In this document: in pieces, positions 1 to 64,000 of the stretch | Layout of the letters: each line of letters begins with the position of its first letter | How positions within the stretch are numbered: the first letter of the stretch is position 1 | Assembly: GCF_018760365.1 (NCBI RefSeq) | Contig: NZ_JAHIAB010000011.1 | Coordinates: 1-64,000 of the forward strand | Direction of reading: 5' to 3' | Length of the DNA stretch: 64,000 nt | Source of the DNA: Pseudooceanicola endophyticus | GTDB lineage: Bacteria > Pseudomonadota > Alphaproteobacteria > Rhodobacterales > Rhodobacteraceae | Program-made: the position numbers and the translations under genes | The notes under the pieces: model-generated | What the model was told of the DNA's origin: nothing | Database searches by the model: none | What the model saw: only the letters and a program-made list of their open reading frames with translations

Positions 1-25
1 CCCCCCTTGCCCCGCCCCCTTGCCC

Positions 26-46
26 CGTCCCGTCCCGTCCCGTCCC
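26..46. repeat. short tandem CGTCC repeat
   Basis: About four head-to-tail copies of the pentamer CGTCC lie at 26-45 and run into CCCTTGCCCCG-type C-rich sequence at 1-25. It lies just past the stop codon of the leftward phosphatase gene. It is a simple C-rich microsatellite; nothing else is visible in bases 1-53. Confidence 0.6.
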
Positions 47-53
47 GAAAAGC

Positions 54-1355
54 TCATGCACCCGGCACCTCGACCAGCACCGCCGAAATGTCGTCGGGAA
101 AATCGCTCCCCCCCGCCGCCTCGCCCAGGCGCCAGAGCAGGGTTTCCAGAAAGGCGGTGCCGCGGCTGTCGCGCAGCTCGGCCATCAGCGCCATCAGCCC
201 CTCCGTGTCCAGCAGCCCGCCGCCCTCCTGCCCGTCGTCGCCCCGCACCGGGCATTCGGTGATGCCGTCGGATTGCAGCAGCAGCCGGTCGCCCGGCTCC
301 AGCCGCAGCCTCACCTCCTCGTAGGAGGCCCCCGGCAGCAGGCCGATCGGCACGCCGCCCCGCCCCACGCTCTCGATCCGGCCATCGGCGCGCTGGATCA
401 GCGGATGAGGATGTCCGGCCTGCACCAGCCGCACCTGCCCGGTGGCGATCTCCACCTGGGCCAGCACCAGGGTCAGGTAATGTTCGCTCGCCATCTCGCC
501 CAGCACCAGCTGGTTGAGATGCCGTGCCACCTCGGCCGGAGGGCGCGGCGCCGGCTGGCCCGCCCCATCGCGCTGGATCGCCAGGTTGCGCCCCGGCGTC
601 GCGGAGGTCAGGTAGCCCGCCAGCCGCGCCGTCATCAGCGCCGAGCTGATCCCGTGCCCCGAGACATCCAGCGCGAAACAGCCGAACCACTGCGCATTCA
701 CCGGAAAGAAGCCCACCAGGTCACCGCCGACCCGGCCCGCCGGTCGCAGCAGCAGCGACACCGCGGCGCCGCCGAAATCGCGGTGCCGGTCGCGCACCAG
801 GCTCTGCTGCAGCTTCTTGGCCTCGATCAGGTCGCCGTCGATCAGGTCATGGGCCGCCTGAAGGCGGTCCAGGGTCTGGCCCAGCAGGCGGTTCTGGGCG
901 CGCAGCTGGCGGCTCATCTCCAGGATGCGCTCTCCGGCATTCAGCCGCGCCCGCAGCTCCGACTTGCTGACCGGCTTGGTCAGGAAATCGTCGGCCCCGG
1001 CATCCAGCCCCATGGCAACGCTCAGTTTCTCCTGTTTCGAGGTCAGCAGGATGAAGTAGCCGTAGCCCTCCCGGGGCAGCTGGCGGAAGGCCTCGCAGAA
1101 GCCCAGACCGTCCATGCCCGGCATCATCCAGTCGCTGATCACCAGGTCCGGCGGGCGTTCGCGGCACAGGGCCAGCGCGGCATCGCCGGTCTCGGCCTCG
1201 TCCACCACATAGCCCCAGCCCAGCAACAGCCGCCGCAGGATGTGACGCTGCAACCGGCTGTCGTCGACGATCAGCACCCGGCGCGGCACGGCATCCTGCC
1301 GCCCCGGCCCGCTGCCGTCCGAAATCTCCGCTCGTCTGTCCTGTCCAGCCCGCAT
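54..1355 (-). CDS. response regulator fused to PP2C-type (RsbU/SpoIIE) phosphatase
   Basis: Two-domain signalling protein. An N-terminal receiver domain (about residues 26-145) has the acidic pair in VLIVDD, the likely phospho-acceptor D75 in VISDWMMPG and the conserved lysine K127 in LTKP. A helical, probably coiled-coil linker (about 140-185) leads to a C-terminal PPM/SpoIIE-like serine phosphatase domain with GGDLVG, DVSGHGISSALM, QAGHPHP and LLLQSDGITE metal-site motifs. The family dephosphorylates anti-sigma antagonist type proteins, so phosphorylation probably controls a partner-switching output; that output is not encoded here. The reading frame stays open 44 codons further upstream (to 1487), but the ATG at 1355 gives a normal short lead-in to the receiver domain. 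Divergent from the Hpt gene at 1545. Confidence 0.85.
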   Translation of the reverse strand: MRAGQDRRAEISDGSGPGRQDAVPRRVLIVDDSRLQRHILRRLLLGWGYVVDEAETGDAALALCRERPPDLVISDWMMPGMDGLGFCEAFRQLPREGYGYFILLTSKQEKLSVAMGLDAGADDFLTKPVSKSELRARLNAGERILEMSRQLRAQNRLLGQTLDRLQAAHDLIDGDLIEAKKLQQSLVRDRHRDFGGAAVSLLLRPAGRVGGDLVGFFPVNAQWFGCFALDVSGHGISSALMTARLAGYLTSATPGRNLAIQRDGAGQPAPRPPAEVARHLNQLVLGEMASEHYLTLVLAQVEIATGQVRLVQAGHPHPLIQRADGRIESVGRGGVPIGLLPGASYEEVRLRLEPGDRLLLQSDGITECPVRGDDGQEGGGLLDTEGLMALMAELRDSRGTAFLETLLWRLGEAAGGSDFPDDISAVLVEVPGA

Positions 1356-1544
1356 GTCACCCGCCAACCCGGCCCCGGCCGGGGCCCTGCATCCGCCGCC
1401 CCGCCCCGGCGGCGCAGATCCGTCGGTCGGGGATAGGCCCACGCCCTTAACAAGCCATGAAACTCCGCATTCGATCTTTCCGGGCAAGGCGGGATTAAGA
1501 CCTCGGGCCTATAGCCAGCGGGAGTGCGGACGGGAGAGGCGAAG

Positions 1545-1868
1545 ATGATATCCTGGGATCAGGTGATGTCCCTGCGGGACGACGTGGGCCATGACGATTT
1601 CGGAGAGGTCGTCGATATCTTCCTGGAAGATGTCGAGGAGACGCTGGCGGGCCTGGCCCGCGGCCCGCTGCTGGAACAGGTGCTTCATGCGCTGAAGGGA
1701 TCCGCGCTGAACCTCGGGTTCAACGCCTTCGCGGGCCTGTGCGCCGAGGGCGAGCGGATGGCGGCCCAGGGCGCCGGCGATGCGGTGGACCTGGGCGCGA
1801 TCCGCAGCTGCTACGCCGAAAGCCGGGCCCTGTTCCTGGACGAGCTTCCGACGCGCACCGCCGCCTGA
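1545..1868 (+). CDS. Hpt-domain phosphotransfer protein
   Basis: Small (107 residues) histidine phosphotransfer protein. The signature HALKGSALNLGF carries the likely phospho-accepting H48. It probably passes phosphate between a hybrid kinase and a response regulator. The divergent receiver-phosphatase gene next door is the obvious candidate partner (inference). The ATG at 1545 is preceded by GGGAGAGG at good spacing. A GTG seven codons upstream is also open but has no better ribosome site. Its stop is only seven bases from the convergent ilvA stop. Confidence 0.85.
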   Translation: MISWDQVMSLRDDVGHDDFGEVVDIFLEDVEETLAGLARGPLLEQVLHALKGSALNLGFNAFAGLCAEGERMAAQGAGDAVDLGAIRSCYAESRALFLDELPTRTAA

Positions 1869-1875
1869 GGCGCCC

Positions 1876-3111
1876 TCAGATCAGGAATTCGGCCAGCACC
1901 GGATCGGTGGTGATGTCGCGATAGGTGAAGCCCGCCGCATCCAGCCGTTCCGCCAGCGCATCCAGGTTCTCGGCGGCCTTGGTCTCGATCCCGATCAGCA
2001 CGGTGCCGAAGTTGCGCGCCGATTTCTTCAGGTATTCGAAGCGGCTGATGTCGTCCTCCGGCCCCAGCATGTCGAGGAATTCGCGCAGGGCCCCGGGGCG
2101 CTGCGGCAACCGCAGGATGTAGTATTTCTTCACCCCCGAGAAGCGCTGCGCCCGCTCCTTCACCTCGGGCAGACGCTCGAAGTCGAAATTGCCGCCCGAG
2201 GTCACGCAGATCACCCGCTTGCCGGCGATCTCGTCCTGCAGATCCTCCAGCGCGTTGACCGACAGCGCGCCCGCAGGTTCCAGGACGATCCCCTCGACGT
2301 TCAGCATCTCCAGCATGGTCAGGCAGATGCGGTCCTCGGGCGCGGCCAGAACATGGTCCGGGGGCACATCCTTCAGCCGGGCGAAGGGGCGGGCCCCGAT
2401 GCGCGCCACGGCGGCGCCATCGACGAAGCTGTCGACCTTGTCGAGCGTCACCGGCGCGCCGGCTTCCACCGCCGCGCGCAGCGACTTGCCGCCCTCGGGC
2501 TCCACGTAGCGGATCTGCATCCGGTCGCCGAAATAGCTACGCACCCCCGAGGCCAGACCGCCCCCGCCCACCGGCAGCACGATCATGTCCGCAAGGCCGG
2601 GCAGCTGCTGCTCGATCTCGGCGGCAACAGAGGCCTGCCCCTCGATCACGTCCTCGTCGTCGAAGGGCGCCAGGAAATGGCCGCCGGTCTCGGAGCAGTA
2701 GCGCTGCGCCTCGGCCAGGGTATCGTCGAAATAGTCGCCGACCAGACGGATCTGGATGAAGGGACCCCCGAAGGTGCGGGTCTTGTCGATCTTCTGCTGC
2801 GGCGTCGTCACCGGCATGAAGACCACGCCCGGAACTTCGAAATGACGGCACATGAAGGCCATGCCCTGGGCGTGGTTGCCGGCACTGGCACAGACGAAGG
2901 AGGGCGCGCCACCGGCGGACATCACCTTGCGCATCGCATTGAAGGCGCCGCGCAACTTGTAGCTGCGCACCGGCGACAGATCCTCGCGTTTCAGCCAGAT
3001 CTCGGCCCCGTAGCGGGCCGAAAGATGATCGTTGCGCAGAAGCGGCGTGGCGGGAAAGACCTCCCGCATCGCCACCATGGCCGCCCGGGCCTTGTCCAGA
3101 AACTCGCTCAT
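1876..3111 (-). CDS. ilvA: threonine ammonia-lyase (threonine dehydratase)
   Basis: PLP-dependent deaminase converting threonine to 2-oxobutanoate, the entry to isoleucine synthesis. The PLP lysine is K52 in SYKLRGA, followed by the ASAGNHAQG substrate loop (about 76-83) and the glycine-rich phosphate-binding loop PVGGGGLASG (about 180-189). The C-terminal 80 residues look like an ACT-type regulatory domain, consistent with the 411-residue short biosynthetic form that has one regulatory domain. It is transcribed away from argG across a 105-bp divergent spacer containing a CCTTGCTTGCAAGG inverted repeat. A catabolic role is possible but the regulatory tail favours biosynthesis. Confidence 0.9.
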   Translation of the reverse strand: MSEFLDKARAAMVAMREVFPATPLLRNDHLSARYGAEIWLKREDLSPVRSYKLRGAFNAMRKVMSAGGAPSFVCASAGNHAQGMAFMCRHFEVPGVVFMPVTTPQQKIDKTRTFGGPFIQIRLVGDYFDDTLAEAQRYCSETGGHFLAPFDDEDVIEGQASVAAEIEQQLPGLADMIVLPVGGGGLASGVRSYFGDRMQIRYVEPEGGKSLRAAVEAGAPVTLDKVDSFVDGAAVARIGARPFARLKDVPPDHVLAAPEDRICLTMLEMLNVEGIVLEPAGALSVNALEDLQDEIAGKRVICVTSGGNFDFERLPEVKERAQRFSGVKKYYILRLPQRPGALREFLDMLGPEDDISRFEYLKKSARNFGTVLIGIETKAAENLDALAERLDAAGFTYRDITTDPVLAEFLI

Positions 3112-3216
3112 ATCCTCGTCTTTACGCCTTGTATCCTTGCTTGCAAGGGGCCTTAGGCTTGTACCCTTGGCGAAAAAGGGCTATCGCCCGGCGAAACTCG
3201 AATTGAGGGAAAATTC

Positions 3217-4446
3217 ATGTCCGCGCCCAAGAAAGTCGTCCTGGCCTATTCCGGTGGCCTCGACACCTCGATCATCCTGAAGTGGCTGCAAACCGAATAC
3301 GGTTGCGAGGTCGTCACCTTCACCGCTGACCTCGGTCAGGGCGAAGAGCTGGAGCCGGCCCGCAAGAAGGCCGAGCTTCTGGGGATCAAGCCCGAGAACA
3401 TCTACATCGAAGACGTCCGCGAAGAATTCGTGCGTGATTTCGTCTTCCCGATGTTCCGCGCCAACGCGGTCTACGAAGGCCTCTACCTGCTGGGCACCTC
3501 GATCGCCCGTCCGCTGATCTCCAAGCGTCTGGTCGAGATCGCCGAAGAGACCGGCGCCGATGCCGTCGCCCACGGTGCCACCGGCAAGGGCAACGACCAG
3601 GTCCGCTTCGAACTGTCGGCCTATGCGCTGAACCCGGCCATCAAGGTGATCGCGCCCTGGCGCGAGTGGAACCTGCATTCGCGCACCGCGCTGCTGGCCT
3701 TTGCCGAACAGAACCAGATCCCGATCGCCAAGGACAAGCGCGGCGAGGCGCCCTTCTCGGTCGATGCGAACCTGCTGCACACCTCCTCCGAGGGCAAGGT
3801 GCTGGAGAACCCGGGCGACATGGCGCCCGACTACGTCTTCCAGCGCACCGATGATCCGGTCCTGCAGGCCCCGAACGAGCCCGAGTACATCGAGGTCACC
3901 TTCGAGAAGGGCGACGCCGTCGCGATCAACGGCGAGGCGATGAGCCCGGCAACGATCCTGACCAAGCTGAACGAGCTGGGCAAGACCCACGGCATCGGCC
4001 GTCTCGACTTCGTGGAAAACCGCTTCGTCGGCATGAAGTCCCGCGGCGTCTACGAGACCCCCGGCGGCACCATCCTGCTGGAAGCCCACCGTGGCATCGA
4101 ACAGATCACCATCGACAGCGGCGCGGGTCACCTGAAGGACTCGATCATGCCGCGCTACGCCGAGCTGATCTACAACGGCTTCTGGTTCTCCCCCGAGCGC
4201 GAGATGCTGCAGGCGCTGATCGACAAGTCGCAAGAGTTCGTCACCGGCACCGTCAAGCTGATGCTCTACAAGGGTTCGGCGCGCACCGTGGCCCGCTGGT
4301 CGGACTATTCGCTGTATTCCGAGAAGCACGTGACCTTCGAGGAAGACGCGGGCGCCTACGACCAGAAGGACGCCGCCGGCTTCATCCAGCTGAATGCGCT
4401 GCGCCTGAAACTGCTGGCAGCACGCAACATGCGGGTTAAGAAGTAA
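3217..4446 (+). CDS. argG: argininosuccinate synthase
   Basis: Ligates citrulline and aspartate with ATP, the penultimate step of arginine synthesis. The N-type ATP pyrophosphatase P-loop AYSGGLDTS is at residues 10-18, and the later [11 protein letters not shown] and EYGCEVVTF segments are typical. Length (409 residues) matches the family. A GAGGGA ribosome site precedes the ATG. The gene stands alone and is followed by a strong intrinsic terminator at 4471-4505. Codon usage is highly biased toward C/G third positions, suggesting strong expression. Confidence 0.97.
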
Positions 4447-4470
4447 CCACTTCTACCACATTTGGTATGA

Positions 4471-4505
4471 AGGGCGCAGAGATGGCGATCTCTGCGCCCT
4501 TTTTC
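4471..4505 (+). terminator. intrinsic terminator of argG
   Basis: Perfect 12-bp stem (AGGGCGCAGAGA paired with TCTCTGCGCCCT, loop TGGCGA) followed by TTTTT. It lies 24 bases after the argG stop. Confidence 0.92.
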
Positions 4506-4601
4506 CATGTCCAAAGCCGCAAGGCCGCCTTAAGGCTTGGACCGGCTGCCGGGGACGTCCACCTTGGCGCCAGACCGACGCCCTGCGGAAGGATGTTTCC
4601 G

Positions 4602-5297
4602 ATGACCCCGATCCTGCTCATTCCCGGCCTGATGGCGACGCCTGCGCTGTTTGCGGCCCAGATCCCCGCGCTCTGGCCGCATGGCCCGGTGAGCGTCGCC
4701 AACACCCTGCGCGGAGAGACCATCGCCGAGATGGCCACGGCGATCCTGGCCGATGCGCCGCCCCGCTTTGCCCTGGCCGGGCTGTCGATGGGCGGCTACA
4801 TCGCGATGGAGATCATGCGCCAGGCCCCCGAGCGGGTCGAACGGCTGGCGCTGCTGGATACCACCGCGCGCCCCGATACCGACCAGCAGACCGCCTATCG
4901 CCGCGCCACGCTGGAAACCCTTGCCCCGCTGGAAGGCCGCCAGCTGCGGCTGGCCTATGCCGCTTCCCTGCCGGGCCTGGTCCATGCAGGCCATGTCGAC
5001 GGGCTGCGCAACGAGGTGGTCACGATGTCCGTCTCTCTGGGCCATTCGGTGCTGGCGCAACAGTCCGCCGCGATCATCTCGCGCCCGGATTCGCGGCCCG
5101 ACCTGCCCGGTTACGATCTGCCGGTGCTGGTGCTGGTGGGCGCCGAGGATGTGCTGACCCCGCCCGAGATGGCCCGCGAGATGGCCGAGGCGATTCCCGG
5201 CGCGCAGCTGGTCGTGGTGCCGCAATGCGGCCACCTGGCGACGATGGAGCAGCCCGAGGCGGTGAACCTGGCGCTACTGGACTGGCTGCGGCGCTGA
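4602..5297 (+). CDS. alpha/beta-fold hydrolase
   Basis: Predicted cytosolic serine hydrolase of the alpha/beta fold. It has the oxyanion-region LIPGL near the N-terminus, the nucleophile elbow GLSMGG (about residues 63-68), an acid in the VLVGAEDVLTPPE strand (about 188) and a terminal histidine in PQCGHLATMEQP (about 211). The substrate cannot be inferred. The frame is open back to 4467, but that would start inside the argG terminator. The ATG at 4602 is preceded by GCGGAAGG at ordinary spacing and begins directly with MTPILLIPGL. No partner genes adjoin it. Confidence 0.85.
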   Translation: MTPILLIPGLMATPALFAAQIPALWPHGPVSVANTLRGETIAEMATAILADAPPRFALAGLSMGGYIAMEIMRQAPERVERLALLDTTARPDTDQQTAYRRATLETLAPLEGRQLRLAYAASLPGLVHAGHVDGLRNEVVTMSVSLGHSVLAQQSAAIISRPDSRPDLPGYDLPVLVLVGAEDVLTPPEMAREMAEAIPGAQLVVVPQCGHLATMEQPEAVNLALLDWLRR

Positions 5298-5336
5298 CAC
5301 CCCGGCCGGCCCCCGGGAAATCCGTGGGGACAGCAC

Positions 5337-5372
5337 GAAAACAAGCGGGCCGCCACCAAGGTGACGACCCGC
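5337..5372 (-). terminator. intrinsic terminator of the candidate RNA
   Basis: On the minus strand GCGGGTCGTCAC-CTTG-GTGGCGGCCCGC forms a 12-bp stem with two G-U pairs, directly followed by TTGTTTT. It ends leftward transcription before the convergent hydrolase gene. Confidence 0.85.
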
Positions 5373-5495
5373 CGGGTTCCAACTGTGAACCACTCTTTAC
5401 GCTTGGAGTGTGGTAACTCCCCCAGCCGGTTCGCCTCCAGACGAAGCCGACCATGCCTGTCAACCTTCAGGCGCACTCTTAATTCGACTAGCCCA
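5337..5495 (-). ncRNA. candidate structured small RNA (unassigned family)
   Basis: A gene-free interval between the convergent hydrolase (stop 5297) and sugar kinase (stop 5552). Read on the minus strand it folds into a string of hairpins: GCCTG/CAGGC; a CGGCTTCG/CGAACCG stem; GGAGT-TACCAC-ACTCC, which competes with a CCACACTC/GAGTGG pairing; GGTTC-ACAGTTG-GAACC; and finally a near-perfect terminator stem followed by TTGTTTT. A weak promoter TTGAAT-N16-TACCTT sits just upstream, giving a start near 5495 and an RNA of about 160 nt. No SRP-RNA, RNase P or tmRNA signature was recognised. A 6S-like role was considered but not supported. A minus-strand frame through it looks like an accident of low stop density. 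Confidence 0.55.
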
Positions 5496-5541
5496 AGGTA
5501 AGGCGCCCGCCCCGAAATTCAAAAGGGAAAAGCGCTCATCC

Positions 5542-5555
5542 ATGACAATTGTCAT
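5542..5555. promoter_or_regulatory. 14-bp perfect palindrome
   Basis: ATGACAATTGTCAT is a perfect inverted repeat overlapping the stop codon of the sugar kinase gene and lying about 50 bp upstream of the candidate RNA start. It has the look of a dimeric regulator's operator; the regulator is unknown. Confidence 0.4.
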
Positions 5556-6409
5556 ATTTCCGCTCGTGTCGGGATGACATCTGCGGTGCCAAGACGCGTC
5601 ACCATCACCGCCGCCGCCTTCTGCGCCAGCGTGATCGCCTCCTCCATGGACAGCCCCTGGTCGAGACCGGCCAGAAGGTAGCCCGTGAAGGTGTCTCCGG
5701 CACCGGTGGTGTCGACCGGGGTGACCTTCGGCGCCGGCACGTCCTGCACCTGCCCCGAGACGGTATCGAATCGCCGGCAGCCCTTGGCGCCCAGTGTCAC
5801 CAGCACCTCGGCCACGGGCAGCGCCTCGGGGGCAAGGCCGGTGGCGTCCTGAAGCTGACGCGCCTCGACCTCGTTCATCACCAGGATGTCGAGCTGGTCC
5901 AGAACCGCCGCAACCGCCGCCGCATCGAAGGGCGCCGCCGCATAGGCCAGCCGCAGCCCGCGGGCCTTCACCGCCCTCGCAAAGGCCTGCTGGCCGTTGG
6001 TCTCGTTCTGGAAGACGGCGATGTCGCCGGCACGGGCCCCCTCCAGCGCGCTGGCAATCGCCGCCTCGCTGATTTCGGTGTTGGAGCCCGCCAGAAGCAC
6101 GATCTGGTTCTCGCCCTCGGCATCAAGGTAGATGATCGCCTGGCCGGTGGGACCCGGCAGTTCCGCCAGATGGGTGGTGCCCACGCCGTAGCCGGCCAGG
6201 CGTTCCTTCATCCACAGCCCGTCCTCTCCGACGGCGCCGATATGTTCCACGTGGGACCCGGCGCGGGTGGCGGCGACGGACATGTTCGCCCCCTTGCCCC
6301 CCAGCCCCTTCTGGTAGCCGGTCGCGGAAAGGGTCTCTCCGGGCGCCGGCATGTGCGGCACCCGGAAAACCATGTCGGCATTCACCGACCCGAGGTTCCA
6401 GACGGTCAA
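5552..6409 (-). CDS. PfkB-family sugar kinase (ribokinase-like)
   Basis: ATP-dependent carbohydrate kinase of the ribokinase/PfkB family. It has the N-terminal substrate motif GSVNADMVF (about 7-15), GGKGANMSVAATRAG (about 37-51) and the anion-hole/catalytic signature DTTGAGDTFTGYLLAG (about 233-248) with the catalytic Asp in GAGD. Its length of 285 residues fits ribokinase. The best start is a TTG at 6407-6409 that overlaps the maeB stop as TTGA; the next ATG would remove the substrate-binding strand. It is therefore translationally coupled to maeB. Ribose is the likeliest substrate but other pentoses or nucleosides are possible. Confidence 0.85.
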   Translation of the reverse strand: MTVWNLGSVNADMVFRVPHMPAPGETLSATGYQKGLGGKGANMSVAATRAGSHVEHIGAVGEDGLWMKERLAGYGVGTTHLAELPGPTGQAIIYLDAEGENQIVLLAGSNTEISEAAIASALEGARAGDIAVFQNETNGQQAFARAVKARGLRLAYAAAPFDAAAVAAVLDQLDILVMNEVEARQLQDATGLAPEALPVAEVLVTLGAKGCRRFDTVSGQVQDVPAPKVTPVDTTGAGDTFTGYLLAGLDQGLSMEEAITLAQKAAAVMVTRLGTADVIPTRAEI

Positions 6410-8664
6410 GCTTTCACCTTGCAGGCCGCCATGACGGCCATGTTCAGGATGTCGTTGACGGTCGAGGTGGTGGAGCAGAGCTGCACCGGCTTGTCGATGC
6501 CCGACAGGATCGGGCCGATGATCGTCGCACCGGCCATTTCCTGCATCAGCTTGATCGAGATCGAGGCCGAGTGCCGCGCCGGAACCACCAGGATGTTGGC
6601 ATTTCCGCTCAGGCGCTGGAACGGATAGTTGCCGCGCGCCTTGGCGTTCAGCGCCACGTCCACGGTCATCTCGCCTTCGAACTCGAAGTCGACGCCGCGC
6701 TCTTCCAGCACCTTCGGCGCGAGGTGCATCTTCTCGGCCCGTTCAGAGACCGGGTAGCCGAAGGTCGAGAAGCTGACGAAGGCGACGCGGGGTTCCAGAC
6801 CCAGATCACGCGCCACCTCGACCGAACGTTCGGCGATATCGGCCAGGTCGTTCTCGTCCGGCCATTCGTGGACCAGCGTGTCGCCGATCAGCACGATGCG
6901 GCCCTTGTGCAGCACGGCGGTGGTCCCGACGGCGCCATGTTCGGCATCGGCATCGAAGACGTGGCTGATCAGCTCCATCACATGGGCCGACTTGCGGGTC
7001 GCGCCGCTGATCATCGCATCGCCGTGGCCATGGGCCAGCATCAGCGCCGAGAAGACGTGACGGTCGCGCGCCGCCAGGCGGTGGACGTCCTGCATGTCCA
7101 TGCCGCGCCGTTGCAGGCGCTTGTAGAGGAACTCCTTGTAGGTGCCGAGGTGCTCGGTCATGGCGGCATTGGTGATCGTCAGCTCGCCCACCGCATCGCC
7201 AAGGCCGGCGGCGGTCAGCTTTTCGGCCACGTCGGCTTCGCGGCCCACGACGATGGCCTCGCCCATGCCGGAACGCTGGTAGAGCACGGCGGCGCGCAGG
7301 ACGCGGGGATCATCGCCCTCGGCGAAGATCATCCGGGCCTGGGCACGGCGCGCCCGGGCGTTCAGGCCGCGCAGGATCGAGGCGGTCGGGTCCATCCGCG
7401 CGCGCAGCGACACCTGGTAGCCATCCATGTCGACGATGGGACGGCGGGCGGCACCGGTTTCCATGCCGGCCTGGGCGACGGCGGGGGGAATGCGCCAGAT
7501 CAGGCGGGGATCGAAGGGGGTCGGGATGATGTAGTCGCGCCCGAAGGTCAGCGCCTTGCCGTAGGCCAGCGCCACCTCATCCGGCACATCCTCGCGGGCC
7601 AGGGCCGCCAGAGCCTGGGCACAGGCGATCTTCATGTCGTCGTTGATCGCGCGGGCGTGGATATCAAGCGCGCCGCGGAACAGGTAGGGGAAGCCCAGCA
7701 CGTTGTTGACCTGGTTCGGATAATCCGAGCGGCCGGTGGCGACGATCACGTCCTCGCGGACTTCGTGGACCTCTTCGGGGGTGATCTCGGGGTCGGGGTT
7801 CGCCATGGCGAAGATCACCGCGTTGGCGCCCATGGATTTCACCATGTCCTGCGTCACCGCGCCCTTCACCGAAACGCCCAGGAACACGTCGGCGCCCACC
7901 ATCGCCTCGGCCAGGGTGCGGGCCTCGGTGTTGGCGGCATGGGCCGACTTCCACTGGTTCATGCCTTCCTTGCGGCCCTGGTAGATCACGCCCTTGGTGT
8001 CGCACATGATGCAGTTGTCATGCCGCGCGCCCATGGCCTTGAGCAGCTCGAGGCAGGCGATGCCCGCCGCGCCCGCGCCGTTCAGGACGATCTTCACGTC
8101 CTCGATCTTCTTGCCGCTGATGTGCAGCGCGTTGATCAGCCCGGCGGCACAGATCACGGCGGTGCCGTGCTGGTCGTCGTGGAAGACGGGGATGTCCATC
8201 TCTTCCTTCAGGCGCTGCTCGATGATGAAGCATTCCGGCGCCTTGATGTCTTCGAGGTTGATGCCCCCGAAGGTCGGCCCCATCAGCTTCACGGCCTTGA
8301 TGATCTCTTCGGGATCCTCGGTGTCCAGCTCGATGTCGATCGAGTTCACGTCGGCGAAGCGCTTGAACAGCACCGACTTGCCTTCCATCACCGGCTTGGA
8401 GGCCAGCGCGCCCAGGTTCCCCAGACCCAGGACCGCCGTCCCGTTCGAGATCACCGCCACAAGGTTGCCCTTGTTGGTGTAGTCGTAGGCGGTCTCGGGC
8501 TGTTCCGCGATCACCTCGCAGGGGACGGCGACGCCCGGGCTGTAGGCCAGGCTCAGGTCCCGCTGGGTGGTCATCGGGACGGTGGCCGTGATCTCGAACT
8601 TGCCCGGCGTCGGTTCCAGGTGAAAGGCCAGCGCGTCTTCGCGGGTGATGCGGCTCTTGCTCAT
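6406..8664 (-). CDS. maeB: NADP-dependent malic enzyme with phosphotransacetylase-like domain
   Basis: Oxidative decarboxylation of malate to pyruvate. Residues about 1-430 form the malic enzyme half, with SPGVAVPC, the FHDDQHGTA metal-binding motif and the nucleotide-binding GAGAAG fold. Residues about 430-752 form a phosphate acetyl/butyryltransferase-like half that in this family is regulatory (acetyl-CoA response) rather than a proven enzyme. The 752-residue length is typical of large MaeB/TME/DME proteins. GGAGGG precedes the ATG at 8664. NADP versus NAD preference cannot be settled from sequence alone. It heads a two-gene unit with the sugar kinase. Confidence 0.93.
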   Translation of the reverse strand: MSKSRITREDALAFHLEPTPGKFEITATVPMTTQRDLSLAYSPGVAVPCEVIAEQPETAYDYTNKGNLVAVISNGTAVLGLGNLGALASKPVMEGKSVLFKRFADVNSIDIELDTEDPEEIIKAVKLMGPTFGGINLEDIKAPECFIIEQRLKEEMDIPVFHDDQHGTAVICAAGLINALHISGKKIEDVKIVLNGAGAAGIACLELLKAMGARHDNCIMCDTKGVIYQGRKEGMNQWKSAHAANTEARTLAEAMVGADVFLGVSVKGAVTQDMVKSMGANAVIFAMANPDPEITPEEVHEVREDVIVATGRSDYPNQVNNVLGFPYLFRGALDIHARAINDDMKIACAQALAALAREDVPDEVALAYGKALTFGRDYIIPTPFDPRLIWRIPPAVAQAGMETGAARRPIVDMDGYQVSLRARMDPTASILRGLNARARRAQARMIFAEGDDPRVLRAAVLYQRSGMGEAIVVGREADVAEKLTAAGLGDAVGELTITNAAMTEHLGTYKEFLYKRLQRRGMDMQDVHRLAARDRHVFSALMLAHGHGDAMISGATRKSAHVMELISHVFDADAEHGAVGTTAVLHKGRIVLIGDTLVHEWPDENDLADIAERSVEVARDLGLEPRVAFVSFSTFGYPVSERAEKMHLAPKVLEERGVDFEFEGEMTVDVALNAKARGNYPFQRLSGNANILVVPARHSASISIKLMQEMAGATIIGPILSGIDKPVQLCSTTSTVNDILNMAVMAACKVKA

Positions 8665-8790
8665 GAATTACTTCCCTCCGAATTCAGGGGATGAATATCG
8701 GGTTGCGCAGGGTGCCTCAACTGCCGACAGCATTCCCCTTTCGCCGCAGGGCCGGGACCGTTAAGTTGCGCGAAACGCTTCGGGGGATAC

Positions 8791-11451
8791 ATGAACACGG
8801 CGGCAAACGTCACGCCGATGATGGCGCAATACCTTGAGATCAAGGAACAATATCCGCACGCCCTGCTGTTTTACCGCATGGGCGATTTCTACGAGATGTT
8901 CTTCAAGGACGCGGAAGAAGCCGCGCAGGCGCTGGACATCGCACTGACCAAGCGGGGCAAGCACCTGGGCGAGGACATCGCCATGTGCGGCGTTCCCGTG
9001 CATTCGGCGGAAAACTACCTGCTGACGCTGATCCGCAAGGGCTTCCGCGTCGCCGTCTGCGAACAGATGGAAGACCCGGCCGAGGCCAAGAAACGCGGCT
9101 CGAAATCCGTGGTGCGGCGCGACGTGGTGCGCTTGGTCACCCCCGGCACCCTGACCGAGGACAGCCTGCTGGAGGCGCGGCGCCACAACTTCCTGGCCGC
9201 CTATGCCGAGATGCGCGATGGCGCGGCGCTGGCCTGGGTCGATATCTCGACCGGGGCGTTTCACGTGATGCCGCTGGCGGCGGTGAAGCTGGGCCCGGAA
9301 CTGGCCCGCCTGACCCCCTCCGAACTGCTGGTGAGCGAGGCCGACGAACCCGGCCTGCGCGCCCTGGGCGAGGATTTCGGCATTTCGCTGACGCCGCTGG
9401 CGCGGGCCTCCTACGACACCGCCAGCGCTACCAAGCGCCTGACAGAGCTGTTCCGCGTCGGTACGCTCGACAGCTACGGACAGTTCACCCGGCCCGAGGT
9501 TTCGGCCATGGGGGCGCTGGTCGACTACCTGGAGATCACCCAGAAGGGCAAGCTGCCGCTGCTGCGTCCCCCCGTGCGCGAGGCGATGGAGGGCACGGTG
9601 CAGATCGACGCCGCCACCCGCCGCAACCTCGAAATCACCCATGCGATGACCGGAGGCCGCGCCGGATCGCTGCTGCAGGCCATCGACCGCACGGTGACAC
9701 CGCTGGGCGCGCGGCTGCTGGAACGCCGCGTGGCCTCCCCCTCGCGCAGCCTGACGGTGATCACCGAACGGCTGGACGCGGTGGATTACGCGCATAGCAA
9801 CACCCGCACCGCCGCCGACCTGCGCGCGCTGCTGCGCAAGGTGCCCGATCTTGATCGCGCGTTGTCGCGGCTGTCGCTGGAACGCGGCGGCCCGCGCGAC
9901 CTGACCGCGATCCGCAACGCGCTGAGCCAGGCCGAACAGCTGGCCGCCCGGCTGGGCAATGCCTCCTCGCTGCCGCAGCTGCTGGCGAAAAGCGCCCATG
10001 CCTTCTCCGGACAGGAGGCGCTGCACGCGCTCCTGGACGTGGCGCTGGTGGCCGAGCCCCCGCTGCTGGCCCGCGACGGCGGCTTCATCGCCAAGGGCTT
10101 CCACGAGGAGCTGGACGAGGTCCGCCGCCTGCGTGACGAGGGCCGCGGCGTGGTCGCCGCCATGCAGGGCCGCTACGCCGAGGAAACCGGGATCAATTCG
10201 CTGAAGATCAAGCACAACAACGTGCTGGGCTACTTCATCGAGGTCACGGCGACCCATGGCGACAAGATGCTCTCGCCGCCGCTCTCGGAGCGTTTCAAGC
10301 ACCGCCAGACCACGGCCAACCAGCTGCGCTTCACCACGCCGGAGCTGTCGGACCTGGAAACCCGGATCCTGAACGCCGCCGGCCAGGCCCAGGGGATCGA
10401 GCAGCAGCTCTTTGCCCAGCTGCGCGAGAAGGTGCTGGAGGCCGCCCCGGCGCTGACCCAGCTCTCGCAGGCACTGGCCGAGTTCGATCTGGCCACCGGC
10501 CTCGCCGACCTGTCGCGCTCCGACAACTGGGTGCGCCCCAAGGTGGACATGTCGCGCAGCCTGCGCATCGACGCGGGTCGCCACCCGGTGGTGGAACAGG
10601 CCCTGCGCCGCGAGGGCGCGCCCTTCATCGCCAATGACTGCGCGCTGATGCCCGATGGCCCCCACAGCGCCGCGATCTGGCTGCTGACCGGCCCCAACAT
10701 GGCCGGTAAATCGACCTTCCTGCGGCAGAATGCGCTGATCGCGCTGCTGGCGCAGATGGGCAGCCACGTGCCCGCGGATGGCGCCCATATCGGTCTGGTC
10801 AGCCAGATCTTCAGCCGCGTCGGCGCCAGCGACGACCTGGCGCGGGGCCGCTCGACCTTCATGGTCGAAATGGTCGAAACCGCTGCCATCCTGAACCAGG
10901 CCGACGACCGCGCGCTGGTGATCCTCGACGAGATCGGCCGGGGCACGGCGACCTACGATGGCCTCTCGATCGCCTGGGCGACGCTCGAGCACCTGCACGA
11001 AACGAACCGCGCCCGGGCCCTCTTCGCGACCCATTACCACGAGATGACTCAGCTTTCGAAACGCCTCTCGGGCGTGGAGAACGCCACCGTCAGCGTGCGC
11101 GAACATGAGGGCGAGGTGATCTTCCTGCACGAGGTCCGCATGGGCGCGGCCGACCGCAGCTACGGCGTGCAGGTGGCCAAACTGGCGGGGCTTCCCGACA
11201 GCGTCGTCGCCCGGGCCCGCGAAGTGCTCGCTTCGCTCGAGGACAATGCCCGCAAGGGCGGCGGCAATCCCCGCGCGGTGATCGACGACCTGCCGCTCTT
11301 CGCGGCGGCTCCGCCGCCCCCGCCGGCACCGAATATCCCGCCACAGATGCTGGCCGTTTCCGAACTCCTGTCAGAAGTGCATCCCGACGACCTGAGCCCG
11401 CGTGAAGCGCTGGAGGTGCTCTACCGGCTGAAAGAAGCCGCCAAGGGGTGA
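8791..11451 (+). CDS. mutS: DNA mismatch repair protein MutS
   Basis: Mismatch-recognition ATPase. The N-terminal mismatch-binding domain contains the [11 protein letters not shown] motif (about residues 28-38) with the Phe-x-Glu element that wedges into DNA. Connector, lever and clamp regions follow. The ABC-type ATPase has Walker [14 protein letters not shown] (about 634-646), a signature-like segment near [10 protein letters not shown] and Walker [11 protein letters not shown]. Its 886 residues match the family. It is divergent from maeB over a 126-bp spacer and is followed by a repeat-rich intergenic region, convergent with grpE. Confidence 0.97.
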
Positions 11452-11455
11452 AAAT

Positions 11456-11607
11456 GGGGGCTCTGCCCCCGTCAGCCTTCGGCTGACTCCCCCGAGGTAT
11501 TTGAAACAAGAAAATGAAGAAAGCCGGCCGCGCTTGGGGCGCGACCGGCTCATTCATCTGGCCAAAAATATCCCCGCCGGAGGCTCCGCCCCGAAAGGGG
11601 CGAAATC
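11456..11607. repeat. dispersed intergenic hairpin repeat, copy A (two halves)
   Basis: Fills the gap between convergent mutS and grpE. The left half is GGGGGCTCTGCCCCC, a hairpin GTCAGCC-TTCG-GGCTGAC, then CCCCCGAGGTATTTGAAACAAGAAAATGA. The right half, inverted, is CATCTGGCCAAAAATATCCCCGCCGGAGG followed by a GCCCCGAAAGGGGC hairpin. Nearly the same two-half arrangement recurs at 51651-51804, with single halves at 48673-48741 and 63352-63426. The hairpins may stop transcription from both genes. Confidence 0.75.
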
Positions 11608-12166
11608 AGCCCGTGAAGGAACTGACACCGACCTGGGCGGGGCGCAGCAGGCGGTCGTGCAGCATGAAGCCCTCGGCCGAGACCTGGATGATTTCGCCGG
11701 CCTTGGTGCCGGGCACCGGAGCCTCGAACATCGCCTCGTGCTGGTTCGGATCGAACTTGTCGCCAACCGCCGGGGAAATCACCACCAAGCCGTGCTTGCG
11801 GAAGGTGTTCGACAGCTCGCGCATGGTCAGCTCGATGCCTTCCAGAAGCGCGGTGTTTTCCTCGGTCTTGTCGCCCGCAGCCTCAAGCGCACGCTTGAGA
11901 TTGTCGTAGACCGGCAGCATGTCGCGGGCGAGTTTCGAGCCGCCGTACTGCTCGGCCTCGCGGCGCTGCTTGTCGGCGCGCTTGCGGGAATTTTCCGCAT
12001 CCGCCAGCGCGCGCATCCACTTGTCCTTCATCTCGTCCCGTTCCGCGCGCAGCGTCTCGAGCTCGACATCGGCATCGTCGATCTCTTCCGTCTCGAACGC
12101 GCGGGCTTCGGCCTCGGCCCGCTCGGGATCATCCAGGAAGTCGTCGTCTTTCGGCTCTGCCATCAT
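11606..12166 (-). CDS. grpE: nucleotide exchange factor GrpE
   Basis: Co-chaperone that drives ADP release from DnaK. It has a charged acidic N-terminus, a long helical dimerisation region (about residues 40-95), and the conserved C-terminal beta domain with LLEGIELTMRELSNTFRKHGL, FDPNQHEAMFE and V-x-GFMLHDRLLRPAQVGVS. Two adjacent ATG codons (12166 and 12163) are both possible; the second has slightly better spacing to GAGG. It lies 20 bp downstream of hrcA in the same leftward unit, so it is probably under HrcA/heat-shock control. Confidence 0.96.
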   Translation of the reverse strand: MMAEPKDDDFLDDPERAEAEARAFETEEIDDADVELETLRAERDEMKDKWMRALADAENSRKRADKQRREAEQYGGSKLARDMLPVYDNLKRALEAAGDKTEENTALLEGIELTMRELSNTFRKHGLVVISPAVGDKFDPNQHEAMFEAPVPGTKAGEIIQVSAEGFMLHDRLLRPAQVGVSSFTG

Positions 12167-12186
12167 TTCACCTCACTGAGCGGCCC

Positions 12187-13242
12187 CTAGCGGCGGTCGG
12201 AAAGCATCCGCCCCACCAGCTGGGCCGTATAGTCCACGATCGGCACGATCCGTCCGTAATTGAGCCGCGTGGGCCCGATCACACCGACCGCACCGATGAT
12301 TTTCCGGTCCGCGTTCATATAAGGAGAGACGACCAGAGAGGAACCCGAAAGTGAGAAAAGTTTGTTCTCGGAGCCGATAAAAATGCGCACGCCCTCGCCA
12401 TCCTCGGTCAGTTCCAGGAACTCGGCAATGTCCCGCTTGCGCTCCAGGTCGTCGAACAGCTCCCGGATGCGATCCAGGTCGGCCTCGTCCGCGCCGATGA
12501 GATTCGAGCGCCCCCGCACGATCAGCCGGTCGTGCAGGCCGCCCTCGCCCTCCCAGATGGCTGCGCCGCTTTCCACCAGCGCCCGCGCCAGCCCGTCGAT
12601 CTGCTGACGCCGCGCCTCGATCTCGCGGGCGACGACGGATTTGACCTCCGAGAGGGTCTTGCCCTCCAGCAGCGCGTTCAGGAAATTCGCGGCCTCGCGC
12701 ATGGAGGACGGCGTCTGGCCGGGCGGCGGGGTGAAGATGCGGTTTTCCACGTGGCCATCGCCGAAGACCAGCACCACCAGCGCCCGGTCATGCCCGAGCG
12801 CCACGAATTCGATATGCTTGATCGGCGCCTCGTGCTTGGGCGCCAGCACCAGAGAGGCGCCCTGCGTCGCGAGGCTGAGCGCCGAACCGATGCGGTCCAG
12901 CAGCGTCGAGGGGTCGCCGCCATTGCCCACCGTCGCGTCGATCTTCTGGCGTTCGTTGGCATCGAGATCGCTGACCTCGAGGAGCCCATCGACGAACATC
13001 CGGAGGCCGCGCTGCGTCGGGATGCGCCCGGCCGAGACATGCGGGCTGTCCAGCAGCCCCATGTATTCGAGATCCTGCATCACGTTGCGGATCGTGGCCG
13101 CGCTGACCTTCTCGCTCATCAACCGGGTGAGCGTGCGCGAGCCCACCGGCTCCCCGCTGTCGAGATAGCCTTCCACCACCCGCCGAAACACCTCGCGCGA
13201 GCGGTCGTTCATGTCGTTGAGGATGGATTTCTGCTCTGCCAT
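12187..13242 (-). CDS. hrcA: heat-inducible transcription repressor HrcA
   Basis: Repressor of class I heat-shock genes through CIRCE elements. It has an N-terminal winged-helix region (about residues 10-80, with GEPVGSRTLTR and SAATIRNVMQDLEYMGLLDSPHVSAGRIPT), a GAF-like middle and a C-terminal segment with the conserved IGP(T)RLNYGRIVPIVDYTA. The 351-residue length is normal. No CIRCE inverted repeat was seen in front of this gene. A good promoter (TTGACC-N18-TAATGA) lies at 13264-13293. Transcribed with grpE and divergent from rph. Confidence 0.95.
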   Translation of the reverse strand: MAEQKSILNDMNDRSREVFRRVVEGYLDSGEPVGSRTLTRLMSEKVSAATIRNVMQDLEYMGLLDSPHVSAGRIPTQRGLRMFVDGLLEVSDLDANERQKIDATVGNGGDPSTLLDRIGSALSLATQGASLVLAPKHEAPIKHIEFVALGHDRALVVLVFGDGHVENRIFTPPPGQTPSSMREAANFLNALLEGKTLSEVKSVVAREIEARRQQIDGLARALVESGAAIWEGEGGLHDRLIVRGRSNLIGADEADLDRIRELFDDLERKRDIAEFLELTEDGEGVRIFIGSENKLFSLSGSSLVVSPYMNADRKIIGAVGVIGPTRLNYGRIVPIVDYTAQLVGRMLSDRR

Positions 13243-13263
13243 CGCCGCATTCCGTTCTGACGA

Positions 13264-13293
13264 TCATTAAAGAGGGCTTGCGTGAAAGGTCAA
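13264..13293 (-). promoter_or_regulatory. predicted hrcA-grpE promoter
   Basis: On the minus strand TTGACC (-35), an 18-bp spacer and TAATGA (-10) end about 22 bp before the hrcA ATG. It is housekeeping-type; no heat-shock sigma-32 consensus was recognised. Confidence 0.5.
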
Positions 13294-13353
13294 CGGGACT
13301 TGCCTTTCCACGGCCCCGGTGCCTATCACGGGCCTCAAAAGATGAGAGGTTTC

Positions 13354-14070
13354 ATGCGACCGTCTGGTAGAGATTTAAGCGAAATGCGCCCGGTTTCAAT
13401 CGAGACCGGCATCACCAAGCACGCCGAAGGCTCGTGCCTGATCAAGGTCGGAGACACCCATGTGCTGTGCACCGCCACCATCGACGAGCGCGTGCCCCCC
13501 TTCATCAAGGGTTCGGGCCTGGGCTGGGTGACGGCGGAATACGGGATGCTGCCGCGCTCGACCACGTCGCGGATGCGCCGCGAGGCGGCGATGGGCAAGC
13601 AGGGCGGCCGTACGGTCGAGATCCAGCGCCTGATCGGGCGTGCCCTGCGCGCCGGGGTCGACCGCTCGGCCCTGGGCGAACGCCAGATCACCATCGACTG
13701 CGACGTGATCCAGGCCGATGGCGGCACCCGCTGCGCCTCGATCACCGGCGGCTGGGTGGCGCTGAAACTGGCGGTCAACAAGCTGATGAAGGCCCGCATG
13801 ATCACCTCCGATCCGCTGGTCGATCCTGTGGCTGCCGTGTCCTGCGGCCTCTATGCCGGTCAGCCGGTGCTGGACCTCGACTATCCCGAGGACAGCGAGG
13901 CGGGCGTTGACGGCAACTTCATCCTGACCGGATCGAAGCGCCTGATCGAGGTGCAGATGTCCGCCGAGGGCGCGACCTATTCCCGTGAACAGATGAACCA
14001 GCTGCTGGACCTGGCCGAAAAGGGCGTGTCCGAGCTGGTCGAGATCCAGAAGGCGGCAGTGAATGCGTAA
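13354..14070 (+). CDS. rph: ribonuclease PH
   Basis: Phosphate-dependent 3'-5' exoribonuclease trimming tRNA 3' ends. It has the family start [19 protein letters not shown], the [20 protein letters not shown] strand, the basic [28 protein letters not shown] core and the [17 protein letters not shown] active-site segment. The frame is open to 13282, but the ATG at 13354 has GAGAGG at correct spacing and gives 238 residues, the usual size. It overlaps rdgB by 8 bp and heads the rph-rdgB-hemW-ybaN operon. TTGCCT-N18-TATCAC at 13300-13329 is a possible promoter. Confidence 0.96.
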
Positions 14071-14671
14071 GTTCGACGGCAAGGAACTGGTCCTCGCGAC
14101 CCACAACAAGGGCAAGCTGGAAGAGATTTCCGCGCTGCTGGCCCCCTTCGGCATCACCGTCACCTCGGCCGCCGATCACGGGCTGGAAGAGCCGGTCGAA
14201 GACCAGGACAATTTCATCGGCAATGCCCGCATCAAGGCGCATTACGCCGCCAAGGCGACCGGCCTGCCCGCCCTGTCCGACGACAGCGGCATCTCTGTCG
14301 ACGGTCTGGATGGCGCCCCGGGCGTCTACACCGCCGACTGGGCCGAGACCGACCATGGCCGCGATTTCCCGATGGCCATGGCCAAGGTCTGGGACGAGCT
14401 GGAGGCCAGGAACGCCCCCTACCCGCGCACCGCAGCCTTCAACTGCACCCTATGCCTGGCCTGGCCCGATGGCCAGGACGAGATCTTTGTCGGGCGGATG
14501 CCCGGGCAATGCGTCTGGCCGATGCGCGGCGACAACGGTCATGGCTATGACCCGATGTTCCAGCCCGAAGGCTTTGACGTGACCTTTGCCGAGATGACCT
14601 CGGAACAGAAGAACGCGATCTCGCACCGCTCGCAGGCGTTCGAGAAGCTGGTCCAGGGCTGCTTTGCGTGA
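14063..14671 (+). CDS. rdgB: non-canonical purine NTP pyrophosphatase (RdgB/HAM1)
   Basis: Hydrolyses ITP, dITP and XTP to monophosphates, keeping deaminated purines out of nucleic acids. The N-terminal [12 protein letters not shown] substrate loop, the [24 protein letters not shown] catalytic segment (about residues 71-94) and the C-terminal [12 protein letters not shown] and [10 protein letters not shown] motifs are diagnostic. Length (202 residues) is typical. It starts inside the end of rph and its stop overlaps the GTG start of hemW, implying coupled translation. Confidence 0.96.
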
Positions 14672-15834
14672 CCTCTGAGGACTGGCAGAATGCCGGCTTC
14701 GGCATCTATGTTCACTGGCCCTTCTGCCAGTCCAAATGCCCCTATTGCGACTTCAACTCGCATGTGGCGGAGACCATCGACCAAGAACGCTGGCTGAAAA
14801 CATACGTCACCGAATTGGAACGATACGCTGCCGTTACGTCAGGTCGTGTCGTCCAGTCGGTGTTCTTCGGCGGCGGCACGCCATCCCTGATGGAGCCCCG
14901 GACGGTCGAGGGCATTCTGGATACCATCCGCCGGCTCTGGCCCCAGGCCAATGACACCGAAGTGACGCTGGAGGCGAACCCCGGATCGGTCGAGGCCGGG
15001 CGTTTCCGCGGCTATGCGGCGGCAGGCGTGAACCGGGTGTCGATGGGATTCCAGGCGATGAACGACCGGGACCTGAAGCGTCTGGGCCGTCTCCATTCCG
15101 TGGACGAGGCCCTGCGTGCCTTCGACGTCGCCCGCAACCAGTTCGACCGTGTCAGCTTTGACCTGATCTATGCCCGACAGGATCAGACCCTGGCCGAATG
15201 GGAGGCCGAGCTGCACCGCGCCCTGTCGCTGGCCATCGACCACCTGTCGCTCTACCAGCTGACGATCGAGGAAGGCACCGCCTTCGGCGACCGCTACAAG
15301 CGCGGCGGGCTGAAGGGCCTGCCCGAGGAAGACCTGGCCGCCGACATGTACGAGCTGACGCAGAGTGTCACCGCCGAACATGGTTTCGACTGCTACGAGG
15401 TCTCGAACCACGCGCGTGACGGCGCGCGGTCCCGGCACAATGTCCTGTACTGGCGCTATGGCGATTACATCGGCGTCGGTCCCGGCGCCCATGGCCGGGT
15501 CACCATCGACGGCCGTCGCCACGCGACCGAGGCGCATCGCGCGCCCGGCAAATGGCTGGCCGCTGCCGAGGCCGGGAATGCGGACAGTTTGATCGAAGCC
15601 TTGACCGGCCCTGAACAGGCGCAAGAATACCTTCTGATGGGGCTGCGCCTGCGCGAGGGAATCGATCAAAATCGGTTCGAGAGATTGAGCGGAACGTCCC
15701 TTTATACCTCTGTCCTGAACGAGCTCGACGAGATGAACCTTCTGAAACGCGAAAAATCGCATATTTTCGTTACAGATCAGGGTCGTATGGTTCTGAACGC
15801 GATTCTGAACAAACTGCTGGATTCGCTGGAATGA
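14668..15834 (+). CDS. hemW: radical SAM heme chaperone HemW
   Basis: Radical SAM protein of the HemN/HemW group. The cluster-binding cysteines are C20, C24 and C27 in PFCQSKCPYCDF, followed by FFGGGTPSLM and GVNRVSMGFQAM motifs. The 388-residue length and the neighbouring rdgB point to HemW, a heme-delivery protein, rather than true coproporphyrinogen oxidase HemN, which is longer. It starts at GTG, overlapping the rdgB stop (GTGA). Confidence 0.92.
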   Translation: MTSEDWQNAGFGIYVHWPFCQSKCPYCDFNSHVAETIDQERWLKTYVTELERYAAVTSGRVVQSVFFGGGTPSLMEPRTVEGILDTIRRLWPQANDTEVTLEANPGSVEAGRFRGYAAAGVNRVSMGFQAMNDRDLKRLGRLHSVDEALRAFDVARNQFDRVSFDLIYARQDQTLAEWEAELHRALSLAIDHLSLYQLTIEEGTAFGDRYKRGGLKGLPEEDLAADMYELTQSVTAEHGFDCYEVSNHARDGARSRHNVLYWRYGDYIGVGPGAHGRVTIDGRRHATEAHRAPGKWLAAAEAGNADSLIEALTGPEQAQEYLLMGLRLREGIDQNRFERLSGTSLYTSVLNELDEMNLLKREKSHIFVTDQGRMVLNAILNKLLDSLE

Positions 15835-16190
15835 GGGTCTTCTGGCTGATTTCGGGGCTTCTCAGCCTCGGTTTCGGCCTGCTGGGCGTCGTGCTACCGC
15901 TTCTGCCCACCGTGCCCTTCATGCTGCTGGCCGCCTTCTGCTTTTCCCGCTCTTCCGAGCGGCTGCATGCATGGCTGCTGTCGCATCCCAGTTTCGGCCC
16001 GGCGATCCAGGACTGGCGCGACCACCGCGCGATCTCCCTGAAGGCAAAACGCCTCGCCACCGTAATGGTGGGAGGCGTTTTTCTTATCTCGATCCTGATG
16101 GGCCTCAGGCCGCATCTTCTGGCGATCCAGGGGCTGACCCTCTGCGCCGTGATGATCTTCCTCTGGACCCGTCCTAGCGGGCCGCGCTGA
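15831..16190 (+). CDS. YbaN/DUF454 family inner-membrane protein
   Basis: 119-residue membrane protein with two or three predicted helices (about 5-35, 70-90 and 95-113). It has the family pattern LLPLLPTVPF-LLAAFCFSRSSERLHAWL, then HP-FGP-I-DWRDHRAIS-KAKR. Function is unknown. It overlaps hemW by ATGA. A 15-bp inverted repeat with A- and T-tracts lies inside the coding sequence at 16046-16085 (see the separate entry). The last 17 bases overlap the convergent parB gene. Confidence 0.85.
   Translation: MRVFWLISGLLSLGFGLLGVVLPLLPTVPFMLLAAFCFSRSSERLHAWLLSHPSFGPAIQDWRDHRAISLKAKRLATVMVGGVFLISILMGLRPHLLAIQGLTLCAVMIFLWTRPSGPR
16046..16085. terminator. two-way terminator embedded in ybaN coding sequence
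   Basis: AAAACGCCTC pairs perfectly with GAGGCGTTTT, continuing (after one bulged G) into CCACC-GTAAT-GGTGG. The plus strand ends TTTTTCTT and the minus strand ends TTTT. It sits about 90 bp past the parB stop, so it could terminate the leftward parAB transcript while also affecting the rightward hemW-ybaN transcript. Confidence 0.7.
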
Positions 16191-17088
16191 GGACCTGGCA
16201 CAGGTCGTCCAGCTGTTCCAGCGTGTCGTAGGAGATCGTCACCTGGCCATATTCCTTGCCCGGAACGTGGTCGATGATCACCGTCATGCCTAGCGCCGCC
16301 GACAGATCCTGCTCCAGCGCGCGGGTATCCGCGTCCTTCTCGCCCTCGTCCGGACGGATGCCGAAACTGATCTTCTTCTGCGGTTTCGGGGCTACCGGGG
16401 CCTCGGGCTTTTTCGCCAGCTGCTCGGTCGCGCGGACGGACAACCCGCCCTGAATGACCTTGTGCGCCAGCGCAACGGGGTTCTCTGAAGTGATCAGCGC
16501 CCGCGCGTGACCGGCCGAAAGCTGGCCGTCGCGCAGCATTTCCTGCACTTCGGAGGGCAGCTGCAGCAGGCGCATCAGGTTGGCAATGTGGCTGCGGCTC
16601 TTGCCCAGGGCCTGCGCCAGTTTTTCCTGCGTGTGGCCGAACTTGTCCATCAGCTGACGGAAGCCCATGGCCTCTTCCACCGGGTTCAGATCGGCGCGCT
16701 GGATGTTCTCGATGATCGCGACCTCGAGGACCTCGACATCATCGAAATCGCGCACGATGACCGGCACTTCATGCAGTTTCGCCCGCTGCGCCGAGCGCCA
16801 GCGGCGTTCCCCGGCAACGATCTCGTAACTGCCGTCGCCGCCCGGCTTCGGGCGCACGATCAGCGGCTGGATGATGCCCTTTTCGCGGATCGAATTGGTC
16901 AGATCCTCCAGCTGGGCCTCGGTAAAGCTGCGGCGCGGCTGGTCCGGATTGGGAACGACGGATTCAATCGGCACCATCATGTCGGGGCGACGATTGGTGT
17001 TACCCCCCAGATTTTGTTCTTCCGGGGACACATCTGCCATCAGGGCGGACAAGCCGCGCCCGAGTCCGCGCGTTTTTCTCTTTTCCAT
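16174..17088 (-). CDS. parB: chromosome partitioning protein ParB
   Basis: CTP-dependent DNA-sliding clamp that loads at parS and organises the origin. Its parts are an N-terminal RGLGRGLSALM ParA-stimulating segment, the ParB/Srx-like domain with GERRWRSAQRA and IIENIQRADLNPVEEA (about residues 90-145), a helix-turn-helix (about 150-175, KLAQALGKSRSHIANLMRLLQLP) and a C-terminal dimerisation segment. At 304 residues it is normal. It lies 16 bp after parA, in the operon with rsmG and mnmG. Three perfect parS sites lie in this window. Confidence 0.97.
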   Translation of the reverse strand: MEKRKTRGLGRGLSALMADVSPEEQNLGGNTNRRPDMMVPIESVVPNPDQPRRSFTEAQLEDLTNSIREKGIIQPLIVRPKPGGDGSYEIVAGERRWRSAQRAKLHEVPVIVRDFDDVEVLEVAIIENIQRADLNPVEEAMGFRQLMDKFGHTQEKLAQALGKSRSHIANLMRLLQLPSEVQEMLRDGQLSAGHARALITSENPVALAHKVIQGGLSVRATEQLAKKPEAPVAPKPQKKISFGIRPDEGEKDADTRALEQDLSAALGMTVIIDHVPGKEYGQVTISYDTLEQLDDLCQVLSAAR

Positions 17089-17104
17089 GCTCTGCTCCTC
17101 TGCC

Positions 17105-17914
17105 TCAGGCGGCGACAGGCTCGTATTTCTTCAGAATTTCCTGTGCCAGCGCGCGATAGGCTTCGGCCCCGCGCGACGTCGTATCATATTCGAGCACGGG
17201 CATCGCGAAAGAGGGAGCTTCGCTGAGCCGCACATTGCGCGGAATCAGGGTCCGGAAGACCATGTCACCAAGATTGTCCCGCGCGTCCTGCTCGACCTGC
17301 TGGGAGAGGTTGTTGCGGGAATCGTACATCGTCAGAACGATTCCCTCGATCCGCAGATCCGGATTGGCGCTGCTGCGCACCTCGCGGATCGACAGCATCA
17401 GCTGCGACAGGCCCTCAAGCGCATAGAATTCGCTTTGCAGCGGCACCAGAACCGAATGCGCGGCGACCATGGCGTTCACGGTCAGCAAATTCAGCGACGG
17501 CGGGCAGTCGATAACAATGAAATCGTAACCATATCCTGCCATTTCCGGCTGACGCAGGGCGCGTTGCAGTAGGAACAGCCGGTTTTCGTTCTGATAAAGC
17601 TCGATATCCGCCGAGGAGAGGTCCACGGTGGCGGGAATGATGTCCAGCCCCGTCACCCCGGTCGCCCGGATCACCTTTTCCAGCGGGCTGTCTTCGGCAA
17701 GAAGATCGTAAACCGTAAATTCACGATCATCTGCTTCCACCCCCATCCCCGTCGAGGCATTGCCCTGCGGGTCCAGGTCGATCAGCAGAACGCGGCAGCC
17801 CTCTTCCACCAGCGCGGCGCTCATGTTGATCGCGGTCGTCGTCTTCCCGACCCCTCCCTTCTGGTTCGCAACAGCGATGATGCGGGGGCCCGATTGGTTA
17901 AGCAGACGCGACAC
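17105..17914 (-). CDS. parA: chromosome partitioning ATPase ParA (Soj)
   Basis: Deviant Walker ATPase that moves ParB-parS complexes. The P-loop ANQKGGVGKTTTAINM lies at residues 16-31, the DLDPQGNAS Walker A' segment follows, and the VIDCPPSLNLLT Walker B is near residue 123. At 269 residues it is the chromosomal (Soj-like) size with no N-terminal DNA-binding extension. It overlaps rsmG by 17 bp and is followed at once by parB. Confidence 0.97.
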   Translation of the reverse strand: MSRLLNQSGPRIIAVANQKGGVGKTTTAINMSAALVEEGCRVLLIDLDPQGNASTGMGVEADDREFTVYDLLAEDSPLEKVIRATGVTGLDIIPATVDLSSADIELYQNENRLFLLQRALRQPEMAGYGYDFIVIDCPPSLNLLTVNAMVAAHSVLVPLQSEFYALEGLSQLMLSIREVRSSANPDLRIEGIVLTMYDSRNNLSQQVEQDARDNLGDMVFRTLIPRNVRLSEAPSFAMPVLEYDTTSRGAEAYRALAQEILKKYEPVAA

Positions 17915-18518
17915 GGCGAATTCCTCCGATTTTCAGGATGACAGCCTCGGATTCAGTCTTACTCGGCACGGCCTCCCAGCGGAAGCGCCATTGTGCCTCG
18001 GCTTCCGAAATCTCTTCTTTCCAGCGCTGTCCCTTCGGGAAAAGCGCCACTCCTTCGGGCGCCAGGTGACGTTCCGCAAAGCCCAGAAGATCCGAGAGAG
18101 AGGCCAGCGCCCGCGCGGACAGCACATCGGCGCCCTGAACGGGTGCCTGTTCGATGCGTTGCGACAGGACCTGAACCTTCACACCGGTCTCCCGCGCCAC
18201 GGACCGCAGGAAGGCGCATTTCCGCTGGTCGGACTCGATCAGGGTAAAGGTCGCATCGGGTTGCAGCTCTGCCGCCCGAATGGCGATCACGAGGCCGGGA
18301 AACCCTCCGCCACTGCCGATATCCAGCCAATGGGCAAAATCCGACGCCAGGGAATGGATCTGGGCGGAGTCGACGAAATGCCGCGTCCAGAGATCCGGAA
18401 TGGTGTGCTTGGACACCAGATTGATCTTCCGGTTCCATTTCTCGAGAAGCTCCGCGTAGAGGCGCAGCTTCTCAGATGTTTCACGTGAAACACTCTCGGT
18501 GGTCGGATCGAGGCTCAC
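17898..18518 (-). CDS. rsmG: 16S rRNA (guanine527-N7)-methyltransferase RsmG
   Basis: Rossmann-fold SAM methyltransferase modifying G527 of 16S rRNA. It shows [21 protein letters not shown], the SAM-binding [15 protein letters not shown] (about residues 67-81) and [11 protein letters not shown]. Length is 206 residues. Codons near the N-terminus that encode VSRET are formed by a perfect parS site (18477-18492), so the protein sequence here is shaped by the partition site. It overlaps mnmG by 4 bp and parA by 17 bp. Confidence 0.95.
18477..18492. promoter_or_regulatory. parS: parS site 1 (in rsmG)
   Basis: Perfect TGTTTCACGTGAAACA palindrome, the bacterial consensus ParB loading site. It lies inside the rsmG coding sequence, about 0.6 kb upstream of parA and 5.4 kb from the putative origin. 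Confidence 0.95.
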
Positions 18519-20401
18519 GCGGACTTTTCCCGGTTCTCGCGGTTCAGACGCGCCAGGATCAGGGCCAGCGCCGCCGGGGTCATGCCCTCGATCCGGCCTG
18601 CCTGAGCCAGGTTTGCGGGCCGCACGCGCTGAAGCTTCATCTTCAGCTCGTTCGAGAGGCTTTCCAGACCGGAATAGTCAAAACTGTTCGGGATCACCCG
18701 GGCCTCATCCTTGCGCAGCGCGGCCGCATCCTGCTCCTGCCGGGACAGGTAGGTCGCGTAGAGCGCATCCTTCTTCAGCTGCGCCTGGGTCTCGGCATCC
18801 AGCTCGGCCAGTTCTGGTGCAATATCCACAAGATGCTGTATCTCAACATCCGCAAACGCCAAAACCTGGTAGAGCGAGCGCTGCTTGCCGTCCTCCCCGA
18901 CCTTGATTCCGTTGCTGTTCAGAACCTTCGGCGTAACCTTGGTGTCTTCCAGCAACGACTTGCCCCGGGTCAGACGCTCCATCTTGTCCCCAAAGGCGGC
19001 CTTGCGAACCTCTCCCACCAGGCCGGCTTCGATCCCCTTGCCCGTCAGACGCTGGTCAGCGTTGTCGGCGCGCAGGGACAGCCGGTATTCGGCACGCGAG
19101 GTAAACATCCGGTAGGGTTCAGAGACGCCGCGCGTGATCAGATCGTCGACCATCACGCCGATGTAGCTGTCGGTCCGGCTGAAGGTCACGGGATCGGCGC
19201 CAAGCGCCTCCTTGGCCGCGTTCAGGCCAGCGACAAGGCCCTGGGCCGCCGCTTCCTCATAGCCCGTGGTGCCGTTGATCTGGCCGGCCAGGAACAGGCC
19301 CGGCACATCGCGCAGCCCCAGGCGGCTGTCAAGGGCGCGGGGATCGACGTAATCGTATTCGATGGCATAGCCAGGCTGGAGGATCTTCACCTCTTCCAGG
19401 CCACGGATGGAGCGCACATAGGCCTCCTGCACGTCCTGCGGCAGCGAGGTCGAGATGCCATTCGGGTAAACCGTATCGTCGTTCAGCCCCTCGGGCTCCA
19501 GGAAGACCTGGTGCGAGTCCTTGTCGGCAAACCGCACGACCTTGTCCTCGATCGAGGGACAGTAACGCGGCCCCACCCCCTCGATATAGCCACCGTACAT
19601 GGCAGAGCGTTCGAGGTTGTTGCGGATGATCTCATGGGTGGCCGCATTGGTATGGGTGATCCCGCAGGACACCTGACGGATCTCCAAGCCCTTGGTTTGG
19701 AAGGAGAAAAAGACCGGATCCTCGTCGCCGGGCTGGCTGTCGAGGATGTTCCAGTCAATCGTCTTGCCATCCAGGCGCGGCGGCGTGCCGGTCTTCAGCC
19801 GGCCCAGAGGCAGGCCGAAGCCATCCATCCGCTGGCCCAGCAGGTTCGCGGCATTGTCGCCCATCCGGCCGCCCGAATAGCTGTGATCGCCGATGTGGAT
19901 CAGCCCACGCAGGAAGGTGCCGGTGGTCAGAACCACGGCCCCGGCCGAGATTTCCGAACCATCCGCCAGGACGATTCCGGCCACGCGGTTCCCGTCCATG
20001 CGGAAATCCGTCACCTCGCCCTCGATCACCTCGAGGCCCGGGAAGGAGGTCATTTCCTTCTGCATCGTCGCCCGGTAGACCGCACGGTCCGCCTGGGCGC
20101 GCGGCCCCTGCACGGCGGGGCCCTTGCGGCGGTTCAGAAGGCGGAACTGGATGCCCGCAGCATCGGCCACGCGGCTCATCACGCCGTCCAGGGCGTCGAT
20201 CTCGCGCACCAGATGACCCTTGCCCAGGCCACCGATGGCCGGGTTGCAGGACATCACGCCGATCCCGTCGAATTTCAACGTCACAAGCGCCGTCCGGGCG
20301 CCCGCACGAGCCGCCGCATGGGCCGCATCGCAGCCCGCATGGCCGCCACCGACCACCACAACATCGAAGTTCGAATGTTTCACGTGAAACAGTCCCATCA
20401 T
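18515..20401 (-). CDS. mnmG: tRNA uridine-5-carboxymethylaminomethyl modification enzyme MnmG (GidA)
   Basis: FAD-dependent partner of MnmE in making cmnm5U34 in tRNA. The N-terminal dinucleotide fold [14 protein letters not shown] (about residues 14-27) is followed by [22 protein letters not shown] and later [22 protein letters not shown]. Length 628 is typical. The start ATG overlaps the mnmE stop (ATGA); a second ATG follows directly. The first codons, encoding FHVKH, are formed by a parS site (20376-20391). Confidence 0.97.
20376..20391. promoter_or_regulatory. parS: parS site 2 (in mnmG)
   Basis: Perfect TGTTTCACGTGAAACA, codons 4-9 of mnmG. About 3.5 kb from the putative origin. Confidence 0.95.
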
Positions 20402-21684
20402 TTGCCGATGCAGAAACTCGAGAAGATCTCTCCGAGAAGAGACTCGACGTCGATATTTCCTACCAGAGAATCCAGGGCGCGAATAGCCGAGCGGAGCTCT
20501 TCGGCGATCACGTCTTCCGTCGCCATCTCCTGTCCGAGCATCTCCTGCGCGGTGGCGAGATAGCCCATGGCGCGCAGGATGGCCAGACGGTGACGTTCGC
20601 GCGTTGCCGTTGCGACAAGGGCGCTGCGGTCCGCGAAAATCCGGGTGATCCGCGCCACCAGCGCGTCGATCCCCTGCCCCGTGCGGCCGCTGATCCCCTC
20701 GGGATCACCGGTTTCGTCCGCCTTGCCGTGCAGCGCGATATCGCCGGGCTGCAAGGCAAAGCGCGGTTCCTCGCCGGGCTCCAGAAGGTAGATCCGCAGG
20801 TCCGCCGCCTCGGCCCTCGCGCGGGCGCGTTCGATGCCGATCGCCTCGACCTCGTCCTCGGTCTCACGCAGGCCGGCGGTGTCCAGAAGCGTCACCGGAA
20901 GGCCGCGCAGGTCCATGCGCACCTCGATCACGTCGCGGGTGGTGCCCGCCACGGAAGAGGTGATCGCGGCGTCGCGCCCCGCAAGGTAGTTCAGCAATGT
21001 CGACTTGCCGGCGTTCGGAGCGCCCAGAATGGCGACCTCGAAGCCCTGGCGCACACGCTCGGCCACCTCTGCCCCGTCCGCCTGGACCTTCAGGCTGGCC
21101 GAAACGCGGGCCAGCAGGGCCTCGACCTCAGGTCGGACGTCCACGGGGACGTCTTCGTCGACAAAGTCGATCACGGCCTCCAGGAGGGCCGCTGCGCGCA
21201 ACAGGTCGCGCCGCCAGCCCTGCACCACCTCGCCCAGCTTGCCCGAGAAGACACGCTGCGCCTGGCGCCGCTGGGCCTCGGTCTCGGAATCGATCAGGTC
21301 CGCCAGCCCCTCGACCTGGGCCAGGTCCATCTTGCCGTTCTCCAGCGCCCGGCGGGTGAATTCCCCGGCCTCGGCCATGCGCAGGCCCGGCACTTCGCCC
21401 AGCTCGCGCAGGGTGGCGTTGATGATCGCCGGGCTGCCGTGCAGGTGCAGCTCCACCACGTCCTCTCCGGTGAAGGAGGCGGGTGCGCGGAAGTAGACCA
21501 CGACGGCCTGGTCCAGCAGCGCCCCCTGCCCGTCCCGAAGGCTGCGCAGCAGCGTTTCACGGGGAACAGGATCGGTGACCCCGAAACGGGCAAGGGCCGG
21601 GAGTGAACCCGGCCCCGAGATCCTGATCACGGAGACGCCGGCCCGGCCAGGGGCCGATGCCAGCGCGAAGATCGTATCCATCAC
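20398..21684 (-). CDS. mnmE: tRNA modification GTPase MnmE (TrmE)
   Basis: GTPase acting with MnmG on wobble uridines. It has an N-terminal tetrahydrofolate-binding domain (about 1-118, starting [24 protein letters not shown]) and a helical domain interrupted by the G domain with G1 [12 protein letters not shown] (about residues 221-232), SVAGTTRD and DTAGLRET. The protein ends FCIGK with the functionally essential Cys of the C-x-GK tail. It lies 4 bp after rho and overlaps mnmG by 4 bp. Confidence 0.96.
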
Positions 21685-21688
21685 GTCC

Positions 21689-22960
21689 TCAGGTGTTCAT
21701 CGAGTCGAAGAAATCGGAGTTCGTCTTTGTCTGCTTCAGCTTGGAAATCAGGAACTCGATGGCATCGGTGGTGCCCATCGGGTTCAGGATGCGGCGCAGC
21801 ACGAAGGTTTTCTGCAGATCGCCCTTGTCGACCAGCAGGTCCTCTTTCCGGGTGCCGGACTTGAGGATGTCCATCGCCGGGAAGACGCGCTTGTCGGCAA
21901 CCTTGCGGTCCAGCACGATTTCCGAGTTGCCGGTGCCCTTGAATTCTTCGAAGATGACTTCGTCCATGCGCGAGCCGGTGTCGATCAGAGCGGTCGCGAT
22001 GATGGTCAGAGAGCCGCCCTCTTCGATGTTGCGCGCCGCGCCGAAGAAGCGCTTCGGCCGTTGCAGCGCGTTGGCGTCGACACCGCCGGTCAGCACCTTG
22101 CCCGAGGACGGGACCACGGTGTTGAAGGCGCGGCCCAGGCGCGTGATCGAGTCCAGCAGGATGACGACATCGCGCTTGTGCTCGACCAGGCGCTTGGCCT
22201 TTTCGATCACCATCTCCGACACGGCGACGTGGCGGGTTGCCGGTTCGTCGAAGGTCGAGGAGATCACCTCGCCCTTCACCGAACGCTGCATGTCGGTAAC
22301 TTCTTCCGGGCGTTCGTCGATCAGCAGGACGATCAGATAGCACTCAGGGTGGTTCTTTTCGATGCTGCTGGCGATGTTCTGCAGCAGAACGGTCTTACCG
22401 GTGCGCGGCGGCGCCACGATCAGCGAACGCTGGCCCTTCCCGATCGGCGCGACCAGGTCGATGATGCGCGCGGAGCGGTCCCTGATGGTGGGATCCTCGA
22501 TCTCCATCTTCAGGCGCTCGTCCGGGTAGAGCGGCGTCAGGTTGTCGAAGGCGATCTTGTGGCGTGCCTTCTCGGGATCCTCGAAGTTGATCCGCTGGAC
22601 CGAGGTCAGGGCAAAGTAGCGCTCATTGTCGTCGGGCGCCTTCATCAGGCCCTCGACCGTGTCGCCGGTGCGCAGGGACCACTGGCGGATCATGTCGGGC
22701 GAAACGTAGATGTCATCGGGACCCGGCAGGTAATTTGCTTCCGGAGAGCGCAGGAAGCCGAAGCCGTCCTGCAGCACTTCCAGAACGCCGTCGCCGCCGA
22801 TCTGCCAATCGTCATCCGCCAGTTCCCGCAGGATCTGGAACATCATCTCGCCCTTGCGCATGGTCGAGGCGTTCTCGATCTCCAGCTCCTCGGCCATGGC
22901 CAGGAGGTCCTTCGGGCTTTTGGCCTTCAGGTCGGAAAGGTTCAGGCGGTTTTCACTCAT
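21689..22960 (-). CDS. rho: transcription termination factor Rho
   Basis: Hexameric RNA-dependent ATPase that terminates transcription. It has an N-terminal helical and cold-shock-like RNA-binding region (about 1-125, [23 protein letters not shown]) and a RecA-like ATPase with Walker [15 protein letters not shown] (about 180-193), Walker [15 protein letters not shown] and the Q-loop/R-loop segment [27 protein letters not shown]. At 423 residues it is the usual size. The leader from the predicted promoter at 23072-23100 is about 105 nt with a strong hairpin, which may serve autoregulation. Confidence 0.97.
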
Positions 22961-23045
22961 GGAAAAGGTTCCCCGGGGATCGGCGCCGCAACACGGGGGC
23001 GCTGTCGATCAGCATTCGTCTGTCAATGTCATGTGCGGAAGACAT

Positions 23046-23061
23046 CCACCCGGACGGGTGG
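23046..23061 (-). promoter_or_regulatory. hairpin in the rho leader
   Basis: CCACCCG-GA-CGGGTGG forms a 6-7-bp stem within the transcribed leader of rho, a few bases after the predicted start. rho genes are often autoregulated through their leaders in other bacteria; whether this hairpin takes part is inference. Confidence 0.4.
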
Positions 23062-23071
23062 CTTGAGCGCT

Positions 23072-23100
23072 GACATAAGCGCTCTGTCCGTCCGAGTCAA
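23072..23100 (-). promoter_or_regulatory. predicted rho promoter
   Basis: On the minus strand TTGACT (-35), a 17-bp spacer and TATGTC (-10). The -10 region lies inside the inverted repeat GAGCGC-TGACATAA-GCGCTC (23064-23083), which could be an operator. It lies between hemJ and rho, so the rho-parB genes can be transcribed independently of hemJ. Confidence 0.6.
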
Positions 23101-23167
23101 CGATTCACCCCGGTTTCCCCATTCGGGGATGCCAGCCGCCCTGCCCGGGCCGGGCCGGCGGCGGGCC

Positions 23168-23617
23168 TCAGAATTTCACCACGACCGCCAGGACGATGAT
23201 CACCATCAGCACGGTCGGGACCTCGTTCATCAGCCTGTACTGGCGTCCGGACAGGGTATTCGTTTTTCTCATAAAGTCCTTTCGGCGCCCGCCAAGCCAA
23301 TGATGAAACCAAGTCATAACCACCACGGAGACCGCTTTCACCCAGGGCCAGGGCTGATCCCAGGAGACAATTCCCGGAGTAAAAACAAGGGCTAAGCCAA
23401 AGATCCACGTGCCGATCATCGCCGGATTCATGATGCCCCGGAACAGCCGCCGTTCCATCACCTGGAACATCTGATCGGTCTTTTCGTCGTCGCTTCCCTG
23501 TTCCACGTGGTACACGAAGAGCCTGGGAAGATAGAAAATTCCCGCCATCCAGGAAATCACGCAGATGATGTGCAGGAACTTTGTCCACGGGTAGATCGCG
23601 GCAAGGAAGTCGGCCAT
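23168..23617 (-). CDS. hemJ: protoporphyrinogen IX oxidase HemJ
   Basis: Four-helix membrane protein of the HemJ (UPF0093) family that oxidises protoporphyrinogen IX in heme and chlorophyll synthesis. The conserved His (H16 in TKFLHIICVISWMAGIFYLPRLF) and a Lys in WVKAVSVV (about residue 98) match residues shown to be essential in the family. Length 149 is usual. It sits beside the putative origin, and the rho-hemJ linkage is common in Rhodobacterales. Its third-codon G+C is visibly lower than most genes in the window. Confidence 0.9.
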   Translation of the reverse strand: MADFLAAIYPWTKFLHIICVISWMAGIFYLPRLFVYHVEQGSDDEKTDQMFQVMERRLFRGIMNPAMIGTWIFGLALVFTPGIVSWDQPWPWVKAVSVVVMTWFHHWLGGRRKDFMRKTNTLSGRQYRLMNEVPTVLMVIIVLAVVVKF

Positions 23618-24052
23618 GGGGAACTCCGGTCAGTGAGGGGCCTCACATACTCTTTCATATAAAAGAAAGAAAAGATTGTTGTGTGATGTTGGCCTCTTCC
23701 AGCCTGTGGATACTTGGTTTGTCCTCCTGCTTTTCCACAGGGGGATAACTGTGGGATGAATCGGAACGAATCGGTGAACTACTTTTACCCGATCCTGAGA
23801 AGTTTTTTCAGCTCAATTACTTATCCTGTGAAAAACCCGTGGATAACTGAGCGCTGATTCTGGGGAGCGAGTCCGGGAGAATCGGTGAGGAGTGTGAAAT
23901 CCACATATCCTTTCCCACCGTGGGGGAATCGGGGCGACTCAGGCGCGACTCGGCAAGGTTTTCCACCGGTCGATGCAGGACTTGCGCTTTCGGGCGTTTT
24001 TTCCCAGAACGGTCCGCGCGCTTACGTCCGAATTTTGAACGGGTTTATCCCC
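23618..24052. other. oriC: putative chromosomal replication origin (oriC)
   Basis: The 435-bp gene-free gap between hemJ and maf is AT-rich in a GC-rich chromosome, notably about 23645-23690 and 23773-23835. DnaA-box-like 9-mers compared with TTATCCACA: 23705-23713 (reverse, 8/9), 23731-23739 (8/9), 23740-23748 (reverse, 7/9), 23821-23829 (6/9), 23838-23846 (reverse, 8/9), 23897-23905 (7/9) and 24045-24053 (8/9). Nine GANTC sites lie within 23758-23951. Genes on both sides point away from it, three parS sites lie within 6 kb, and parAB is nearby. All agree with an alphaproteobacterial origin. Confidence 0.85.
23758..23951. promoter_or_regulatory. cluster of nine GANTC (CcrM-type) methylation sites in the origin
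   Basis: GANTC occurs at 23758, 23768, 23856, 23869, 23879, 23926, 23936 and 23947 with flanks often GAATCGG; the ninth is counted below. Starts: 23758 GAATC, 23768 GAATC, 23856 GATTC, 23869 GAGTC, 23879 GAATC, 23926 GAATC, 23936 GACTC, 23947 GACTC. That is eight exact sites by this list (the span gives at most nine if overlapping flanks are counted), against fewer than one expected by chance in 194 bp. Hemimethylation by a CcrM-like enzyme could mark newly fired origins. Confidence 0.8.
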
Positions 24053-24652
24053 ATGGTCGCTCCGATCCTCCTCGCTTCAGGCTCCGCCATTCGTGCGGAA
24101 CTCTTGAAAAATGCGGGTATTTCTTTCGAAGCCCGCAAACCGCGGGTCGATGAGGATGCGGTGCGCCAGGCGCTTGAGGCCGAGGGCGAAAGCCCCCGCA
24201 ACATCGCGGACGCCCTGGCGCAGGCGAAGGCCGAAAAGGTCGGCCGGAAGGCACCGGAGGCCTTCGTGATCGGCTGCGACCAGGTGCTGGACCTGGAGGG
24301 GCGGATCTTTTCAAAGCCGGAAAGCCTGGAAGAGGCGCGCGATCAGCTGCGGGCGCTGGCTGGCAAGCGCCACGTCTTGCACACGGCTGCGGTCATTCAC
24401 AACGAGGATCGCGTGGTCTGGCGCAAGGTCAGCTCGGTGAAAATGACGATGAGACCATTTTCCGAAGCCTTTCTAGAGGGTTACCTCGAAAGAAACTGGC
24501 CGGAGGTCGGTACGTCCTGCGGGGCGTATCAGGTCGAATCCGAAGGCGTTCGGCTGTTCTCTCGGATCGAGGGAGACTATTTTGCCATCCTCGGCCTGCC
24601 TTTGCTGGAAATTCTGGACTACCTTGCCCTCAGAGGAGCCATCGACTCATGA
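24053..24652 (+). CDS. maf: Maf family nucleotide pyrophosphatase
   Basis: Septum-site Maf/YhdE/YceF-type nucleoside triphosphate pyrophosphatase that removes modified or non-canonical nucleotides. It begins MVAPILLASGSAIRAELL (the family usually has LASxSPRR), then KPRVDEDAVRQ and the catalytic-region VIGCDQVLDLEG (about residues 66-77). It is 199 residues from the ATG at 24053. The frame is open upstream into the origin but without homology-like sequence. No clear ribosome site precedes the ATG, and a DnaA-box-like TTATCCCCA abuts it. It overlaps aroE by 4 bp. Confidence 0.9.
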   Translation: MVAPILLASGSAIRAELLKNAGISFEARKPRVDEDAVRQALEAEGESPRNIADALAQAKAEKVGRKAPEAFVIGCDQVLDLEGRIFSKPESLEEARDQLRALAGKRHVLHTAAVIHNEDRVVWRKVSSVKMTMRPFSEAFLEGYLERNWPEVGTSCGAYQVESEGVRLFSRIEGDYFAILGLPLLEILDYLALRGAIDS

Positions 24653-25482
24653 CGCTGGACGCTGCCCCCCTCGCCGGTGTGATCGGGCACCCGATTGCAC
24701 ATTCCCGTTCGCCGCAGGTGCATGGCCACTGGCTGCGGACCATGGGGCTGCGCGGGCACTACATCCCCATGGATATCCACCATGATGACCTGGCCGATGC
24801 GTTGAAAATGCTGCCGAAAATGGGTTTCGTTGGCATCAACGTGACGATTCCCCACAAAGAAGCGGTGCTGAAACTGGCCGATATCGTGACCGACCGTGCC
24901 TCTTTGATCGGGGCGGCGAATACGCTCATCTTTCGTCCAGATGGCAAGATTCATGCTGATAATACAGATGGTTACGGGTTTCTTGAGAATCTGAAGCAAT
25001 ATGCGCCGAACTGGGATCCGGCGTCCGGTCCGGCGATGGTGCTGGGCGCGGGGGGGGCTTCGCGCGCGATTGTCTTCGCACTGCTGGAAGTCGGCGTTCC
25101 GGAGATCTTCATCACCAATCGGACGCGCATCCGCGCAGAGCAACTTCAGAGCGATTTTGGTAAAAAACTCAAGGTGATAGACTGGCACCTGGCGTCCTCT
25201 TCGATGGCCGAGGCTGCCTTGGTTGTGAACACCACGTCGCTTGGCATGGTCAATCATCCGGAACTCAATCTCAACCTGGATGTGCTGCATCCGGGCCAGG
25301 TTGTGACCGATATCGTCTACAATCCTCTGGAAACCACCCTTCTGCGCCGGGCCCGCGAAGCGGGTTGCGTGACGGTGGATGGTCTGGGTATGCTTCTGCA
25401 TCAGGCTGTGCCCGGGTTCGAACGCTGGTTCGGCGCCCGTCCCGAAGTCACGGAGGCGCTGCGGATCGAGGCGCTTAAATGA
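24649..25482 (+). CDS. aroE: shikimate dehydrogenase (NADP+)
   Basis: Reduces 3-dehydroshikimate to shikimate in aromatic amino acid synthesis. It has the N-terminal substrate motif GHPIAHSRSPQVH, catalytic Lys K70 in NVTIPHKE and Asp D107 in NTDGYGF, the nucleotide loop LGAGGASRAI (about 130-139), and the C-terminal GLGMLLHQAVPGFERWFG. At 277 residues it is typical. It overlaps maf (ATGA) and coaE (ATGA). Third-position A/T is noticeably more frequent here than in most of the window. Confidence 0.95.
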   Translation: MTLDAAPLAGVIGHPIAHSRSPQVHGHWLRTMGLRGHYIPMDIHHDDLADALKMLPKMGFVGINVTIPHKEAVLKLADIVTDRASLIGAANTLIFRPDGKIHADNTDGYGFLENLKQYAPNWDPASGPAMVLGAGGASRAIVFALLEVGVPEIFITNRTRIRAEQLQSDFGKKLKVIDWHLASSSMAEAALVVNTTSLGMVNHPELNLNLDVLHPGQVVTDIVYNPLETTLLRRAREAGCVTVDGLGMLLHQAVPGFERWFGARPEVTEALRIEALK

Positions 25483-26072
25483 GCTTTCTTCTCGGCCTGA
25501 CCGGGTCCGTCGGCATGGGAAAGTCGACGACTCTGAAGATGTTCGCCGAGGCGGGATGCGATGTCTGGGATGCAGATTCCGCTGTGCATCGGCTTTATGG
25601 GCCCGGTGGGGCGGCGGTGGCGCCCATGAAGGCTGCATTTCCGGAGGCGGTACGGGATGGTATTGTTTCACGTGAAACACTGAAGCGGATGATTGCGGAC
25701 GATCCATCCATTTTGCGAAAGATCGAGCAGATCGTTCATCCTTTGGTGGCAGAGGATCGTCGGATTTTCATCGAAAGAGCGAAGTCGGATGTTGCCGTCT
25801 GCGATATCCCACTGCTCTACGAAAACGGGTACGAGGGTATTTTTGATGCCGTTGCGGTGGTTTCGACCGACCCGGAGACTCAGAAAAGCCGTGTCATGGC
25901 GCGCGGAACCATGACCGAGGACCAGTTTGAGTTGATTTTGAAAAAACAGCTCCCGGATGCCGGGAAGCGCGCCCGGGCCAGCTATGTGATCGAGACACGT
26001 ACGCTACCGTATGTGAGGGAACAGGTGGCACAAATCCTCGAAGAGATCCGGAAAGGTCAGATCCATGCGTGA
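25479..26072 (+). CDS. coaE: dephospho-CoA kinase
   Basis: Last step of coenzyme A synthesis. P-loop [12 protein letters not shown] at residues 6-17, [14 protein letters not shown], the LVAEDR and DIPLLYE motifs and the lid-region [15 protein letters not shown] are present. Length 197. A perfect parS site (25664-25679) lies inside the gene and encodes VSRET, the same peptide as in rsmG. It overlaps aroE by 4 bp and dnaQ by 8 bp. Confidence 0.95.
25664..25679. promoter_or_regulatory. parS: parS site 3 (in coaE)
   Basis: Perfect TGTTTCACGTGAAACA inside coaE, about 1.8 kb from the putative origin and on the opposite side from the other two sites. Confidence 0.95.
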
Positions 26073-26754
26073 GATTGTTCTCGATACCGAAACAACCGGC
26101 TTTGATCCCTTCCAGGGCGACCGGCTGGTCGAGATCGGCTGTGTCGAGCTGTTGAATCATGTTCCGACCGGCGAGACCTATCATGTCTACATCAATCCGG
26201 AACGCGATGTGCCGGAAGATGCCTTCAAGGTGCACGGGCTCAGCACGGAATTCCTCTCGGACAAGCCGGTGTTCCGTGATCTGGCGAAAAGTTTCGTCGA
26301 TTTCATCGGAGATTCGAAGCTGATCATCCACAATGCCAGCTTCGACATGAAATTCCTCAACGCGGAACTTGGCTGGCTGAACATGGCGCAGATCCCGAAC
26401 GCCCAGGCGGTCGATACTCTGGCCATCGCGCGAAAGAAATTCCCGGGCTCACCGGCTTCCCTGGATGCGCTCTGCCGGCGTTTCGGCATCGACAACTCTG
26501 CCCGGACGCTGCACGGCGCCCTGCTCGACTCCGAGATCCTGGCCGAGGTCTATCTGGAACTGATCGGTGGTCGCCAGCCGGATCTGGTGCTGGCAACGGC
26601 GACCCGCAAGACCGATACGGCGGTTGAGGACGACTGGCGTCCGCGTCCCCGTCCGGTGCCCCTGGAGGCGCGCCTGACAGAAGAGGAAAAGGCCGCCCAC
26701 CGGGCTTTCGTCGAGAAGATGGGAGATGGGGCCCTTTGGGCCAAGATGCAGTAA
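26065..26754 (+). CDS. dnaQ: DNA polymerase III epsilon subunit (proofreading exonuclease)
   Basis: DEDDh 3'-5' exonuclease of the replicase. Exo I is [10 protein letters not shown] (D7, E9), Exo [14 protein letters not shown], and Exo [17 protein letters not shown] with the catalytic His/Asp. The C-terminal tail (about 180-229) is charged and probably binds the polymerase alpha subunit. Length 229 is normal. It ends the maf-aroE-coaE-dnaQ rightward operon and is followed by an intrinsic terminator shared with convergent secB. Confidence 0.96.
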
Positions 26755-26761
26755 GGCAACA

Positions 26762-26790
26762 AAAAACCCGGCGCGAAGCCGGATTTTTCG
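26762..26790. terminator. two-way terminator between dnaQ and secB
   Basis: CCGGC-GCGAA-GCCGG (26768-26782) is flanked by an A-run on the left and ATTTTTCG on the right, so it can stop transcription from dnaQ rightward and from secB leftward. Confidence 0.75.
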
Positions 26791-26805
26791 TGTCCTCAGA
26801 ACCAC

Positions 26806-27309
26806 TTAGTTGGTGGTTTCGGGCGCCTGCTGCTGCATCGCGGCGGCGCGGCGCTGAAGCTCGGCCCGGTACAGCGACACGAAGTCGATCGTATCGAGGT
26901 TCAGCGGCGGGAAGCCCCCGTCGCGCGTGACGTCCGAGACGATGCGGCGGGCGAAGGGGAACAGCATCCGCGGGCATTCGATCAGCAGGAAGGGATGCAG
27001 CTGCTCGTCCGGCACGCCCTCGACATGGAAGACGCCGACATATTCCAGCTCCATCAGGAACATCGGGTCGCCGGTTTCCTTGGCATTGCTGGCGATGGTG
27101 AGCTTCATCATCACGTCGAACTGGTGCTCTGCCTCGCGCTTCTTCGCGTCCAGAGCCACCTGCACCTTCACATCGGGCTGCACCTGGCCGGCGGCCGGCT
27201 TGCGTGCCAGGATGTTCTCGAACGACATGTCGCGGATATACTGCGTCAGAACGTTCATCTTGACCTGCGGCGCCTGTTGCGGCGCCGCGCCATTCGGTTG
27301 ATCAGCCAT
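26806..27309 (-). CDS. secB: protein-export chaperone SecB
   Basis: Tetrameric cytosolic chaperone that keeps preproteins unfolded for SecA. It has the family pattern LTQYIRDMSFENILA, a beta-rich core with FDVMMKLTIASNAKETG, YVGVFHVEGVPDEQLHPFLLIECPRMLFPFARRIVSDVTRDGGFPPL in two segments, and a Q/A-rich tail. From the ATG at 27309 it is 167 residues; the open frame continues upstream without matching sequence. It is convergent with dnaQ and next to fxsA, a usual alphaproteobacterial order. Confidence 0.96.
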   Translation of the reverse strand: MADQPNGAAPQQAPQVKMNVLTQYIRDMSFENILARKPAAGQVQPDVKVQVALDAKKREAEHQFDVMMKLTIASNAKETGDPMFLMELEYVGVFHVEGVPDEQLHPFLLIECPRMLFPFARRIVSDVTRDGGFPPLNLDTIDFVSLYRAELQRRAAAMQQQAPETTN

Positions 27310-27438
27310 TTCCGGCTTCCTCCCCTTCGGAGTTTCTGCGTCGGGACATTTGGTAGCAGCTTGCACCGGCTGCCTCAACGCCGCGTTAAGACCGAAGGGG
27401 CCAGAAACAGGGGGACTGTTGCCGCGATGGGCAGCGGC

Positions 27439-27924
27439 TCAGTGTCGCGTCCAGCCCGACGGCTGGTGCGTCGGTCGCTTGGAGGGGTCTACCTCGGTGA
27501 ATTCGCCGTCGATGATATCCGGCTGGCCCGGTTGCGCCTGTGCGCCCTGGGTGGCACCGCCCATGGTGAAGCTCTGGACCTTCACGCGTTTCTTCAGGAA
27601 GCGGAAGGCGGCGTGGCGGAAGCCCGGGATCAGCAGGGCAAAGCCCAGGGCATCGGTGAAGAAGCCGGGCGTCACCAGCAGCACGCCGGCAATCAGGATC
27701 ATCGCGGCCTCGGCCAGCGGCGCAGAGGGATCGGACAGGTCGTTAAAGCTTTTCTGGATCTTCCCCAGCACCTCGCGGCCCTGCTGCTTGACCATCCAGG
27801 TCCCCAGGATCGCGCTGCCGAAGACGATGGCCAGGGTCCAGCCAAGGCCGATCAACCCGCCCACCTTGATGAAAAGCGCGATCTCAATCATCGGGATCGC
27901 AATGAAGGCCAGCAACAACCACAT
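27439..27924 (-). CDS. fxsA: FxsA family membrane protein
   Basis: Small inner-membrane protein of the FxsA family (in E. coli its overproduction relieves F-plasmid exclusion of phage T7; the normal role is unknown). Hydrophobic helices lie near residues 1-22 (MWLLLAFIAIPMIEIALFI), 27-45 and 72-92, with IPGF-TDALGFALLIP. The cytoplasmic C-terminus is basic. The ATG at 27924 has AAGGAG at good spacing; the frame is open 15 codons further upstream. It is divergent from the Tim44-like gene. Confidence 0.88.
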   Translation of the reverse strand: MWLLLAFIAIPMIEIALFIKVGGLIGLGWTLAIVFGSAILGTWMVKQQGREVLGKIQKSFNDLSDPSAPLAEAAMILIAGVLLVTPGFFTDALGFALLIPGFRHAAFRFLKKRVKVQSFTMGGATQGAQAQPGQPDIIDGEFTEVDPSKRPTHQPSGWTRH

Positions 27925-28027
27925 GGTGTAATCTCCTTTCGTTCGCACAGTGGACGAAGCCCGGTGCAATCCCTACATAGGAACGGACCCTAAGAGATAC
28001 CATGCCCCGGAGGCCCGAGAGGTTCCC

Positions 28028-28687
28028 ATGAATTCGCCGATACTCCAGCTCCTCGTCCTAGCAGGGATCGCCATCTTCCTGATCCTGCGCCTGCGCAGCG
28101 TCCTTGGGACCCGCGAGGGGTTCGAGAAACCTCCGGTTTCCACCGGGCCCCAGCCGACCGAGCGGAAGGGCAATTTCGAGGTGATCGATGGCGGTCCCGA
28201 CCATGACATCATCGACCATGTCGCCGAGGGCAGCCCCGCCGCCCGCGCCCTGACCGAGATGAAGGCCGCAGAGCCCGATTTCAGCGTCAACGAGTTCCTC
28301 GGCGGCGCCCGTGCCGCCTACGAGATGATCCTGATGGGCTTCGAGAAGGGCGAACTGGGCGAGGTGCGTCCCTTCCTTTCCGAAGACGTCTACCACAGCT
28401 TCGCCGAGGTGGTGGATGCCCGCGACCGTCAGGGCCTGAGCGTCGAGGCCGAGTTCATCGGCGTCCGCGAAACCACCCTGGCCGAGGCGGAGTTCGACCC
28501 CGCCACCGGTCTTGCCGCGCTGACCGTGCGTTTCGTCGGCCAGCTGACCCAGGTGGTGCGCGATGCCAACGGCACGGTGATCGAGGGCGAGGAAGGCAAG
28601 ATCAAGACTCAGCGCGATACCTGGACCTTCGAGCGCCGCATGGGCACCGACGATCTGAACTGGCAGCTGGTCGCCACCGGCGAATGA
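28028..28687 (+). CDS. Tim44/TimA family membrane-anchored protein
   Basis: 219 residues: one N-terminal transmembrane segment (about 4-20, LQLLVLAGIAIFLILRL), a low-complexity linker, then a Tim44-like domain (about 75-219) of the NTF2-like fold, with LGGARAAYEMILMGFEKGELGEVRPFLSEDVYHSF and VRFVGQL. The mitochondrial homologue Tim44 tethers Hsp70 to the import channel; the bacterial proteins are thought to be periplasmic or cytosolic adaptors, with function unproven. GAGAGG precedes the ATG. It is followed by a strong terminator. The usual downstream mltA gene is absent here. Confidence 0.85.
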   Translation: MNSPILQLLVLAGIAIFLILRLRSVLGTREGFEKPPVSTGPQPTERKGNFEVIDGGPDHDIIDHVAEGSPAARALTEMKAAEPDFSVNEFLGGARAAYEMILMGFEKGELGEVRPFLSEDVYHSFAEVVDARDRQGLSVEAEFIGVRETTLAEAEFDPATGLAALTVRFVGQLTQVVRDANGTVIEGEEGKIKTQRDTWTFERRMGTDDLNWQLVATGE

Positions 28688-28736
28688 TCTGCCTGCCCGA
28701 TCGCCGGGCAGCACCGATCTTGCAGGGATTTCACGA

Positions 28737-28767
28737 GGCTCCGGGGTGACCCGGGGCCTTTTTCTCT
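28737..28767 (+). terminator. intrinsic terminator after the Tim44-like gene
   Basis: GGCTCCGGG-GTGA-CCCGGGGCC (one G-U pair) followed by TTTTTCTCTT. Confidence 0.9.
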
Positions 28768-28823
28768 TAAATCTTCCGGTCAAGGATGGCAGGAGGGGGC
28801 CGGACGGCACGAGGAGGCACGAA

Positions 28824-28892
28824 ATGATCACGGTGCGGCAGGATGAGGACGGGCAGAGCCTGGCCCCGCGGGTCCGGAGGATCGCCGGATGA
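28824..28892 (+). CDS. 22-residue leader ORF coupled to the smr gene
   Basis: A short frame, MITVRQDEDGQSLAPRVRRI(AG), with a strong GAGGAGG ribosome site at good spacing. Its stop overlaps the smr start as ATGA. It lies between the upstream terminator and smr. It may be a translational coupler or leader peptide; alternatively it is the decayed remnant of a longer gene. No homologue is recognised. Confidence 0.4.
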   Translation: MITVRQDEDGQSLAPRVRRIAG

Positions 28893-29494
28893 GCCGCCGC
28901 CGCCGTCTGTCTGCCGAGGAAATCGAGCTGTGGCAATCCGTTGCCGGCCAGGCCAAGCGGATGCACCCGGAGGGAAAGCCGCCCGCGCCGGCGCCGCAAC
29001 CCCCGAAGAAGACCGCCCCCGTGCCGCGTCCGATGCCCGATCCGGAGCCCGCGATCCCGGCGTTCCGGCTGGGTCAGAACGCCGGCGGTCGGGTGCCGCC
29101 GCATGATGTCCTGGATCCGCTGCCCGATCGCCTGCACCGGGCGCCGGTGCGGATGGACAAGAAGACCCATGGCAAGATGAAGAAGGGCAAGATGACGCCC
29201 GAGGCACGCATCGACCTGCACGGCATGACGGTGGAACGGGCGCACCGGGCGCTGACCGGCTTCATCCTGCGGGCCATGTCGCAGGACATGCGGCTGGTGC
29301 TGGTGATCACCGGCAAGGGCCGCCGCAATGATGACGAGGGGCCGATCCCGGTGCGTCACGGCATCCTGCGCCACCAGCTGCCGCATTGGCTGGCGCTGCC
29401 GCCGCTCAGCCAGTGCGTGCTGCAGGTCAGCGCCGCCCATCTGAAACATGGCGGCACCGGCGCATACTACATCTACCTTCGCCGGAACCGTTGA
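28889..29494 (+). CDS. Smr/MutS2-type domain endonuclease-like protein
   Basis: 201 residues with a proline-rich, basic, probably disordered N-terminal half (about 1-95) and a C-terminal Smr domain (about 105-201) containing the signature DLHGMTVERAH and the G-x-G element VITGKGRRND. Stand-alone Smr proteins are nucleic-acid binding, some with nicking activity on DNA or RNA. The role here is unknown. Its start overlaps the short leader ORF; its stop lies 13 bp from the convergent methyltransferase. Confidence 0.88.
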   Translation: MSRRRRLSAEEIELWQSVAGQAKRMHPEGKPPAPAPQPPKKTAPVPRPMPDPEPAIPAFRLGQNAGGRVPPHDVLDPLPDRLHRAPVRMDKKTHGKMKKGKMTPEARIDLHGMTVERAHRALTGFILRAMSQDMRLVLVITGKGRRNDDEGPIPVRHGILRHQLPHWLALPPLSQCVLQVSAAHLKHGGTGAYYIYLRRNR

Positions 29495-29496
29495 TA

Positions 29497-29508
29497 ACCA
29501 TATATGGT
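29497..29508. promoter_or_regulatory. 12-bp palindrome in a convergent gap
   Basis: ACCATATATGGT is a perfect inverted repeat filling the 13-bp gap between convergent stop codons. Too short and without a T-run for a good terminator; it could be a protein-binding site or chance. Confidence 0.3.
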
Positions 29509-30467
29509 CAGGCGAGGGTGCGGACCACCTGATCGCCTTCCCGCTCGGGCCGCTGCATCAGCGCCGAGGCAACGACGCAGAGCGAGGCGACATCGCTGCC
29601 GCGATCCTGCCGCAGCACGCAGTCCTCGATCTGGACCAGGGCAAAGCCTGCATCGGCCAGAAGGCCCTCCACATAGGCGCGGGAATGGGCAAAGCGGCGG
29701 CTTTCGCGCAGCTCGACCGGGGCCTCGCCCAGCTCGACCGTGAAGGTCAGCGTGCCGCCGGGGGCCAGCGCGTCGGCGCACCAGCCGAGGATGCGTTCCA
29801 GCGCCCCCAGGTAGATGAACACGTCCGCGGCGACGATCAGGTCGTAGCGCTCGGCGCCCAGCTCAAGCGTCGAGAGGTCGCGCTTTTCCAGCAGGTCGTA
29901 GATGCCCTTCTCGGCGGCTTCGGCCAGCATGTTCTCGGAAATGTCGTAGCCGCCCAGCCAGCCGCTGCGCTCGCGCAGGACGACGCCGGCAAGGCCGGTG
30001 CCACAGCCCAGGTCCAGCACCCGGCTGGCATAGCCCACGCCCGCCCGCGTCAGCGCATCGGCAATCAGCGCCGGGCCGCGATAGGCCAGCTTGTCGACCA
30101 GAGAGGTCTCGAACCGGTGGGCATACTGGTCGAACAGCAGTTCCACGAAGGCCGAGGGCATGGTGTCGGTGACCGGCACGCGGCGCAGCAGGTCGCGCTT
30201 CAGCCCGGCGCCCAGCGGGTCGGCGGGATCGGCGATCACCGCCTTGTCCCAGGCCGCGCAGGCCTCCTCCACGGCGCCGGCGCCTTCCAGAAGCTCGCCC
30301 AGGCGGAACCAGCCGGCGGCCCATCCGGGCACCAGGTCCATGGTGCCCGCGAACACCTCGATCGCCGCGCCGAGATCGCCGATATGCACCAGCATCTCCG
30401 CATAGGAGGCGCGCCGGTCCGCTGCCGGGTCGCCCGAGGGGAAACGGGTTCCCATCATCGCTGTCAC
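29508..30467 (-). CDS. TPR-containing SAM-dependent methyltransferase
   Basis: 319 residues. The N-terminal part (about 15-85) resembles tetratricopeptide helices (AEMLVHIGDLGAAIEVFAGTMDLVPGWAAGWFRLGELLEGAGAVEEA region). The rest (about 110-300) is a class I methyltransferase with SAM loop VLDLGCGTGLAG (about 147-158), YDISENML and LIVAADVFIYLG. The substrate is unknown; a protein or small-molecule target are both possible. M1, M4 and M5 are alternative starts. A plausible promoter lies at 30551-30579. Confidence 0.82.
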   Translation of the reverse strand: MTAMMGTRFPSGDPAADRRASYAEMLVHIGDLGAAIEVFAGTMDLVPGWAAGWFRLGELLEGAGAVEEACAAWDKAVIADPADPLGAGLKRDLLRRVPVTDTMPSAFVELLFDQYAHRFETSLVDKLAYRGPALIADALTRAGVGYASRVLDLGCGTGLAGVVLRERSGWLGGYDISENMLAEAAEKGIYDLLEKRDLSTLELGAERYDLIVAADVFIYLGALERILGWCADALAPGGTLTFTVELGEAPVELRESRRFAHSRAYVEGLLADAGFALVQIEDCVLRQDRGSDVASLCVVASALMQRPEREGDQVVRTLA

Positions 30468-30550
30468 TTTCCAAAGGGCCCGCCATTTCGCCGGTCTTGC
30501 CGGCGCCGGGGCGGGGAAAACGCTGCAGACTCGCTCTGCATCGGCGATGG

Positions 30551-30579
30551 CGATACGGCCTGAGAGGCCCTTAAGTCAA
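30551..30579 (-). promoter_or_regulatory. predicted promoter of the TPR methyltransferase
   Basis: On the minus strand TTGACT, a 17-bp spacer and GTATCG, ending about 84 bp before the methyltransferase start and just past the acetyltransferase stop. Confidence 0.35.
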
Positions 30580-30596
30580 CAACCTGTTTCGGGGCT

Positions 30597-31046
30597 TCAC
30601 AGGGGTTTTTCCATATAGACCCGGTGCAGCCCCTTTTCGGTCACCCGGCGCGTCTCGCCGTAGCCCAGACGGGTGTAGAGCGCGATGTTCGTGTCCATCC
30701 GCACATGGGTGTAAAGCCGCATCGTCGTCAGGCCCGCTGCCCGCGCCTGGTCCTCGGCGAATTGCATCAGCAGGCGTCCGATGCCCCTGCCCTGGGTCTG
30801 CGGCGCCACCGCCACGTTGTCCAGCAGCATGGCCGCGCCCTGGGGCACCAGCACCACGAAGCCCAGCACCTCGGCGCCCTCGTCCAGCACATGGACCCGG
30901 CCCTCGGCGATCAGCGCCGCGTAATCGTCGGTCAGCGGTCCGGGCCGCTGGCCGATCTTCTCGATCCAGGGGGTATAGGCGGCCGAGACGATGGTCCCGA
31001 CCTCCGGCAGATCCGCACTCGTCGCGAGGCGAATATGCGATGTCAT
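30597..31046 (-). CDS. GNAT family N-acetyltransferase
   Basis: 149 residues with a GNAT fold: beta4 VLGFVVLVPQGAAMLLDNVAVAPQTQGRGIGRLLMQFAE carries the acetyl-CoA-binding Q-x-x-G-x-G/A (QGRGIG, about 88-93), and the C-terminal part has IALYTRLGYGE. The substrate is unknown. Its ATG overlaps the hslU stop (TAATG), so it is the third gene of an hslV-hslU unit, with possible functional linkage only by position. Confidence 0.85.
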   Translation of the reverse strand: MTSHIRLATSADLPEVGTIVSAAYTPWIEKIGQRPGPLTDDYAALIAEGRVHVLDEGAEVLGFVVLVPQGAAMLLDNVAVAPQTQGRGIGRLLMQFAEDQARAAGLTTMRLYTHVRMDTNIALYTRLGYGETRRVTEKGLHRVYMEKPL

Positions 31047-32356
31047 TACAGCACGTACCGGCTGAGATCGGCGGAGGCCGCCAGGGCGCCGACGTTCTTC
31101 TCGACGAAGGCCGCGTCCACCTCGACCGCATCGCCCGAGCGATCCGGCGCGGTGAAGGAGAGTTCCTCGAAGACCCGCTCGATCACCGTATACAGACGAC
31201 GGGCGCCGATGTTCTCGACCGTGCCGTTCACCTCGGCGGCGATGCGGGCGATGGCGCGGATGCCGTCTTCGGTGAAGGTGACGTTGACGTCCTCGGTGCC
31301 CAGCATTTCCGCGTACTGGCGGGTCAGGGCGTTGTCGGTCTCGGTCAGGATGCGGACGAAATCGTCCTCGCTCAGTGCGCGCAGCTCCACCCGGATCGGC
31401 AGGCGGCCCTGAAGTTCGGGCAGCAGATCCGAGGGTTTCGCGATGTGGAACGCGCCTGAGGCGATGAACAGGATGTGGTCGGTCTTCACGGGGCCGTACT
31501 TGGTCGAGACGGTCGTGCCCTCGATCAGCGGCAGCAGGTCGCGCTGCACGCCTTCGCGGGAGACGTCGCCGCCCCGGGCATCCTGGCGGGCGCAGACCTT
31601 GTCGATCTCGTCCAGGAAGACGATGCCGTTCTCCTGCACGGCGGCCAGCGCGGTGCGGTTGACGGTCTCGTCATCCAGCAGCTTGTCGGCTTCCTCGCCG
31701 ATCAGGATGCCATAGCTTTCGGCCACGGTCAGGCGCTTGGTCACGGTGCGGCCGCCGAAGGCCTTGCCGAAGATATCGCCCAGATTCATCATGCCCATCT
31801 GGCCGGCGCCGGGCTGGCCGGGGATGTCCATCGCGCCCAGAGGGTTGGAATTGTCCTGCAGTTCCAGAGAGATGACGGTATCGTCCAGGTGGCCGTCGCG
31901 CAGCTTCTTGCGGAACATCTCGCGCGTGCTTTCGCGGGCATCCTTGCCGGCGATGGCCTCGATCACGCGTTCCTCGGCCTGTTCATGGGCCTTCTGCTTG
32001 ACGTCTTCGCGCATCCATTCACGGGTCTGGGCGATGGCGGAATCCACCAGATCGCGCACGATCTGTTCCACGTCGCGGCCGACATAGCCCACCTCGGTGA
32101 ACTTGGTGGCCTCGACCTTGATGAAGGGCGCGCGCGCCAGCTTGGCCAGCCGGCGGCTGATTTCGGTCTTGCCGACGCCGGTCGGGCCGATCATCAGGAT
32201 GTTCTTCGGATAGACCTCGTCACGCAGGTCATCGGAAAGCTGCTTGCGGCGCCAGCGGTTGCGCAGCGCCACGGCCACGGCGCGCTTGGCGTCCTTCTGG
32301 CCGATGATGAAGCGATCCAGTTCGCTGACGATCTCGCGGGGGGTCAGGTCGGTCAT
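31046..32356 (-). CDS. hslU: ATP-dependent protease ATPase subunit HslU
   Basis: AAA+ unfoldase that feeds proteins to HslV. Walker [10 protein letters not shown] lies at residues 57-65, Walker [11 protein letters not shown] near 253-262, the GYVGRD pore motif at about 89-94, the inserted I-domain at about 110-240, and the C-terminal YVL tail that docks into HslV is present. Length 436. It lies 26 bp after hslV. Confidence 0.97.
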
Positions 32357-32382
32357 GGGAGGGGTCCTTTCGGGCGACCGGC

Positions 32383-32937
32383 TCAGCCGATCGTCTCCAC
32401 GGTCAGGTTTCCGTTGGTGAAGACGCAGATGTCCGAGGCAATCGCCATGGCGTTGCGGGCGATCTTCTCGGCGTCTTCCTCGTAGTCGTAAAGGCCGCGG
32501 GCCGCCGCCAGAGCATAGTTCCCGCCCGAGCCGATGGCCGCGATGTTGTGTTCGGGTTCCAGCACGTCGCCGGCGCCGGTGATCACGAACAGGTCCTTGC
32601 CGTCGGTGACGATCAGCATCGCCTCCAGCTTCTGCAGGTACTTGTCGGTGCGCCAGTCCTTGGCCAGCTCGACGCTGGCGCGGGCCAGCTGTCCGGGGGT
32701 CATTTCCAGCTTCGCCTCAAGCCGCTCCAGCAGCGTGAAGGCGTCTGCGGTGGATCCGGCAAAGCCCGCCACCACGTCATAGCCGCCGGGCGAGAGCCGG
32801 CGCACCTTGCGCGCGGTGCCCTTGATCACGGTATTGCCAAGCGACACCTGCCCGTCGCCCGCAACCACCACGCGGCCGCCCTTGCGGACGCCGATGATCG
32901 TGGTGCCGTGCCAGCCGGGAAAATCGCTGTCTGCCAT
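32383..32937 (-). CDS. hslV: ATP-dependent protease peptidase subunit HslV
   Basis: Threonine peptidase of the bacterial proteasome-like complex. The catalytic Thr follows HG in [13 protein letters not shown] (about residue 12), exposed after removal of the short propeptide. [31 protein letters not shown] and [15 protein letters not shown] are present. 184 residues from the ATG at 32937; an upstream open frame is probably non-coding. First gene of hslV-hslU-acetyltransferase. Confidence 0.96.
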
Positions 32938-33059
32938 CAGATATCTCCTTCGATCTTGGCCGCTATATGAGGGTGGGGGCGCGGGCGGGCAAGGCTTGCG
33001 GCAGGATCTTGCCGCGGAATCTTTCCCGCCGGAAACGTACAAGCCCATGACATCAAAAG

Positions 33060-33086
33060 AAAAGGCGCCCTGAGGCGCCTTTTCGT
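33060..33086. terminator. two-way terminator after trxA
   Basis: AAGGCGCC-CTGA-GGCGCCTT flanked by AAAGAAAA on the left and TTCG on the right. On the minus strand the stem is followed by TTTTCTTTT, ending the leftward trxA transcript. Confidence 0.85.
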
Positions 33087-33107
33087 ATCTGATCCCGGGG
33101 CCATGCC

Positions 33108-33428
33108 TCAGATCGTGTCGTTGATCCAGTTCTGCAGGGCGGCCTTGGGGGCTGCGCCGGTGCGGTTGGAGATGATCTGGCCGTCCTTGAAGATGAACAG
33201 CGCGGGGATGCCGCGCACGCCCATCGACATCACGGCCTGCGGGTTGGAATCCGCATCGACCTTCACGACCTTCAGCTTACCTTCCATTTCGGTGGCGATC
33301 TCTTCCAGCGCGGGCGCGATCTGCTTGCACGGACCGCACCATTCCGCCCAGATATCCACGAGAACGGGCAGGTCGGCGTTCTTGACTTCTGCCTCGAAGG
33401 TATCGTCGGTGACTGCATGGGTTGCCAT
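33108..33428 (-). CDS. trxA: thioredoxin
   Basis: 106-residue dithiol reductant. The active site is [10 protein letters not shown] (C31, C34), with the cis-proline segment [15 protein letters not shown]. Starts [15 protein letters not shown]. It follows addA by 62 bp on the same strand and ends at a strong terminator. Confidence 0.97.
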
Positions 33429-33490
33429 ATCGGGCCTCCATCGGGGGTATGAGTGAGTTGAGGCGAACCTAAGTACCGCCCCTGTCCGGG

Positions 33491-36400
33491 TCAAGCTGCG
33501 GCGGCGTCGTGCAAGGCTGCCATGACCAGCGCATCGGGCAGATGCATCAATGTAGCATTGCGCGTCCACAAAAGCGCCGTGCGTACCGGCACATCCGGGT
33601 AGACCTGTTTGAGCGCTGCCGCATAGGCGCCCATCTGGCGCAGCAGGCCCGTCGGAACGGCCTCGGGGCGGTCGGGGATGGTGACGTTGGTCTTGAAATC
33701 CACCGCCAGCACGCCGTTTTCGTCGATGATCAGCCGGTCGATGATGCCATGGATGCGCTGGCCGTCCAGTTCCGCCAGGGTTGCGGTGATGCCGGTCTCG
33801 ACCAGGGCGTCCTGTCCGAAGAAGGGCGCGGTGACAGGGCCGGTCAGGACCTTCGTGGCCTCGCCCAGCAGCAGCGCGATCTCGGCCGGTTCGGCCAGGT
33901 CCGGGCCGCTGCCCAGCAGCTTTTGCGCGGTTTCGGGCCAGTCGGCGGGCGCCAGCAGCGGCAGGTGTTCCAGCAGCAGGTGGACCTGGCGGCCCCGGCG
34001 TTTCGCGGCGGCCTCGTCCAGCCCCTCGGCGCCGGGCAGCGCCTTGGCCCCGCCCAGATCCTCGGACGGGGACAGGGTCTTCTGCGGCAGCGGCGGTTTC
34101 GGCGCGCGGGCATGGGCCCAGCCGGGCAGCACGGGCTCTTCGACGTGGCGGGTCTCGGGGATTTCGACGGGCAGGTCCCAGTCTCCGACCTCCAGCCGCA
34201 GGCCCTCCGCCTCGTCGACGGGCAGCGGGTCGGCCTCCATGATCTGCATCCCGTCGCGGATCCGGGTGTACCAGTTCTCGCTCTTCTCGCCGACCTTGCC
34301 GGCGGCGGCGACGATCAGCCATTTCTCGGCCCGGGTCATGGCGACGTAAAGCAGCCGGTCCAGCTCCTGGGCATTGGCCTCCTTGCGGGCGGCGCGCAGC
34401 AGGCGCATCGGCGCGGGCTCCTCCGCCTCGGTCAGCGACCACAGCGGCAGGCCCGCGGCATCCACCACATGCGGCGCCGTTGATCGCCCGCCCGAGATCG
34501 TCTCGGGCAGGATGACGATCGGGCTTTCCAGCCCCTTGGAGCCATGCACCGTCATCACCCGGATCTGGTCCGAGGCGGCATCCATCTGGCGCTTGATCTC
34601 AAGCTCGTCGGCCTCCATCCAGACCAGGAAGCCGGTCAGGCTGGGCACCTCGGTCTGCTCGTAGACCAGCGCCTGATCCAGCAGCGCATCCAGACCGTCC
34701 TCGGCCTCGGGGCCCAGACGGCCCAGCAGCTTGCGGCGCCCGTCGTGGCGCGTCAGGATCCGTTCGATCAGGTCATAGGGGCGCAGGAAGTCCGACTGAC
34801 CCATCATGTCGCGTATTAGCCCCAGCTCCCACTCAAAATCTAGTGGTCTGGCCTCCAGCGCGTGGAACAGGGTGATGCCCTGGGCGCGCCGATACGCCAG
34901 ATCGAACAGCCGCTGTTCATCCCAGCCAAAGATCGGCGATTTCAGCACGGCGGCCAGCGACAGGTCGTCCTCGGGCAGCGCCAGGAAGGCGAGGAAGGCG
35001 GTGACATCGCGCACGGCCAGCTCTGCCGCGACCTTCAGCCGGTCGGCCCCCGCCATCGGCAGGTTCAGTTCCTTGCAGGCGCGGATCACCTCGTTGAAGA
35101 TGCCCGAGCGGCGCCGCACCAGGATCATGAAATCCTTCGGACGCACGGGGCGCGCGCGGTAGGTGCCGGTATGGCCGATCTCTTCGGGAAGGGTCGCGCC
35201 GCCATGGATCATCTCGTGAATCTGGCGGGCGATGCGGCGCGAGAGGATCACGTTGTGGTGGTTCTCGGCCAGCTTGTCGACCGGATCGAACCATTCGCGG
35301 TCCTCCTCCTCCTTCAGCTCGGGCACCACGGGCCAGAGGTCGACCCGCCCGGGCATCGTCGCCTTGAAGGCGCGGTGGCGCTGGTCGGGGGTGAAACCGG
35401 CGGCCTCGCGCCCCTCAAAGACGGTATCCACCAGCGACAGGATCGCGGCCGAGGAGCGGAAGGAGAATTGCAGCTCCAGCTTTTGCAGGGGAGTGTCGGT
35501 CTGTTCCAGCCGGTCGCCGAAATCGTCGCGCATCCGGTCGAAACCGGAGGGATCGGCGCCCTGGAAGGAATAGATCGACTGCTTCTTGTCGCCGACGACG
35601 AAGATCGTGCGCTGCACGTCGTCCCGCGCCCCCTCGCCCGAAGTGAACTCCCGCGCCAGCGCGGAGATCACCTGCCATTGCACCGGGCTGGTATCCTGCG
35701 CCTCGTCCACCAGGATATGGTCGATGCCGCCATCCAGCCGCCACAGCACCCATTGCGACACCGTCTTGTCGGTCAGCAGGTCGCGGGTCTTCAGGATCAG
35801 ATCGTCAAAATCGAGCCATCCGCGCGCCTCCTTCGCTGCCGCATAGGCGGGCAGGAAGGCGCGGGCGAAATCCTGTAGCACCAGCGCCTTGTCGCGGGCC
35901 TGGATCGCCACGCGCAGGGCGCGGGCCTCGGCGATGCGGACCTGCCAGTCCTCCACCCCCTCGACCAGATGCGGGAAGGCCTTCTTGGCGGCGGCGCCGG
36001 GGAATTTCGACGGGCTGAACGGGGTCTTGCCGCTTTTCGTCAGCATCCGGTCCTCAAGCACCAGCAGGCTGTCGAGGTCGCGCGAGCGGATCGGCGTGAA
36101 GGCTTCCAGAGATTTCGCATCCCCGGCGGTGGTCCCGGCGCGCAGCATCTCGCAAAGCTGGGGCAGGAAGGCCAGGTCGGCCTCGGTGAAGGCCATCGCG
36201 ATCGTGTCTTCGATCGCCATGCCGGGGGGCAGTTCGAGGGCCGCTTCCAGATCCTCGGCGCTGTGGCGCGTGGTGAAAAGATCGCGGTTGCGGGCGATAT
36301 CCTCGACCAGGGCGGCAAAGCTGTCGTCGCGCAGGTAGCTGGCAACCCGTTCGACCGTCTCGGCGATGGGACCGTTCGACAGGCGCTCCATCACCTCCTC

Positions 36401-36871
36401 GCGCAGGATGACGGCGTTGCGGTCCTCGATCTCCTGGAACTGGGGGGAAACGCCAGCCTCCAGCGGGAAGCGCCGCAGCAGCCCCGCGCAGAACGAGTGG
36501 ATGGTCTGGATCTTCAGGCCGCCGGGCGTCTCGATGGCGCTGGCGAACAGCGTGCGGGCGCGTGACAGGCGGCGGGCGTCGATCTCTTCCTCGATGCCAA
36601 GGTCGGTCAGGGCGGCGCGCAGCTCGTCATCCTTCAGCATCGCCCATTCGCCGAGGCGCTTGAACAGGCGGTTCTGCATCTCCGAGGCCGCGGCCTTGGT
36701 GTAGGTCAGGCACAGGATGTTCTGCGGCGACACGCCATCCAGCAGCAGGCGCGCCACGCGGTCGGTCAGCACGCGGGTCTTGCCGGACCCCGCGTTGGCC
36801 GCAAGCCAGGTGGATCGGTCGGGCCGGGCGGCGCGGATCTGGCGGGCCGAGGCTTCGTTGCGCGGGATCAT
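33491..36871 (-). CDS. addA: double-strand break repair helicase-nuclease AddA
   Basis: Large subunit of the AddAB recombination complex, the alphaproteobacterial counterpart of RecBCD. It has a UvrD-like helicase with Walker [12 protein letters not shown] (about residues 25-35), [11 protein letters not shown] (about 400) and later helicase motifs up to [12 protein letters not shown], then a C-terminal PD-(D/E)XK nuclease domain with the catalytic segment VLAVDFKTN (about 1065). Length 1126. It overlaps addB by 4 bp (ATGA) and sits at the end of the tsaE-amgK-murU-addB-addA unit. Confidence 0.95.
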
Positions 36872-39795
36872 GTCAGGTCCATCCGGTCGGGGTCATCGGT
36901 TTCGTCCCATTCGCCGAAACGGGCCAGGTGGTCGAAATCGCCGTTGAAGCGCACCTCGCGCATGGCGCGGCGCGACAGGTAGCCCTGCTCGGGGTCCAGC
37001 CAGCGCTCCATCAACTGCGTGAACTCGGCCCAGACCTGCGCCGGAGAGGTTTCCTCAAGTGGCGCATGGGCCTCTTCGGGCGGGTTCGACAGGCCGATGT
37101 AGACGGCGCGGGCCACCGGCATCGGGCCGGTCTTGCCGAAGCCCTCAAGCTCCGCGATGGCGGCTTCCAGCGGCAACTGTTTCTTGAAGAACTTCTGTTC
37201 CCGCTCGCTTGGCGGCTTGCCGGTCTTGTAGTCGAAGATGTGCAGCCGGCCATGGTGATCACGGTCCACCCGGTCGGCGCGGGCGGAAAGCGACACCCCC
37301 AGTGCCTCGATCCGCGCGGTGCCCTTGCGTTCGTTCAGGATCTCGGCGGCTTCTTCCTGGCGGGCGCCCTCATGGGCGACGAACCAGTCGGCAACGCGGG
37401 CCAGACGGGCGTGCCACAGAAGCCGGGTTTCCGGCCAGGGGACCTGCCTGTCCAGCACCTCGCGTGCCATCTGAAGGAAGACGCCCGCATCCAGCGGCAC
37501 GGTGCCCTGCGCCACGCCCGAGACGAAATCCTCAAGCACCAGGTGGCTGACATCGCCGCGCAGCATCACGTCGGGTTCGCGCATCAGGGGGTTCAGGGAC
37601 GACAGCCGCAGGACCTTCTTGGCATAGACCGCATAGGGATCGCGGATCAGCCGCTCGATCTCGGTCACGTAGAAATCGCGGGGGCGGGCCTCCATCGGTG
37701 GGCGCGGGGCCGGGCGGCGGGCCGGGGGGATCGGCGTCGGCGTCTCGACCTGACGGGCGAGCGAGAGCCAGCGGTTGCCGCGCGCCTCCATCTGCTTCAG
37801 CGCGGCGGGGCCGCTTTCGGGCAGGCCGCTCAGCAGGTTGGTCAGGCGGTTCAGCCAGCGCGCCGGGACGGTCTCGGCATCCTGCGAGCGGATGGAGCGC
37901 GACAGCCAGACCTCGCGTGCCGCGACCGCCTGCTGGAAATCGTGGGCCGAGAGGCCGATGTTGCGTTCCGGCAGCAGCAGGCCCGCCTGCTGGCGCATCT
38001 GGCGGTTCAGCCAGGGGTCGGGTTTCGGTGCCTCGGGCCAGGAGCCTTCGTTCAGCCCACCCAGGATCACCAGATCGGCGCCCTGCACGCGGGCTTCCAG
38101 CGTGCCCCAGACCAGCAGGCCCGGATGCGGTTCATCGGCGTTGCGCACCTCTCCGCCCGAGATGATGGCGCCCACCAGATCGGTGTAATCGCGCGCGGCG
38201 AAGGCATCGCCATGGGGGGCGTCCTCGACCAGGGCGGACATGACGCGCTGGGCTTCCTCGCCTGCGTCGCGGGTCCAGAGGTCACCGCTGCCCGTTTCGT
38301 CGAGGCAGCCGCGCGCCAGCACCTCGGCCAGGGCCATGTGGTCGGTGACCCGGTCGTCCAGAGGTTCCGGCGCGGGGGCGGCCGCGCCGAAGGCATGGGT
38401 GCAGATCCAGTCGGCCCAGCGCGGGGCAACGTCCTGAAGCCGCTCGGTTGCGGCGAAGGCGCGGATGTCTTCGGGGGTGGGGCGCGGGCGGCCCTTGTGG
38501 CGCAGGTACAGCTCCAGCCGGCGGGTCAGGCCCAGATGGCGGCCCCGCCCGGTGCCAGAATGCGCCAGCGGGTGCTTCAGCAGGGTCAGCAGTTCCACCG
38601 CCGTGGGCGGCGCGATCAGCAGCTGTGCCACCTGCCGCAGGAAGCGGCCCGGGGGCGTCACCTGCAAGGGGATCCCGGCGGAGTCGTCCGGCGTGATCCC
38701 CCAGCGCCCCAGCGCCGCGCTGACCTGCCGGGTCAGCTGCCGGTCCGGGGTGATCAGGGCGCAAGTCTGGCCGGTCTCGGCGGCCTCGCGCATCCGCAGG
38801 GCAATCGCCATCGCCTCGGCCCGGGGCGAGGGCGCCTTGAGCAGCGTCACCCCCTCGGTCGCGGGGATCAGATCGCCCAGATCGGGGCCTTCCTCCAGCC
38901 ACTGGTGGGTGACCGGCGCGGGCCGCAGCGCGAGCGAGATCAGCCGGTTGCGCTGGGCCGGGCCGGTGGTGGCCGGGTGCCAGTCCTGCACCTCCGAAGG
39001 CTCCAGCCCGAGTCCGGTCATCAGCTTGCGGAAACGGTACTGGGGGTGATCCTCGGCGGTGAGGGCATCATCCAGCTGCGACCAGATCCGGTCCGGCTGG
39101 TGAAAGTCGTAGCCCGGCAGGATCACCGCGCCCTGCGGCAGCCGCGCCACCGCCTGCATCAGCAGGTGCGTCGCCCCGCGCGACCCGGTGGAGCCCGCCA
39201 GCAGCACCGGGTGCCGGGGCGGGTTGACCTCCCATTCGCGGATCAGCGCCTCGACCACCTTGCGCTGGCGTTCCTCGGGATCGGGGGCCTCGCGGTCGGT
39301 ATCCAGCCCCCCGACGATGGAGAGGAACTTCTGCGTCCGCGCCCAGTGTCCGGAAAGGTCGGTCACATCGAGGTTGCGGATATCGTCAAGCGAGACCTTC
39401 TCGCCCTGCATCTCGTCCAGCAGCTTGGCGAGGCTGTCGGCCAGGTCGTAAAGCGCGGCGCGCGGCGCCAGGTCGGGTTCCGCGTCCAGCAGCGCCGAGA
39501 TCAGCCGGATCAGTTCCAGCCGCCTGCGGATGCCCGAGATCGCGGGCGGCACGGGTTCGGCGCAGTGCAGGTCGGTCAGCAGGCGGATGCGCGGCACCAG
39601 CAGCGCCGGGCCGGTGTCCAGCAGGCCCCGGATGCGACGCGCCATCCGGCGGGTGTTCACCACAAGTTCCACCCGCGCCAGGTCCTGCGGCGGGCGGTTC
39701 TTCATTCGTTCCAGAAGCCCCTTCAGCAGGTCGGCGGGAAAGTCCGCGCCGGGGGCAAGGCCGAACAAACGGGGACGGTCGGAGGGCTCAAACAT
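36868..39795 (-). CDS. addB: double-strand break repair protein AddB
   Basis: Second subunit of AddAB. 975 residues with an inactivated helicase-like architecture (Chi recognition in the family) and a C-terminal nuclease domain with IFDYKTGKP (about residue 865). The alphaproteobacterial form shows WPEAPKPDPWLNRQMRQQ. No clear Walker A with GxGKT was seen, as expected for AddB of this clade. It overlaps murU by 8 bp and addA by 4 bp. Confidence 0.92.
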   Translation of the reverse strand: MFEPSDRPRLFGLAPGADFPADLLKGLLERMKNRPPQDLARVELVVNTRRMARRIRGLLDTGPALLVPRIRLLTDLHCAEPVPPAISGIRRRLELIRLISALLDAEPDLAPRAALYDLADSLAKLLDEMQGEKVSLDDIRNLDVTDLSGHWARTQKFLSIVGGLDTDREAPDPEERQRKVVEALIREWEVNPPRHPVLLAGSTGSRGATHLLMQAVARLPQGAVILPGYDFHQPDRIWSQLDDALTAEDHPQYRFRKLMTGLGLEPSEVQDWHPATTGPAQRNRLISLALRPAPVTHQWLEEGPDLGDLIPATEGVTLLKAPSPRAEAMAIALRMREAAETGQTCALITPDRQLTRQVSAALGRWGITPDDSAGIPLQVTPPGRFLRQVAQLLIAPPTAVELLTLLKHPLAHSGTGRGRHLGLTRRLELYLRHKGRPRPTPEDIRAFAATERLQDVAPRWADWICTHAFGAAAPAPEPLDDRVTDHMALAEVLARGCLDETGSGDLWTRDAGEEAQRVMSALVEDAPHGDAFAARDYTDLVGAIISGGEVRNADEPHPGLLVWGTLEARVQGADLVILGGLNEGSWPEAPKPDPWLNRQMRQQAGLLLPERNIGLSAHDFQQAVAAREVWLSRSIRSQDAETVPARWLNRLTNLLSGLPESGPAALKQMEARGNRWLSLARQVETPTPIPPARRPAPRPPMEARPRDFYVTEIERLIRDPYAVYAKKVLRLSSLNPLMREPDVMLRGDVSHLVLEDFVSGVAQGTVPLDAGVFLQMAREVLDRQVPWPETRLLWHARLARVADWFVAHEGARQEEAAEILNERKGTARIEALGVSLSARADRVDRDHHGRLHIFDYKTGKPPSEREQKFFKKQLPLEAAIAELEGFGKTGPMPVARAVYIGLSNPPEEAHAPLEETSPAQVWAEFTQLMERWLDPEQGYLSRRAMREVRFNGDFDHLARFGEWDETDDPDRMDLT

Positions 39796-40474
39796 CGGCG
39801 CTCAGCATCTCTTCGGCGAGGGAGATCGCCTCGGGGCGGCCGACATCGCACCACAGGCCCGGGTAGGGCAGGATGAACAGGCGCCCGCGGGCGATCATCC
39901 GGTCCCACACGGCATTGAGAGAGAAGGCGGTCTCGGGGATCGCGGCAAGGTCCTGCGTGGTGGTGATCTGGGCGCCGGAATAGATCAGACCGGGGCCCCG
40001 GGTGATGCGACCTTCGGCATCGGGGGTGAAATCCCCCTGCCCGGCATGGCCGATGGCGTTTGCCGGCGGGATGCCCAGCAGCAGCGCATCCATTCGCGCC
40101 GGGTCCCAGTGGCGCGCCAGCAGCGACAGCGCCGCCGGTCCCTTCCAGACCGCATCGGTGTTGAGGGTGAAGACCGGCCCCTCGCCCAGCAGCGGCAGGG
40201 CGTGGCGCAGCCCGCCGCCGGTGTCCAGCAGCGCGGCCTCGGGGCTGACCTGCACGGGTGTACCGGCGAAATGGGCCGCGATCTGGTCGCCAAGGTAATG
40301 GGCATTGGCGACGGTGCGGGGCAGCGCCAGATCACGGGTCTGGTCCAGCGCATGGGCGATCAGGGGACGGCCCGCGACCTCGATCAGCGGTTTCGGACGG
40401 CTGTTGGTCAGCGGGCGCATCCGCGTGCCGTGACCGGCAGCGAACAGCATCAGGGCAAGGGGCGTGTCGCGCAT
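39788..40474 (-). CDS. murU: nucleotidyltransferase, probable N-acetylmuramate-1-phosphate uridylyltransferase
   Basis: 228-residue sugar-1-phosphate nucleotidyltransferase. The N-terminal signature is LFAAGHGTRMRPLTNSRPKPLIEVAGRPLI (G-x-G-T-R-x-x-P-x-T, catalytic Lys in PKPLIE), followed by a NTDAVW metal-binding acid. With the adjoining kinase it fits the MurU-AmgK pair that recycles N-acetylmuramic acid straight to UDP-MurNAc, bypassing MurA. Substrate is inferred from this pairing, not proven. It overlaps amgK by 25 bp. Confidence 0.8.
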   Translation of the reverse strand: MRDTPLALMLFAAGHGTRMRPLTNSRPKPLIEVAGRPLIAHALDQTRDLALPRTVANAHYLGDQIAAHFAGTPVQVSPEAALLDTGGGLRHALPLLGEGPVFTLNTDAVWKGPAALSLLARHWDPARMDALLLGIPPANAIGHAGQGDFTPDAEGRITRGPGLIYSGAQITTTQDLAAIPETAFSLNAVWDRMIARGRLFILPYPGLWCDVGRPEAISLAEEMLSADV

Positions 40475-41472
40475 TTCTCTTTCAGACGGTCCAGGACCTC
40501 GGGCGTGGGTTCGGGCAGGTCGGCGACCAGCCGGGCGCGGATCTCTTCCAGGCCGGGGCGTTCCAGCGTGCGGCGCAGGTAGCCCCAGACGCGGGGGATG
40601 AAATCGACGTAATGCGGCTTGCCATGGGCCATGCAGAGCCGCGCGAAGACGCCGAGGATGCGCAGGTTCCGCTGCACCCCCAGCATGTCGTAGGCCAGCC
40701 GGAACGTCTCGGGGTCATGACCCGAGGCTGCGGTGAAGCGGGCGATCATCTGCGCTTCCAGCTCTTCGGGGACATCGCGGCGCGCATCCTGGAGCAGCGA
40801 GACGAGGTCATAGGCCGGATGGCCCATCAGCGCATCCTGGAAGTCCAGCAGGCCGACCCGGGCGGGGCCTTCGCGCTCGGGCAGCCAGAGCAGGTTTTCG
40901 GCGTGGAAGTCGCGCAGGATCACGACCGAGGGCATCCCGGTGGCCCGCGACAGGCGCGGCAGGAAATCCGCCGAGAAGGCGGTCATCGTGTAGGGCGTGC
41001 GGTCTGTGGCGCCGGCAACGTACCATTCGTAGGCCAGCGCCGCGAGGCGGGTCATCAGCGGCGGATCGTAGGGCGGCAGGTCGACCGGCATCGGCTGGGT
41101 GTGCAGCACCTGCAGCGCATCCACCGCCGCGCCGTAAAGCAGCGGCGCGCTTTCGGGGTGGGCGGCCACGGCGCGGGCATAGAGGGCATCGCCCAGATCC
41201 TCGAGCAGCAGGAAGCCCCGCTCGGGGTCGCCGGCCAGGATCTGCGGGGCCGACAGGCCGATGCCGGTCAGGTGGTTGGCGATGCGCAGGAAGGGGCGCA
41301 CGTCCTCGCCCTTTTCCGGGGGGGCATCCATCAGCACGGCGGTGCTGCCGTCGGCCCGGGTCAGCCGGTCGTATTTGCGCATCGAGGCATCGCCGGCCAG
41401 GGGGCGGATCTGCGCACCGGCCCAGTCGGTTCCGGCCAGGAAGGTCTGCTTGAGCGCGGATCGGTCAGTCAT
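40450..41472 (-). CDS. amgK: aminoglycoside-phosphotransferase-fold kinase, probable AmgK sugar kinase
   Basis: 340 residues with an APH/choline-kinase fold: N-lobe RPLAGDASMRKYDRL, catalytic loop LRDFHAENLLWLPE (about residues 180-193) with Asp, and the metal-binding VGLLDFQDALMGHPAYDLVSLLQDARRDV. In Pseudomonas-type recycling, AmgK phosphorylates the anomeric carbon of MurNAc/GlcNAc before MurU acts; next-door murU supports that role here. It overlaps tsaE by 8 bp and murU by 25 bp. Confidence 0.82.
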   Translation of the reverse strand: MTDRSALKQTFLAGTDWAGAQIRPLAGDASMRKYDRLTRADGSTAVLMDAPPEKGEDVRPFLRIANHLTGIGLSAPQILAGDPERGFLLLEDLGDALYARAVAAHPESAPLLYGAAVDALQVLHTQPMPVDLPPYDPPLMTRLAALAYEWYVAGATDRTPYTMTAFSADFLPRLSRATGMPSVVILRDFHAENLLWLPEREGPARVGLLDFQDALMGHPAYDLVSLLQDARRDVPEELEAQMIARFTAASGHDPETFRLAYDMLGVQRNLRILGVFARLCMAHGKPHYVDFIPRVWGYLRRTLERPGLEEIRARLVADLPEPTPEVLDRLKEKCATRPLP

Positions 41473-41938
41473 GGGCCAGGATCTCTCTCAGAAGGGGGGC
41501 GGCGCGGGCGGGCAGGTCTAGGGTCAGGGTGCGGCCATCCTCGGGGGTGGGCGTGAAGTCCAGGTGCCAGGCATCGGCGGGGGCCAGGCTGCCCAGCCGG
41601 TCGGGCCATTCGATCAGGCAGATCGCCTCGGTAAAGGCGTCCTCCAGTCCCAGTTCGACGGCCTCGGCGGGATCGCCCAGGCGGTAGAGGTCGGCATGCC
41701 ACAGCGGACCGGCCGAGGTCTCGTATTCCTGGACGATGGTGAAGGTCGGCGAGGGGACGTCCTCGGGTTCGTCCTGAAGCGCCTGGATCAGGCTGCGGGC
41801 GAAATGGGTCTTGCCGGCGCCGATGCCGCCGGACAGCAGCAGCACGTCGCCGGGCCGCAGCAGCGGCGCCAGGCGCTGGGCCAGCTGGCAGGTGGCGTCG
41901 GGATCGGGCAGCAGGAGGTCGAAAGTGGCACGGCTCAT
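41465..41938 (-). CDS. tsaE: tRNA threonylcarbamoyladenosine biosynthesis ATPase TsaE
   Basis: Small ATPase needed for t6A37 formation in ANN-decoding tRNAs. Walker A SGGIGAGKTHFAR lies at residues 36-48 (the family commonly has GDLGAGKTT), then VPSPTFTIVQEYE and the WHADLYRL motif with LIEWPDR. 157 residues. It is the first gene of the overlapping tsaE-amgK-murU-addBA series. Confidence 0.95.
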   Translation of the reverse strand: MSRATFDLLLPDPDATCQLAQRLAPLLRPGDVLLLSGGIGAGKTHFARSLIQALQDEPEDVPSPTFTIVQEYETSAGPLWHADLYRLGDPAEAVELGLEDAFTEAICLIEWPDRLGSLAPADAWHLDFTPTPEDGRTLTLDLPARAAPLLREILAHD

Positions 41939-42038
41939 TGCGCGAATGTAACGCGCGGCACCCGCGCCGCAAGCCGAACTTCCCGACCCCGCGGAGTTGT
42001 GTGCGCCCTTTTGCGCTCACGCGCAGGGGCGCTGGGGG

Positions 42039-43649
42039 TCACTGGGCCGCCTGGGCCTCGGACGGGTCGGTGGCGGGCTGTTCCGGGCGCTCGGCCAGCG
42101 GGGCGGGCAGGGCCTGCGGGCCGCGTCCGAAGGTCACCATGCAGGCGCCCGAGACCAGCGGCAGGGCGCTGCAGGAAACCTCTCCGGCGTCCTTCAGCCG
42201 GGCGGTGCCATGCCAGGTCTCGCGCCCCGAACGGCCCAGCACGCGGCTCATCAGCTCATCCAGGCCCTGGGCTCCGGCGGCCCGGCGGCTCCAGGTGTCA
42301 TGGGCATCACGCACCGAGATGTCCGAAAGATCGTCCTCGGGCGTCAGGCCGAACATCCGCCGGTAGGCGGCGTTGCAATAGCTCATCATGCCCTGGGCAT
42401 CGAAGATCACGATGGAGTCTGTCATCGCGTCCAGCACCGATTGCGACAGCGAAAGCTGCTGGCGGAAGCGGCGGGTGATGGCGATCTCGTCGGTGATGTC
42501 CTCGAACAGGAAGGCGATGGCGCCGTTCGGATGGGGCCGCCCGGTGACCCGGTAGGTGGCGCCGTTGGGCAGGCTCCAGGTTTCCTGGTAGCGGCCATCG
42601 GCAGCAGCCGAGACCAGCGCGTTGATCTGTTCACGCCAGGAAGCGTAGTTCTTCGGTTCCGGCATGATCTGGCGGTCGCGCAGGTGGTCGAAGAACTGCG
42701 ACAGCGCCGGACGGCCGGTCAGGAATTCCGGCGACAGCGCGGTCAGGTCGACCAGCGCCGGGTTGAACAGGATCAGCTGGCGGTCGCGGTCGAAGATCGC
42801 CAGGCCCGTGGAAAGCTGCGCGAAGGTCTTGGTGAGGGTCTGCACGAAGTTGCGCTGCGCGACCTCGGCCTTGACCAGGGCGGTGACATCCTGCGCCGCG
42901 CAATCCCAGCCATCGCCGTTGCGCCGCGCCGAGACATCCAGCCAGCGCTCCGGCATCCGGCCCCGGGGATCAAGCATGACGCGATAGGTGAATTCCGGCC
43001 GGTCGCCGCCCTCCTCGGCGCCGCGCACCAGGGGCGCCGTCAGCTCTTCGGCGCCCGAGATCCGGCTTTCCAGCGCCCGGTAGGCGGCGTTGCGGCGCAC
43101 GATGGCCCCCTGCCCGTCGACGCTCCAGCTTGGGATCGGCAGGTCCTCCAGCACGGTGTCCAGGCTGTCCAGCTGCCGGGTCCGCAGCACCGAAAGATGA
43201 CGGTCGACGACGGTGGCGGGACTGGCCTCGCACAGGGTCAGGCGCAGGTTTCGCCCGCTCTGGCGCAGCCGCAGCACGGCCCGGTCGCCGGCGGGCCGGG
43301 CATCAAGGCGCGCGAAACTCTTGCCGCCGGGCACTTCCGGCTGCTCGGGCAGGCCGGGAAAGCGCGGCGCCAGAAGGCCGCGCAGCCGCGTCCAGTCCGA
43401 AGTGTCCTGGGGTTCGCTGTCCAGCAGCGCCTGCCAGTCGCGCGGCAGGCTGACCAGGTGCTGCTCGTCAAAGATGAACACCGAGGCGGTCGGCGCCTCG
43501 GGCAGGTCTCCCGGCTCTTCCTCCCGCGACAGCGTGCGCCGTCCGACCCCGCCAAGGATCACCAGGCATGCCCCGGCCATCAGCAGGCCGAACACAATCG
43601 CGAGCAGGAGCGCCGAGGGAGTGATCCCGGTCATGTCGGATCCCGTCAT
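42039..43649 (-). CDS. membrane-anchored multi-PAS protein lacking a kinase domain
   Basis: 536 residues. A single N-terminal transmembrane segment (about 11-32, LLLAIVFGLLMAGACLVILGG) is followed by PAS-like modules: one near 160-270, a clearer one near 290-400 (QLSTGLAIFDRDRQLILFNPALVDLTALSPEFL), and another at about 405-500 (LDAMTDSIVIFDAQGMMSYCNAAYRRMFG). It stops after the last PAS domain with a P/A/E-rich tail; no H-box, ATP-lid or GGDEF/EAL sequence follows. The partner is unknown. It sits between regB and tsaE, all leftward. The start at 43649 is chosen by the membrane segment; 43634 is also possible. Confidence 0.8.
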   Translation of the reverse strand: MTGSDMTGITPSALLLAIVFGLLMAGACLVILGGVGRRTLSREEEPGDLPEAPTASVFIFDEQHLVSLPRDWQALLDSEPQDTSDWTRLRGLLAPRFPGLPEQPEVPGGKSFARLDARPAGDRAVLRLRQSGRNLRLTLCEASPATVVDRHLSVLRTRQLDSLDTVLEDLPIPSWSVDGQGAIVRRNAAYRALESRISGAEELTAPLVRGAEEGGDRPEFTYRVMLDPRGRMPERWLDVSARRNGDGWDCAAQDVTALVKAEVAQRNFVQTLTKTFAQLSTGLAIFDRDRQLILFNPALVDLTALSPEFLTGRPALSQFFDHLRDRQIMPEPKNYASWREQINALVSAAADGRYQETWSLPNGATYRVTGRPHPNGAIAFLFEDITDEIAITRRFRQQLSLSQSVLDAMTDSIVIFDAQGMMSYCNAAYRRMFGLTPEDDLSDISVRDAHDTWSRRAAGAQGLDELMSRVLGRSGRETWHGTARLKDAGEVSCSALPLVSGACMVTFGRGPQALPAPLAERPEQPATDPSEAQAAQ

Positions 43650-43715
43650 GAAAAACACGCGTTCTCTCCTGCCGAAGTGTAAACAGCATTCTGAACCGAA
43701 GGTAAAATATTGATT

Positions 43716-43752
43716 AATGAAACACCCCGTTCTCGCAACCGGAACGGGGTGA
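43716..43752 (-). terminator. terminator of regB
   Basis: CACCCCGTTC and GAACGGGGTG form a 10-bp stem (43723-43751). Read leftward it is followed by TTTCATTAAT, 20 bp past the regB stop. Confidence 0.65.
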
Positions 43753-43770
43753 ATTGTTAAAATGGAACCT

Positions 43771-45147
43771 TCAATGGGTGATCGGGCTGTTCTTTTGCCA
43801 GGGAATGGCATTTTCCCCGGTTTCCGCATCGATCTTGCGGCGCGGCCAGGTGACCTGGACCACGGCGCCGCCGTCGCCCTCGTCATTGGCAAAGATCAGC
43901 TCGGCCCCGGTGCGTTCCAGCAGGGTCTTGGCGATGAACAGGCCCAGTCCCATCCCCTCGTATTCGGGGCGCGCGGAGCGTTCGACGCTGCTGCGGCGCC
44001 GGCGCATGAACGGATCGCCGATGCGGCCCAGCACGGTCGGGGCAAAGCCCGGGCCGTCATCCATGATCCGCACGGTGATCTGCCGGTCGTCCCAGCTGCT
44101 TTCCACCCAGACCGTGGTGGTGGCGAAATCCACCGCGTTCTGCACCAGGTTGCGCAGCCCGTGGATCAGCTCGGGCTGGCGCAGGATGATCGGCGGCAGG
44201 TCGTCCCCGTCACCATGCAGGAACTCGATCAGCTTGCCACGGTCGCGATGCGGCTCCGCCGCCTCCTCGATCACGGTCGAGAGCGGCGCGCGCCGCATCA
44301 TCAGGTCGTCCTTCCCGGCCCGCCCCATGGAGCGCAGGATGTCGCGGCAGCGGTCGGCCTGGGCGCGGATCAACCGGGCGTCCTCCTGCAGCTCGGGATG
44401 GTCTTCCAGCTCTTCGATCAGCTCTGCGGAGGTCAGCTTGATGGTGGCCAGCGGCGTGCCCATCTCGTGCGCGGCGGCGGCGACGACACCGCCCAGGTCG
44501 GTCAGCTTCTGCTCGCGCGACAGGGCCATCTGGGTGGCCTGGAGGGCGTCGGACATGGCGTGCATCTCGGTCGCGATCCAGCGGGAATAGATGCCGAGGA
44601 AGATGATCGCGATGACGATCGCCAGCCAGTTGCCGAACAGGAACACGTCCGAGACCTGCAACAGCAGCCCGTCCCGGGTGATCAGCGAAAAGTGGAATTC
44701 CGTCAGCAGGGTGACCAGGATGATCGCCATGGAGCCGACGAAGATCGTCGAACGCGCCGAAAGCGCGGCTGCCGAGACCGTCACCGGCCCCACCAGCAGG
44801 ATCGAGAACGGGTTGTTGAGCCCGCCGGAGAGATAGAGCAGCGCGCAGAGCTGGAACAGGTCGAAGAGCACCATCAGCAGGTTCTCGGCCTCCGACAGGC
44901 GCTTGCTTTCGGGGAAGACGAAGCTGGCGACGATATTGCCGATGACCGAGATCCCGACCACCAGGAAGCACAGCCCGTATTCGAGGTTCAGCTGGTAGAC
45001 CTGCTCGGCCACGAACAGCGCCGAAAGCTGGCCGGTGATCGCCATCCAGCGCAGCAGGATCAGCGTGCGCAGGCGGATCCAGTTGCCGCGGTGCTGGCCA
45101 GTCTGGATCGGCAGGTCCTTCTGGGAGGGGCTGGGGCTGTCGGGCAT
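43771..45147 (-). CDS. regB: redox sensor histidine kinase RegB/PrrB
   Basis: Membrane kinase that senses quinone redox state and phosphorylates RegA. It has six predicted helices (about residues 28-185) including the ubiquinone-binding motif GGLNNPF (108-114). The H-box is VVAAAAHEMGTPLATIKL with H227. The redox-box cysteine is C267 in ADRCRDILRSM. The C-terminal ATPase has NAVDFA, DDGPGFAPTVLGRIGDPF and GMGLGLFIAKTLLER. 458 residues from the ATG at 45147, which has AGGAAG upstream. It is divergent from senC-regA, the classical Rhodobacter layout. Confidence 0.96.
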   Translation of the reverse strand: MPDSPSPSQKDLPIQTGQHRGNWIRLRTLILLRWMAITGQLSALFVAEQVYQLNLEYGLCFLVVGISVIGNIVASFVFPESKRLSEAENLLMVLFDLFQLCALLYLSGGLNNPFSILLVGPVTVSAAALSARSTIFVGSMAIILVTLLTEFHFSLITRDGLLLQVSDVFLFGNWLAIVIAIIFLGIYSRWIATEMHAMSDALQATQMALSREQKLTDLGGVVAAAAHEMGTPLATIKLTSAELIEELEDHPELQEDARLIRAQADRCRDILRSMGRAGKDDLMMRRAPLSTVIEEAAEPHRDRGKLIEFLHGDGDDLPPIILRQPELIHGLRNLVQNAVDFATTTVWVESSWDDRQITVRIMDDGPGFAPTVLGRIGDPFMRRRRSSVERSARPEYEGMGLGLFIAKTLLERTGAELIFANDEGDGGAVVQVTWPRRKIDAETGENAIPWQKNSPITH

Positions 45148-45178
45148 GGGCACTTCCTTCCTGCAACCCAACTATGGA

Positions 45179-45206
45179 TTGCAATCACGTCTCCGATTGA
45201 TAGGTC
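45179..45206 (+). promoter_or_regulatory. predicted senC-regA promoter
   Basis: TTGCAA, a 16-bp spacer and TAGGTC in the 105-bp divergent spacer between regB and senC. Divergent transcription from here may be autoregulated by RegA; no RegA site was confirmed. Confidence 0.4.
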
Positions 45207-45252
45207 TAAGGGGCAGGCCCCGCAATCCGACGGGGCGTCGCGGGGATCCGTC

Positions 45253-45885
45253 ATGCAGCGCCTCTATGCCATTGCCGCCGTCATCGCCATGGGCGGGCTG
45301 CTGGGCGGCACCTGGTACGCGACGCGACCCGGCGGCGACGACGCGCTGGCTGCCTGCCGGACAGGCAGGATCGCCGGCGGCACCGAGCAGATCGGTGGGT
45401 CCTTCACCCTGCTGGACGAAACCGGCGCCGAGGTGAGCGAGGCCCAAGTGATCGACCGGCCCGCCCTGCTCTACTTCGGCTATTCCTACTGTCCCGATGT
45501 CTGCCCGATGGATCTGGCGCGCAATGTCGCGGCGGTCGCATTGCTGGAGGCACGGGGCCGGATCGTGAAACCGGTCTTCATCTCGGTCGATCCGGCGCGC
45601 GATACGGCCCCTCAGCTGGCCGATTTCACCGATTACCTGCACCCGCGCCTGCTGGGCCTGACCGGCACGCCCGAGCAGATCCGCAATGCCGCCCGCGCTT
45701 ACCGGGTGTATTACAAGATCCATCCCCCCGAGGCCGGCGCGGCGGCGGACGACTACCTGGTCGATCACACGACCTTCAGCTACCTGGTGCTGCCGGGCCG
45801 GGGTTTCGTCGACTTCTTCCGCCGCGAGGAAACGGCGGAAGAAATGGCAGATCGCGTTTCCTGCTTTCTCGACAAGGCGGGTTAA
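45253..45885 (+). CDS. senC: SCO1/SenC (PrrC) copper chaperone
   Basis: Thioredoxin-fold protein needed for copper insertion into cytochrome c oxidase. It has an N-terminal membrane anchor/signal segment (about 5-22). The Cu ligands are C80 and C84 in FGYSYCPDVCPMD and H172 in LVDHTTFSYLV. 210 residues. It lies between regB and regA, as in Rhodobacter, where it also links respiration to RegB signalling. Confidence 0.95.
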   Translation: MQRLYAIAAVIAMGGLLGGTWYATRPGGDDALAACRTGRIAGGTEQIGGSFTLLDETGAEVSEAQVIDRPALLYFGYSYCPDVCPMDLARNVAAVALLEARGRIVKPVFISVDPARDTAPQLADFTDYLHPRLLGLTGTPEQIRNAARAYRVYYKIHPPEAGAAADDYLVDHTTFSYLVLPGRGFVDFFRREETAEEMADRVSCFLDKAG

Positions 45886-46005
45886 CGCGCCGAATGCGCC
45901 AATGCCGCGCCTGCCGGTTTGACCTAACCCGGCGTCCGCATTAATGGTTTCGAAAGCTTGCGGCAGAACTGCGGGCGATCGACGGCCGAAGCGGAGACAG
46001 TGAAG

Positions 46006-46554
46006 ATGACGGAATTGGGCGAAATCGGAGAAGACAAGAGCCTGCTTCTTCTCGACGATGACGAACCCTTCCTGCGGCGCCTTGCCAAGGCCATGGAGAA
46101 GCGCGGCTTCGACGTGATGACCGCCGAGACGGTCGCCGAGGGCAAGGCCATCGCCTCCACCCGTTCCCCGGCCTACGCGGTCTGCGACCTGCGGCTGGAA
46201 GACGGCAACGGGCTTGATGTGGTGGAAGTGCTGCGCGAACGCCGCCCCGATTGCCGCATCGTGGTGCTGACCGGCTATGGCGCCATCGCCACCGCCGTTG
46301 CCGCCGTGAAGATCGGTGCCACCGACTACCTCTCGAAGCCCGCCGATGCGACCGATATCGTCAATGCGCTGCTCTCGACCGAGGATGAGCTGCCGCCGCC
46401 GCCGGAAAACCCGATGAGCGCGGACCGCGTCCGCTGGGAACACATCCAGCGCGTCTACGAGCTGTGCGACCGTAACGTCTCGGAAACCGCGCGGCGTCTG
46501 AACATGCACCGCCGGACGCTGCAACGGATCCTGGCCAAGCGCTCGCCGCGCTGA
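46006..46554 (+). CDS. regA: redox response regulator RegA/PrrA
   Basis: Global regulator of photosynthesis, respiration, carbon and nitrogen fixation genes in Rhodobacter relatives. The receiver domain has LLLDDDEPFL, phospho-acceptor D61 in AVCDLRLEDGNG and K111 in YLSKP. A proline hinge (PPPPENP) leads to a Fis-type helix-turn-helix at the C-terminus (NVSETARRLNMHRRTLQRIL, about 155-175). 182 residues from the ATG at 46006. hvrA does not follow, unlike in R. capsulatus. Confidence 0.96.
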   Translation: MTELGEIGEDKSLLLLDDDEPFLRRLAKAMEKRGFDVMTAETVAEGKAIASTRSPAYAVCDLRLEDGNGLDVVEVLRERRPDCRIVVLTGYGAIATAVAAVKIGATDYLSKPADATDIVNALLSTEDELPPPPENPMSADRVRWEHIQRVYELCDRNVSETARRLNMHRRTLQRILAKRSPR

Positions 46555-46572
46555 TCCTTCCGATCAGGGCCA

Positions 46573-46605
46573 TGAAAAAAGGCAGGCCGCAGGGCCTGCC
46601 TTTGT
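46573..46605. terminator. two-way terminator between regA and fghA
   Basis: GGCAGGCC-GCAG-GGCCTGCC (46581-46600), with TTTG on the right and AAAAAA on the left, serving the convergent regA and fghA genes. Confidence 0.88.
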
Positions 46606-46624
46606 CGTTTCCGGGAGGGCGCGA

Positions 46625-47467
46625 TCAGGCCTTCAGCCGTTCCGCGTGCCAGGCCAGATGCTCGGCCATGAAGGTCGAGATGAAGTAGTAGGAGTGGTCG
46701 TAACCCTCCTGCATCCGCACCGTCGTCGGCTGCCAGGTCGCACGGCAGGCAGCCTCCAGCAATTCGGGCTTCAGCTGGTTTTCCAGGAAGCCGTCGGCCG
46801 TGCCTTGGTCGATCAGCAGGCCCGAGGGCATCCGTGCCCCGTCCTCGATCAGCGCGCAGGCATCGTATTCGCGCCACTTGGCCCTGTCGGTGCCGATGTA
46901 GCCGCTCAGCGCCTTCTCGCCCCAGGGGCAGTTCAGCGGGCTGACGATCGGCGCGAAGGCCGAGATCGCCTTGAACCGCCCGGTGTTGCGCAGTCCGATG
47001 GTTAGCGCCCCGTGGCCGCCCATGGAGTGACCCATGATCGACTGACGCTCCATGTCGGCGGGGAATTCCGCCGCGATCAGCGCCGGAAGCTCCTGCTCTA
47101 TGTAGTCGCGCATCCGGTAATGGGTCGCAAAGGGCGCCTCGGTGGCGTTCACGTAGAACCCGGCACCCAGGCCGAAGTCGTAGGCACCCTCCGGGTCATC
47201 CGCCACGCCCTCGCCGCGGGGGCTGGTGTCGGGGGCCACGAAGATCAGCCCCAGCTCGGCGCAGGCGGCGCGGAATTCGCCCTTCTCGGTGACGTTGGCA
47301 TGGGTGCAGGTCAGGCCCGAGAGGTACCAGACCACCGGCAGTTTCGCGCCTTCCGCATGCGGGGGCACGTAGACCGAAAAGGTCATCTCGGTCCCGGTGA
47401 CGGCAGAGGCGTGCTTGTAGACACCCTGGGTGCCGCCGAAGGCCTTGTTGGTGGAAACCGTCTCCAT
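46625..47467 (-). CDS. fghA: S-formylglutathione hydrolase
   Basis: Esterase-D-type serine hydrolase that releases formate and glutathione, the second step of glutathione-linked formaldehyde oxidation. Nucleophile S148 in IMGHSMGGHGA, acid D225 in DQGTADGFL, and H258 in GYDHSYYF are present. 280 residues. It starts at an ATG overlapping the stop of the upstream dehydrogenase (ATGA), so the two steps are translationally linked. Confidence 0.95.
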   Translation of the reverse strand: METVSTNKAFGGTQGVYKHASAVTGTEMTFSVYVPPHAEGAKLPVVWYLSGLTCTHANVTEKGEFRAACAELGLIFVAPDTSPRGEGVADDPEGAYDFGLGAGFYVNATEAPFATHYRMRDYIEQELPALIAAEFPADMERQSIMGHSMGGHGALTIGLRNTGRFKAISAFAPIVSPLNCPWGEKALSGYIGTDRAKWREYDACALIEDGARMPSGLLIDQGTADGFLENQLKPELLEAACRATWQPTTVRMQEGYDHSYYFISTFMAEHLAWHAERLKA

Positions 47468-48576
47468 CAGAACACCACCACCGAGCGGATCGATTCCCCG
47501 GCATGCATCAGGTCGAAGCCCTTGTTGATCTCTTCCAGCGTCAGGACGTGGGTGATCATCGGGTCGATCTCGATCTTGCCGTTCATGTACCAGTCGACGA
47601 TCTTCGGCACGTCGGTCCGCCCCTTCATGCCGCCGAAGGCAGAGCCCTTCCAGACGCGGCCAGTCACCAGCTGGAACGGACGGGTGGAGATCTCTTTCCC
47701 CGCTTCCGCCACGCCGATCACGGTGGAAACGCCCCAGCCGCGGTGGCAGGCTTCCAGCGCCTGGCGCATGACGGTGGTGTTGCCGGTGCAGTCGAAGGTG
47801 AAATCGGCCCCGCCATCGGTCATGGCGATCAGGTGGCTGACGATGTCGCCGTCGATCTTGGTGGGGTTCACGAAGTCGGTCATGCCGAACTTCCTGCCCC
47901 ATTCCGCCTTGGAATCGTTGATGTCCACGCCGATGATCTTGTCCGCGCCGACCATGCGCGCGCCCTGGATCACGTTCAGGCCGATGCCGCCCAGGCCGAA
48001 GACCACGACATTGGCGCCGGGGGTCACCTTGGCGGTATGGGTCACCGCGCCGACGCCGGTGGTCACGCCGCAGCCGCAGTAGCAGGCCTTGTCGAAGGGC
48101 GCATCCTCGCGGATCTTCGCGACCGCGATCTCCGGCAGCACGATGAAGTTCGAGAAGGTCGAGCAGCCCATGTAATGATAGATCGTCTCGCCCTTGTAGG
48201 ACATGCGCGAGGTGCCATCGGGCATCACGCCCTTGCCCTGGGTCGCACGGATCGCGGTGCACAGGTTGGTCTTGCCCGAGAGGCAGGATTTGCACTGGCG
48301 GCATTCCGGCGTGTAAAGCGGGATCACGTGGTCATCCTGCTTCACCGATTTCACGCCCGGGCCCACGGCGCGGATGACGCCCGCGCCCTCATGGCCCAGC
48401 ACGGAGGGGAAGATGCCCTCGCTGTCCAGCCCGTCCAGCGTGTAGGCATCGGTGTGGCAGATGCCGGTGGCCATGATCTCGACCAGGACTTCGCCCTCCT
48501 TGGGACCCTCCAGGTCGATCTCGACGATCTCGAGCGGTTTCTTCGCCTCGAAGGCGACGGCGGCGCGGGTTTTCAT
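47467..48576 (-). CDS. adhI: S-(hydroxymethyl)glutathione dehydrogenase / class III alcohol dehydrogenase
   Basis: Zinc-dependent NAD+ enzyme that oxidises the formaldehyde-glutathione adduct. The catalytic zinc ligands are C40 in ATGICHTD and H62-E63 in GHEG; structural zinc cysteines are in [15 protein letters not shown] (about 92-106); the third catalytic ligand is in CGCGVTTG, with the Rossmann loop [14 protein letters not shown]. 369 residues. GGAGG precedes the ATG. Also known to act as an S-nitrosoglutathione reductase. First gene of the adhI-fghA pair. Confidence 0.95.
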
Positions 48577-48672
48577 GGGGCATACCTCCGGAATTGATTT
48601 GCCCCCGACAAAGCATAGCCTTGCCTTGCAGGAAAGCCCCGAAGCGGCACGCCTCGGTCCTTGCGCGACGGG

Positions 48673-48741
48673 CGTCCCGTCATCTGGCCATAAATATCCC
48701 GGGGGAGCGCCGCTAGGCGCGGGGGCAGAGCCCCCTGCCCC
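48673..48741 (-). repeat. dispersed intergenic hairpin repeat, copy C
   Basis: Read on the minus strand it is GGGGGCTCTGCCCCC, a GCGCC-TAGC-GGCGC hairpin, then TCCCCCGGGATATTTATGG followed by CCAGATGACGGG. It lies 3' of the pcaF transcript. A further shorter relative (ATATTTGGGGAAAGATGAAAG) is at 48774-48794. Confidence 0.7.
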
Positions 48742-48789
48742 GGCCGCGTGCCCGCACCGATGGTGACGCAGGCATATTTGGGGAAAGAT

Positions 48790-48822
48790 GAAAGCATAAG
48801 GGCGCCCACCGGGGGCGCCCTT
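48790..48822 (-). terminator. terminator of pcaF
   Basis: AAGGGCGCCC-ACCGG-GGGCGCCCTT (48798-48822). Leftward the stem is followed by ATGCTTTCATCTTT. It lies 21 bp past the pcaF stop. Confidence 0.75.
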
Positions 48823-48842
48823 CGGTCCGTGTTTCGGCGGGC

Positions 48843-50039
<1,197 letters not shown>

Positions 50040-50165
50040 GAAGGTGTTCCTCGGGCTGAACCGGTTGGAAATCTGGACCCGCGCGGGCCGCGGGGCCGTC
50101 CCGGCGCAAGCCGGGCGGCGTCCGGGCGGCTCCCTCGTGGGGGCGCCCGGACGCATCCTGTCAGA

Positions 50166-50843
50166 TCAGAGCGCGGGGACGATCAGATCGCCCACCTCGC
50201 CATCGGTGTGCAGCGGCGCACCGGTGACGGATTGCAGGTCTTCCATGGAGATCCCGGCCAGTTTCTCGCGCAGCACGAAATGGCCATCCTCGATGTCGAC
50301 CACCGCCAGCGAGGTGTAGATGCGGGTCACGCAGGCCACGCCGGTCAGCGGGAAGGTGCAGCTCTCGACCAGCTTCGGCTCGCCTTTCTTGGTGACGTGA
50401 TCGGTCAGCACCGCGACGCGCTTGGCACCGTGCACCAGGTCCATCGCGCCGCCGACGGCCGGCACGCCCTTGTTGCCGACGCGCCAGTTCGCCAGATCGC
50501 CCGTCTGGGCGACCTGAAGCGCGCCCAGGATCGCCACGTCCAGATGGCCGCCGCGCACCATGGCAAAGCTGTCGGCATGGTGGAAGAACGAGGCGCCGGG
50601 CTTCAGCGTCACCGCCTTCTTGCCGGCATTGATCATGTCCCAGTCCTCTTCACCCGGCGCGGGCGCCTGGCCGAAGTTCAGGATGCCGTTCTCGGTGTGG
50701 AAGATCGGGGTACGACCCTCGACGGTGTACTGTGCCACCATCTCCGGGAAGCCGATGCCGAGGTTCACATAGGCGCCGTCGGCAATGTCCTGCGCGGCGC
50801 GCCAGGCGATCTGGGCGTTGGAGAGTTTCAGATCATCAAGCAT
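50166..50843 (-). CDS. pcaJ: 3-oxoadipate CoA-transferase subunit B
   Basis: Beta subunit of the succinyl-CoA:3-oxoadipate CoA-transferase. The catalytic glutamate is E51 in HTENGILNFG (the S-ENG motif variant), with NLGIGFPEMV and the NWRVGNKGVPAVGGAMDLV segment. 225 residues from the ATG at 50843. It overlaps pcaI by 8 bp. A general 3-oxoacid (acetoacetate) CoA-transferase ScoB is the main alternative; linkage to pcaF favours PcaJ. Confidence 0.85.
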   Translation of the reverse strand: MLDDLKLSNAQIAWRAAQDIADGAYVNLGIGFPEMVAQYTVEGRTPIFHTENGILNFGQAPAPGEEDWDMINAGKKAVTLKPGASFFHHADSFAMVRGGHLDVAILGALQVAQTGDLANWRVGNKGVPAVGGAMDLVHGAKRVAVLTDHVTKKGEPKLVESCTFPLTGVACVTRIYTSLAVVDIEDGHFVLREKLAGISMEDLQSVTGAPLHTDGEVGDLIVPAL

Positions 50844-51543
50844 AGCTGGCCCCCGCACGGATGAGGTCTTCTTCCTGTTTCGGCTCGGTGACTTCGACGA
50901 TCCGGTTCACGAAGATGCCGGGGGTGATCACCTGCTCGGGGTCGATGCCGCCGGGGGCGACGACCCTGGTGGCCTGCACGATGGTGGTCGCGGCCGCCGT
51001 CGCCATCAGCGGCGAGAAGTTGCGCGCCGCCATGCGGTAGGTCAGATTGCCCATGGTGTCGGCGACCTCGGCCTTGATCAGGGCAAAATCGGCCTTCAGC
51101 CAGCGCTCCTGCACATAGGGACGGCCATCGAATTCGCCGATGGGTTTGCCGTCCGCCAGTTCCGTCCCGTAGGAGGTCGGCGTGTAGAAGGCGGGGATGC
51201 CGGCGCCGCCGGCGCGGATGCGCTCGGCCAGGGTGCCCTGGGGCACCAGCTCCAGCTCGATCTCGCCGGCCAGGTAGCGGTCGGTGAAGGCCCGCGGATC
51301 CGAGCTTTTCGGGAACGAGCAGATCATCTTCTTCACCATGCCCGCATCGATGAGCGCGGCGATGCCGATCTGGCCGTTGCCGGCGTTGTTGTTGATGACG
51401 GTCAGGTTCTTCGGGCCGGCGTCGATGAGCGCGTGGATCAGTTCGATCGGGTTCCCTGCGCCCCCGAAACCGCCGATCATCACCGTGGCACCATCGCCGA
51501 TCCCAGATACGGCCTCTGCCAGGCCGGAAACGGTCTTGTCCAT
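50836..51543 (-). CDS. pcaI: 3-oxoadipate CoA-transferase subunit A
   Basis: Alpha subunit of the CoA-transferase, with the CoA-binding GGFGGAGNPIELIHAL loop (about residues 23-38), LTVINNNAG and the GTLAERIRAGGAGIPAFYTPT segment. 235 residues. GGAGG-type ribosome site before the ATG at 51543. First gene of pcaI-pcaJ-pcaF. An AT-rich segment with repeats upstream (51600-51650) is a likely control region. Confidence 0.87.
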   Translation of the reverse strand: MDKTVSGLAEAVSGIGDGATVMIGGFGGAGNPIELIHALIDAGPKNLTVINNNAGNGQIGIAALIDAGMVKKMICSFPKSSDPRAFTDRYLAGEIELELVPQGTLAERIRAGGAGIPAFYTPTSYGTELADGKPIGEFDGRPYVQERWLKADFALIKAEVADTMGNLTYRMAARNFSPLMATAAATTIVQATRVVAPGGIDPEQVITPGIFVNRIVEVTEPKQEEDLIRAGASYA

Positions 51544-51599
51544 GTGGAGCCTCCTTCTCTGGCGGCGTGGATACGCCCGGGCTGCCGGTCCCGTCCAGC

Positions 51600-51648
51600 T
51601 ATTTTGCGCACTATGCGATATTTGTTCATATTGCAAACATTGCAAAAA
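51600..51648 (-). promoter_or_regulatory. candidate pca control region
   Basis: About 57 bp upstream of pcaI, the otherwise GC-rich sequence changes to an AT-rich stretch with TGCGCACTATGCG (an imperfect inverted repeat) and the direct repeat ATTGCAAAC-ATTGCAAAA. IclR- and LysR-type regulators control pca genes in other bacteria; no regulator is adjacent. Confidence 0.4.
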
Positions 51649-51650
51649 GA

Positions 51651-51804
51651 CGGGGCTCTGCCCCCATCGCGCGTGCCGCGCGATCCCCCCGAGGTATTTG
51701 GAACAAGAAAATGAGGGGTTCGGATGGCTTCGGGGCGGGGCCGGCTCTTTCATCTGGCCAGAAATATCCCCGCCGGAGGCTTCGCCCCGACAGGGGCGAA
51801 ATCC
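51651..51804. repeat. dispersed intergenic hairpin repeat, copy B (two halves)
   Basis: Same plan as copy A. The left half is CGGGGCTCTGCCCCC, an ATCGCGCG-TGC-CGCGCGAT hairpin, then CCCCCCGAGGTATTTGGAACAAGAAAATGA. The right half is the inverted CATCTGGCCAGAAATATCCCCGCCGGAGG with a GCCCCGACAGGGGC hairpin. It separates pcaI from the Lrp gene; unlike copy A there is no rightward gene for the left half to terminate. Confidence 0.75.
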
Positions 51805-51809
51805 CGCTG

Positions 51810-52277
51810 TCAAAGCTGCGGGGCGGAGTTTTCCAGCACCGATTCCATGGCCACGAAGGTCGAGGTGGCGCTGACATGGGGCAGGGCCGACAGCTTTTCG
51901 CCCATCACCTGGCGGTATTCCGTGATGTCTCGGGTCCGAACTTTCAGAAGGTAGTCGAATCCACCGGCGATCATGTAGCATTCCTCCACCTCGGGGATGC
52001 GCTTCACCGCGGCGTTGAAATCCGACAGCGCCTTCTCCCGCGTGTCCGACATGCGCACTTCCACGAAGGTCACATGGGTCAGCCCCAGCCGGATCGGCGA
52101 GAGCACCGCGCGGTAGCCGGTGATGAAGCCGCGCTCTTCCAGGCTGCGGACCCGGGCGGCCACCGGTGTTTTCGACAGGCCGACCTTGCGCGCGAGTTCG
52201 GCAATGGGAAGGCGGGCGTTGTCGATCAGTGCGTTCAGGATCTTTCGGTCCGTCGAGTCGAGGTCATCTGTGCTCAT
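51810..52277 (-). CDS. Lrp/AsnC family regulator, probable putA regulator
   Basis: 155 residues: an N-terminal helix-turn-helix (about 8-55, DSTDRKILNALIDNARLPIAELARKVGLSKTPVAARVRSLEERGFITGY) and a C-terminal RAM ligand-binding domain (about 65-150, TFVEVRMS, CYMIAGGFDYLLKVRTRDITEYRQVM). It is divergent from putA across 112 bp. Lrp-type PutR proteins activate putA in response to proline in Rhodobacter and Agrobacterium, so that role is likely here (inference from position). Confidence 0.9.
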   Translation of the reverse strand: MSTDDLDSTDRKILNALIDNARLPIAELARKVGLSKTPVAARVRSLEERGFITGYRAVLSPIRLGLTHVTFVEVRMSDTREKALSDFNAAVKRIPEVEECYMIAGGFDYLLKVRTRDITEYRQVMGEKLSALPHVSATSTFVAMESVLENSAPQL

Positions 52278-52389
52278 CGCCTGAAAGGCCTCCCAAAATA
52301 AGTTCTTCTGCCCATCAATCTGCCAACCTTTGGGCGAAAGGGCCATGCGGAATTCGCTAAATGTCAATTCAGATCCCGGAGGTGTTGCG

Positions 52390-55300
52390 ATGATCGAGCC
52401 GAAGTTTGATGCCCTGCAGGGCCCCGCCAAATATGCCGACGAAACCAAGGTTCTGGAGCGCCTGGTGGCGCAGGCCGCGCTGAGCCCCGCCGCACGGCAG
52501 ATGATGTCGCATCGCGCCGCCGATTACGTGCGCAAGATCCGCTCGAGCCAGAAGCCCACCCTGATGGAACATTTCCTGGGCGAATACGGCCTCTCGACCC
52601 GCGAGGGCGTGGCGCTGATGTGCCTGGCCGAGGCCATGCTGCGGGTGCCGGACAAGCTGACCATCGATGCGCTGATCGAGGACAAGATCGCCCCCTCCGA
52701 CTGGTCGGCCCATGTCGGCAAGGCCTCCTCTCCTCTGGTCAATGCCTCGACCTGGGCGCTGATGCTGACCGGCAAGGTTCTGGAGGATGAACGTCCCGGC
52801 ATGGCCTCGACCCTGCGCGGCGCCGTCCGGCGCCTGGGCGAGCCGGTGATCCGCTCGGCCGTGGGCCGCGCCATGAAGGAGATGGGCCGCCAGTTCGTGC
52901 TGGGCGAGACCATCGTCAAGGCGCTGGAGCGCGCGAAGACCCGCGAGGCCATGGGCTTTACCTACAGCTACGACATGCTGGGCGAGGCGGCGATGACCGG
53001 CGCCGATGCCGCGCGCTATGCCAGGGACTATTCCGACGCCATCGATGCCATTGCCAAGGCCTGCGACAAGGGCTCGGTCGAGGCGAACCCGGGGATCTCG
53101 ATCAAGCTGTCGGCGCTGCACCCGCGTTACGAGGTCTCGGACGAGGCGCGCGTGCTGCGGGAACTGGTGCCGGTCGTGCTGGAGCTGGCGCTGAAGGCCA
53201 AGGCCGCCGGCATGGGGCTGAACATCGACGCCGAGGAGCAGGACCGCCTGGTGCTGTCGCTGAAGGTGATCGAGGCGGTTTTGCGCGACGAACGCCTGGC
53301 CGGCTGGAACGGGTTCGGCGTGGTGGTGCAGGCCTATGGCAAGCGCGCCAGCTTCGTCATCGACTGGCTGTACACCCTAGCCACCGAACTGGACCGCCGC
53401 ATCATGGTGCGTCTGGTCAAGGGCGCCTACTGGGACACCGAGATGAAACATGCGCAGGTCGAGGGCCTGCCGGGCTTCACGCTGTTCACCTCGAAGACCG
53501 CGACCGACGTCAGCTACATCGCGAACGCCAGGAAGCTGATCGGCTATGGTGACCGGATCTATCCGCAGTTCGCCACCCACAATGCCCATACCGTGGCCGC
53601 GATCTTGGAAATGGTCGGCGATGTCTCCTTCGAATTCCAGCGCCTGCATGGCATGGGCGAGCGTCTGCATGACATCGTGCTGAAGGAAACCAAGGGCCGC
53701 TGCCGGATCTATGCGCCGGTGGGCGCGCACCGCGACCTGCTGGCCTATCTGGTGCGCCGCCTGCTGGAAAACGGTGCGAACTCTTCCTTCGTGAACCAGA
53801 TCGTCGACGAGGAGGTCGCCCCCGAAACCATCGCCGCCGACCCGTTCGAGGCTCTGGCCCGGGCCAGGGCCCCCGCGGGGCTGGTGAAACCCGATGCGAT
53901 CTTTGGCGCGGATCGGCTAAATTCGCGCGGTTTCGACCTGACGGACGAGACGGTTCTGGCGGCCCTCGATGCCGCGCGCGATCTGCGCATTCCCGATGCC
54001 GGGCCGCTGGTCGCCGGCACCCCGGAGGGGCGCGCGCGCCCCGTGGTGAACCCTGCGACCGGCGTGCTGGTGGCGCAGGTCACAGAGGCCTCCGAGGGCT
54101 GCGTGGCCGAAGCCATTGCCGCAGCCACGCCCTGGGCCGCCAGCCCGGACGACCGCGCCGCCGTGCTGCGCCGCGCCGCCGACCTTTACGAGGAGAACTT
54201 CGGTGCCTTCTTCGCCGTGCTGGCGCGGGAGGCGGGCAAATCGCTGCCCGATGCCGTGGGCGAGCTGCGCGAGGCCGTCGATTTCCTGCGCTTCTACGCC
54301 GCCGAGGGCGCCCGGCGCGAAGACCGCGCCCGTGGCATCTTCACCTGCATCAGCCCGTGGAACTTCCCCCTGGCGATCTTCACCGGCCAGATCGCGGCGG
54401 CGCTGGCCGCCGGCAACGGCGTGCTGGCGAAACCGGCCGAGCAGACAGGGCTGGTCGCCGCCATGGCGGTGCGCCTGCTGCTTCAGGCCGGGGTGCCCGC
54501 CACCGCCCTGCAACTGCTGCCCGGCGATGGAAGGGTCGGGGCGCAGCTGACCTCGGATGCGCGGATCGCCGGCGTGGCCTTCACCGGCTCGACCGAGACG
54601 GCGCAGATCATCCGCCGCGCCATGGCCGCAACCATGGATCCCGGCGCGCCGCTGATCGCGGAAACCGGCGGTCTGAACGCCATGGTGGTCGATTCCACCG
54701 CCCTGCCCGAACAGGCCGTGCGCGACATCGTCGCCTCGGCCTTCCAGAGCGCCGGTCAGCGTTGCTCGGCGCTGCGCTGCCTCTATGTGCAGGAGGACAT
54801 CGCCCCCCATCTGATCGAGATGATCAAGGGCGCCATGGACGAGCTGACGCTGGGCGATCCCTGGCACCTGACCACCGACGTCGGTCCGGTGATCGACGCC
54901 GAGGCGCAGCAGGGCATCACCGGCTACATCGCCCAGAAGCGGGACGCGGTGCTGCATGCGCTTGAGGCCCCGGCCCAGGGCACCTTCGTCGCGCCGACCC
55001 TGCTGAAGGTGCCGGGCATCGAGGCGCTGGAGCGTGAAATCTTCGGCCCGGTGCTGCACGTCGCCACCTACAGGGCCGCCGAGATCGACAAGGTGATCGC
55101 GGCGATCAACGCCACCGGCTACGGGCTGACCTTCGGCCTGCACACAAGGATCGACACCCGCGTCCAGGAAATCACCGAGGCGGTCCATGCCGGCAACCTC
55201 TACGTGAACCGCAACCAGATCGGTGCCATCGTCGGCTCCCAGCCCTTCGGCGGCGAGGGGCTGTCGGGCACCGGCCCCAAGGCGGGTGGCCCGAACTACC

Positions 55301-55800
55301 TGGACCGTTTCCGGGCGCCCGAAACTCCGGCAGAGCTGGCCGAACCCTGGGCCGGTGCGGCAGAGGCCCTGCCCGCCCGCCTGGCGGCGATGCCCGGCGG
55401 CGCCGTGGTCGAGGATCTGCTGATGCCGGGTCCGACCGGAGAGCTGAACCGCCTGACCCTGACCGCCCGCGACCCGATCCTGTGCATGGGGCCGGGGAAG
55501 GCCGCGGAAGAGGCCCAGCTGGCCGCCGTGCGCGCACTTGGCGGCTGCGCCGTGGCCGCCGGTGGTCGGGTCGAACCGGCCCAGCTGAAGACGCTGGGCG
55601 GGATCTCGGGGGCGATGTGGTGGGGGGATGCCGACAGCGCGCGGGCCTTCGCCCAGGCGCTTGCGGCGCGTCCCGGGGCGATCCTGCCGCTGATCACCGC
55701 CCTGCCCGACCGTGGCCATGCGGTGCATGAACGCCACCTCTGCGTCGATACCACTGCCGCGGGCGGCAATGCGGCGCTGCTGGCCGGCAAGGTGGAATGA
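52390..55800 (+). CDS. putA: bifunctional proline dehydrogenase / L-glutamate gamma-semialdehyde dehydrogenase
   Basis: Converts proline to glutamate. An N-terminal helical arm and the FAD-binding proline dehydrogenase barrel (about 80-500, with GANPGISIKLSALHPRY-like and KGAYWDTEMKHAQ motifs) are followed by an aldehyde dehydrogenase domain (about 540-980) with FTGSTETAQ, the activating Glu in AETGGLNAMVV and catalytic C792 in GQRCSALRCLYVQ. About 150 extra C-terminal residues suggest the type-B form with an ALDH-superfamily-like cap. No ribbon-helix-helix domain is present, so control must be external, fitting the divergent Lrp gene. GGAGG precedes the ATG; 1136 residues. Confidence 0.95.
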   Translation: MIEPKFDALQGPAKYADETKVLERLVAQAALSPAARQMMSHRAADYVRKIRSSQKPTLMEHFLGEYGLSTREGVALMCLAEAMLRVPDKLTIDALIEDKIAPSDWSAHVGKASSPLVNASTWALMLTGKVLEDERPGMASTLRGAVRRLGEPVIRSAVGRAMKEMGRQFVLGETIVKALERAKTREAMGFTYSYDMLGEAAMTGADAARYARDYSDAIDAIAKACDKGSVEANPGISIKLSALHPRYEVSDEARVLRELVPVVLELALKAKAAGMGLNIDAEEQDRLVLSLKVIEAVLRDERLAGWNGFGVVVQAYGKRASFVIDWLYTLATELDRRIMVRLVKGAYWDTEMKHAQVEGLPGFTLFTSKTATDVSYIANARKLIGYGDRIYPQFATHNAHTVAAILEMVGDVSFEFQRLHGMGERLHDIVLKETKGRCRIYAPVGAHRDLLAYLVRRLLENGANSSFVNQIVDEEVAPETIAADPFEALARARAPAGLVKPDAIFGADRLNSRGFDLTDETVLAALDAARDLRIPDAGPLVAGTPEGRARPVVNPATGVLVAQVTEASEGCVAEAIAAATPWAASPDDRAAVLRRAADLYEENFGAFFAVLAREAGKSLPDAVGELREAVDFLRFYAAEGARREDRARGIFTCISPWNFPLAIFTGQIAAALAAGNGVLAKPAEQTGLVAAMAVRLLLQAGVPATALQLLPGDGRVGAQLTSDARIAGVAFTGSTETAQIIRRAMAATMDPGAPLIAETGGLNAMVVDSTALPEQAVRDIVASAFQSAGQRCSALRCLYVQEDIAPHLIEMIKGAMDELTLGDPWHLTTDVGPVIDAEAQQGITGYIAQKRDAVLHALEAPAQGTFVAPTLLKVPGIEALEREIFGPVLHVATYRAAEIDKVIAAINATGYGLTFGLHTRIDTRVQEITEAVHAGNLYVNRNQIGAIVGSQPFGGEGLSGTGPKAGGPNYLDRFRAPETPAELAEPWAGAAEALPARLAAMPGGAVVEDLLMPGPTGELNRLTLTARDPILCMGPGKAAEEAQLAAVRALGGCAVAAGGRVEPAQLKTLGGISGAMWWGDADSARAFAQALAARPGAILPLITALPDRGHAVHERHLCVDTTAAGGNAALLAGKVE

Positions 55801-55871
55801 TCCCGGTGCGCGCGGGCTCTGCCCCTTCCTGAGGCTGCGCGCCCCACGTCCCGGGTCGGGTCCCGGGCATC

Positions 55872-55906
55872 TGCGCCGCCGGGTTCCGCCCGGCGGCGAT
55901 TTTTGT
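55872..55906 (+). terminator. intrinsic terminator of putA
   Basis: CGCCGCCGGG-TTCCG-CCCGGCGGCG (55874-55898) followed by ATTTTTG. Confidence 0.9.
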
Positions 55907-56015
55907 GCCCGGACGGCGGTCCTGCGCTATGCTGGAGGCCGGAGGCGGCCTGTCAGGCGCAGGGAAATTGTGCCGCATGTCGGAACAATTGGGGCAAGAA
56001 GAGGGGGGTATTCCC

Positions 56016-56414
56016 ATGGTCGGATTAAGGCGCAGCGCCGCAGAGCTGGTATCGGATGCCCGCGCCCGGATCACCGAGATCGGGACCGCCGAACTGATCG
56101 CCTGCCACGGCGATCCGGATCTGGTGATCGTCGACATTCGCGACATCCGGGAACGCCAGCGCAGCGGCTTCATTCCGGGGTCGGTCCATGCGCCGCGGGG
56201 GATGCTGGAATTCTGGGTCGACCCCGAGAGCCCCTATTACCGCGAAGTCTTCGGGCAGGCCGGCAAGCGCTACGTGCTGCACTGCGCCTCGGGCTGGCGT
56301 TCGGCGCTGGCGACGCGAACGTTGCAGGAGATGGGCTTTGAGGCGGCGCATCTGAAGGACGGCTTTTCCGACTGGGTGGCGCAGGGCGGCCCGGTCAGCC
56401 CGCCCGAGGGCTGA
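56016..56414 (+). CDS. rhodanese-domain sulfurtransferase-like protein
   Basis: 132 residues, a single rhodanese domain with active-site loop HCASGWRSA (C90), DIRDIRERQRSGFIPGSVHAPRGML and a C-terminal LKDGFSDW. It may transfer sulfane sulfur or act as a thiol carrier; the acceptor is unknown. The ATG at 56016 has GAGGGGGG upstream; in-frame ATGs at 55977 and 55905 are weaker candidates. No operon partner; convergent with the IclR gene four bp away. Confidence 0.85.
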   Translation: MVGLRRSAAELVSDARARITEIGTAELIACHGDPDLVIVDIRDIRERQRSGFIPGSVHAPRGMLEFWVDPESPYYREVFGQAGKRYVLHCASGWRSALATRTLQEMGFEAAHLKDGFSDWVAQGGPVSPPEG

Positions 56415-56418
56415 GGCC

Positions 56419-57195
56419 TCAGGCCTCGGCCACCAGGGCCGTCACCTCGGCGGCGGCGCGGCAGACCAGGGCACCGAAATGCGCATCGGCATCGGGCGGC
56501 AGGTTGAGGTCGGGCAGCGACAGGCCGATGGCGCCAAGGGCCTCTCCCTGAGGCAGGCGGATCGCGGCGGCATAGCCATGCACGCGCGATCGGAATTCCC
56601 CGCGATCAATGGCATAGCCCGAGGTGATGGTGCGGGCGATATCGGCCTCCAGCGCCTCGGGCGTGGTCAGGGTGCGCTCGGTGTGCCGGCTCAGCTGACC
56701 GTCCAGCAGGCCCCGGTAGGTGGGCCAGTCGGTGGCCAGGATCGCCTTGCCGGTGGCCACCGCATGGATCGGTGCGGCGGCGCCCACCGGGATCCAGCTG
56801 CGGATCGGCTGGCGGCTTTCGATCTTGTCGAGGCAGGTCATGGTCAGCCCCTCGGCCACCGCCAGGGTCACCGCCTCGCCGGTTTCGCGCGACAGCATCT
56901 GCATGGCCGGGGCGGCGAAGCTGCGCAGGTTCAGCCCCTCGACCACCCGGCGCCCGATGCGCCAGCTTTTCAGCGTTGCCTCGTAGCGCTTGTCGGGTCG
57001 GTGCCGGACATAGCCCATGACCCGCAGGGTCTGCAGCAGCCGGAAGGCGTTCGACTTGGACAGGCCCAGGTCCCGCGACAGTTCCGACACCCCCATGGCA
57101 CCGCCGCGCCGCGCCAGAAGCTCCAGCAGCAGCAATCCCTTGGACAGGGTGGAATCCACCCGGGCGTCGGGCGGAATGCGGGTGAGATCCTCCAT
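56419..57195 (-). CDS. IclR family transcriptional regulator
   Basis: 258 residues. An N-terminal winged helix (about 15-75, LLLLELLARRGGAMGVSELSRDLGLSKSNAFRLLQTLRVMGYV) is followed by the IclR effector-binding domain (about 90-258) with GEAVTLAVAEG, MTCLDKIES, PIHAVATGKAIL and AIGLSLP. IclR proteins often control aromatic or carboxylate catabolism, so it might act on pcaIJF 5 kb away, but it adjoins none of its targets. Effector unknown. Confidence 0.9.
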   Translation of the reverse strand: MEDLTRIPPDARVDSTLSKGLLLLELLARRGGAMGVSELSRDLGLSKSNAFRLLQTLRVMGYVRHRPDKRYEATLKSWRIGRRVVEGLNLRSFAAPAMQMLSRETGEAVTLAVAEGLTMTCLDKIESRQPIRSWIPVGAAAPIHAVATGKAILATDWPTYRGLLDGQLSRHTERTLTTPEALEADIARTITSGYAIDRGEFRSRVHGYAAAIRLPQGEALGAIGLSLPDLNLPPDADAHFGALVCRAAAEVTALVAEA

Positions 57196-57263
57196 CTGCG
57201 GGATCCTCCGAAGGCGTCTTCTCCGGACTTACGCTAGAAATCCGTGCCGCATGTCACAACTAC

Positions 57264-57698
57264 CTAAAGGTCGTAGCGTTTGAACCGCCGGTCAGGGCCG
57301 GTCGGCAAGGTCTCTTCGAAGCCCCGGCTCTGGTAATAGGCCAGGGCGCCGGTGTTGGTGGCGGGGATCTCGGCCCGGATCCAGAGGTAGCCTGCGGCGC
57401 GGGCGGCGTCGCAGGTGTGCGTGAACAGCGCCGATCCGATGGCCAGCCCCTCGGGCCCCGGTCGGGTGAAGGTGGCGATGCGGGCGGCGTCGGGATGGTC
57501 GGGCAGGGGTTCGATCCATTGCAGCCCCAGCAGCGTGCCGGTGTCGTCCTCGGCCAGGTGCAGCAGGGTGCGCGGCTGGATCAGCAGGGCGCCCAGCTGC
57601 GCGGCGGTGGGGCGATCCCCCGCAGGCCGCAGCGTGGCCAGCAGCCGGGACATGGCACCGGTGTCCAGCGCCCCGGCGCGGCGGACATGCGGCCTCAT
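57264..57698 (-). CDS. GNAT family N-acetyltransferase
   Basis: 144 residues, GNAT-like: LLHLAEDDTGTLLGLQWIEPL, ATFTRPGPEGLAIGSALFTHTCDAARAAGYLWIRAEIPATNTGALAYYQSRGFEE. The acetyl-CoA loop is less canonical (PEGLAIGSAL) than in the GNAT protein next to hslU. Substrate unknown. The ATG at 57698 overlaps the stop of the upstream HD hydrolase (ATGA). Confidence 0.8.
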   Translation of the reverse strand: MRPHVRRAGALDTGAMSRLLATLRPAGDRPTAAQLGALLIQPRTLLHLAEDDTGTLLGLQWIEPLPDHPDAARIATFTRPGPEGLAIGSALFTHTCDAARAAGYLWIRAEIPATNTGALAYYQSRGFEETLPTGPDRRFKRYDL

Positions 57699-58285
57699 GT
57701 CAGGGCCAGCAGCGCAGCGTGGCGGGCGGTGAAGTCGCGGCGCACCTCGACCGGCGGGCGCAGGGTGATCGACAGCCCCTCCAGCAGCGCCGGATCGGGC
57801 TTGCCGAAGAAGCGGTTCGCCTCCGCCTCCGAGAAACCCGCGACCGAAGTGGCCTCCATCCATGCGCTGATCCGGTCGGCCTTCTTGATGCGCGTCTTCA
57901 GCCCCTTCGGCGTCACCGCCGGCAGGCCGAAACGGATGTGGATCGCGGCGGTCAGCCGGGTGTCGAGCTCTGAATACCCCGGGCCCACGGCGGCCTTCAC
58001 CGGGCTGATCATGTCGCCGATGACGTATTCGGGGGCATCGTGCAACAGCGCGGTCAGCCGTTCCGCGGCGCCGGCCTGCGGACAGAGCCGGGCAAACAGC
58101 GCCTCGACCAGCAGCGAATGCTCGGCCACGGAATAGGCGTAATCGCCCATCGTCTGGCCGTTCCAGCGCGCCACGAAGGCCAGGCCATGGGCAATATCGT
58201 CGATCTCGATGTCGACCGGCGTCGGGTCCAGCAGGTCCAGCCGGCGTCCCGACAGCATCCTTTGCCAGGCGCGGGGTTGTTTCAT
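57695..58285 (-). CDS. HD-domain hydrolase (YfbR-like)
   Basis: 196 residues with an HD metal-dependent phosphohydrolase core: AEHSLLVEAL, LLHDAPEYVIGDMISPVK (the HD pair) and TRLTAAIHIRFGLP, similar to YfbR-type 5'-deoxynucleotidases. The reaction is inferred from family only. The ATG at 58285 has AAGGAGA upstream; in-frame starts at 58315 and 58417 are possible. Divergent from ahcY and overlapping the acetyltransferase. Confidence 0.82.
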   Translation of the reverse strand: MKQPRAWQRMLSGRRLDLLDPTPVDIEIDDIAHGLAFVARWNGQTMGDYAYSVAEHSLLVEALFARLCPQAGAAERLTALLHDAPEYVIGDMISPVKAAVGPGYSELDTRLTAAIHIRFGLPAVTPKGLKTRIKKADRISAWMEATSVAGFSEAEANRFFGKPDPALLEGLSITLRPPVEVRRDFTARHAALLALT

Positions 58286-58485
58286 CGGGGTCTCCTTCGG
58301 GTGCTCCGGGATCATGACTAGGCCGCACCAATGCCCGTTGCAATTACGGGGATACCAAAGAGGACGGTGGTTTTTTAACAGTTCGGTGGCAAAGCACCCC
58401 GGGAAAGCAGGCCCCATGCGTTGCCCCCCTTGGGGAGCGGTGCTACCCCTGTCGCCAATCTTGAAATTTCCCCGTGGAGTGACGG

Positions 58486-59874
58486 ATGACCCAAGACTAC
58501 ATCGTCAAAGACATCAACCTTGCCGAATACGGTCGCAAGGAGCTGGACATCGCAGAAACCGAAATGCCGGGCCTGATGGCCTGCCGTTCGGAATTCGGCG
58601 AATCCAAGCCGCTCAAGGGCGCCCGCATCGTCGGCTCGCTCCACATGACCATCCAGACGGCCTGCCTGATCGAGACCCTCGTGGCGCTCGGTGCCGACGT
58701 CCGCTGGGCGTCGTGCAACATCTTCTCGACCCAGGACCACGCCGCGGCCGCGATCGCCGCCGGTGGCACCCCGGTCTTCGCGATCAAGGGCCAGAGCCTG
58801 GAAGAGCACTGGGACTACCTCGACAAGTCGTTCCAGTTCGAGGACGGCCCGAACATGATCCTGGATGACGGCGGCGACGCGACGCTCTACGTCCTGCTCG
58901 GCGCCCGCGCCGAAGCCGGCGAAGACATCATCCCGGTGCCCTCCTCCGAGGAAGAGGCCGTGATCAAGGCGCAGATCGCCAAGCGCATGGAACAGTCCCC
59001 GGGCTGGTTCACCAAGGTGCGCGACCAGATCAAGGGCGTGTCCGAGGAAACCACCACCGGCGTGCACCGCCTGTACGAACTGTCGAAGAACGGCCAGCTG
59101 CCCTTCCCGGCGATCAACGTCAACGACAGCGTCACCAAGTCGAAGTTCGACAACAAGTACGGCTGCAAGGAATCGCTGGTCGACGGCATCCGCCGCGCCA
59201 CCGACGTGATGATGGCCGGCAAGGTCGCCGTGGTCTGCGGTTACGGTGACGTGGGCAAGGGCTCTGCCGCATCGCTGGCAGGCGCAGGCGCCCGCGTCAA
59301 GGTGACCGAAGCCGACCCGATCTGCGCCCTTCAGGCTGCCATGGACGGCTTCGAGGTCGTGCTGCTGGAAGACGTGATCGCCGATGTGGACATCGTCATC
59401 ACCACCACCGGCAACAAGGACATCGTCCGCATCGAGCATATGCGCAAGATGAAGGACATGGCGATCCTCGGCAACATCGGCCACTTCGACAACGAGATCC
59501 AGGTCGCCGCGCTGAAGAACCACAAGTGGACCAACATCAAGGACCAGGTGGACATGATCGAGATGCCCTCGGGCTCGCGCATCATCCTGCTGTCCGAAGG
59601 TCGTCTGCTGAACCTCGGCAACGCCACCGGCCACCCCTCCTTCGTGATGTCCGCATCCTTCACCAACCAGACGCTGGCCCAGATCGAGCTCTGGACCAAG
59701 GGCGACGAATACAAGAACGACGTCTACGTCCTGCCCAAGCACCTGGACGAGAAGGTTGCCGCGCTGCACCTCGCCAAGGTCGGTGCCAAGCTGACCAAGC
59801 TTTCCCCGGAACAGGCCGCCTATATCGGCGTCACCGTCGACGGCCCGTTCAAGCCGGAGCACTACCGCTACTGA
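58486..59874 (+). CDS. ahcY: adenosylhomocysteinase
   Basis: NAD+-dependent hydrolysis of S-adenosylhomocysteine to adenosine and homocysteine, which relieves product inhibition of methyltransferases. It has [54 protein letters not shown], the dinucleotide loop [12 protein letters not shown] (about residues 245-256) and the typical C-terminal KPEHYRY. 462 residues. The 5' untranslated region contains GC-rich inverted repeats (see findings). In R. capsulatus this gene follows regA-hvrA; here it lies 12 kb from regA. Confidence 0.97.
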
Positions 59875-59894
59875 TCCCTTTCCGGATCGCGACG

Positions 59895-59927
59895 AAGGCC
59901 CCCGCCGCACGCGGGGGCCTTTCGTTT
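59895..59927 (+). terminator. intrinsic terminator of ahcY
   Basis: AAGGCCCCCGC-CGCAC-GCGGGGGCCTT followed by TCGTTT, 20 bp after the ahcY stop. Confidence 0.88.
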
Positions 59928-59993
59928 GCGCGGTCCCCCGCCTGCGACGCGAAGGCCCTTGAAAGCGATCGCGCAAAGGACGATCTGAAGGGG

Positions 59994-60314
59994 ATGAGAC
60001 ATCCGCTGCGCCTCCTGCTGTGTTCCGCCCTGATCCTCGTGCCGCTGGCGGCGGGGGCAGAGGTCGCGTCCCAGCAGGTGCTGGAGAATGCGACAAGCTC
60101 CGCACAGGCGCGCTCGGACGCGCTGAAGGCCCAGCAGGACGAGGATGCGAACCAGCTGCGCCAGTTGCGGCGCAAGCTTCAGGACACCGCCGACAAGGCG
60201 CGCCCGGCGCCGACGACGCCGCAGTTCGGGGTCAAGAAGAAGAAACCCTCGGCGCTGGACCAGATGAAGCAGAAGCAGGGCAAGCTGTTCATCGACAAGG
60301 GTATCGGGAACTGA
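59994..60314 (+). CDS. small exported protein of unknown function
   Basis: 106 residues: a Sec-type signal peptide (MRHPLRLLLCSALILVPLAAGAEV, cleavage near AGA-EV), a charged helical, probably coiled-coil stretch (about 28-70, rich in Q/R/D/K), and a basic tail with KKKKPSALDQMKQKQGK. Begins 3' of the ahcY terminator and is followed by its own. No family is recognised. Predicted to be periplasmic. Confidence 0.7.
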   Translation: MRHPLRLLLCSALILVPLAAGAEVASQQVLENATSSAQARSDALKAQQDEDANQLRQLRRKLQDTADKARPAPTTPQFGVKKKKPSALDQMKQKQGKLFIDKGIGN

Positions 60315-60345
60315 TCGGCCCGCAACCGGCCCTGCCGCAGACATG

Positions 60346-60380
60346 AAAAAGGCCCCGGACCTTTCGGACCGGGGCCTTTC
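60346..60380. terminator. two-way terminator between the exported-protein gene and agcS
   Basis: AAAGGCCCCGG (60348-60358) pairs with CCGGGGCCTTT (60369-60379), with A-run on the left and TTTC on the right, between convergent genes. Confidence 0.85.
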
Positions 60381-60395
60381 GCGTCTGTCAGGGGC

Positions 60396-61937
<1,542 letters not shown>

Positions 61938-61953
61938 GGGTTTGCCTCTGCGC

Positions 61954-62391
61954 TCAGGGTACGATGACGGTGGGAACCGGGGCGCTTTGCGCCAGCCCCA
62001 GCGGAACCGAGCCGAAGACCCGGCTGGCCATGGAATTGCTGCCGGAGCGTCCGACGCAGATCATCCGCGCGCCCTTGGCCCTGGTGATCTCGAGGATCAG
62101 TTCGACCACCTGGCCGTAACGGATCTCGGCGGTGGCCTCGACGCCGGCGGCGGTGCATTGCGCCAGCGCCGGGGTCAGGATCGCCTCCTGGGCGCGGGCC
62201 ATTTCCTGCTTGCGGCGGCCGTGGCGCTCCTCGACCTCCTGCGGGGTGAGGAAGGAATAGGGCGACCATTCCAGCACATGCACGATGTGCAGCGCCGCCC
62301 CCGATTTGCTGGCCCTGTCGATGGCATAGGCCAGAACTGTCTTGCTGTCGTCGTCGCTCTCGTAGGCAACAACGATTATCTCTTTCGTCAT
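61954..62391 (-). CDS. universal stress protein (UspA family)
   Basis: 145 residues with the Usp fold: N-terminal IIVVAYESDDDSKTVLAYAIDRA, and the ATP-type C-terminal loop ICVGRSGSNSMASRVFGSVPLGLAQSAPVPTVIVP (G-x2-G-x9-G-S/T-like arrangement). AAGGGGAG precedes the ATG at 62391. Just upstream of the AGCS gene on the same strand. Role in stress or energy sensing is inferred. Confidence 0.88.
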   Translation of the reverse strand: MTKEIIVVAYESDDDSKTVLAYAIDRASKSGAALHIVHVLEWSPYSFLTPQEVEERHGRRKQEMARAQEAILTPALAQCTAAGVEATAEIRYGQVVELILEITRAKGARMICVGRSGSNSMASRVFGSVPLGLAQSAPVPTVIVP

Positions 62392-62748
62392 TGAAGTGAC
62401 TCCCCTTATAAAACCGGGCCCTGTCTTGTGGCTCTGCCTCCCGCAGGAGGCGGCAGTCGGGTCCCGTTTCCGCGGACGATGCCGCATGTGCCAAGCCTGC
62501 CTTGCAGGCTTCCCCTTTGTCATTTTTTTTCGCCGCCATGTCCGTCTGGCATGGTACGAACGCGGCCTGTTTCAGCTCTCTCCTTCCGGGCTGCCCCGAT
62601 TGGCGGGCACTCACTGGATTTTGCTGAGGCGGTCAATGGGAATCGCCCGCGCCGGCCTGCGACCAAGGCACAGGTCCGGCGGGGGGACCGGTCGAATTTT
62701 CGATAAACGGAATTTGCGCGGCGGCGGGAACTGGTCTAATCAGACTCC
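62392..62748. other. intergenic stretch with isolated hairpin
   Basis: About 360 bp without a supported gene. It contains the 5' region of the leftward Usp gene, a perfect hairpin AAGCCTGC-CTT-GCAGGCTT (62493-62511) followed some bases later by eight T residues, and the promoter of the sRNA below. Short open frames here lack ribosome sites. Confidence 0.6.
62714..62742 (+). promoter_or_regulatory. predicted promoter of candidate sRNA
   Basis: TTGCGC, a 17-bp spacer and TAATCA. Expected start near 62749. Confidence 0.5.
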
Positions 62749-62852
62749 TGACGGCCCAGAAGGCCCGTTCCTTTCAAGAATTCATGCTTGGTGCTGTGGG
62801 AGCATCGGGGTGGCGGAGGGTAACGGGTGAGGCCGACCCTCCGTTCTTGTTT
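62749..62852 (+). ncRNA. candidate trans-acting small RNA, about 104 nt
   Basis: Bounded by a good promoter on the left and an intrinsic terminator on the right, in the 478-bp gap between leftward genes. Predicted structure: a 5' hairpin (ACGGCC...GGCCCGT with one bulge), a single-stranded CTTTCAAGAATTC region that could pair with targets, a hairpin ATGCT...AGCAT, and the terminator stem CGGAGGGT...ACCCTCCG followed by TTCTTGTTT. No known family is recognised and no ribosome site plus ORF is seen. Confidence 0.5.
62814..62852 (+). terminator. terminator of candidate sRNA
   Basis: CGGAGGGT (62814-62821) pairs with ACCCTCCG (62836-62843), followed by TTCTTGTTT. The T-rich side faces rightward, yet no rightward protein gene precedes it. 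Confidence 0.65.
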
Positions 62853-62869
62853 GGCGTGCCAGGGGGGCC

Positions 62870-63265
62870 TCAGAACAGGCCCAGCACGAAGCCGATCACG
62901 GTCGGCCCCAGCACCGCGTAGCCCCCGTCGATCAGGATCAGCCGCCAGGCCCGCATGGCGTGGGTGTAGGACATGGCCATCCAGGGGGTGACCAGGAACA
63001 GGCCCAGCAGCGCGCCGGTCAGCGCCCCCTGCCAGGGGCCGTGGATCGGAGTCAGCGCCACCAGCTCGTGCAGCACGATCGCGGTCAGCAACATGGTCAG
63101 GAAGGCCAGGAAATACGGCAGGGTGTCCCGGGCATTGCGCGGGGCGCCGCGCCGGTCGCAGGGCACGCCCGAGGCCAGGCGCCACTGCTGGCGGAAGCTG
63201 CGGTACCATACGGTGCCGACGGCGGATCCGACGAGGGCCGACAGGATGATTGCAACGACGTCCAT
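62870..63265 (-). CDS. DUF1761-type integral membrane protein
   Basis: 131 residues with four predicted membrane helices (about 4-22, 48-66, 80-98 and 110-129). It begins MDVVAIILSALVGSAVGTVWYRS, as in DUF1761 proteins, whose function is unknown. No operon partner. Starts at an ATG with a GGGAGGAG-like ribosome site upstream. Confidence 0.75.
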   Translation of the reverse strand: MDVVAIILSALVGSAVGTVWYRSFRQQWRLASGVPCDRRGAPRNARDTLPYFLAFLTMLLTAIVLHELVALTPIHGPWQGALTGALLGLFLVTPWMAMSYTHAMRAWRLILIDGGYAVLGPTVIGFVLGLF

Positions 63266-63351
63266 GCGCTCCTCCCGAGCGGGTCTTTGGGATGTCTTTA
63301 TGCAATCTTAGGATGAATTCGCACAAGGGAATTCTTGTGGCCGGTCGAGGC

Positions 63352-63426
63352 GGGGGCGCTGCCCCCGTCGCGCCCCTTCGGGGGCGCGACTCCCCCGGGA
63401 TATTTCCGGCCAGATGAACGAGCCGG
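63352..63426 (+). repeat. dispersed intergenic hairpin repeat, copy D
   Basis: GGGGGCGCTGCCCCC, a perfect hairpin GTCGCGCCCC-TTCG-GGGGCGCGAC, then TCCCCCGGGATATTTCCGG followed by CCAGATGAACGAGCCGG. It lies between the DUF1761 and uppP genes, 15 bp from the uppP stop. Confidence 0.75.
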
Positions 63427-63441
63427 TCCCGGGGAGCAGGG

Positions 63442-64000
63442 TCAGGCGAGGGTGCCGGCGGAGGCAAGCGCCAGCAGCAGGCCGCCGAAGATCAGGCGGT
63501 AGATCGCGAAGGAGGTGAAGCGGTGGGTCTGGATGAAGCCCAGCAGCCATTTCACCGCGATGAAGGCGGTCACGGTCGAGAAGACCACGGCGACGATCAG
63601 GGCCGTCCAGTCCTCGTGCACGATGCCGCCGTCCTTGATCTGCGAGAGCAGTTCGAAGCCCGAGGCGGCGTACATGGTCGGGATGCCGACGAGGAAGGCG
63701 AATTCGGTCGCGGCGGGGCGGTTCGAGGTGCCCAGCAGCATGGCGATGAAGATCGTCGTCGCCGAGCGCGAGGTGCCCGGGAAGACTCCGGCGACGATCT
63801 GCGCGATGCCCACGGCGATGGCCACCGTCCAGGTGATCCGGGCGCGGTCGGGCAGGCGGGCGGCGACGGTTTCCGCCAGGATCATCCAGACGCCGCCGAT
63901 CACCAGCGCCCAGGCGACGGGGGTGATCCGGGTCGGCAGTTCGAAGCCCATCTTCTTGACGATGAGGCCGAGGACGCAGGTGATCACGAAGGCGACGATG
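63442..64000 (-). CDS. uppP: undecaprenyl-diphosphatase UppP (BacA), partial
   Basis: C-terminal portion (about 185 residues) of an integral membrane phosphatase that recycles undecaprenyl pyrophosphate, the lipid carrier of cell-wall synthesis; loss of the enzyme sensitises cells to bacitracin. It carries the PGTSRSATT signature (P-G-x-S-R-S-x-x-T) and several membrane helices ending RLIFGGLLLALA. The N-terminal part, with the E-x-x-x-E motif, lies beyond the right window edge. Confidence 0.92.
   Translation of the reverse strand, partial: IVAFVITCVLGLIVKKMGFELPTRITPVAWALVIGGVWMILAETVAARLPDRARITWTVAIAVGIAQIVAGVFPGTSRSATTIFIAMLLGTSNRPAATEFAFLVGIPTMYAASGFELLSQIKDGGIVHEDWTALIVAVVFSTVTAFIAVKWLLGFIQTHRFTSFAIYRLIFGGLLLALASAGTLA

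Follow-up and report, generated by a model that had tools for sequence, protein, structure and literature searches.

The window, which is the whole 64,000-nucleotide stretch of DNA that was analysed, includes a 435-bp gap between maf and a gene that we take to be hemJ. As judged by its gene order and sequence features, this gap is a DnaA-dependent chromosomal origin region of the Rhodobacteraceae. The number of GANTC words in the gap exceeds chance, and the dense array formed by these CcrM methylase sites is specific to the clade of the window rather than family-wide. Alignments demonstrate that the clade keeps its number of sites despite the turnover of many of them. This density, shared by the clade and often accompanied by a spacing of about one helical turn, suggests a read-out of methylation at the origin. 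Our preferred reading, which we put forward with less than even confidence, is that selection has maintained a CcrM array that makes initiation methylation-sensitive, perhaps via a protein that grips phased pairs of sites. The findings bear on the question of a direct action of CcrM methylation at the origins of Alphaproteobacteria.

Origin locus and GANTC content

The gap (23618..24052) is flanked on one side by the presumed hemJ gene (23168..23617, minus strand; Pfam PF03653, UPF0093) and on the other by maf (24053..24652, plus strand; Pfam PF02545). The first-pass annotation had described this segment as a replication origin, and the gene order, the DnaA-box-like sites and the GC skew all agree with that description. 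Pfam matches establish the locus order parBA-rsmG-mnmGE-rho-hemJ/maf-aroE-coaE, in which parB, parA, rsmG, mnmG, mnmE and rho lie on one side of the gap and aroE and coaE on the other, with dnaQ- and secB-like genes (recognized by eye) beyond them. The partition genes parB and parA are near the origin, at 16174..17914 on the minus strand. Cumulative GC skew, computed within the window only, is lowest at about 20-23 kb. The published oriC criteria for Rhodobacteraceae, as given in one account, are DnaA boxes, a skew minimum and nearby parAB (PMC6699656). The equivalent gap measures 324-482 bp in 78 named relatives, and its DnaA-box blocks can be aligned in all 79 gaps.

Eight DnaA-box-like sites occur within 500 bp. 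None is perfect, four carry one mismatch to TTATCCACA and four carry two, compared with shuffle expectations of 0.05 and 0.87, respectively, and the observed numbers were reached in 0 of 500 shuffles. The sites with one mismatch are GTATCCACA (23705..23713, minus strand), which is part of a conserved CTGTGGAT block, and three that lie in aligned blocks: TTTTCCACA (23731..23739, plus strand), TTATCCACG (23838..23846, minus strand) and TTATCCCCA (24045..24053, plus strand), the last at the start of maf. Two mismatches are present in TTATCCCCC (23740..23748) and TTTTTCACA (23827..23835), both on the minus strand, and in AAATCCACA (23897..23905) and TTTTCCACC (23959..23967), both on the plus strand. 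The A/T-rich stretch that adjoins the first box (23640..23694), where alignments reveal an A-rich block and, after it, repeats of the GATGATG or TTGTTGT type, is likely to serve as the unwinding region. Across the 79-gap alignment the DnaA-box blocks and the A-rich stretch are kept; the places of GANTC are not kept family-wide.

An exact word count of the window locates eight GANTC within 194 bp, starting at 23758, 23768, 23856, 23869, 23879, 23926, 23936 and 23947. Both the count and each start had been claimed in the first-pass annotation and are confirmed, as is the sharing of flanks, with GAATCGG present four times and GAATCGGTGA twice. The sites are arranged as a pair 10 bp apart (23758..23772), a triplet with distances of 13 and 10 bp (23856..23883) and a second triplet with distances of 10 and 11 bp (23926..23951), such that five of the seven neighbour distances are 10-13 bp. 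Dinucleotide-preserving shuffles of the gap itself predict 2.54 GANTC in 436 bp. At least eight were reached in 0.16% of 20,000 shuffles (P=0.0016), and none of the 20,000 packed eight into 204 bp.

The word is otherwise scarce. The window holds 76 GANTC in total compared with 308 expected from shuffles, so the word is avoided overall, and outside the cluster no 200-bp stretch of the window has more than three. A sample of the same genome (639,140 bases in 33 stretches, about 12% of the genome) contains 449 GANTC, or 0.70 per kb, at which rate 194 bp would hold 0.14; its observed/expected ratio of 0.17 represents a strong deficit. The concern that equal densities might occur elsewhere in the genome proves largely unfounded, although the 639-kb sample does contain one near-equal cluster; its top stretches apart from the array have 7, 5, 4 and 4 GANTC per 204 bp.

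The seven-site cluster is located between two convergent genes, named by eye as zapE and folC (L150:7347-7696). Among 20 genomes of the genus that were examined (relatives L158-L179), 19 have the same element, which is absent from L174, and two more genomes could not be judged. On its minus strand, TTGACC or TTGACT is followed by about 18 bp, usually with two GANTC inside, and in nearly all genomes by a TANNNT box after this spacer. A G/C-rich hairpin lies about 100-125 nt downstream, with several T's after it in many genomes (distances by eye). The boxes resemble those of a sigma-70 promoter, and the hairpin would act as a terminator. No Rfam family matches the cluster. A strict form of the promoter pattern with one mismatch allowed is present in 10 of 198 family genomes, although the copy in the window's own genome differs and is not matched, and a reversed control yields none among the matches listed. 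The element looks like a candidate small RNA with CcrM sites incorporated into its promoter, and this fixed-place promoter cluster looks unlike the drifting array at the origin. Elsewhere in the genome, five GANTC fall within about 100 bp (L155:6615-6713) at the 3' end of a gene that resembles, by eye, a PLP enzyme of Cys/Met metabolism, and a SAM_alpha riboswitch is present at L155:7873-7950 on the minus strand.

Density and turnover of sites among relatives

Gaps from relatives were collected in three sets. The first comprised 80 named loci, from which L076 (no maf match) and L010 (131-bp gap) were removed to leave 78 plus the window, and the second comprised 40, from which L120 (no maf match) and L121 (1208-bp gap) were removed to leave 38. 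The held-out set sampled close to one genome per genus, none of them in the first sets, although it may include kin of first-set genomes; 25 of its 109 loci were removed (17 already present in the first sets, 7 in which the two genes did not both occur and 1 with a 172-bp gap), leaving 84. When all sets were combined as 197 gaps, exact duplicates were removed between sets only.

The first two sets, pooled as 117 gaps that contain duplicates and in which some assemblies are represented twice, hold 237 GANTC. This is near the 203 expected from composition, compared with a ratio of 0.17 in the genome sample. Such numbers would suit an explanation in which GANTC is shunned in genes and free in non-coding DNA, and in which small duplications and drift build clusters that have no origin role. 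The dense cluster away from the origin is consistent with this, as is a report that GANTC is under-represented in genomes and over-represented between genes, the latter being general in CcrM-bearing Alphaproteobacteria (PMC3973325). Nevertheless, we regard relaxed avoidance as an unlikely account of the array, because of how the sites are distributed, retained and spaced.

The number of GANTC per origin gap is very uneven. Its median is 1 in the first 79 gaps, and among the 197 gaps 38 have at least four whereas 115 have none or one, which rules out family-wide conservation of a dense array. For the 84 held-out gaps the mean is 1.76 and the variance 5.08 (variance/mean 2.9), and 27 gaps are empty compared with 14.4 expected. 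By contrast, seven control palindromes in the held-out gaps have variance/mean ratios of 0.76-1.30, and this lack of overdispersion argues against relaxed avoidance. The densest origins sit in other genera, with 14 GANTC in 414 bp (L316) and 11 in 394 bp (L239). In 27 genomes from other families, the 600 bp upstream of maf, which may not be an origin there, contains 0-4 GANTC; these genomes are 27 of the 30 loci listed from 168 class genomes with a maf match.

The window belongs to a clade of nine members (SH-aLRT 100 in a quick tree), each with 4-10 GANTC. Among 13 other gaps of the genus tree that fall outside the clade, 10 have none or one and three have 4-6. Conservation in close relatives, which had been proposed as a check on the array, is therefore found within this clade and not in most other relatives. 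A 28-row tree, for which six outgroup rows (three of them dense) were chosen by hand, needs four changes between the dense and sparse states, and thus density arose or vanished more than once. It is conceivable, though in our judgement fairly unlikely, that several Rhodobacteraceae lineages independently gained, at their main origin, a one-turn-phased GANTC array that is read by an alphaproteobacterial functional counterpart of SeqA, with CcrM timing or limiting DnaA initiation, contrary to the conclusion reached for Caulobacter.

CtrA boxes, DnaA boxes, GATC and IHF-like sites were considered as possible substitutes for GANTC in sparse origins, and none differs clearly between the two groups. 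The share of gaps with a CtrA-like site is 47% among the dense and 45% among the sparse. A blind palindrome scan returned differences weaker than that of GANTC, in which AGNCT, CTNAG and TCNGA are commoner in dense gaps and A/T words and TGNCA are commoner in sparse gaps. For AGNCT, the 197 gaps average 1.71 per gap when GANTC-dense and 0.63 when sparse.

DnaA-box-like sites with at most one mismatch are equally numerous in dense and sparse gaps (means of 2.76 and 2.72), suggesting that the array was added to an otherwise unchanged origin. This equality, and the closeness of GANTC sites to DnaA-box-like sites, would be compatible with a model that has no reader protein, in which methylation itself alters how the DNA bends or melts, or how readily DnaA reaches weak boxes nearby, and the sites add up. 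We find this model quite improbable. About 65-255 bp separate the array from the stretch presumed to unwind, and the spacing data described below also weigh against it.

The six other clade gaps that were aligned to the window are 50-58% identical to it. The eight window sites are kept in place 4, 0, 1, 3, 3 and 3 times in these relatives, each of which has 4-10 sites of its own. Certain groupings recur. A counterpart of the 23758/23768 pair, 11 bp apart, is found at the matching place in L088, L092 and L099, and by position in L093 and L102. The 23856..23883 triplet is present in L101 with one N base changed, and triplets resembling 23926..23951 occur at shifted places in L101 and L104. Of the 296 GANTC aligned in all comparisons among the seven clade gaps, 92 are still GANTC in the other gap, versus 60 of 709 for other palindromes, the best kept of which is CCNGG (28 of 114). 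Only the free N base changed in 22 of the 92 kept GANTC, versus 6 of the 60 other palindromes.

Mismatches at aligned sites fall on G, A, T and C 145, 118, 139 and 153 times, respectively, versus 144 times on N. Since the fixed bases are not spared relative to N, many sites appear to come and go. The flanks of 344 origin sites yield no strong longer binding motif around GANTC, and a mild excess of G four bases out is present in the genome background too. The conservation pattern and the lack of a strong flanking motif point to the methylase word itself. That the clade retains 4-10 sites in gaps of such limited identity is difficult to explain by relaxed avoidance.

Spacing of sites and candidate readers

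The distances between neighbouring sites are biased toward 9-13 bp. This range was picked after viewing the window and the first set, which makes the first set suggestive and the held-out set the test. To limit shared descent, the 27 dense gaps of the first set were reduced to 21 by removing identical spacing patterns and then to 18 with a hand-made list. At 9-13 bp there are 26 of 91 neighbours versus 6.9 expected in the 18 gaps, and 31 of 108 versus 8.4 expected in the 21. The held-out set has 15 of 91 versus 6.1 expected (P=0.0005), or 10 versus 4.2 when L316 is removed (P=0.006). Counted per origin, the held-out result is 8 of 36 versus 4.5 expected, which is weak (P=0.04). Neighbours at 4-8 bp are scarce in the same set (3 versus 6.8 expected). 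A second preferred spacing of 17 bp, noticed in the first set, is absent in the held-out set and was probably due to shared descent.

Fifteen control palindromes in the held-out gaps, which are unmatched for number per gap, have 53 of 1022 neighbours at 9-13 bp, with the highest values for CANTG (4 of 30) and CGNCG (9 of 77). The bias is not seen in the sample of about 12% of the window's genome (2 of 416 neighbours), and the origin flanks of relatives have a slight excess, with 39 neighbours at 9-13 bp versus 23 at 4-8 and 26 at 14-18. The same N base is shared in 25 of 56 close pairs from all gaps, so small duplications may account for part of the pattern, as relaxed avoidance would predict. 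However, a spacing bias that is unseen in the genome sample and weaker or absent in the 15 other palindromes is not readily explained in that way. Likewise, a purely physical effect of methylation predicts neither the preference for 9-13 bp nor the scarcity at 4-8 bp. The bias would fit some phased reader of the sites, and names none.

The genome encodes CcrM (L082:706-1806), whose product carries a RAMA domain and matches Modification methylase CcrMI, PDB 6pbd (551.6 bits, E 8e-165), and the possibility that a CcrM gene is missing can be set aside. All 29 genomes tested for CcrM have it, whether their origins are dense or sparse, which rules out its presence as the cause of the difference between them. 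Given that most of the Rhodobacteraceae origins examined have none or one site despite this, a dense array is not needed for origin control generally. We know of no reader of GANTC hemimethylation. SeqA-type recognition finds no support in the form that the first-pass annotation had suggested: PF03925 has no match in the window's genome, with a positive E. coli control, and deletion of ccrM in Caulobacter is reported to leave the control of initiation normal (PMC3973325).

GcrA is also encoded in this genome (166.8 bits), and an array of GcrA sites is another reading to which we assign a low probability. It would entail methylation-dependent sites for GcrA and RNA polymerase that drive or pause origin transcription (of the maf operon, hemJ or an origin RNA), with any effect on replication arising through transcription. 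Methylation of GANTC is described as enhancing GcrA binding; the target that GcrA prefers in Caulobacter is said to contain three sites, and two juxtaposed sites are described for the mipZ promoter (PMC3667746). The reported consensus for GcrA, YGAKTCK (PMC7987155), or its complement fits 5 of the 8 window sites and 18 of 51 clade sites, compared with about a quarter of GANTC sites expected with random flanks. Yet the fit over all dense origins is 49 of 201 sites, which is no excess over random flanks, and 80 of 442 in the genome sample. No sigma-70-like promoter is evident in 23550-24100, by a weak test that uses the E. coli-type consensus only. Moreover, the number and placing of sites vary among close relatives, unlike those of the fixed promoter-type cluster between zapE and folC.

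The preferred reading, a selected CcrM array at the origin, can be outlined as follows. CcrM sites in the clade appear to fill the stretches between DnaA boxes, and selection would act on their number and their spacing of roughly one helical turn, not on exact place. Firing of the origin would turn all eight sites hemimethylated together, and this state would probably last until the late cell-cycle synthesis of CcrM, in the way described for sites close to the Caulobacter origin (PMC3973325). A putative methylation-sensing protein may then grip neighbouring GANTC on one helix face, and dependence of such a reader on adjacent sites would account for the phasing. By altering the assembly of DnaA on the interspersed boxes, such a reader could delay or license the next initiation. 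The scheme would be like that of Dam and SeqA at E. coli oriC, with different parts.

Counting against this reading are the post hoc choice of the 9-13 bp range, the weak per-origin test and the one near-equal cluster outside the origin, together with the sparse origins of most relatives examined, the missing SeqA match, the mismatch counts at aligned sites and the shared N bases of close pairs. The chief published result against it is the normal control of initiation in Caulobacter that lacks CcrM (PMC3973325). Lineages with 8-14 origin GANTC, whose sisters have the same CcrM and no such sites, lend themselves to paired tests. A function for the array would imply a so far unrecognised reader of the GANTC methylation state, whereas an array without function would be an example of a methylase word that has piled up.

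Comparison with known systems

The gene neighbourhood of Caulobacter crescentus Cori differs from that of the window, and the window is unlike Cori in that no TTAA-N7-TTAA CtrA box is present in 22900-24300. Both are alphaproteobacterial DnaA origins with several GANTC and a cell-cycle CcrM, according to one account of the Caulobacter system (PMC3973325). The same account associates CcrM overexpression with extra chromosomes and estimates that, in a mixed population, about 80% of cells carry origin-near sites in the hemimethylated state (PMC3973325).

GANTC has been reported to become more frequent near ori in four alphaproteobacterial orders, Rhodobacterales included, with sites counted in hundredths of the chromosome (PMC9836097). 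This rise is found in the window too, where avoidance of the word is eased over about 12 kb around the origin (16000-28000), with observed/expected ratios of 0.49, 0.66 and 0.47 in successive 4-kb bins, the middle of which includes the array. In relatives, the top bin lies 4.5-6 kb away on the hemJ side (0.64). For the array within the gap, its clade pattern and its spacing, we found no account in the open-access passages that we consulted.

Agrobacterium tumefaciens ori2 (repABC) is likewise a GANTC-bearing origin, for which it has been proposed that hemimethylation after firing blocks re-firing (PMC11514494). It is, however, a RepC-dependent second origin, whereas that of the window is a DnaA-type main origin.

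In E. coli oriC, as in the window, methylase sites are interleaved with DnaA boxes, and oriC is stated to have 11 GATC (PMC5145175). The Dam/SeqA system employs a different methylase and word, and its SeqA has no match in the window's genome. Efficient binding by SeqA in vitro is reported to need phased pairs two to three turns apart (PMC5145175). A similar pairwise geometry might apply to the GANTC that lie among DnaA boxes, although these prefer 9-13 bp, with a weak per-origin test, compared with the two to three turns preferred by SeqA. The GATC of oriC are described as not phased by whole turns (PMC5145175), whereas GANTC of the type seen in the window tend to be separated by about one turn.
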